Shown here: positions 1 through 22,753 of the stretch, in pieces
How the letters are laid out: the number at the start of each line of letters is the position of its first letter
Numbering within the stretch: the stretch's first letter is position 1
DNA from: a virus
Virus record (IMG/VR): IMGVR_UViG_3300020472_000184
Span: 1 to 22,753 of that record
Strand: one strand, 5' to 3'
DNA length: 22,753 bases
Notes under the pieces: model-generated
Databases searched by the model: none
Told to the model about the DNA's origin: nothing
The model's input: the letters and a program-made list of their open reading frames with translations, nothing else
Translations under genes and position numbers: made by a program

Positions 1-159
1 CCTGATGGGGGTGATGCTAATACTGAATTCTCTGGGAAGGCAGGCGGTTCGTTTCAAGCCACTGAGGCTGTGTCCATTTATGGAGAAATCAGTTTTCTTA
101 CGACTGACGCTGACGAAAACAACTACGGAACCAAAGCTGGTCTTAAGTGGTCCTTCTAA
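1..159 (+). CDS. C-terminus of a possible outer-membrane beta-barrel-like protein (partial, 5' end outside window)
   Basis: The frame is open from base 1 and ends with TAA at 157-159, giving 52 residues. The last ~30 residues read as two amphipathic beta strands (around AVSIYGEISF and GTKAGLKWSF) joined by an acidic turn (TDADENNY), and the chain ends in an aromatic residue (…GLKWSF). A final strand with terminal Phe is the classical recognition signal of porins and other BAM-assembled outer-membrane barrels. In T7-like phages the gene just before the capsid gene is normally the scaffolding protein, which is helical and acidic; this tail does not look like that. It may be a phage-encoded or captured barrel protein, or a virion protein with a beta-rich end. 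With only 52 residues the family is uncertain. Confidence 0.5.
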   Translation, partial: PDGGDANTEFSGKAGGSFQATEAVSIYGEISFLTTDADENNYGTKAGLKWSF

Positions 160-240
160 GTGGACTTTCTGTACATGATATTCCTAGTCCTATTGTTAGG
201 ATTTGGGATGGAGATGACTTGGTCTACTAATAGAAAGTAA
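160..240 (+). CDS. Putative 26-residue membrane miniprotein, GTG start
   Basis: A GTG directly abuts the preceding stop (TAAGTG), opening a 26-codon frame that ends with TAA at 238-240. Residues 3-17 (FLYMIFLVLLLGFGM) are strongly hydrophobic and could span a membrane, followed by a short polar tail ending in NRK. An alternative ATG lies at 175. The tight junction suggests translational coupling to the barrel-like gene upstream. Its size and position allow a small holin-like or membrane-modulating peptide, but no family is recognised. It could also be non-coding; the evidence is the adjacency, the hydrophobic run and the lack of another explanation. Confidence 0.35.
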   Translation: MDFLYMIFLVLLLGFGMEMTWSTNRK

Positions 241-245
241 CAGGA

Positions 246-274
246 GGGGGAGCACCTCAGAGTCGGACTCCCCT
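246..274 (+). terminator. GC-rich hairpin between the small upstream gene and the capsid gene
   Basis: GGGGAG at 247-252 can pair with CTCCCC at 268-273, and an alternative small hairpin GAGTC-G-GACTC lies inside it. The run after the stem (TTTCATT) is only weakly T-rich, so this is either a leaky intrinsic terminator or an RNA-processing/regulatory stem that sets capsid mRNA level. It sits just after the stop at 240. Confidence 0.35.
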
Positions 275-311
275 TTCATTGGCATTAGCCCAGTACGCTG
301 GATACCTTTTG

Positions 312-323
312 CCGTCTAGACGG
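312..323. repeat. 12-bp perfect palindrome CCGTCTAGACGG in capsid leader
   Basis: CCGTCTAGACGG equals its own reverse complement. It lies 73 bases before the capsid start codon, in a 156-base stretch (241-396) with no gene. A second inverted pair, AAATTG…CAATTT, follows at about 340-356. A role as operator, RNA processing stem or promoter element is possible; nothing further is recognised. Confidence 0.4.
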
Positions 324-396
324 TGGGAAAGACCACAAACAAATTGATCAACAATTTCAGCTGAGAACCGTAACTAATACAAACACTTTAATTTAA

Positions 397-1410
397 ATGG
401 CTAATACTACCGTTTCCTCAATCGGTACCCTTAATAATACAGCGGCAACACCGCTAGCACTGGGTACCGCTTATGATACTAAGTATGCAACTTACCTTAA
501 GCTCTTCTCTGGAGAATTGTTTAAGGCTTATGAATCAGCAACCATCGCTAAAGGTACTGTACAATCACGTACCTTGAAGAATGGAAAGAGTATGCAGTTC
601 ATCTTCACCGGTCGTATGACGGCCGATTATCACGAACCTGGCACGCCAATACTAGGTTCAGGTGATCCTCCGGTTGCCGAGAAGACGATCCAATGTGATG
701 ATTTGCTTATCAGTTCTGCCTTTGTGTATGACCTTGATGAGACTCTTGCTCACTATAGCCTTCGCTCTGAGATCTCCGCTAAGATCGGACACGCTCTGGC
801 TGAAGCTTATGACAAGAAGATCTTCCGTACGATCGCTCTAGCAGCTCGTGAAGCTCATCCCATTACTGCAGCACCTGGCCCTGAGCCCGGTGGATCCGTT
901 ATCAATATCGGTTCCGGTAATGAATATGATGCACAGAAACTAGTAGATGCTTTCTTTGAAGCAGCTTCTATTCTTGATGAGAAGAACCTGCCTAAGACTG
1001 GACGTACTGCAGTACTTGCACCACGTCAGTACTATGCACTTGTCTCACAAGTATCTTCAAATATTCTAAACCGTGACTACGGTAATACCCAAGGTAACCT
1101 GAACTCTGGTGAAGGACTAGTATCTATTGCTGGTATCGACATCAAGCGTTCTAATAACCTTCCTTTCCAAGCTGGCACAATCGCTGCTGTTAATGGTGAG
1201 AACAATGACTATGCTGATAGCTTTGCTAATCATGCAGGTCTCATCTACCAGAAGGATGCTGCTGGTGTAGTCGAAGCAATCGGCCCTAGCGTGCAAACAA
1301 CCGGGGCAGACATAAAGACAATGTACCAAGGTGACTTAATCGTCGGGCGTATGGCCATGGGGGCGGGGACTCTCAATCCAGCTGCTGCAATCGAAATCGC
1401 TACCGCTTAA
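397..1410 (+). CDS. Major capsid protein (T7 gp10-like)
   Basis: 337 residues, close to the ~345 residues of T7 gp10A. The N-terminal part, with YLKLFSGELFKAYESATIAKG followed by a GKSMQFIFTGRM segment and a YHEPGTPI loop, is typical of T7-like capsid proteins of the HK97 fold, as are the DETLAHYSLRSEISAKIG helix and the later APRQYYALV segment. It assembles the icosahedral shell. The start ATG at 397 follows an A/T-rich stretch (AATTTAA) with no obvious Shine-Dalgarno; the leader upstream contains inverted repeats. The stop at 1410 is 13 bases before the next gene. No slippery site for a gp10B-like extension was recognised. Identification is by pattern and by position directly ahead of the tail tube genes. 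Confidence 0.93.
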   Translation: MANTTVSSIGTLNNTAATPLALGTAYDTKYATYLKLFSGELFKAYESATIAKGTVQSRTLKNGKSMQFIFTGRMTADYHEPGTPILGSGDPPVAEKTIQCDDLLISSAFVYDLDETLAHYSLRSEISAKIGHALAEAYDKKIFRTIALAAREAHPITAAPGPEPGGSVINIGSGNEYDAQKLVDAFFEAASILDEKNLPKTGRTAVLAPRQYYALVSQVSSNILNRDYGNTQGNLNSGEGLVSIAGIDIKRSNNLPFQAGTIAAVNGENNDYADSFANHAGLIYQKDAAGVVEAIGPSVQTTGADIKTMYQGDLIVGRMAMGAGTLNPAAAIEIATA

Positions 1411-1423
1411 GGGAGGGGTTTAA

Positions 1424-1804
1424 ATGGCAAAAGCATCACGTCTTACAGGTGTGGCTGGTCTTACTAGCGACACTTGGTACCCACGACCACCAGTTGAATG
1501 GGGTCGCGCAGGTGGGGCTGTTGCTACTGTAACTGTTGGTACTGCCACTGGTGAAAATGGAACCGGTGGAGGTACTGATGGTGCTGTAGCTGATAAGGCT
1601 ACCACAACTGACGGTGGTGGTTCAGGTCTCGTAGTAGATCTAACCATTGCTTCAAACGTATGCTCAGCTATTGCAGTAGATGCCGCTGCTGGTAGTGATG
1701 GAGATGGTTATCGCATTGGCGATGCTGTCACTATTGCTACTGGTGATTCAGGCACTACAACTGCTGTAGTAGGATACGTTGCAACACTAGAATATGAGAA
1801 CTAA
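1424..1804 (+). CDS. Small structural-type protein of unknown function
   Basis: 126 residues, preceded by a strong purine-rich ribosome binding site (GGGAGGGG, 1411-1418). The composition is rich in Gly, Thr, Val and Ala with little charge, as expected of a beta-rich virion protein. The C-terminal half has a DGDGYRIGDAVTIATGD segment resembling the short beta motif (GxGYxxGDxVxI) seen in several phage structural proteins. It begins near a WYPRPPVEWGR aromatic/proline patch. Sitting between capsid and tail tube genes, it may decorate the capsid or serve in head completion, but this is inferred from position only. I do not recognise a named family. Confidence 0.7.
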   Translation: MAKASRLTGVAGLTSDTWYPRPPVEWGRAGGAVATVTVGTATGENGTGGGTDGAVADKATTTDGGGSGLVVDLTIASNVCSAIAVDAAAGSDGDGYRIGDAVTIATGDSGTTTAVVGYVATLEYEN

Positions 1805-1807
1805 ATT

Positions 1808-2047
1808 ATGGCAAATGCTGCAACAGTTAGACAGTCTAATACTGACGCTACTGTTCAAGAACCAGGCGGATACTCCGGCTCTACAAAGGGTATCTCTGGT
1901 GGTAACACAGCAATCCGCAAGTCGGTAGCTGGAACACAGGGTGGAACGTATTCACAGTCCGCTGTTTATTCAGAAACCACAGGACTACCTTTCGCTTATG
2001 GTGGCGCAGGAGTAGAATGTGATTCACCAGCTCAAGATAGGAGCTAA
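1808..2047 (+). CDS. Small Gly/Ser/Thr-rich protein of unknown function
   Basis: 79 residues, starting 3 bases after the previous stop with no clear Shine-Dalgarno, so probably translationally coupled. The sequence is polar and low in hydrophobics (many G, S, T, Q), with no membrane segment and no motif I recognise. Its stop is followed within 5 bases by a strong terminator, making it the last gene of the capsid unit. Likely a minor virion component by position; function unknown. Confidence 0.6.
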   Translation: MANAATVRQSNTDATVQEPGGYSGSTKGISGGNTAIRKSVAGTQGGTYSQSAVYSETTGLPFAYGGAGVECDSPAQDRS

Positions 2048-2051
2048 ACAT

Positions 2052-2077
2052 AGGGGACCTTCGGGTCCCTTTTTTTT
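2052..2077 (+). terminator. Intrinsic terminator with TTCG tetraloop
   Basis: GGGACC (2054-2059), loop TTCG (2060-2063), GGTCCC (2064-2069), followed by eight T residues (2070-2077); A2052/G2053 can extend the stem into the T-run. This is the clearest terminator in the window and separates the capsid unit from the tail genes, probably lowering expression of the tail genes relative to capsid. Confidence 0.93.
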
Positions 2078-2094
2078 ATTTACAATTATTTATT

Positions 2095-2715
2095 ATGCCT
2101 TTTCCTACCACTAACGCTACACAAGAATTACCTGCAGTGAACCAAATCCTGGCGTCAGTTGGTCAGGCACCTGTCACCACGCTCGATCAAACCAACCCGG
2201 ACGTTGCGATTGCTTACGATACTTTAATTCAAGTATCACGAGAAGTGCAGGCTGAAGGCTGGAGCTTTAATATTGAATACAAAGTAGAGGTAACTCCAGA
2301 CTCAGATACTAACGAGATATCTTATGCTGCTAATGTATTGCAGATGAACCTTTCCGATGGTGAAGGTTATGGTTCAAAGGCTGCTATTAGAAAGAAGGGT
2401 AAACTATATGACCGTGTTAACCACACAAATAAATGGACGAACGGTACTGTTAAACTTGACATTGTTTATTTCTATGATTGGGTAGATTTACCTATACCTA
2501 TTCAAGATTACATTACTGCAAGAGCTGCTACTATTGTATCAACTAGGATAGTAGGAGACCCAACCCAGCATAAGTTTCTATCAACTAGAGAAATGCTTGC
2601 TAGAGCAAATGCTATGGAGTACGAATGTAACCAAGGTAACTTTACCTATTTTGGACACCCTAAAGGGAATAATAACTACGTCAGCTATCAACCTTACAAA
2701 GCTTTACACCGCTAA
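2095..2715 (+). CDS. Tail tubular protein A / tail adaptor (T7 gp11-like)
   Basis: 206 residues against 196 in T7 gp11. The N-terminal pattern (VNQILASVGQAPVTTLD, then NPDVAIAYDTLIQVSREVQAEGW) is the hallmark of this family, in which a helical bundle forms the dodecameric ring joining portal to nozzle. The ATG at 2095 follows a purely A/T-rich leader after the terminator, with no Shine-Dalgarno. The gene overlaps the nozzle gene by one base (TAATG), so the two are likely co-translated, as expected for proteins that bind each other in the tail. Confidence 0.92.
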   Translation: MPFPTTNATQELPAVNQILASVGQAPVTTLDQTNPDVAIAYDTLIQVSREVQAEGWSFNIEYKVEVTPDSDTNEISYAANVLQMNLSDGEGYGSKAAIRKKGKLYDRVNHTNKWTNGTVKLDIVYFYDWVDLPIPIQDYITARAATIVSTRIVGDPTQHKFLSTREMLARANAMEYECNQGNFTYFGHPKGNNNYVSYQPYKALHR

Positions 2716-5576
2716 TGGCAAGTGTTACTCAAAGAATACCTCACTATTTAGGGGGAGTATCTAAACAATCAGATATTAAGAAGTTTCCAGGTCAAGTAAG
2801 GGAGTGTATTAATGCATACCCTGAACCAACATTTGGTCTTATTAAGAGACCTGGATTTGAATTCTTACATAGTTTAGATCAAACAACAAACGGTACAGAT
2901 TTTTCTGGTACCGATTTAGACAATGCAAAATGGTTTTACATCAATAGAGATGATGATGAAACCTATATAGGATGTATCATTAGTGGAGCCATACATATAT
3001 GGAATGGTAAAGTTGATGGTAGTGGTAACTATGTTAAATGTACAGTTAATACATCTGAAAATGGTAACGCAGGTTATGATCCTTTAGATTACCTAGATAC
3101 AACACGTGATAATTATGAAGTATTAACCGTACAAGATACTACATATATTACTAATAAAACAAAAACAGTTGCTGTTAAGGCTGCACCTGCTACAAATAAT
3201 TTAAGTAAGAAAGGTACGATACGAATTAAAGGTGTAGACTATAGTTCTAAGTATAGTGTTACAATAAAAGAAAGTGGCGGTAGTAATCAAACCTATACCC
3301 TCACAACACGAGATGTAGATTCTTACACTAGTGCATCAGATCCAGGTAGTGAGAAATTAAGTACAGATATTATATTAACTGCATTAGAAACTGGTATTAA
3401 TGCATTAACACTTGATAGTAGTTTTACTGTAACTAGATTAAAAGCTACGATTGAATTGTCTTCTAATGTAGCATTTACACTTGAATGTCAAGGCGGAGCA
3501 AGTAATGAGCTATTAACCTGCTTCCAAGATCAAGTAGAGGATTTAGCTAAACTACCTGAAGAATGTTCAGATGGTAGAGTAGTGAAAATTATCAATACTA
3601 AATCAGATCAGGATACATACTATGCAAAATTCTTTGCTGAAACTGGTACAACAGGAGCAGGTTACTGGGAAGAAACAATAGCACAGGATGTTTCAACTGG
3701 CTTAGATGATAAAACTATGCCACATGAATTACAGAATACAGCTGTAAATGTATTTAACTTCCAACCAATAGCATATACAGATAGGTTAGTAGGTGATGAT
3801 ACAACTAACGAACACCCAAGTTTTAAAGATAACACTATCCAACAAGTATTCTTTCATAACAATAGATTAGGATTCTTGACAAGTGATAATGTTTCTATGA
3901 GTCAATCTGGGCAATTTAAAAACTTTTATCATGAATCAGCTAGAGCACTTACTACTGCTGATCCTGTAGATTTAAACTGTTCAGCTGTTAGACCTGCTGT
4001 ATTACATGGTGTACTACCTACTACACAAGGTTTAATCTTATTCAGTGAGAAGTCACAGTATATTATGTACGCAGATAATGGTGTACTTACACCTCGTACT
4101 ACTGTCATACGTGGTATCTCTAACTATGAGATTGACAACAAAATAGCGCCAGTAGATAACGGTAGTACATTAACATTCTTAAGTAAGACTCCTGGCTATT
4201 CTAGAGTGTTTAGTATGGAGACACAGGGTCAAGAGAATAACCCTAACATATTAGATATCGCTAAAACAGTAGCGGAATATATACCAGATACTATAACCAG
4301 TATGGTTGCTAGTCCACAGAATGAGTTGATTGCATTACATGGTGAGACTCTATCTGATGTATTTTTCTATAGAACTTATTATGATGGTAAAGAGCTAGTA
4401 CTACAAGCTTGGTTTAAATGGACATTCCCTGGTAATGTACTGCATCTTACTGTAGATAATGATACAATGTGGGCAGTCGTTAAGTATGTAGATGCATCAA
4501 GTAGTAACAATAGATACCATTTAATTAAAACAAGTCTAACTCAAACACCAGAAAACCCTATCCTTACTACTAATGATGGTGCAAGTATTAACCCATATAT
4601 GGACATGTATGCTACAGCATCTTCTGTGACTTATGATACAGCTGGTGACTTCTCTAAATGTTACCTACCTTATGGTGATATAGCTAATGCAACACCTGTT
4701 CTCATTTTAAAAGGTGACGCATCAGCAGGTGAAGTAGCTGGATTTACTTTAAGCCCTGACTCAGCTAAGGATGCTGTTTGGCAAGCAAGTACTGCTTACG
4801 CCGTAGGTGATGTTGTAAGTAATGATGGAGATAAAGTTTATACTTGTGATACAGCTGGTACTTCAGCAGGTTCAGGTGGGCCTACTGGTACAGGTGCTGA
4901 TATTACTGATGGTAGTGCTAGGTGGGATTACACAAGAACTGGTAGTGCTTACTTCAAAGTAGCTAATAAAGACTGGACAGTGACTGGTGAGAACGTAGCT
5001 TCTAAAGTAGTTGTAGGTTATAAGTATAACTATGATGTTACACTACCTAAAACTTACTATCAGATTGCTGAAAATACATATGATTACACATCAATTCTAA
5101 CCATTGCACGTATGAAGTTCTCTGTAGGACTATCTAGTGTGGTTGGTTTCAAAGTAAAACGTAGAGGTAGAAACACACCAAACCAGGAGTGGGACGGTGA
5201 TGGTTCAGAAACAAATTTTACTTTCAACTTTGACTATACAGATGTAAATGATCTAAAAGTAAAAGTAAATGGAGTAGAAACTACAGCATATACCATCGCA
5301 GATAAAATACTCACTATGACAGGTACGGTACCAGCTGATGGTTATAAGGTTTTATTATATACCGATACATGGTATGACATTCAAACAGTAAAAGATGCAA
5401 ATGAATACCTAGCAGATGACGTACCATTGGCAGAACAATCACTATTCACATTACCAATACATGATAAAACAGATAACTTTTCAGTTAGAGTCTTCAGTGA
5501 CTCACCATTTCCAATCTCTCTTACGTCAATGATGTGGGAAGGAAACTATTCACCACGTTATTATAGGAGGACTTAG
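2715..5576 (+). CDS. Tail tubular protein B / nozzle (T7 gp12-like) with two inserted domains
   Basis: 953 residues, ~160 longer than T7 gp12 (794). The start (RIPHYLGGVSKQSD, then a C-I-N-A-Y-P stretch and GLIKRPGFEF) and the central segment QVFFHNNRLGFLTSDNVSMS are typical nozzle sequence. The extra length is largely explained by two modules near the C-terminus. Residues ~687-742 form a WQASTAYAVGDVV…YTC…GPTGTG…W-D-Y module resembling CBM5/12-like carbohydrate-binding repeats common in phage structural proteins. Residues ~826-886 (DGSETNFTFNFDYTDVNDLK, then VETTAYT) closely match the N-terminal domain of the tail fibre encoded at 13621. The final ~65 residues return to nozzle-type sequence and end in NYSPRYYRRT. 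The protein forms the hexameric nozzle where DNA exits and fibres attach. Confidence 0.92.
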   Translation: MASVTQRIPHYLGGVSKQSDIKKFPGQVRECINAYPEPTFGLIKRPGFEFLHSLDQTTNGTDFSGTDLDNAKWFYINRDDDETYIGCIISGAIHIWNGKVDGSGNYVKCTVNTSENGNAGYDPLDYLDTTRDNYEVLTVQDTTYITNKTKTVAVKAAPATNNLSKKGTIRIKGVDYSSKYSVTIKESGGSNQTYTLTTRDVDSYTSASDPGSEKLSTDIILTALETGINALTLDSSFTVTRLKATIELSSNVAFTLECQGGASNELLTCFQDQVEDLAKLPEECSDGRVVKIINTKSDQDTYYAKFFAETGTTGAGYWEETIAQDVSTGLDDKTMPHELQNTAVNVFNFQPIAYTDRLVGDDTTNEHPSFKDNTIQQVFFHNNRLGFLTSDNVSMSQSGQFKNFYHESARALTTADPVDLNCSAVRPAVLHGVLPTTQGLILFSEKSQYIMYADNGVLTPRTTVIRGISNYEIDNKIAPVDNGSTLTFLSKTPGYSRVFSMETQGQENNPNILDIAKTVAEYIPDTITSMVASPQNELIALHGETLSDVFFYRTYYDGKELVLQAWFKWTFPGNVLHLTVDNDTMWAVVKYVDASSSNNRYHLIKTSLTQTPENPILTTNDGASINPYMDMYATASSVTYDTAGDFSKCYLPYGDIANATPVLILKGDASAGEVAGFTLSPDSAKDAVWQASTAYAVGDVVSNDGDKVYTCDTAGTSAGSGGPTGTGADITDGSARWDYTRTGSAYFKVANKDWTVTGENVASKVVVGYKYNYDVTLPKTYYQIAENTYDYTSILTIARMKFSVGLSSVVGFKVKRRGRNTPNQEWDGDGSETNFTFNFDYTDVNDLKVKVNGVETTAYTIADKILTMTGTVPADGYKVLLYTDTWYDIQTVKDANEYLADDVPLAEQSLFTLPIHDKTDNFSVRVFSDSPFPISLTSMMWEGNYSPRYYRRT

Positions 5577-5578
5577 AT

Positions 5579-6715
5579 ATGGCTTGGTGGGTTCCAGTAG
5601 CGGCAGCTGGCGTTAAAGGTATAGCCGACATGTGGGGTGCAGGCAAGAAGAGAGGCGCTGCACAAAAAGCAGGTAGAGACAAGAATCAAGCAAGAGTTGA
5701 AGCTGGTAAGAAACAAGTAAGGATGGCTGCTGAGAATATATCTCATGCACGGAAAAGAGCAATAGAAACTAGAGACATATTAATAAGAAATACTGGTAAA
5801 CAGATAGACTTATCAGAAGCTAATCTTCTTAGAAGTTGGGGTCTAAGTGAAGAGTTAAGGTTTGATGATTATAGGAGAGATTCAAAAGCTTACAATCAAT
5901 CAGTAGAAGACTACTATACTGATCTTAACTTCAATGATATTTCTGCCAACATGGCGTATCAAGAAGAGAAGAACTTTATGGAGGACTTCCATATTGGTCA
6001 GGAGTTTGAAAAGAAAGATGATATATTAGAACATGAAAAAGTCTTACAGTCAGATATAACATCACAATTTTCACTACGAAGACAGCAAGAAGCTTTTAGA
6101 GCTAAATCAGCTTTTGATGATCAACAAGATATTATCAAAGGATTAACAGTATCAGGTAACATAAGATCAACAGGAGTAACTGGGCGATCTGCTAGAAAAG
6201 CAGTTCAAGTTGCTGCAATGGATATTGGTTCTAGACAAGCTATGAGAGCAGATGCACTAATGAATAGTAATTCTGTGTATTATAATGAGATGAAGAAACT
6301 AGCTAATGTTAAAACCTTTGCTGCGAAGACACGTAACTTGAATATTGATAAACGTGCTGCTTCACTGAAGAGTATGTTGAAGGCTAGCACTCTAAGGAAA
6401 GATAGAATTGCTGCTAATAAATATAGTGCTGACCTACAAGCACAACGTAGGATGCTTCCTGAACCTGAACTAGATAGAATGACACCTGTTCCATTTGAAT
6501 TATTCAGACCTGAATTCCAAGAAGTACCAGAATTTGATAGGGAGAAATTCTATGAGGATCACATGCCACATCTAGAAGATGAAAACAAGATCTACGGAGA
6601 TCGAGGAGCAGGAGCACCAGGTAATTGGGCAATGGATGCTTTAAATGTCGGATTAGATATGGCAGGTGCTGCAGATTGGAGTAAAGTATTTGGCGGTAAG
6701 AGCAGCGGTAGTTAA
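5579..6715 (+). CDS. Internal core / ejection protein in gp14 position
   Basis: 378 residues. It starts with a short hydrophobic Ala/Gly/Val stretch (MAWWVPVAAAGVKGIADMWG) followed by long charged, Ala-rich helices (RVEAGKKQVRMAAENISHAR and on), with a glycine-containing GNIRSTGVTGRSARKAV turn near residue 200. This layout is typical of the smallest T7-like internal core protein, which enters the host outer membrane during DNA ejection; T7 gp14 is 196 residues, so this one is about twice as long. A strong Shine-Dalgarno AGGAGG at 5565-5570 sits 8 bases before the ATG. Assignment rests on position between the nozzle and two very large proteins, plus the helical glycine/alanine pattern. Confidence 0.75.
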   Translation: MAWWVPVAAAGVKGIADMWGAGKKRGAAQKAGRDKNQARVEAGKKQVRMAAENISHARKRAIETRDILIRNTGKQIDLSEANLLRSWGLSEELRFDDYRRDSKAYNQSVEDYYTDLNFNDISANMAYQEEKNFMEDFHIGQEFEKKDDILEHEKVLQSDITSQFSLRRQQEAFRAKSAFDDQQDIIKGLTVSGNIRSTGVTGRSARKAVQVAAMDIGSRQAMRADALMNSNSVYYNEMKKLANVKTFAAKTRNLNIDKRAASLKSMLKASTLRKDRIAANKYSADLQAQRRMLPEPELDRMTPVPFELFRPEFQEVPEFDREKFYEDHMPHLEDENKIYGDRGAGAPGNWAMDALNVGLDMAGAADWSKVFGGKSSGS

Positions 6716-6717
6716 CC

Positions 6718-9696
6718 ATGACATTTAAACCAGCATCACGTCCGGGGGCCTATAATCAAGCTATAGCCCCCGTTGACAGAACAAGTAAAGTTAAAGCAAC
6801 AAACGAAAGAGATAGAAATAGGCAGATTGCACATAACAAAAAGGTAGCTGATACACATAGAGAATATGCTAAAAGCTTTGATTTCGGTATTGGGGTAGAA
6901 AATCAAGCAAGGTCGAATGCACTAGCATTTGAGGATTTGGTCAGGCGTGAGGACCAGAAGTTTCAAATGCAAGCAATTCAAGATGCTCAACAAAGTGCAA
7001 TCAGAAACGCAGACCAGAAGGTAGCACAAGTTAATAGAGATACCGATCAACTTGTGAATATGGTACATAAAACTGTTGGTACCGGGGTTGGTATTTATGA
7101 GGCAAGAGAAAAGGCGATAACAAAGCAGCAAGGAAATGACTTACAAGCTATCAAAATAAGAACTGGTATATCTACAGAAGAGCTGAATACTGTAAGGAAA
7201 CTTGAATTAGGTCTAGTTAGAGATGCTGGTTATACTGATGCAACGATTGAAGCCTTAGAAGCTAAAGGATTATCTCGCGCAGACATGGCGAGTATCATCG
7301 GTACTAGGACAGATGTATTTGATCTGAGTATCGTAAATTCCCAAAGACAAGAACTGGCAGATCTATCTTGGGGGATGTATGGCACTGGTATTCCAATACC
7401 AGGCTTCAATGGCCAAACAGCTGATGATCTACGTAGTGATGCTGCTGGAACAGCTGCTGCATATAACCATCATGTTCAGCTTGCCTTACAACGGTGGGGA
7501 AATCCTAACGTTGCTCCTTTAATGCAGTCGATTGAAAAAGGAAGGGGAGCAGCGCTCGGCCCTGCTATTACATTAAGTAATAGGGAAGCAGCAGCGAGGA
7601 TGGAAGCAGATGCGACTCAACGGCTAGCCAATACGCTGCATGCAGGGTCATCTTCTCTTGAGAGAGCACAGCTTGTTAATCAGGGATTCACGCTCAACCC
7701 GAAAGGAGCATACAAAGACTTCAAGTCAATGGAAACTTTAGCAGGAGTACGTGGTTCTGGTGTTGACGCAGCATTTCTCAAAGACCTTGGTGATCAGCAA
7801 CTTCTTAATAAAAATGGCGAACCCATTGGAATGACAGTTCGTCAAAAATTTGGTGTGCAGCTTGATGCAGTTGAGGACGCTTATTATGAGAATCTAAGAG
7901 GTGAGCATAGTGATCGTATCGCTGTTCAAAATCAGAATGCCTTACCAATTCAAGCAGATCTATTGAGACTGCGGCAGGATGATGTAGACTTGGACGAAGA
8001 AACTGCTGAACTTATGATAGATAAGATTCAGGGATCAAATATAACCGACGCCAAGCGTAAGAATCTAATTCAACAGGTCAATGCCCTAGTTCCTAATACT
8101 GAAGGTACAACAGAACGATCACGTGATTGGCATGCTAATCTAGTACAAATAAACCCTCACTATCTTGGTGTAACTCTTGAAGATTTAAGACGTAATTCAT
8201 CATCCCAAAAGGAGTATGAAGACTGGGAAAGTAAGATGTACAAAGCTAGAGGTAGAGATGCCAATAGAAAGACGATGAAGTCAGAAGTCACAAATGCGTT
8301 AAAGATAAGGCTTGGTTTAACAGATGACCAAGCGATTGGTCATCGGGGTTTACATCTAGCCATCGATCATGCAATGGCTGACTATGACCAACGCAGGTTA
8401 CGGTTAGGATCTACGATGGATCAAGGGACAGCACATACTCAAGCATACGCCTTGTTTACTGATGAATTAGGTTCGCCTAAAGATGCATTAGATGGAAAAG
8501 GTACCTATGGAATAGTAAATTTAACAGGTGGTCCTTCAGATAAAGCATTTGTTAACCCTGCTTTCTCCCCTCAATCAACTGCTGATACGTCTAGATATTT
8601 ATATGCAGAGGATTTAGCTAAGGAAATAGGGAAAATTAAAAACGTAGGTGAACGTGGTAAAGCAGGTGCTGCGTTACCTTCAGTAGAACAAGCGATAGAT
8701 AGTGGTGATTTATCAAACTTCTTTAATGAGTATGGTACATGGCCAAAGAAGGTAAATAAAGAGTTACAAGACCAATTAACTGAATTTAGAAAAGCGACGG
8801 GGTTACCAAGTGTGTTTGATGCAGCAGTAGTTATAGCAAATCATAGAGGATTAACAATTCCAGAACCAAAGGTCGATGTTGATCAGAAGTACCATCAAAT
8901 GGTTGATCGATGGGGTGCAGGACCAGCTAATGAGGTTCGTGATGGTGTACCGGTTAGGGGTTATACATCAACTTTTACAGAAGATCCTGATGGTGAACAA
9001 ACAGGATATGATGTAGTATGGAATAATCCAGAAATAACAGTACCTGCAGATTATGAATTCACATACCATACTTTAGGTACAGATGGTTTACCATCAGTAG
9101 GTGTGCAAGGTACAACAGACCCAACCTTAGGAAGTCGTGGTAGAGGGTTCGGTGAGTATGGTGCTTATCGATACATCAGCCCACGTGATGGAAAACAGTA
9201 TGAAGTAGTACTAGGACATGGTGCCGGTCCAAGTTATAAAGGAATGAAGGATGGAGAGATTATACCTCCAGGAACTGTATTACAGACAATGGGTGGTACT
9301 GGTAGATGGGTTGGTAGCCATCATACATCAATACATGTTAATGGTATAGGCTTCACTGCATCATATAATGAGTTGAGAGGATTGATTGATGATTTAGGGG
9401 GCAACCAACCACAACCACAACAACAACCAAAACCTAATAAACTTGATACACCTCTAACAGTACCCGATTCAGCAGATACACCAGCAATGAACATAGAACA
9501 TGAACTACCTGATTTTCCAGGGTTCAAGGTAATCGAATCAAGCACTGGTGAACATATATTTAATATTAAAAAACCTAATGGAGAATGGGTACAATACCCT
9601 GCTAATCTAAAAAACACAGAACTACTAAGAGAAAATTATCGTGATGAATGGATTGCTTATAATAGAGCAGTAAATAAAGGAGGTATCCAAAGATAA
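6718..9696 (+). CDS. Internal virion/ejection protein in gp15 position with a degenerate M23-like region
   Basis: 992 residues (T7 gp15 is 747). The first ~700 residues are mostly charged, Gln/Ala-rich helix, as in proteins that build the ejection tube. Residues ~800-880 have the outline of a LytM/M23 fold: YEVVLGHG (His834), a KDGEIIPPGTVLQTMGGTGR segment matching the 'G…G…(I/L)G..G.TGR' strand-turn of M23 peptidases, then GSHHTSIHV (His868, His869, His873) where M23 has G-P-H-x-H. The HxxxD zinc-ligand pair of active enzymes is not evident, so it may be inactive or diverged. A Gln/Pro linker (PQPQQQPKP) near residue 905 precedes a ~75-residue C-terminal piece. It likely crosses the periplasm during ejection. 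Its stop overlaps the next start (TAATG). Confidence 0.72.
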   Translation: MTFKPASRPGAYNQAIAPVDRTSKVKATNERDRNRQIAHNKKVADTHREYAKSFDFGIGVENQARSNALAFEDLVRREDQKFQMQAIQDAQQSAIRNADQKVAQVNRDTDQLVNMVHKTVGTGVGIYEAREKAITKQQGNDLQAIKIRTGISTEELNTVRKLELGLVRDAGYTDATIEALEAKGLSRADMASIIGTRTDVFDLSIVNSQRQELADLSWGMYGTGIPIPGFNGQTADDLRSDAAGTAAAYNHHVQLALQRWGNPNVAPLMQSIEKGRGAALGPAITLSNREAAARMEADATQRLANTLHAGSSSLERAQLVNQGFTLNPKGAYKDFKSMETLAGVRGSGVDAAFLKDLGDQQLLNKNGEPIGMTVRQKFGVQLDAVEDAYYENLRGEHSDRIAVQNQNALPIQADLLRLRQDDVDLDEETAELMIDKIQGSNITDAKRKNLIQQVNALVPNTEGTTERSRDWHANLVQINPHYLGVTLEDLRRNSSSQKEYEDWESKMYKARGRDANRKTMKSEVTNALKIRLGLTDDQAIGHRGLHLAIDHAMADYDQRRLRLGSTMDQGTAHTQAYALFTDELGSPKDALDGKGTYGIVNLTGGPSDKAFVNPAFSPQSTADTSRYLYAEDLAKEIGKIKNVGERGKAGAALPSVEQAIDSGDLSNFFNEYGTWPKKVNKELQDQLTEFRKATGLPSVFDAAVVIANHRGLTIPEPKVDVDQKYHQMVDRWGAGPANEVRDGVPVRGYTSTFTEDPDGEQTGYDVVWNNPEITVPADYEFTYHTLGTDGLPSVGVQGTTDPTLGSRGRGFGEYGAYRYISPRDGKQYEVVLGHGAGPSYKGMKDGEIIPPGTVLQTMGGTGRWVGSHHTSIHVNGIGFTASYNELRGLIDDLGGNQPQPQQQPKPNKLDTPLTVPDSADTPAMNIEHELPDFPGFKVIESSTGEHIFNIKKPNGEWVQYPANLKNTELLRENYRDEWIAYNRAVNKGGIQR
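9676..9684 (+). promoter_or_regulatory. Near-perfect Shine-Dalgarno for the gp16-position gene
   Basis: AAAGGAGGT lies 11 bases before the ATG at 9696 and inside the end of the preceding gene. It is the longest anti-16S match seen in the window; many other late genes here lack a recognisable site and rely on stop-start overlap. Confidence 0.7.
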
Positions 9697-12600
9697 TGCC
9701 TGACTATCAAGACATGGAATACGTTCCAGATTTAGAACGACTGGAAAAAGAAAAAGACCTTTTTCAACAAGCTGAGGAAGCACAAGTACAACAAGAACAA
9801 GAACAGCAAGCAGCTGAAACTGAAGCAACACCTGTAGCAACACCAGAACCTACTCAAGATGAAGGGCCAAAGGATATCTACGGGAATCCATGGCCACCTG
9901 ATCTTGACCAACAAGCAGAAGAAAGTCAACAGATTGCACAAGAGGTTGTAACAGGTGTTGGTGATACCTTCTTAGGTGTAGGAGAAATGCTAGAGAAAGC
10001 AGTCCTACATGGTCAAGATGGGCCAATTGCTGGACTAAAGAATAAGTATGAGGAAACCTTCCCAACTCAAACACCTTTACGTAAGCTTGCAGGTTTAGTT
10101 TTACCTATGTTATGGGGAGGTGGTTTAGTACAAGGTGGTCTGAAAGGATCTTCTGTAGTACAACAACTACCTAAATGGAAACAGATTGCAGCTAGTACAG
10201 CAGCAGAGATTGGAGTAGAGAGTATCGTCTTAGCAGGTTCAACATCTGCTACAGACGATAACATGATCAAGATGTTTAACGATACTTTTGGTACAAATCT
10301 AATTGGTGCTACCTCAGATGAGTATCACCCTTCATTTAATTATGCATTAAATGTCTTAGAAGGTGCTACGATAACAACTGGTATAGGTGTTTTAGAAGTA
10401 TTTGCTTACCTTAGGTCACTTAAATTAGGTAAACCTAGTGTAGAAGTTGTAGCTAACACACCAGAAGCAGCTGAAGTTATAGCTAGAAATGCTGATGTAA
10501 ACTTAGATGTAGAAGCTAATCCATATGACATCTATAAACGTAACAGAGATGCTGCTTTAGATGGTGAAGCTGCTAACAGATTAGTTAAAATTGATGGTGA
10601 GAACATCTCAGACCTACCTTACACACGTGATATCACTGGTGTACAGAGGCCTGTACAGAACCTAAACGTAGATAAAGTAAGAGCTGCAGTAGATAATGCA
10701 CGTATTAAACTTGATCCTACAGTAGGAGCAGGTGTACGTCCATCAGTATTATCTAATGATGAAGTGAGAGCTGTTGTTAACTCAACACCTGAAGAACATA
10801 GCGACATCTTAGGTGAAGTTGCTGAACAGATGTTCCCTGATGTTGATGCAGTACTTAGTGATGGCACTGTCATTAAGCAAGCACAGATCAGAGCTGAAGT
10901 AGATAATACAGTATTTGAAGCATTCAACAGTGATCCAAAAGAGTTTGCAGCTAACGTTAATGCTATGAAGAGTATGTTGTTAGGAACAGAGAAGTTTCTA
11001 ACTCCTGAACAATTCTTAGTACTAGGTGAATCATTTAAAAGGACATTTGACTTAGCGTTAAGTCCTGATAAATTACGAGCATCTAGTATGATTACAAAGC
11101 AAGCTGCTGACAACATCTCCACTGCCTCTGTAGCAGCTGCTTTAGTGGATGAGGTTACAGATGTTACCCCACAGTTAGTAAACGTCTTTGAGAACCTTAG
11201 ACTGCTGTCTGGTGAGGTTGAACGTCATAAGTTTGCTAAGAAGTTTGGGCTTGCACGTATCAGAGCACTTAAGATGGTAAAGGATCCTGAAACTGCTCAA
11301 GAAGTATCAGAACGGTTAATACAACTTAATAAAGAATACAGTGAAGGTGTAGGTAAAGCTATTAATGAAGGTAGGGCTATCACTGATACCCTACGTGAAA
11401 TAGCAGAAGCTAATCCACAATATCTAAAACCATTTCGTGACTTATACTTAGAAGCAGGTAATGATGTAAATAGCCTATACACTATGAATAGGTGGGTACA
11501 GAATAAATTAGGTGTAATGAAGAAAGCTATTATCGATGGCGAACCTCAAATACCTAGTTTAATCATACAAGGTATGAGATCTGCTATGTATAATAGTGTA
11601 CTACTTGGTACGTCATTACCTAAGTCAGTTGCAGGTAATGCTATACTAACTGTAGCTAAACCAATCTCTGCAGTATTAGGGTCTGGTAGAGGCGCTTTAC
11701 TAATGAATGGTGCTGATGCTGCAGACTTAAGAAGGTCAATAGCTGTCTATGGAGGAATCAAAGAGAACTTCTATCGTGGTCTAGATTTAATGAGGAAACG
11801 ATGGAAGCATATTAACGAGAATCCTTTACTAGCACAGAAAGGTGGTAGGGCTGATTTAAGGACAGCACGATCAGAAGAACTTGATAAGATCAATGACTTT
11901 AAAGAAGCTTGGTTATCTGAAGGAAAGCCAGTTGACGGACGTGTTGCAGCAGCTAATGCTGCTATGCTATTAGGATGGTATAACGATAATAAAGTAGTAC
12001 GAAGCGGTGTTAATGCACTACATGCTATTGATGGTTTCTTCAGTGCATTCCAAGGCACTGGTGTAGCTAGAGCTAGAGCATATGATGAAATATTTCAATA
12101 CTCTAATGGTGCATTTAATAAAGAGTACTTCGACAAACGTAGTGCAGAACTATTTGATAGTTACTTTGATCCTGTAACTGGATTACCTACGGATGAAGCA
12201 GTTAAGAATGCAACAGCTGAGATATCTTTAAACCAACCTAACTTCTTAGTTAATAGATTAGAAGGTTTCTTAGATGCAGTACCAGCAGCACAGCCTACAT
12301 TTATGTTTGCTAGAACTGGTATGAATGCTTTTGATATAAGTTGGTCATTTATGCCAACAAGTGAATTAGGTGTGGGTATTGGTAAAGCACGTAAACTATT
12401 AAGAGCTTCAACACAAGCTGAGAAGACAGCAGCTTTAGCAGAACATGGTCTTGAATATAGTGAAACTATGTGGCGTGCTAAAAAGAATGAATATATTGGT
12501 CGTACTATAGCTGGTCAAGGTCTTGTAATGGCTAGTACTATGTGGGCTTTAGATGGTAATCTATACGGTCCAGGGCCTACAGATCATGGCGAACGTCAAC

Positions 12601-13604
12601 GCATGATGCGTGTTATGGGAGGTAATTACTTCAATCATATCAAGAACCCATTTACAGGTGAATGGCATGATTATAGGGGTATGGAACCATTCAGTATGCT
12701 ACTTGGCCTAGTAGGTAGTGCAGTCAATGAAGCACAGAGAACTGACCAAGCTGTTATGGAAGACCTCTATAGAAAGACAGCACATGCTATTACAATGAAT
12801 GTTACTAATCAAACATTCTTTAAACAGTTTGAACCACTTGCGGCTTTACTTGGTAAGGATCCAACTGCTTGGGCTAGATTTGCCGCTAACACAGCTAACA
12901 TGATTGTACCTTTATCTGGTCTTAGGTCTATTGTAAATAATACATTCGCTCCACAGCTAAAAGATGTGGAAAGAGATTTAGGTAGTATGATAGCTAATAG
13001 GATGTTTAAAATAGCTAATACACTAGAAGATGAAATAGACATTTATACTGGTGAACCTATTAACTATGTTAACCCTATTAATGCTGGTATTAATTCAATA
13101 TTACCTTTCCTTAAAAGTAATGGAGGTATGGAACCTTGGAGACAGTGGTTAGTAGGAACTGGTTGGGATGGTGGATCTAGAATCCGCAAGAATCCTGATA
13201 CAGGAATAGAGTATGAACCAGCTGATCGCCAATGGATCCATAAATATATAGCACAACACATGAAACTACCGGGACAAATTCAAGCATTAAGTGAAAGTCC
13301 TGAGATTAATAAGGAGTTAAAAGAATATAAACAACAATTAGATGCAGGGCAGTTCACTCAAGAAGAGTTTCCAGTTACTAAAACTAGTGCGTATAGAGCA
13401 TTAGAGGCAATACACGATAGAGCTTTTAAGTTAGCACACTTAGCTTGGGTACATAAGAACCTGCAGCACACAAGGGGTGGAGCACTTAAGAATCAAGTAC
13501 AGAACCAAATACTTTATGGTGATATCGAGGGTGCAGCCAAGAGTGCTGATGCACTAAGGAAGCAGAATAAAGAAGTTAAAGAATTAATAAAAATGAATAA
13601 GTAA
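9696..13604 (+). CDS. Large internal virion protein (T7 gp16-like)
   Basis: 1302 residues, matching the length of T7 gp16 (1318). Residues 1-70 are acidic, Glu/Gln-rich and probably disordered. Hydrophobic stretches occur around residues 128-150 (LAGLVLPMLWGGGLVQGGL) and 220-240, followed by very long helical regions to the end. The segment LRSIVNNTFAPQLKD and the C-terminal charged helices fit gp16-type ejection proteins. T7 gp16 begins with a lytic transglycosylase domain; nothing like that (no Glu-Ser SLT motif) is visible here, whereas a cell-wall-enzyme-like region is found in the neighbouring gp15-position protein. The protein is expected to be ejected with the DNA and form the inner-membrane part of the channel. 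Identification rests on length, position and composition. Confidence 0.82.
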   Translation: MPDYQDMEYVPDLERLEKEKDLFQQAEEAQVQQEQEQQAAETEATPVATPEPTQDEGPKDIYGNPWPPDLDQQAEESQQIAQEVVTGVGDTFLGVGEMLEKAVLHGQDGPIAGLKNKYEETFPTQTPLRKLAGLVLPMLWGGGLVQGGLKGSSVVQQLPKWKQIAASTAAEIGVESIVLAGSTSATDDNMIKMFNDTFGTNLIGATSDEYHPSFNYALNVLEGATITTGIGVLEVFAYLRSLKLGKPSVEVVANTPEAAEVIARNADVNLDVEANPYDIYKRNRDAALDGEAANRLVKIDGENISDLPYTRDITGVQRPVQNLNVDKVRAAVDNARIKLDPTVGAGVRPSVLSNDEVRAVVNSTPEEHSDILGEVAEQMFPDVDAVLSDGTVIKQAQIRAEVDNTVFEAFNSDPKEFAANVNAMKSMLLGTEKFLTPEQFLVLGESFKRTFDLALSPDKLRASSMITKQAADNISTASVAAALVDEVTDVTPQLVNVFENLRLLSGEVERHKFAKKFGLARIRALKMVKDPETAQEVSERLIQLNKEYSEGVGKAINEGRAITDTLREIAEANPQYLKPFRDLYLEAGNDVNSLYTMNRWVQNKLGVMKKAIIDGEPQIPSLIIQGMRSAMYNSVLLGTSLPKSVAGNAILTVAKPISAVLGSGRGALLMNGADAADLRRSIAVYGGIKENFYRGLDLMRKRWKHINENPLLAQKGGRADLRTARSEELDKINDFKEAWLSEGKPVDGRVAAANAAMLLGWYNDNKVVRSGVNALHAIDGFFSAFQGTGVARARAYDEIFQYSNGAFNKEYFDKRSAELFDSYFDPVTGLPTDEAVKNATAEISLNQPNFLVNRLEGFLDAVPAAQPTFMFARTGMNAFDISWSFMPTSELGVGIGKARKLLRASTQAEKTAALAEHGLEYSETMWRAKKNEYIGRTIAGQGLVMASTMWALDGNLYGPGPTDHGERQRMMRVMGGNYFNHIKNPFTGEWHDYRGMEPFSMLLGLVGSAVNEAQRTDQAVMEDLYRKTAHAITMNVTNQTFFKQFEPLAALLGKDPTAWARFAANTANMIVPLSGLRSIVNNTFAPQLKDVERDLGSMIANRMFKIANTLEDEIDIYTGEPINYVNPINAGINSILPFLKSNGGMEPWRQWLVGTGWDGGSRIRKNPDTGIEYEPADRQWIHKYIAQHMKLPGQIQALSESPEINKELKEYKQQLDAGQFTQEEFPVTKTSAYRALEAIHDRAFKLAHLAWVHKNLQHTRGGALKNQVQNQILYGDIEGAAKSADALRKQNKEVKELIKMNK

Positions 13605-13620
13605 ACCTGATTAAGGCATT

Positions 13621-14991
13621 ATGGCAACTACAAAAAACACATACACAGGGAATAATTCAACTACGGATTATTCATTTACATTTCCATATCTAAAACAAAC
13701 GGATATCAAGGTAACTCTTGATAACGTTGCAACTACAGCCTATACATTTCATGATGCTACAACAGTTCGATTCAATTCAGCTCCAGCCACTGACGCTGCT
13801 ATTGCTATTTATCGATCTACAGATGATAGTAATCTCGTTGCCACCTTCTACCCTGGCTCAGCTATTAGATCAAGTGATCTAAATGATAACTATACACAGA
13901 ACTTATACTCTACTCAAGAGAACACTAATGATGCTACTGAGGCTCTAGATAACTCTAGGGTCTTAGAAAGTGGTGACTATGTAAGTGCTATTACAAAGGC
14001 TAATGCAGCAGTAGCGACTGCTAACACAGCAGATACTAACGCTAGCGCTGCTGTAAGTACAGCTAACACAGCTTCAGCTTCAGCAACAAGTGCAGTTAAT
14101 ACAGCTAACACTGCAACTTCTACAGCTAACGGAGCAGTTACAACTGCTAACGCAGCTACAACTACAGCTAACGGAGCAGTTACAACTGCTAACGCAGCTA
14201 CAACTACAGCTAATGGTGCTGTTACAACTGCTAATGGAGCAGTTACAACTGCTAATGGTGCTGTAACTACAGCTAATACAGCTAATACAACAGCAGGTAA
14301 TGCTGTAACTACAGCTAACGCAGCTAATACAACAGCAGGTAATGCTGTAACTACAGCTAACGCAGCTACAGCTACAGCTAACACTGCTTCTACTAATGCA
14401 AGTGCTGCTGTTACGACTGCTAATAGTGCATCAGCTTCAGTTGCTGCTGCAGCTATTTATAAAGTAGTACCTGACTTATCTACACTAACAACTGATTACC
14501 CATTAACTGGTAATCAACCTTCACCACCAGGGCCAGATCCAAGTAATTTAGCACCTACTCCAGATGGTACTTATGTGCAGATTACTGATAGTACAGGAAT
14601 CTCATTAGCAAATGGTACTTGGGCTGGAGGTGATTTTTCTGGTTCTTCTAGTTTCCCTAATGGATTTGGTGGTAATCCCCAATTAACCTTAAGAGTAAAA
14701 GTAAGTAATGCATCCGCAGGTTCGGAAACTTATATTGCTCAAGAGTATTACGCTAATGATCCTGAAGCTAGATATGGAGAGGATAGAAAAGTAATTGTTG
14801 AAAGTAATCGAACAATTTCTGAGGACTACACCATCCAGACAACTATGAATGCTCATTCAGTTGGGCCTGTAACTCTCTCACATAATAGCACGGATCTAAC
14901 ATATAACGCTACAACATACGTCACTTCAAACTCTGCAACTGCAGGTTACACTGTAACAATCCCTGAAAACTCTACTTGGTTAATCTCTTAA
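13621..14991 (+). CDS. Tail fibre protein (T7 gp17-type N-terminus)
   Basis: 456 residues. Residues ~5-110 (YTGNNSTTDYSFTFPY, DIKVTLDNV, TTAYTF, then RSSDLNDNYTQNLYSTQE) match the N-terminal domain by which T7-like fibres attach to the tail. Residues ~125-275 form a long trimeric-type coiled coil of Ala/Thr/Asn heptads. Residues ~280-456 are beta-rich; the NRTISEDYTIQ…AHSVGPVTL and VTIPENSTWLI segments are, from memory, common in cyanophage fibre C-termini. The start is supported by AAGG at 13614-13617. The coding sequence ends one base before the next gene, a second fibre-like protein, so the distal fibre is probably assembled from several polypeptides. Confidence 0.9.
   Translation: MATTKNTYTGNNSTTDYSFTFPYLKQTDIKVTLDNVATTAYTFHDATTVRFNSAPATDAAIAIYRSTDDSNLVATFYPGSAIRSSDLNDNYTQNLYSTQENTNDATEALDNSRVLESGDYVSAITKANAAVATANTADTNASAAVSTANTASASATSAVNTANTATSTANGAVTTANAATTTANGAVTTANAATTTANGAVTTANGAVTTANGAVTTANTANTTAGNAVTTANAANTTAGNAVTTANAATATANTASTNASAAVTTANSASASVAAAAIYKVVPDLSTLTTDYPLTGNQPSPPGPDPSNLAPTPDGTYVQITDSTGISLANGTWAGGDFSGSSSFPNGFGGNPQLTLRVKVSNASAGSETYIAQEYYANDPEARYGEDRKVIVESNRTISEDYTIQTTMNAHSVGPVTLSHNSTDLTYNATTYVTSNSATAGYTVTIPENSTWLIS
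14101..14394 (+). repeat. Fourteen in-frame 21-bp repeats encoding coiled-coil heptads
   Basis: Residues 161-258 of the fibre are fourteen consecutive seven-residue units of the form TANGAVT, TANAATT or TAGNAVT. The DNA repeats with a 21-base period (ACAGCTAAC… or ACTGCTAAT…), and some neighbouring units are nearly identical at the base level, so copy number could change by slippage or recombination without breaking the frame, altering fibre length. Confidence 0.92.
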
Positions 14992-14992
14992 A

Positions 14993-15520
14993 ATGGCTAA
15001 ATACGGAAATCTTAAAGCAAACAACTTAATATACAACCTTGATGATGGTGCAGGAGACATTGCAGTACCGCTTTCACATGTAGGAGGTAAGGCTCCTCTT
15101 GCTAGTCCAACCTTTACAGGTAATGTTGTACTACCTGCAACAACGGAAGCAGGTGCAATGGTATTCACAGGACCTCCAACTATTTCAAGCACGGTACTAG
15201 CAGTTTCTACAGACACAACACAAGTTGCGACTACTGCCTTTGTGCAAGATGTTGTTGCTGACAGTGTTGCTAACCTAGTTGACAGCGCTCCAGCTACTCT
15301 CGACACATTAAATGAGATAGCTGCAGCCTTAGGTGATGACGCTAACTACGCTGCATCAGTTACAACTAGTCTTGGTGAAAAATTACCTTATACTGGTGGG
15401 ACATTAACAGGAGATCTTGTTTTAAGCGGAGACCCTGACGCAGCACTTAAAGCTGCTACGAAACAATATGTTGATGCAAATGCAGGCGCTTCTATTGGCC
15501 TTGCTGTTGCTCTCGGTTGA
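14993..15520 (+). CDS. Accessory tail fibre protein with tail-fibre repeats
   Basis: 175 residues. It contains the widespread phage fibre repeat APLASPTFTGNV (residues ~34-45) followed by TTQVATTAFVQD (~75-86), and then TLDTLNEIAAALGDDANYAA, a motif usually found in distal fibre shafts. The C-terminal part has a second fibre repeat, GGTLTGDLVLSGDP and AATKQYVDANAG. The sequence begins one base after the fibre stop with no separate ribosome site, so it is probably coupled to it. It likely forms a trimeric shaft segment between the T7-type fibre and the tip proteins. Confidence 0.82.
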   Translation: MAKYGNLKANNLIYNLDDGAGDIAVPLSHVGGKAPLASPTFTGNVVLPATTEAGAMVFTGPPTISSTVLAVSTDTTQVATTAFVQDVVADSVANLVDSAPATLDTLNEIAAALGDDANYAASVTTSLGEKLPYTGGTLTGDLVLSGDPDAALKAATKQYVDANAGASIGLAVALG

Positions 15521-15559
15521 TTAATCTTTTTACAATTCTCTTATTATTTATTCAAAACA
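15521..15559 (+). promoter_or_regulatory. A/T-rich leader similar to the one before the tail tube gene
   Basis: This 39-base gap contains TTTACAATT, then ATTATTTATT, just before the ATG at 15560. The leader at 2080-2094 carries the same two elements (TTTACAATT overlapping ATTATTTATT) before the ATG at 2095. These are two of the few real intergenic gaps in the late region, so a shared late-promoter or translation-enhancing element is possible. Both gaps are A/T-rich, so chance similarity is not excluded. Confidence 0.3.
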
Positions 15560-15898
15560 ATGGCTGAAACCTTTAACCGTGCAAGCGTTAAACTCGCTTC
15601 CACAAGTATTACTGATGCTTATACTGCTCCAAACGTTGCTTCAACAGATCGCGCTGTCGTCCTTAGCTGCCTTATTGCTAATGTAGATGGATCAGCGGCT
15701 GCTGATGTAACAATCGATATTACTCAAAATGATAACACTTCAATCGCTAAAATAGCAAATACTATTACTGTTCCAGCTGATGCTTCACTAGAAGTGATTG
15801 CAAATAAACTTGTCCTAAAACAAGGTGAAAAACTACGTGCTACAGCATCAGCTGCAGATGACCTTGAAATTACTGTTAGTGCGTTGGAGATTACTTAA
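15560..15898 (+). CDS. Small beta-rich fibre-associated protein
   Basis: 112 residues with alternating hydrophobic/polar strands throughout (RAVVLSCLIANVDGS, ADVTIDITQNDN, LRATASAADDLEITVSALEI), suggesting a compact Ig-like or jelly-roll beta sandwich. No Cys pair, membrane segment or catalytic motif is present. Small proteins of this kind occur next to fibre genes in cyanophages, where they are probably virion components, but I cannot name the family. Its stop overlaps the next ATG by one base (TAATG), placing it in the receptor-recognition cassette. Confidence 0.75.
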   Translation: MAETFNRASVKLASTSITDAYTAPNVASTDRAVVLSCLIANVDGSAAADVTIDITQNDNTSIAKIANTITVPADASLEVIANKLVLKQGEKLRATASAADDLEITVSALEIT

Positions 15899-16638
15899 TG
15901 GTTAGTACTATTCATTTCAACAATGGTGGGCGTATTGGACTTGGTGTCCGTGAACGCCCTGACTGTAAAGGTGTTTGGAGTCTTGGGCCGAGAGAACCAT
16001 TTAAGGAGAACACTATAACTCCATTCCCTGGTGCTACAGCTGATGATACTGATTGGGGATTCGTCACACCAGATTGTCAAAACAGTCTTCAAGCCGATGG
16101 TTCTTCTTCTTGTTCTACTGCTGGAGCAAATGAATACTATCAAGCTGCAAATAAAGCGCTCGTATTCTATACTTCAATGTATTGGACTACTACTCACATC
16201 ACACAAGGTGCTGCTTCTGGCACCTATGAAGATGTCAGAAATATAGCCAATAATGATGGGTATGCCAGTGCCTACTCATGTCTAATCAACTATGCGAATC
16301 ACCCTATTGGTTGGAAATATGATTTACCTATAACATTATCTGGATTTTACTTACATGGTACATATGGAGCTTCTACTATAGACGGGCAAGGTGATCTACT
16401 CATTAAAACTTGGAACAGAAGTACTGATACTTGGACATTACATGAAACTGTTACTAGTGGAGCTGGTGGCACCGTCTTTGATGATGCAGATCCTGTTTTG
16501 CATACATTCGCAAATAATGCAGTATTGGTAGACGGTATTTCTCTAGAAACAGCTACTATTAATAATGCTTACATGGCAGTTTGTTATTTTGCTGGTGCTG
16601 ATGTCAATAGTGGTAAAGCAGTCTTAGGAGTATCATAA
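15898..16638 (+). CDS. Putative distal fibre or receptor-binding component, unknown family
   Basis: 246 residues, rich in Gly, Thr, Asn, Tyr and Trp, with 5 Cys and no long helices or membrane segments. The pattern (GRIGLGVRERPDCKGVWSLG at the start, many T/N-rich loops, and …DLPITLSGFYLHGTYGAS, LLIKTWNRSTDTWTLHETV strands) is that of a beta-sandwich exposed virion protein. It is locked between a small fibre-associated protein and the glycine-rich adhesin, overlapping each by one base. A carbohydrate-recognition role at the fibre tip is plausible from context; no domain is recognised with certainty. Confidence 0.7.
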   Translation: MVSTIHFNNGGRIGLGVRERPDCKGVWSLGPREPFKENTITPFPGATADDTDWGFVTPDCQNSLQADGSSSCSTAGANEYYQAANKALVFYTSMYWTTTHITQGAASGTYEDVRNIANNDGYASAYSCLINYANHPIGWKYDLPITLSGFYLHGTYGASTIDGQGDLLIKTWNRSTDTWTLHETVTSGAGGTVFDDADPVLHTFANNAVLVDGISLETATINNAYMAVCYFAGADVNSGKAVLGVS

Positions 16639-17516
16639 TGTATATAGGTAAACGCGGTAACAATAAGAACAATAATGGTATAATTAATCAAAGATTACAC
16701 CGAAGATTAGTTGAGTCGGGGAAACTCGTTGTTTCCGGAGGAGAAGGTGGTACTATAACATATGATGGTTTATATACCATCCATAGTTTTACAACTACTA
16801 CTGATTTTATATGGTCTGGTGAGGCTAGTGTTGAGTATGTACTCGTCGCAGGTGGCGGCGGTGCTGGTAATACAAATGGCTGGTACGCAGCAGGTGCTGG
16901 TGGTGGTGGCGGGGTCCTTGAGGGATCAACGACATTAACTAGTGGAACTTATACAATCACAGTTGGTGGTGGTGGTCAGGCGGGTTCCAGTGGTGGCGCT
17001 GGAACTGACTACGCTGATAATGGTGGCGACTCTATTTTCCCTGCTAGTGCTGGCACCATAACTGCTCTTGGTGGTGGAGCTGGTGGAGACAATGCTGATG
17101 TTGGTGATAACGGTGGCACAGGGGGCGGCGGCGGTCACGGCTCCGGTCCTGGTAGTGGTACACCTGGACCACCACTCCAAGGTTATGACGGTGGTACAAG
17201 TAGTGGGTACTCTTCAATGGGCGGCGGTGGCGGCGCAGGAGGAGCAGGTACTCAAAGAGATGGAGGCCCAGGTAGAACAGTTACTATCCGTGGTACTAGC
17301 GAAGTATTCGGTGGAGGCGGTGGAGCTGGTAACTATTCTACTGGCACAGCAACTGGTGCAGGAGGCACAGGTGGCGGTGGCGACGGTGCCGCTGGTCCCA
17401 ATGCCGGGACAGCTGGAACAACTAATACCGGTGGTGGCGGCGGTGGCGGCGGTGGCCATCAGGGTGCCCCAGGCGCTGGTGGCTCAGGTATTGTTATTTT
17501 AAAATACCTAACTTGA
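16638..17516 (+). CDS. Glycine-rich receptor-binding adhesin (gp38/PGII-like)
   Basis: 292 residues. A basic, Asn-rich N-terminus (residues 1-30) leads into TYDGLYTIHSFTTTTDFIWS and EYVLVAGGGGAG (~41-77), the standard entry to the phage glycine-rich domain; the rest is runs of G-G-G-G separated by short loops, closing with GGSGIVILKY. In the T4-like phage S16, gp38 with this composition folds as a bundle of polyglycine-II helices whose exposed loops contact the receptor. The local base composition is GC-rich (repeated GGT/GGC), unlike its A/T-rich neighbours, because of the glycine codons. As the last gene of the fibre cassette it probably determines host range. The loops between glycine runs (for example around residues 160-185) are the likely contact sites. 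Confidence 0.82.
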   Translation: MYIGKRGNNKNNNGIINQRLHRRLVESGKLVVSGGEGGTITYDGLYTIHSFTTTTDFIWSGEASVEYVLVAGGGGAGNTNGWYAAGAGGGGGVLEGSTTLTSGTYTITVGGGGQAGSSGGAGTDYADNGGDSIFPASAGTITALGGGAGGDNADVGDNGGTGGGGGHGSGPGSGTPGPPLQGYDGGTSSGYSSMGGGGGAGGAGTQRDGGPGRTVTIRGTSEVFGGGGGAGNYSTGTATGAGGTGGGGDGAAGPNAGTAGTTNTGGGGGGGGGHQGAPGAGGSGIVILKYLT

Positions 17517-17526
17517 TAGATAAATA

Positions 17527-17997
17527 ATGGGCGATCCACCGATCTTTCCATCCATAAACCTCCCAACACAATTACTACCGAATCCACCCATACTTCCTAA
17601 ACCTGTACTTGAAATACCTAGAGCACAAGCTCCAGCGTATATACCAATGATTGCACCACCAGATGAGTTAAGACCTCCTGTTGGTGTACCTAAAGAAGGT
17701 GAGGAAGAAGTAACAGAAGAAGAGAAGACACAAACGAAACAGGAAAACCCTTTACCTGAGGTTCGTAGGATTAACATTCCTTGGACTGATGTAGAGATCC
17801 CTGTTCCAAAAGAAGAGATTGTAGCAACGGCAGCGACCACTGCTGCAGTCTCTGTGGTAGCAACTTTAACCGCTACATCTCTCTTTAATTACTTGGTTAA
17901 GATCTTTAAACCTGTATTTATGCAGGCAGTAAAACGAATTCAAAAGAAACTTGGAAAAGACGGCGAGCCCACCGAAGGGACTGATCAACAAAATTAA
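17527..17997 (+). CDS. Proline-rich protein with C-terminal membrane anchor
   Basis: 156 residues. Residues 1-55 are proline-rich and extended (PPIFPSINLPTQLLPNPPIL and on), residues 56-75 are acidic, residues ~98-121 form a hydrophobic Ala/Thr/Val helix (IVATAATTAAVSVVATLTAT), and the tail is basic (KRIQKKLGK). This layout suggests an envelope-anchored protein with a long rigid arm, reminiscent of spanin-like or virion-tail proteins of cyanophages, though none is firmly recognised. No Shine-Dalgarno is seen; the ATG lies 10 bases after the adhesin stop. The gene's end overlaps the next gene by 47 bases, so the two are likely coupled in the lysis/membrane region. Confidence 0.72.
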   Translation: MGDPPIFPSINLPTQLLPNPPILPKPVLEIPRAQAPAYIPMIAPPDELRPPVGVPKEGEEEVTEEEKTQTKQENPLPEVRRINIPWTDVEIPVPKEEIVATAATTAAVSVVATLTATSLFNYLVKIFKPVFMQAVKRIQKKLGKDGEPTEGTDQQN

Positions 17998-18352
17998 ACA
18001 TGCTGTTGACGATAGAGACGAACAGCTAGCCCTCATCGGCGTAATGGTGAGATTAATTGTATTAGTATGGAGTGGAGCAATCCTTACTCTAGCTTATATT
18101 CAACTACCAGCTTATTTAGCTATCCCTGAACAGAAGTTTGATCCTACCTTTATTGCTAGTATTTTTACTTCAGTAATTGGATCCTTTGGTTTGAATATTA
18201 ATAAGAAAGATAAGAATGCCATGACTAAAGCTGACATGGAACAGATGATAGCTAAAGCTAATTCATCCCAAGGCTACCAAACGATCAGAGTAGTCACCCC
18301 GCTACAGATCAATGGAGCCGAAGTTGTCGAACCTACCAATGCAAACGAATGA
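17951..18352 (+). CDS. Two-TM membrane protein, holin-like candidate, TTG start
   Basis: 133 residues if started at the TTG at 17951. An N-terminal charged helix (INKIKHAVDDRDEQ) is followed by a membrane segment at ~26-50 (VMVRLIVLVWSGAILTLAYI), a second at ~66-82 (TFIASIFTSVIGSFGL), then a charged KKDKNAMTKADMEQ stretch and a polar tail. Two membrane helices with charged ends and a location between fibre and terminase genes, where T7 has its holin 17.5, fit a class II holin. No ATG exists before the first membrane segment; a CTG at 17981 is an alternative start. The stop overlaps the next start (ATGA). Confidence 0.68.
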   Translation: MEKTASPPKGLINKIKHAVDDRDEQLALIGVMVRLIVLVWSGAILTLAYIQLPAYLAIPEQKFDPTFIASIFTSVIGSFGLNINKKDKNAMTKADMEQMIAKANSSQGYQTIRVVTPLQINGAEVVEPTNANE

Positions 18353-18702
18353 ACAAATGGCTTTTACTCCTACTGTTGTTTCCTACAGCAGTAAGGGCAA
18401 ATCAAATAACACCACAGTTCACCCAAGGGAGCATGCAAGCTACCACAACCACGACACAAGTTGTAACCGAAGTAGTAGACCAGGAGGTATTTGGAGGTAC
18501 TTACAACAGCTGGTCAGGGACAAACGTAGTCCCAAGCGGAGATATAACAGACAGCAACACAACCTATACAGTACATACAGCAGGGGATCAGTATCAACTA
18601 GAGACTGTGACAAGACCTGCAGGAGTAGTAGAACAGATAGATATAACAAGAACAATTACTACAAACGCTGTTACTACATCCTTGTCGGTATTCTCGCAGT
18701 AA
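18349..18702 (+). CDS. Secreted small protein with Sec signal peptide
   Basis: 117 residues. MNKWLLLLLLFPTAVRA is a textbook Sec signal (basic start, Leu core, A-x-A cleavage site), leaving a ~100-residue mature chain rich in Thr/Ser/Val with no Cys. Segments FGGTYNSWSGTNVVPSGDI and DITRTITTNAVTTSLSVFSQ read as beta strands. From memory, closely similar proteins occur in cyanophages, always with an unknown role and next to another signal-peptide protein, as here. It would act in the periplasm or envelope late in infection. It begins within the stop of the previous gene (ATGA) and its end overlaps the next coding frame by about 60 bases. Confidence 0.78.
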   Translation: MNKWLLLLLLFPTAVRANQITPQFTQGSMQATTTTTQVVTEVVDQEVFGGTYNSWSGTNVVPSGDITDSNTTYTVHTAGDQYQLETVTRPAGVVEQIDITRTITTNAVTTSLSVFSQ

Positions 18703-19160
18703 GTAACCCAGCTATGGCTGAGGTTTATAACAATGCAGCTCCAACCTCCACTGCAACGGGCAACGTGACGAACCAGGCGGTGCAGTTCCAGAATAGTGGA
18801 TCACCGTCTAGACAAAACTATGGAGGTGGGATCGCCTGTAATGGTCCCACCATGACATTAACACCCTTTTATATGGGTAATGACACTATACCTTATGATA
18901 ATACAAGTTATGTAACGAGTAACAATTGGGGTGCCCAGCTTAACTTCATGGTACCGCTTGACTGGGGAACAGTTAACAGATGTAAAGCTATTGCTAAACG
19001 TCAAGAGGAAAAGCTACGGCTTGACTATGAACTTGTAAGAGCACTTAAATGTGCAGAGTTACAACAGAAAGGATTTACATTTAGACCAGGATCACGGGTA
19101 GAACACATGTGTCATGATGTTGTACCAATAGCATTACTAAACAAAACAACCACTGAATAA
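18642..19160 (+). CDS. Second signal-peptide protein; start codon unresolved
   Basis: The frame ending at TAA 19158-19160 encodes a clear protein: NKNNYYKR, a hydrophobic core YYILVGILAVS, cleavage site NPAMA|EV, then a ~145-residue mature part with CNGPTMTLTPFYMGN, WGAQLNFMVPLDWG, RQEEKLRLDYELVRALKCAE and RPGSRVEHMCHDV. Three or four Cys suggest disulfides in the periplasm. The difficulty is the start: no ATG, GTG, TTG or CTG lies in frame just before the signal peptide. The first in-frame ATG is at 18714, inside the cleavage site and too late for export; the only early ATG (18312) would require 110 unlikely residues overlapping the previous gene. ATC 18678 or ATT 18690 starts, or a base error in the sequence, are possibilities. 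The coordinate given here is the edge of the signal-like region, not a proven start. Confidence 0.72.
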   Translation, partial: YNKNNYYKRCYYILVGILAVSNPAMAEVYNNAAPTSTATGNVTNQAVQFQNSGSPSRQNYGGGIACNGPTMTLTPFYMGNDTIPYDNTSYVTSNNWGAQLNFMVPLDWGTVNRCKAIAKRQEEKLRLDYELVRALKCAELQQKGFTFRPGSRVEHMCHDVVPIALLNKTTTE

Positions 19161-19321
19161 TGGAACTACTATTTCTATCAGAACCCGCCTTTTGGGTGAT
19201 CATTGCACTAGCATCAGAACTGATCGCTTTGTCTCCACTTAAGGAGAACAGTGTCATCCAAAGTGTACAAACTCTACTCAATAAACTAAAGCCAAGTAAA
19301 GAAGAAGAGCGTAATGACTAA
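19160..19321 (+). CDS. Short single-TM protein, cyanophage type
   Basis: 53 residues, starting in the stop of the previous gene (TAATG). Residues 1-25 (MELLFLSEPAFWVIIALASE and on) form an N-terminal membrane segment with a conserved-looking Glu, followed by SPLKENSVIQSVQTLLNKLK, an amphipathic basic helix, and a charged tail KEEERND. From memory this small protein is common in cyanophage genomes beside terminase or lysis genes, always of unknown function. Its stop lies 8 bases into the small terminase gene. It may cooperate with the holin-like protein upstream, but nothing direct shows this. Confidence 0.72.
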   Translation: MELLFLSEPAFWVIIALASELIALSPLKENSVIQSVQTLLNKLKPSKEEERND

Positions 19322-19559
19322 GAAAGCTACAGAAGACCAATTTAATGAGTTGCACAATCTAGTTACTAAGGAGTTTCTTAAGAGGGTTAAGAGTGGTGAA
19401 GCTACCGCTCATGAACTCAAGGCTGCCTGTGATTGGCTAGTAAAGAATGATATTAGTGGTGTTGCTTTAGAAGGTAACCCATTACATAAGCTTGCAAGTG
19501 TTATGCCACAAATAGAACCTGAACTTGTACAGAGGAGACTGTATGGCAAAAAGTACTAG
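19314..19559 (+). CDS. Terminase small subunit (T7 gp18-like, DNA maturase A)
   Basis: 81 residues against 89 in T7 gp18. The segment FNELHNLVTKEFLKRVKSGE, then TAHELKAACDWLVKNDISGV, is the helical pattern of small terminases from T7-like phages; the C-terminus (EPELVQRRLYGKKY) is basic. It recognises or bridges the concatemeric DNA and the large subunit during packaging. It overlaps the upstream gene by 8 bases and the downstream gene by 17. Identification is from motif memory, size and location; the large subunit is 2.8 kb downstream rather than nearly adjacent, which is unusual. Confidence 0.68.
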   Translation: MTKKATEDQFNELHNLVTKEFLKRVKSGEATAHELKAACDWLVKNDISGVALEGNPLHKLASVMPQIEPELVQRRLYGKKY

Positions 19560-19785
19560 TTATTATAACAGTCATGCTGATGCGTTAAAGATCAAAAGAG
19601 CATACGCTAAGAAGCATAATGCTAAGCCATCTGAAGTTGCTAGACGTACTGCCCTAAATAAAGAAAACCGAAGGAGAGGTACCTATGGGAATGGTGATAA
19701 CTTGGATGTCTCGCATAAACAAGGAGGGGGCACCAAGCTCGAAGCCCAAAGCAAAAACAGAGCAAGAAACAGAGGAAAAGCGTGA
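19543..19785 (+). CDS. Small basic protein with HNH-like signature
   Basis: 80 residues from the ATG at 19543, chosen because GAGGAG lies just ahead of it; an upstream ATG at 19525 would add six residues. The protein is very basic. Its second half, LNKENRRRGTYGNGDNLDVS, then HKQGGGTKLEAQSKNRARNRG, is conserved-looking and resembles an HNH-type core: D55-x-x-H58, a glycine turn GGG at 61-63, and Asn72 where HNH folds have their Asn; the last His is replaced by Asn76. No other family is recognised. HNH proteins beside terminases help DNA cleavage during packaging in some phages, so a packaging or DNA-binding role is possible. Confidence 0.72.
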   Translation: MAKSTSYYNSHADALKIKRAYAKKHNAKPSEVARRTALNKENRRRGTYGNGDNLDVSHKQGGGTKLEAQSKNRARNRGKA

Positions 19786-19799
19786 GGAGGAGAAAGTAG

Positions 19800-21764
19800 A
19801 TGGCGGCACCAACTGAGCAAGGTAGTCTGACACTATTTACAACAAAAGAGTTACGTACACTGCGAGAGAAGATCCCTGAACATATTATAGACTGGTTTTT
19901 GCAGCAAGAACAAGTCTACAAAGTAACCAGGAATAAAGTTGTTAAAGAATTAAAAGCAAAATTACCACCTGATGATTACGACAAACTATACAATAAGCTG
20001 AAAAAACTAGAAGCAGCTGGAGATTTACCAGGAATACAGAAACTTTTAGGCTCTAAAAGTATAAAGACCAATGTCCAACCAACTTCTGTACAGACCGTAC
20101 TTATCGGGCGTAAGCCTAAAGTAAAACCACAGATCATTGATAATTCTAACATCATTAGAGGTATACCACCTGGTAGAGGTTTAAAAGCTTATAGAAAGTA
20201 TAAGGCATCTGAGAATGCTAAGATTAGAGAGTATGTACAAAACTTAGGTAAGAAGTACGACCTTAGATATCCAGAAGGACATCCAAAAGCTGGCTTATCT
20301 ATGGATATTGAACATATGTTCAGTTTAGGTGGTGGTGGGCCAGATGATCCAATATCCAAGTTTCCTGGGGCAAGTAATTATAATAGATTCATGAAAGAAC
20401 GAGATTCTTTCTCCCCAGCTGTAGCTTATATTACAACCTCACCAACTACATGGCGGGAGTCTGCTTCAAATTTTGTGTTAAATGATGCTAGTATATTTAC
20501 ACATAAAGATAGACTACGCTTACAACAGGCCTGGGATCCGAAGAATCCACACATACAAAGAGACCTCGCCTCTCAATTATTAGCGGAACGTGAGTTTTAC
20601 TTTGATAAGAATGCACCTGGATGGAGAAGGGATCCTGAAAAAGCTAGAGTACTACTAGACAGGACAATTAAAGCAGAAGAACCAAGTACATTAGCTTTAA
20701 TCCGTAATAGACAGGACCAATCAGCATACGAATCGATCCAACGAAAAGTAGATAGAAATGATCCAAAGGCACGATGGGACCCATATAAAGACGACCACTG
20801 GACGTCAGTAGATGTAGGGAGGGATCCATTACCAAGCCAGGTATCATTACCAGAGCCTGGATTAGAGGAACGGATTATTTACGATGAAGCGTTGCAGGAA
20901 AGACTTGATGCATCATCTAAACGTAGACTTGAGCAGCCACAGAATCAAGAAATTGTAAGGGTAGAGGATCATTCAAGAGATAGAAGTTTTGATGTAGAAA
21001 ATGAAAAGGTAAAGAAATTGAGAAGGCTAGCATATGGAGCCACAGCCTTCACATTAGCAACTTCTATAGTCAATCCACTTAATGCTAAAGCTCAAGTAGA
21101 AGGTGTTGAAGCACGTTATGATATAGCAACTAGAACTAAAAAGTTAACAGATTGGCTTGCATTAGGTCTAGAAGCCTTATCAGGAGCAGCAGAACCATGG
21201 GGAATACCAGGTGAAAAAGTAGCAAGTACAGCAGACCTACTACTATTAGGCATGGATGGCCCTGAAATGTGGGAAGAGATGCAGCAACCTGGACAATGGG
21301 ATCGAGTGGAAACTAAAGAAAAAGAAGAACAAGATCGAGCAAGAACTGCTGTCTATGATTACCATGGAGAGAATGAGCCGCCAGAATTCGGAGGCCATCA
21401 ATTAAGGCCTTCAGAACAGAGAAAATCAGATGTAGATCCTTTGACAGCTAATCTTAGAACACCAAATATAGTAAAAGCCAAAGCAGATGCTGCTGCATAT
21501 GATGTTGCAGAACAGCAGAAGAAACAAGCTATAGAACGTGAATTAGCTATAAAAGCTGACGTACAACAACAGAGAGAAGCTGGTGAAGATACTATCGAAG
21601 GTGATTACAGATACACTGGTGACGGTAGGATACCTGTAATATCAGACATAAGTGATGCTTTTCATAAGTCAGTATATACTAAGCAAGGCTTCAAAAGTGA
21701 CTACACACCACTCCAAAAAGGTCTACAATCTATACACCAATTTCTAACAGAGATAGTACAATGA
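19800..21764 (+). CDS. Large unknown protein with HNH-like signature, between the terminase genes
   Basis: 654 residues with a strong Shine-Dalgarno (GAGGAGGAG, 19784-19792). Residues 1-100 are helical and basic. Residues ~155-205 (YPEGHPKAGLSMDIEHMFSL, then GGGGPDD…GASNYNRFMKE) have an HNH-like outline: D169-x-x-H172, a glycine stretch, and Asn193/Asn195. Residues ~210-400 are charged, with several tryptophans and DP/RDP elements. Residues 408-433 (RRLAYGATAFTLATSIVNPL, then NAKA) look like a twin-Arg or Sec-type hydrophobic segment with an A-x-A site in mid-protein. The C-terminal 200 residues are acidic and helical. No named family is recognised. It could be a virion-packaged nuclease or a packaging accessory protein; its stop overlaps the next start (ATGA). 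Confidence 0.8.
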   Translation: MAAPTEQGSLTLFTTKELRTLREKIPEHIIDWFLQQEQVYKVTRNKVVKELKAKLPPDDYDKLYNKLKKLEAAGDLPGIQKLLGSKSIKTNVQPTSVQTVLIGRKPKVKPQIIDNSNIIRGIPPGRGLKAYRKYKASENAKIREYVQNLGKKYDLRYPEGHPKAGLSMDIEHMFSLGGGGPDDPISKFPGASNYNRFMKERDSFSPAVAYITTSPTTWRESASNFVLNDASIFTHKDRLRLQQAWDPKNPHIQRDLASQLLAEREFYFDKNAPGWRRDPEKARVLLDRTIKAEEPSTLALIRNRQDQSAYESIQRKVDRNDPKARWDPYKDDHWTSVDVGRDPLPSQVSLPEPGLEERIIYDEALQERLDASSKRRLEQPQNQEIVRVEDHSRDRSFDVENEKVKKLRRLAYGATAFTLATSIVNPLNAKAQVEGVEARYDIATRTKKLTDWLALGLEALSGAAEPWGIPGEKVASTADLLLLGMDGPEMWEEMQQPGQWDRVETKEKEEQDRARTAVYDYHGENEPPEFGGHQLRPSEQRKSDVDPLTANLRTPNIVKAKADAAAYDVAEQQKKQAIERELAIKADVQQQREAGEDTIEGDYRYTGDGRIPVISDISDAFHKSVYTKQGFKSDYTPLQKGLQSIHQFLTEIVQ

Positions 21765-21940
21765 ACACCCAAGGAATGACATCAGCAGGGCAGAACTTCC
21801 AATTCTGCCGTACTGCTAGACCACATAGCGACTTCGGCCCAATGAAAGTCGTTAAGTATGAACCATTTACAGATATGGAGATTGCACAGTTAGATGCACT
21901 AATCAAGAAGAATCTGAACGAACTATTTGACCCAATTTAA
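21761..21940 (+). CDS. 59-residue protein of unknown function
   Basis: The ATG at 21761 overlaps the previous stop (ATGA) and the frame ends with TAA at 21938-21940. The product (HSDFGPMKVVKYEPFTDMEI, then AQLDALIKKNLNELFDPI) has a short beta-like segment and an acidic C-terminal helix, no membrane segment and one Cys. The overlap and the 2-base gap to the next ATG argue that it is translated as part of the packaging operon. Function unknown. Confidence 0.65.
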   Translation: MNTQGMTSAGQNFQFCRTARPHSDFGPMKVVKYEPFTDMEIAQLDALIKKNLNELFDPI

Positions 21941-21942
21941 TT

Positions 21943-22398
21943 ATGGCAGATAATCCTTACAAATCAAAACGACAAACTGGGTATGGTGCGACAAAACCAT
22001 CTAATACAGGTTATGGACCATACACACCAGAGCACCCTTCAGTAGTCCCTATCACCCCACCAGTTAAGAAAGCTCAGCTGCCAAATGCACTTGAGGTATG
22101 TGAGAAAATCCAAGCGGATTACATGACGAAGTTGGATCTTATATATGAAGCAATGCCCACAACAGCCAATCGTATCAATCGCGACAACTACGCAAAAGAG
22201 TTACAACAGAGTTGTGAAGAAAAGGCGAGGGGAATGGGCTATTTCGATCCTATCAATGATATAAGAGATTTCCTTTTTGGAGGCGATGATCAAGCTTTAA
22301 TCCCAAATCATGGTGATAAAGATGAACATGGAAATACACCTAGACCTACTCCAGACGGGCAACCAATACAGCCACTGCCAGGCCCATTTAAAGCATGA
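21943..22398 (+). CDS. Unknown soluble protein upstream of the large terminase
   Basis: 151 residues. Residues 1-45 are disordered (Y/G/P/T-rich, with repeated TGYG), residues ~47-110 form a helical, charged core with two Cys (ALEVCEKIQADYMTKLDLIY and QQSCEEKARGMGYFDP), and the end is Pro/Gly-rich. No catalytic motif or membrane segment is seen. Its stop overlaps the large terminase start (ATGA), so production is probably tied to terminase. It may be a packaging cofactor; this is inference from position. Confidence 0.7.
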   Translation: MADNPYKSKRQTGYGATKPSNTGYGPYTPEHPSVVPITPPVKKAQLPNALEVCEKIQADYMTKLDLIYEAMPTTANRINRDNYAKELQQSCEEKARGMGYFDPINDIRDFLFGGDDQALIPNHGDKDEHGNTPRPTPDGQPIQPLPGPFKA

Positions 22399-22753
22399 CA
22401 GACGTACTTACCGCCCTCCAAGACGACTTTAAACTATTCTTACAAGCATTATGGGGGCAACTTGACCTACCTAGTCCAACACGTGCCCAGTATGCAATTG
22501 CAGACTACTTACAAAATGGTCCGAAGCGTCTCCAGATCCAAGCCTTCCGTGGTGTTGGTAAATCATGGATTACTGGAGCGTTTGTGCTTTGGACTTTATT
22601 TAAAGATCCAGAACGAAAAATAATGATTATATCAGCCTCTAAGGAACGGGCTGATAACATGTCTATCTTCTTGCAAAAACTAATCATTGAAACACCATGG
22701 CTGAATCACTTGCAACCCAAATCGGACGAATCCAGATGGTCGCGTATAAGCTT
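22395..22753 (+). CDS. Terminase large subunit (T7 gp19-like, DNA maturase B), 3' end outside window
   Basis: 119 complete codons of a protein that is about 590 residues in T7. The start (DDFKLFLQALWGQLDLPSPT, then RAQYAIADYLQNGPKRLQIQ) and the Walker A loop at residues 51-58 (FRGVGKSW, with Lys56 and Ser57) followed by KIMIISASKERADNMS are typical of the ATPase domain of the T7-like terminase motor, which pumps DNA into the prohead and cuts it with a C-terminal nuclease. The ATG overlaps the preceding stop (ATGA). The fragment is truncated at the window edge. Confidence 0.93.
   Translation, partial: MTDVLTALQDDFKLFLQALWGQLDLPSPTRAQYAIADYLQNGPKRLQIQAFRGVGKSWITGAFVLWTLFKDPERKIMIISASKERADNMSIFLQKLIIETPWLNHLQPKSDESRWSRIS

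What the first reader, a model, noticed from the sequence alone, without database searches (positions are those of the whole stretch)
5190..5372. Nozzle protein contains a copy of the tail fibre's N-terminal domain
Nozzle residues ~826-886 match tail-fibre residues ~8-68: S-x-T-x-[FY]-[ST]-F-x-F-x-Y, then D-[LI]-K-V, then V-x-T-T-A-Y-T. At the DNA level 5274-5293 and 13726-13745 agree at 17 of 20 bases. The part that anchors the fibre and the nozzle it is near thus share a module. This suggests duplication and transfer within the genome, and possibly that the two domains pack together or that the nozzle copy offers an additional attachment site.
Basis: partly seen in the sequence, partly recalled or inferred. 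Interest (0 to 1): 0.7.

Follow-up and report, generated by a model that had tools for sequence, protein, structure and literature searches.

The report
Fibre-anchor domain inside phage nozzle
In a group of viruses related to phage T7, the tail-tip (nozzle) protein carries an inserted copy of the small domain by which tail fibres are anchored, apparently close to where the fibres attach, which hints at an extra or reinforced docking point.

Summary
The nozzle (2715-5576) contains a 64-residue cassette (residues 821-884, bases 5175-5366) homologous to residues 6-67 of the same phage's tail fibre. A profile built only from 97 other nozzle cassettes finds the window's fibre at E 6.6e-19. The predicted fold (pLDDT 91.9) matches the T7 gp17 N-terminus (Z 8.2-8.5).

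The cassette is a clean unit: present in 98 of 112 distinct nozzles, absent from 14 with both flanks intact. By alignment it sits in the platform hairpin whose P-SCSP1u counterpart contacts the adaptor. Only the jelly-roll half of the fibre anchor was copied.

Recent duplication inside this genome is not supported: the two window copies are not sisters (AU p 0.0004 and 0.0012), and the 17-of-20 DNA match is no better than chance. Whether all nozzle copies share one origin stays open.

The nozzle of cyanophage A-4L shows the same fold in a solved structure, so the arrangement has a precedent. Its role as an added docking module is inferred, not shown.

The parts
2715..5576 (+). Nozzle (tail tubular protein B, T7 gp12-like), 953 aa
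   Evidence: PF25675 Phage_nozzle E 2.1e-175; P-SCSP1u nozzle 8i4m_A E 1.9e-53, T7 gp12 E 3.2e-53
5175..5366 (+). Inserted fibre-anchor jelly-roll cassette, nozzle residues 821-884
   Evidence: present in 98 of 112 distinct nozzles, absent as one block in 14; fold model pLDDT 91.9 and Z 8.2-8.5 to T7 fibre N-termini
5148..5174 (+). Upstream strand of the platform hairpin that holds the cassette (residues 812-820)
   Evidence: F812, K813 and G818 identical in 112 of 112 nozzles; alignment with empty sites
5367..5384 (+). Downstream strand of the same hairpin (residues 885-890)
   Evidence: W886 in 112 of 112 nozzles; maps to T7 gp12 about 727 and to P-SCSP1u D737 within a few residues
13621..14991 (+). 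Tail fibre, 456 aa
   Evidence: PF03906 E 1e-14, PHROG tail-fibre families to E 9.6e-37
13636..13821 (+). Fibre N-terminal jelly roll homologous to the nozzle cassette (fibre residues 6-67)
   Evidence: nozzle-only profile E 6.6e-19; BLASTP 20/60
13822..13977 (+). Second half of the fibre anchor (fibre residues 68-119), without counterpart in the nozzle
   Evidence: profile of this part from 70 fibres: 0 of 112 nozzles at E up to 10
2095..2715 (+). Adaptor (tail tubular protein A, gp11-like), the presumed partner surface
   Evidence: PF17212 E 3.5e-37; P-SCSP1u adaptor 8i4m_G E 1.6e-18
4764..4940 (+). Second, rarer cassette in the nozzle (residues 684-742), CBM5/12-like
   Evidence: PF02839 E 2.8e-4, 21.3 bits, below cut-off 26.2; in 5 of 112 nozzles at this place

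Best explanation
The nozzle carries a copy of the fibre-anchor jelly roll (PF03906, first half) inserted between two strands of a hairpin of its C-terminal platform domain. Shown here: homology to the fibre N-terminus, the fold of the isolated cassette (by prediction), the clean presence or absence of the unit, purifying selection on it, and that the trimer-leading half of the fibre anchor was not copied. Inferred: fibres gave rise to the nozzle copy, because the domain is in the fibres of relatives whose nozzles lack it; the six nozzle copies ring the adaptor-nozzle interface at the fibre-docking cleft; each acts as a tethered extra jelly roll that reinforces or orients a fibre trimer (in P-SCSP1u the third jelly roll, F3, has no hydrogen bond to the nozzle) or offers a further docking site for a receptor-binding protein.
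For: Nozzle-only profile (97 cassettes, window left out) matches 66 non-nozzle ORFs, each at its very N-terminus (start residue 4-14), 7.1-9.0 kb downstream of the nozzle and never two in a locus. Pfam cut-off passed by L053. Cassette model: 7boz_b (gp17 N-terminus) Z 8.2, rmsd 1.8, 65 aligned; 8dsp_C (T7 tail fiber protein) Z 8.5, rmsd 1.8, 65 aligned. Empty sites in S-CBP3, S-SRP01, S-B28, S-CBP1, S-CBP4 and others. Six of the 14 cassette-less loci show a fibre copy. dN/dS 0.27 in the cassette against 0.21 in the rest of the C-terminal part, 36 pairs. P-SCSP1u platform D737 hydrogen-bonds the adaptor; D737 aligns with the first residue after the cassette. CBA120 TSP4 XD2 (7rej_A 185-251, Z 8.2) is a jelly roll that docks other spikes, and TSP2 without its own XD2 does not bind TSP4 (PMC8825819, passages).
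Against: No contact, complex or mutant data. Foldseek alone gave no PDB match at E 0.001 or below (best 1.6e-3); the nozzle C-terminal model is only moderate (pLDDT 71.0, pTM 0.54). XD-type modules dock as trimers, the nozzle is a hexamer. The nozzle also collects other modules (CBM5/12-like and glycine-rich repeats), so an exposed loop may simply tolerate inserts. 14 of 112 nozzles do without it. No length change of the adaptor goes with the cassette.
Confidence: 0.5

Rival explanations
1. Passive decoration: the hairpin loop tolerates inserted domains, and the jelly roll stays as an exposed, mainly structural or glycan-binding knob without contact to fibres.
For: The same nozzles carry rarer inserts of CBM5/12-like and glycine-rich modules at several places, each in at most 7 of 112; the cassette can be lost as a block (14 of 112).
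Against: Unlike those inserts, this one is in 98 of 112 and always at the same site; it is under purifying selection close to that of the nozzle itself; it is specifically the fibre's own anchor fold.
Confidence: 0.27
2. Adaptor clamp: the cassette occupies a fibre-type surface of the adaptor and stabilises the 12-to-6 symmetry step, competing with rather than helping the fibres.
For: Insertion point maps to the platform residues that touch the adaptor helix bundle; adaptor fibre docks bind fibre jelly rolls F1 and F2 in P-SCSP1u.
Against: With six fibre trimers, two docks each, the 12 adaptor docks are already used in P-SCSP1u (inference). The strongest adaptor columns that differ between cassette-bearing and cassette-less phages cannot be told apart from kinship.
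Confidence: 0.18
3. Recent duplication of this phage's own fibre N-terminus into its nozzle.
For: Both copies lie in one genome and share 20 of 60 residues.
Against: Window nozzle copy is nearer to other nozzle copies (69% to L001) and the fibre to other fibres (70% to L068); pair rejected as a clade (AU p 0.0004 and 0.0012); codon identity at the chance level.
Confidence: 0.02
4. Two or more separate acquisitions: the copy of the window's small group (window, L001, L002) came from a fibre independently of the other nozzle copies.
For: Placing the window group with the fibres is not rejected (AU p 0.575, where that tree even scored 3.4 log units higher; p 0.199). Body tree needs at least 6 changes of presence, 3 forced by starred branches.
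Against: All nozzle copies lie on one side of a branch with support 97/98 and 91/87 with outgroup fibres; identical insertion site in all 98.
Confidence: 0.25
5. Chance or convergent similarity of two beta sandwiches.
For: Foldseek and VIA list other beta domains too; antibody light chains appear among the sequence hits of the cassette profile (6o89_L, E 6.4e-4).
Against: Profile E 6.6e-19 to the window fibre, 1e-20 to other fibre-position ORFs; 19 alignment columns share the same 60% consensus residue in both groups.
Confidence: 0.01

Closest known systems
T7 gp17 N-terminal domain (Pfam PF03906 Phage_T7_tail)
   Same: Sequence profile and jelly-roll fold over about 65 residues
   Different: Sits inside the nozzle, lacks the second half that leads into the trimeric shaft, and is not at a protein N-terminus
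Nozzle of cyanophage A-4L (tail tubular protein B, PDB 9k09 chain U, residues 741-822)
   Same: A nozzle with the same fold inside it: Z 9.1, rmsd 2.0, 66 aligned
   Different: A different family (Saffermanviridae), no detectable sequence relation of the nozzles (phmmer no hit) and only 0.4 bits for its domain against the cassette profile; the domain lies much farther from the C-terminus; whether it sits at the equivalent site was not established
T4 gp10 and CBA120 TSP4 XD2/XD3 domains
   Same: Jelly-roll docking modules with adjacent N and C strands; 7rej_A Z 8.2, 5iv5_A Z 5.6; act as assembly sites (PMC8825819 passages)
   Different: Work as trimers in spike or baseplate proteins; no sequence relation tested
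Uncultured phage MedDCM-OCT-S28-C3 (AP013539) and marine virus protein A0A0F7LBJ1
   Same: Public nozzle proteins with the same cassette
   Different: Annotated only as tail tubular protein B

Membership tests
PF03906 Phage_T7_tail | Curated bit-score cut-off (25.2) | tested here: inconclusive
   Window nozzle 19.3 bits, 25.1 for an 87-residue piece: just below; homologous L053 nozzle 33.9 bits: above
PF03906 Phage_T7_tail | Jelly-roll fold of the fibre N-terminus | tested here: met
   Model pLDDT 91.9; Z 8.2 to 7boz_b, 8.5 to 8dsp_C over 65 residues
PF03906 Phage_T7_tail | Full-length domain (157 positions) incl. the part leading into the fibre shaft | tested here: not met
   Only profile positions 11-67 match; second-half profile hits 0 of 112 nozzles. 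So: homologous to the first half, not a complete member
PF25675 Phage_nozzle | Nozzle profile over the body | tested here: met
   E 2.1e-175, residues 1-671 in the best stretch
XD2/XD3-type docking jelly roll | Binds another receptor-binding protein through a trimer of the module | not testable with these tools
   No complex prediction or assay available
Recent intragenomic duplicate | Two window copies are each other's closest relatives | tested here: not met
   AU p 0.000418, 0.00116

The most novel reading that the evidence does not exclude
The nozzle hexamer supplies a built-in fourth jelly roll for each fibre trimer at the adaptor-nozzle cleft, so that the fibre's anchor docks like-with-like onto a copy of itself; this would fix the fibre's angle, link fibre movement directly to nozzle opening, or create six added docking sites for a second receptor-binding protein. 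L003, whose nozzle has two tandem copies, would be an extended form.
Probability: 0.25. Interest if true: 0.65.

Novelty: new variant of a known kind. Interest (0 to 1): 0.48.

Why it matters
It shows the fibre-anchor module as a unit that moves between tail proteins, not only between fibres, and at a place where fibre movement is thought to trigger opening of the nozzle. It gives a testable handle on how fibre and nozzle are coupled, with natural pairs of related phages that have or lack the cassette (for example S-B28 without and MedDCM-OCT-S28-C3 with). It also warns annotators: a T7-fibre domain hit in this group can be a nozzle.

Tried and rejected
DNA-level duplication: rejected. Recent copy from the own fibre: rejected. 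Single origin of all nozzle copies: supported by branch values but not proven, since the alternative with the window group beside the fibres is not rejected (p 0.575 and 0.199).

Survey of named phages: of 10 named records whose nozzles I compared, 1 (AP013539) has the cassette. tblastn of the window cassette with flanks: 58 places in 57 of 50,697 records at E up to 1, AP013539 the only record with two. tblastn of the L061 cassette: 92 places in 91 records, of which I saw 40 rows. tblastn of the divergent L004 cassette: no match at E 0.01. No isolated phage with the nozzle copy turned up; one that lacks similarity to these queries would be missed.

Prevalence of 98 in 112 is biased, because one of the two searches that fetched the loci used the nozzle C-terminus including the cassette, and each search kept only its best 80 of more than 500 places.

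Of 51 loci with more than 9.5 kb held downstream of the nozzle, 4 (L006, L039, L045, L122) showed no fibre copy to the cassette profile. Rows dropped: 6 truncated nozzles and the window's duplicate before the 122 complete (112 distinct) nozzles; 4 cassettes over 90 residues before the trees; three long-branched rows (S-RIP1 fibre, L062 fibre, L122 nozzle) before the second tree. Domain trees rest on 64 columns and leave many forks open.

Identity of 8i4m_M (Z 8.7, residues 2-79, P-SCSP1u complex) was not established: the sequence library shows chain G for 12 adaptor chains and e for 18 fibre chains, so I do not count it as a fibre match. The title of 7ey9_a (Z 9.2) says only 'tail proteins'. 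T7 gp12 was not among the 50 rows listed for the isolated cassette; this shows nothing either way. Adaptor co-variation was looked at and is confounded by kinship. Rfam found nothing of note in the window (2 weak matches far below cut-off).

Literature: searches brought no paper describing a fibre domain in a nozzle; most listed papers were not opened, and the A-4L structure paper is not in the library by these searches.

Full report
What is there. The window is a 22,753-base virus record with a T7-like structural block: capsid (397-1410), adaptor (2095-2715, PF17212), nozzle (2715-5576, PF25675 E 2.1e-175), internal proteins and tail fibre (13621-14991, PF03906 E 1e-14). Its nearest named nozzles are those of Synechococcus phages S-CBP3, S-SRP01, S-B28 and of the uncultured MedDCM-OCT-S28-C3.

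Check of the observation. The two segments are homologous. Direct BLASTP gives 20 of 60 identities without gaps (E 4e-10 for the pair); shuffles never came near the alignment score (105 against at most 60 in 2000). A profile of 97 nozzle cassettes from other phages, the window left out, was run on 6966 ORFs: apart from nozzles it matched 66 ORFs, all at their N-termini (start residue 4-14), all 7.1-9.0 kb downstream of the nozzle, one per locus, the window's fibre at E 6.6e-19 and the best at 1e-20. The DNA-level part of the finding does not stand: the 17-of-20 match is one of three such pairs between the genes and shuffled genes give 0 to 4.

The unit. Among 112 distinct complete nozzles (of 122, from 126 viral contigs plus the window and AP013539) the cassette fills residues 821-884 in 98 and is missing as one block in 14, with the flanking strands continuous (F812, K813, G818, W886 in all 112). 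It is the only loss of 25 or more consensus residues in the whole gene; other large insertions occur, but each in at most 7 of 112: CBM5/12-like pieces and glycine-rich modules. The most distant variant, L003, holds two tandem copies (E 1.5e-19 and 9.1e-13), and L009, a close relative of the window, has another module inserted into the cassette itself. Pairwise dN/dS is 0.27 in the cassette and 0.21 in the rest of the nozzle's C-terminal part (36 of 304 eligible pairs).

The fold. The isolated cassette is predicted with mean pLDDT 91.9. VIA-align puts labelled T7 fibre N-termini among its best matches: 8dsp_C Z 8.5 and 7boz_b Z 8.2, both 65 residues at rmsd 1.8 (labels). Foldseek on its own gave nothing at E 0.001 or below in the PDB (best 1.6e-3), but 33 such matches among predicted viral proteins, the first being a tail tubular protein B of an uncultured marine virus, most of the named others tail fibres. 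In the model of nozzle residues 600-953 (pLDDT 71.0) the cassette is again recognised (model 219-286, Z 7.8-9.5 to several fibre chains), while the body matches T7 gp12 (6r21_a, Z 9.3) and P-SCSP1u nozzle (8i4m_A, Z 9.2).

What was copied. The fibre anchor of PF03906 spans about 120 residues here. Only its first half, the jelly roll, is in the nozzle; a profile of the following 52 residues, built from 70 fibres, hits none of 112 nozzles at E up to 10. This fits a docking domain without the trimer-forming extension.

Where it sits. The insertion point falls at T7 gp12 residues 725-727, in the C-terminal platform as described for T7 (PMC6702177, passages). In the P-SCSP1u nozzle the aligned place is D737, counted by hand from the alignment of the S-CBP3 nozzle (uncertain by two or three residues because of small gaps; the same count puts an arginine at 766, as the paper has it). 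That paper reports D737 and R766 of the platform binding the adaptor, and the fibre's helical bundles binding adaptor and nozzle platform; the third fibre jelly roll, F3, makes no hydrogen bond with the nozzle (PMC10575957, section on interactions read in full). So the cassette is most likely at or near the fibre-docking cleft. This is inference from alignment, not a structure.

Origin. In a tree of 40 nozzle and 35 fibre domains the two kinds fall on either side of one branch (97/98; 91/87 after adding nine fibres of other phages and dropping three long-branched rows). The window's own two copies as a pair are rejected (p 0.0004, 0.0012). But a tree in which the window's small group joins the fibres is not rejected (p 0.575, 0.199), so a second acquisition remains possible. 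On a tree of the nozzle body (57 rows, 45 with and 12 without) presence changes at least 6 times, 3 of them forced by starred branches. Named cyanophages outside the group lack the cassette but have the fibre copy, which makes fibre-to-nozzle the likelier direction.

Precedent. VIA-align also matched chain U of 9k09 (Z 9.1, residues 741-822). Its sequence is identical over 1015 residues to the tail tubular protein B of Anabaena phage A-4L. The A-4L nozzle has no detectable sequence relation to this one, and its domain scores only 0.4 bits against the cassette profile. A nozzle with this fold in it is therefore already in a solved structure, from a different family; I found no paper that discusses it.

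How it most likely works. Jelly rolls of this type serve as docking modules elsewhere: TSP4 of phage CBA120 binds other tailspikes through XD2 and XD3, and TSP2 lacking its own XD2 fails to bind (PMC8825819, passages); the cassette resembles TSP4 residues 185-251 at Z 8.2. By analogy the nozzle copies would give each of six fibre positions an added jelly roll that strengthens or orients fibre docking, or would hold a further protein. I give this about even odds; passive decoration and an adaptor clamp are the main rivals.

Verdict. A real, ordinary-looking domain in an unusual protein, known fold, new context for the T7-like nozzles examined; the recent-duplication story is wrong, the shared-module story is right.

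Noticed in passing
window 252-339: Non-coding stretch upstream of the capsid gene with 91-94% DNA identity to Prochlorococcus podoviruses P-SSP6, 9515-10a, NATL2A-133 and P-SCSP-R27W, unlike the rest of the window; no Rfam match; folding of 225-350 only mildly better than shuffles (z -1.6).
   Followed up: partly
window 4764-4940 (nozzle residues 684-742): CBM5/12-like module in the nozzle, in 5 of 112 nozzles at this place; similar pieces at about residues 111-120 in L032, L035 and L003.
   Followed up: partly
L003 937-4767: Nozzle with two tandem copies of the fibre-like cassette and further CBM5/12-like inserts, 1277 residues in the open frame.
   Followed up: yes
L009 7478-10972: Nozzle of a close relative (93% in the best segment) with extra glycine-rich modules at several places, one inside the cassette.
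   Followed up: partly
window 1424-1804: Small 126-residue protein after the capsid gene that looks by eye like the same glycine-rich module found as nozzle inserts in relatives; no PHROG match.
   Followed up: no
window 13977-14384: Alanine- and threonine-rich repeats in the fibre shaft, weak Alanine_zipper match.
   Followed up: no
L140 29973-33020 (Anabaena phage A-4L nozzle): Solved nozzle (9k09_U) with a fibre-anchor-like fold at residues 741-822.
   Followed up: partly

What the first reader, a model, noticed from the sequence alone, without database searches (positions are those of the whole stretch)
19543..21764. Two proteins with HNH-like signatures between the terminase subunits
The 80-residue protein (D55-x-x-H58, GGG, N72) and the 654-residue protein (D169-x-x-H172, GGGG, N193/N195) each show a D-x-x-H … glycine turn … Asn pattern. 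They are adjacent and lie between small and large terminase. Phages with cos ends use HNH partners of terminase, but T7-like phages are not known for this. A two-component nuclease or packaging module would be new for this group.
Basis: partly seen in the sequence, partly recalled or inferred. Interest (0 to 1): 0.65.

Follow-up and report, generated by a model that had tools for sequence, protein, structure and literature searches.

The report
Polymorphic nuclease locus between terminase genes
In marine viruses related to phage T7, the gap between the two DNA-packaging genes holds a conserved small nuclease-like protein and a large nuclease-bearing protein that is swapped for an unrelated-looking version even between near-identical viruses, much like the interchangeable toxin heads bacteria use to fight each other.

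Summary
Both proteins lie where stated, carry D-x-x-H...Gly...Asn, and gain conservation and fold support. In the 80-aa family (phrog_6437), D55, H58 and N72 are 97-98% conserved in 128 relatives, and the model ends in beta-beta-alpha. The 654-aa protein has no full-length relative, but residues 114-265 align with nuclease domains of 37 other proteins from the same genomic slot (H172 invariant, N195 at least 90%). They are modelled as beta-beta-alpha, and their best structure matches are almost all HNH nucleases, each weak.

HNH genes between small and large terminase are already annotated in T7-like cyanophages (P-SSP7 gp49, Syn5 gp51), and P-SSP7 has direct terminal repeats, not cos ends. 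The two proteins are not a fixed pair: the 80-aa protein is near-constant, the large one hypervariable. Of 103 phage pairs with at least 99% identical TerL N-termini, 76 carry dissimilar large proteins. Large proteins that share a part share either the nuclease or the rest (28 and 24 of 53 pairs).

Best reading: a polymorphic, modular beta-beta-alpha-metal nuclease locus, probably used against competing phages (role inferred). New variant of a known kind.

The parts
19314..19559 (+). terminase small subunit (context)
   Evidence: PF11123 E 1.5e-15; phrog_891 E 2.7e-21
19543..19785 (+). 80-aa protein, phrog_6437 family: lysine/arginine-rich helices followed by a predicted beta-beta-alpha
   Evidence: phrog_6437 E 1.8e-16; 583 relatives in IMG/VR; AF2 pLDDT 87, strands 54-58 and 64-68, helix 69-74
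19705..19758 (+). D55-V-S-H58 ... N72 of the 80-aa protein (candidate catalytic/metal residues)
   Evidence: 97-98% conserved in 128 sequences
19800..21764 (+). 654-aa large protein: orphan member of the hypervariable slot
   Evidence: no full-length relative in phage records, IMG/VR or PDB; same position as unrelated-looking large proteins in L002-L005
20154..20459 (+). nuclease domain of the 654-aa protein, residues 119-220
   Evidence: profile built without the window: E 8.3e-4 in 3815 ORFs; hhalign 92.7% against at most 3.9% for null fragments; beta-beta-alpha model pLDDT 83
20304..20384 (+). D169-I-E-H172 ... N195 of the 654-aa protein (candidate catalytic/metal residues)
   Evidence: H172 invariant and N195 at least 90% in alignment A6
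21009..21257 (+). possible helical module shared with other large proteins (residues 404-486), lead only
   Evidence: phmmer to L177 E 0.0034; not recovered by the independent profile
21761..21940 (+). 59-aa ORF (phrog_1286, weak) that borders the variable slot in the window's clade
   Evidence: 71-95% identity in the sister loci, directly after the variable protein
21943..22398 (+). 151-aa ORF, variable
   Evidence: its ~96-aa relatives in L002, L004 and L005 do not track the large protein
22395..22753 (+). terminase large subunit, N-terminal part, runs off the window
   Evidence: phrog_38 E 4.4e-26

Best explanation
The interval between terS and terL in this group of marine T7-like phages is a nuclease locus with two layers. 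The constant layer is the 80-aa protein: a small basic protein ending in a predicted beta-beta-alpha with near-invariant Asp, His and Asn. Many relatives add a canonical ~109-aa HNH enzyme, which the window's clade lacks. The variable layer is a large modular protein, here the 654-aa protein: a beta-beta-alpha-metal nuclease domain (here residues about 119-220) joined to one of several other modules. Nuclease and remaining modules are reshuffled between phages, as in bacterial polymorphic toxins. Inferred mechanism: the large protein is made late with the packaging genes; H172 acts as general base and N195 (with D169) helps hold one divalent metal ion; it cuts DNA. Because the protein is exchanged faster than the terminases around it and has no constant partner, its most likely use is against DNA that differs from its own, above all that of co-infecting relatives, by interference and/or by copying its own cassette into the cut genome. 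Shown: positions, conservation, domain similarity, modularity, rate of exchange. Inferred: catalysis, timing, target, benefit. Step by step I give about 0.8 to 'nuclease domain in the 654-aa protein', 0.6 to 'the 80-aa protein is an active nuclease', 0.5 to the whole account.
For: Conserved D/H/N and beta-beta-alpha model for the 80-aa protein. Domain profile built without the window reaches it at E 8.3e-4, and independently reaches P-SSP7 gp50 (9e-15 in the first round), S-CBP1 (4e-11) and the canonical 109-aa HNH proteins in register (0.005). Alignment of 38 domains with invariant H172. That alignment's profile finds only four PDB sequences at E<=10, all nucleases of this superfamily: EssD 8guo E 0.022 and Cas8-HNH fusions E about 0.9. 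The model of residues 114-265 has beta-beta-alpha, pLDDT 83, pTM 0.69, and nearly all of the 50 listed Foldseek rows are HNH nucleases (Cas9 HNH, ScoMcrA, Cap5), though each is weak (best E 0.36). Members L128, L048 and L117 match PHROG HNH/endonuclease VII families (E to 9e-7); L185 and L033 match Pfam AHH at the motif (E 0.0013 and 0.017, below cut-off). Exchange: 76 of 103 pairs with at least 99% identical TerL N-termini have dissimilar large proteins. Modularity: 28 partial pairs share the nuclease, 24 the rest, 1 mixed.
Against: No cleavage data. The window's domain is an orphan: 8-21% identity to the aligned domains, no Pfam, PHROG, NCBIfam or PDB hit of its own. The AF2 model rests on an alignment that I assembled from sequences already suspected of this fold, without a null run. 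HMMER and hhalign place H163 (P-E-G-H), not H172, on the His column; MAFFT and the model favour H172. The 80-aa model has no significant PDB match. Many large proteins in loci with the 109-aa HNH show no recognisable nuclease (41 of 92). No immunity gene was found. In Syn5 the same slot encodes proteins annotated as structural.
Confidence: 0.5

Rival explanations
1. Homing or selfish endonucleases: the large proteins are mobile nuclease genes that use the conserved terminase flanks to copy themselves into competitors, with no benefit to the phage needed.
For: Fast replacement between highly conserved flanks; an HNH homing endonuclease of a phage is known to act in interference competition (PMC11620839).
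Against: The proteins are large (250-650 aa) and share non-nuclease modules that persist while the nuclease is swapped; no NUMOD-type DNA-binding module was among the Pfam families listed; the closest PDB sequence is a secreted type VII effector, EssD.
Confidence: 0.25
2. Packaging partner: the large protein and the 80-aa protein are HNH-type partners of terminase that help cut concatemers, replacing the canonical 109-aa HNH in the window's clade.
For: Position between terS and terL; HNH proteins next to terminase are known packaging components (PMC5304195). Loci without the 109-aa HNH have a nuclease-like large protein more often (44 of 50 against 51 of 92, Fisher p 7e-5), and the 59-aa ORF and the 109-aa HNH never co-occur (0 of 22).
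Against: A packaging enzyme should follow its terminase, but the large protein is replaced when TerL is nearly identical. P-SSP7 has direct terminal repeats, not cos (PMC3350473). Many loci have both the 109-aa HNH and a nuclease-bearing large protein (30 by profile). The 44/50 contrast is inflated by longer proteins, and a few contigs are counted twice.
Confidence: 0.2
3. Virion or ejected protein: the large proteins are late structural or internal proteins and the nuclease travels in the particle.
For: Syn5 gp53, gp54 and gp58 and two large S-TIP28 proteins in the same slot are annotated as structural; the C-terminal module of P-SSP7 gp50 also occurs in Campylobacter phage proteins annotated as membrane protein or endolysin.
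Against: Syn5 gp53/gp54 show no similarity to the nuclease profile or to any large protein here except S-TIP28's; no virion proteomics of a nuclease-bearing member was found in the papers held.
Confidence: 0.15
4. Chance motif: D-x-x-H with glycines and Asn in a structural or disordered protein, without a metal site.
For: Orphan sequence, weak individual scores.
Against: Profile, hhalign null test, alignment column conservation and model agree.
Confidence: 0.12

Closest known systems
Prochlorococcus phage P-SSP7 gp47-gp48-gp49-gp50-gp19 (AY939843) and Synechococcus phage Syn5 gp49-gp60
   Same: Same gene order: terS, 80-aa family protein (Syn5 gp50, E 3e-24), variable large protein(s), terL. 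P-SSP7 gp50 has the nuclease domain (E 9e-15) that the window's protein matches weakly.
   Different: The window lacks the canonical ~109-aa HNH gene (gp49/gp51), and its large protein is not a full-length homologue of gp50 or of Syn5 gp53/gp54.
Bacterial polymorphic toxins with HNH/EndoVII-superfamily nuclease domains (PF14412 AHH; Zhang et al. 2012, PMC3482391, abstract only read) and the type VII effector EssD (8guo)
   Same: Interchangeable beta-beta-alpha nuclease domain on persistent other modules; D-x-G-H...GG...N...N pattern as in EssD.
   Different: Phage gene in a packaging cluster, no secretion system, no immunity gene recognised; the nuclease can be N- or C-terminal.
Terminase-associated HNH proteins of cos phages (HK97 gp74 type; Kala et al. 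2014, cited in PMC5304195)
   Same: HNH-superfamily gene next to the terminase genes.
   Different: Those are small canonical HNH proteins; the window's two proteins lack the CxxC zinc knuckle and any Pfam HNH match, and the relative P-SSP7 has terminal repeats, not cos.
HNH homing endonuclease used in interference competition (phiPA3 gp210, PMC11620839)
   Same: Possible way of working: a nuclease deployed against a co-infecting relative.
   Different: gp210 is intron-encoded and targets a specific sequence; these are free-standing modular proteins of unknown specificity.
PHROG family phrog_6437 (unknown function)
   Same: The 80-aa protein is a member (E 1.8e-16).
   Different: The family carries no function in PHROGs; here it gets a beta-beta-alpha model and a near-invariant D/H/N set.

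Membership tests
beta-beta-alpha-metal (HNH/His-Me finger) superfamily, 654-aa protein | beta-hairpin plus helix with a catalytic His at the end of strand 1 | tested here: met
   AF2 of residues 114-265: strands at 168-172 and 187-191, helix 192-197, H172 at the strand end. Prediction only, on an alignment assembled here.
beta-beta-alpha-metal (HNH/His-Me finger) superfamily, 654-aa protein | His and helix Asn/His conserved in relatives | tested here: met
   H172 invariant, N195 at least 90% in 38 domains; HMMER and hhalign offer H163 as an alternative
beta-beta-alpha-metal (HNH/His-Me finger) superfamily, 654-aa protein | fold match to solved members | tested here: inconclusive
   nearly all listed Foldseek rows are HNH nucleases but best E is 0.36; VIA Z at most 3.2
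beta-beta-alpha-metal (HNH/His-Me finger) superfamily, 654-aa protein | metal-dependent nucleic acid cleavage | not testable with these tools
   needs a biochemical assay
Pfam HNH (PF01844) and relatives, both window proteins | score above the curated cut-off | tested here: not met
   no Pfam match for either protein; the separate 109-110-aa HNH of relatives passes
beta-beta-alpha-metal superfamily, 80-aa protein | beta-beta-alpha with conserved Asp/His on strand 1 and Asn in the helix | tested here: met
   prediction only
beta-beta-alpha-metal superfamily, 80-aa protein | fold match to solved members | tested here: inconclusive
   no significant match; the motif is only about 25 residues
Terminase-associated HNH packaging proteins (HK97 gp74 type) | canonical small HNH protein beside terminase | tested here: not met
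   neither window protein matches an HNH model
Terminase-associated HNH packaging proteins (HK97 gp74 type) | cos-type genome ends | not testable with these tools
   window is a 22.7-kb fragment; relative P-SSP7 has direct terminal repeats (PMC3350473)
Polymorphic toxin architecture | nuclease domain exchanged against persistent other modules | tested here: met
   28 pairs share nuclease only, 24 the other part only, 1 mixed. Shown for the locus, not for the window's own protein, whose best module partner has E 0.003
Polymorphic toxin architecture | adjacent cognate immunity gene | tested here: inconclusive
   the ORF before terL is the same family in L002, L004 and L005 although their large proteins differ
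Homing endonuclease | site-specific cut in the cassette-less allele and copying of the cassette | not testable with these tools
   needs cleavage and cross experiments
phrog_6437 | profile match | tested here: met
   E 1.8e-16 over residues 2-78

The most novel reading that the evidence does not exclude
Marine T7-like phages keep a dedicated slot between the terminase genes for interchangeable nuclease effectors built like bacterial polymorphic toxins, and use them against co-infecting phages; the terminase flanks act as recombination handles that let new nuclease alleles spread.
Probability: 0.35. Interest if true: 0.8.

Novelty: new variant of a known kind. Interest (0 to 1): 0.6.

Why it matters
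T7-like cyanophages are well-studied ocean phages, yet the large genes between their terminases are annotated 'hypothetical' or 'structural'. Reading them as one modular nuclease locus explains why they look unrelated from phage to phage, gives phrog_6437 a testable active site, and offers a system in cultured phages (P-SSP7, S-TIP37) for asking whether phages use polymorphic nucleases to compete inside one host cell.

Tried and rejected
Full-length relatives of the 654-aa protein: none in phage records, in three IMG/VR scans with the whole protein, the nuclease part and the C-terminal part, in GTDB genome contigs with the nuclease part or in PDB sequences. The IMG/VR and GTDB scans need exact 8-residue seeds, so distant relatives could be missed. 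Foldseek and VIA search of the 80-aa model: nothing significant; not read as absence. C-terminal module link to P-SSP7 gp50: an iterative search seemed to give it, but a profile built without the window did not recover the window; dropped to a lead. Idea that the 109-aa HNH and nuclease-bearing large proteins simply replace each other: weakened, since many loci have both. NCBIfam scans of the large proteins added nothing on nuclease function. Direct similarity between the 80-aa protein and the large-protein nuclease profile: hhalign 0.4%, so shared ancestry of the two is not claimed. Rfam scan of the window: nothing. No cleavage, expression or virion data could be obtained.

Full report
What is there. 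The window is a 22,753-base virus record carrying the structural and packaging genes of a T7-like marine podovirus, probably a cyanophage: the TerL N-terminus is 92% identical to Synechococcus phage S-RIP2. Between terS and terL lie, in order, an 80-aa ORF, a 654-aa ORF, a 59-aa ORF and a 151-aa ORF. The pattern is rare in shuffles (0.03% and 0.05%), but it was defined after the fact.

The 80-aa protein. It belongs to phrog_6437, unknown function (E 1.8e-16). It follows terS in many cyanophages, including P-SSP7 gp48 and Syn5 gp50 (E 3e-24); 583 IMG/VR stretches encode relatives, and relatives also occur in Flavobacterium phages and in siphovirus S-CBS2, where no adjacent terminase is annotated. 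Over 128 non-identical sequences the most conserved residues are D55 (98%), H58 (97%), N72 (98%), R73 and G51 (96%). AF2 with 105 sequences gives pLDDT 87 with helices followed by strand 54-58, strand 64-68 and helix 69-74: the beta-beta-alpha order, with D55/H58 on strand 1 and N72 in the helix. No PDB match is significant, as may happen for so small a motif.

The 654-aa protein. It has no full-length relative in any collection searched. In its closest sister phages (L002-L005: terS 97-100%, TerL N-terminus 100% where present, 59-aa ORF 93-95% identical) the same position holds different large proteins of 549, 510, 473 and 462 aa. Across pairs of loci with at least 99% TerL N-terminal identity, 76 of 103 pairs have large proteins with no detectable similarity, 7 share a part and 20 are homologous throughout; a few contigs were fetched twice and add to the homologous pairs, so the exchange is if anything underestimated.

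The large proteins are nuclease carriers. Many contain D-x-G-H, L-D-H or H-H signatures (33 of 41 loci without the 109-aa HNH, 11.7 expected from shuffles; 33 of 86 with it, 13.7 expected). A profile from 16 such domains, window left out, finds P-SSP7 gp50 (E 9e-15) and the S-CBP1 large protein (4e-11). After iteration it covers about 50 large proteins, reaches the canonical HNH proteins in register (0.005), and matches the window at residues 120-220 with E 8.3e-4 among 3815 ORFs; hhalign gives 92.7% against at most 3.9% for 37 unrelated fragments and 1.2% for 40 shuffles. In a 38-sequence alignment H172 is invariant and N195 nearly so, with textbook HNH members (L048, L128, L051, L134) in register. 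L128, L048 and L117 match PHROG HNH or endonuclease VII families. The profile of this alignment finds only four PDB sequences at E<=10, EssD and three Cas8-HNH fusions. AF2 of residues 114-265 gives pLDDT 83, pTM 0.69, beta-beta-alpha; nearly all listed Foldseek rows are HNH nucleases, none individually significant (best E 0.36; VIA Z up to 3.2).

Limits of that evidence. The window's domain shares only 8-21% identity with the others. The AF2 alignment was assembled from sequences already suspected of the fold, and no null prediction was possible. HMMER and hhalign place H163 rather than H172 on the His column; the strand prediction and the following glycine loop favour H172. E-values are for a small ORF set after iteration.

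Modularity. Among large proteins with a nuclease call that share only part of their length, 28 pairs share the nuclease and differ elsewhere, 24 share the other part and differ in the nuclease, and 1 is mixed. Examples: L003/L004 share the C-terminal 220 residues at 64% with different N-terminal nucleases; L097/L103 share an N-terminal module; L026, L029, L031, L032 and L035 share an N-terminal ~140-residue module with C-terminal HH-type nucleases that mostly differ. This is the architecture of bacterial polymorphic toxins. No constant immunity partner was seen: the ORF just before terL belongs to one family in L002, L004 and L005 although their large proteins differ.

Interpretation. Canonical HNH genes between the terminases are annotated in P-SSP7, S-TIP37 and Syn5, and P-SSP7 has direct terminal repeats. 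The 80-aa protein is a near-constant component; the large protein is a fast-exchanging nuclease carrier. Use in conflict or spread against competing phages fits best but is inferred; packaging, homing and ejected-protein rivals remain open. Loci without the 109-aa HNH more often have a nuclease-like large protein (44 of 50 against 51 of 92, p 7e-5), which leaves room for partial functional overlap; longer proteins and duplicate contigs bias that count.

Literature. No paper found in the library describes this locus as a polymorphic nuclease system; subscription papers on cyanopodovirus genomes, including Pope et al. 2007 on Syn5 (not held), could not be read, so prior description cannot be excluded.

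Noticed in passing
window 18312-19160 and 18349-18702: Two ORFs overlapping in different frames both match PHROGs strongly (phrog_1755 E 1e-49 / phrog_848 E 2e-46, and phrog_650 E 4e-33); the 117-aa one starts with a signal-peptide-like stretch. Looks like a true overlapping gene pair just upstream of terS.
   Followed up: no
L109:2082-3155 and L110:3363-4436: A photosystem II psbA-like gene appears to sit inside the terS-terL interval, between the variable large protein and terL (one member of the scanned set matches psbA; its C-terminus reads as PsbA).
   Followed up: no
L086:5051-6754 (P-SSP7 gp50), C-terminal residues about 440-541: A hydrophobic helical module is shared with Campylobacter phage proteins annotated as membrane protein or endolysin (E about 1e-6; phrog_38472 E 1e-9) and with L009, L041, L092 and L156.
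   Followed up: partly
window clade with the 59-aa ORF (window, L002-L005, L091-L107): The canonical 109-aa HNH gene is absent from all 22 intervals that have the 59-aa ORF, and present in 84 of the other 106 (a few contigs counted twice).
   Followed up: partly
L107:1682-2212 and L105:862-2181: Extra genes inserted between terS and the 80-aa gene in single loci (a 177-aa ORF that looks sulfotransferase-like; a 440-aa ORF), so this junction is an insertion point too.
   Followed up: no
window 16638-17516: 292-aa protein made largely of glycine-rich stretches, in the tail-fibre region.
   Followed up: no
window 13621-14991: 456-aa tail-fibre-like protein with many short TTANA-type repeats in its middle.
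   Followed up: no
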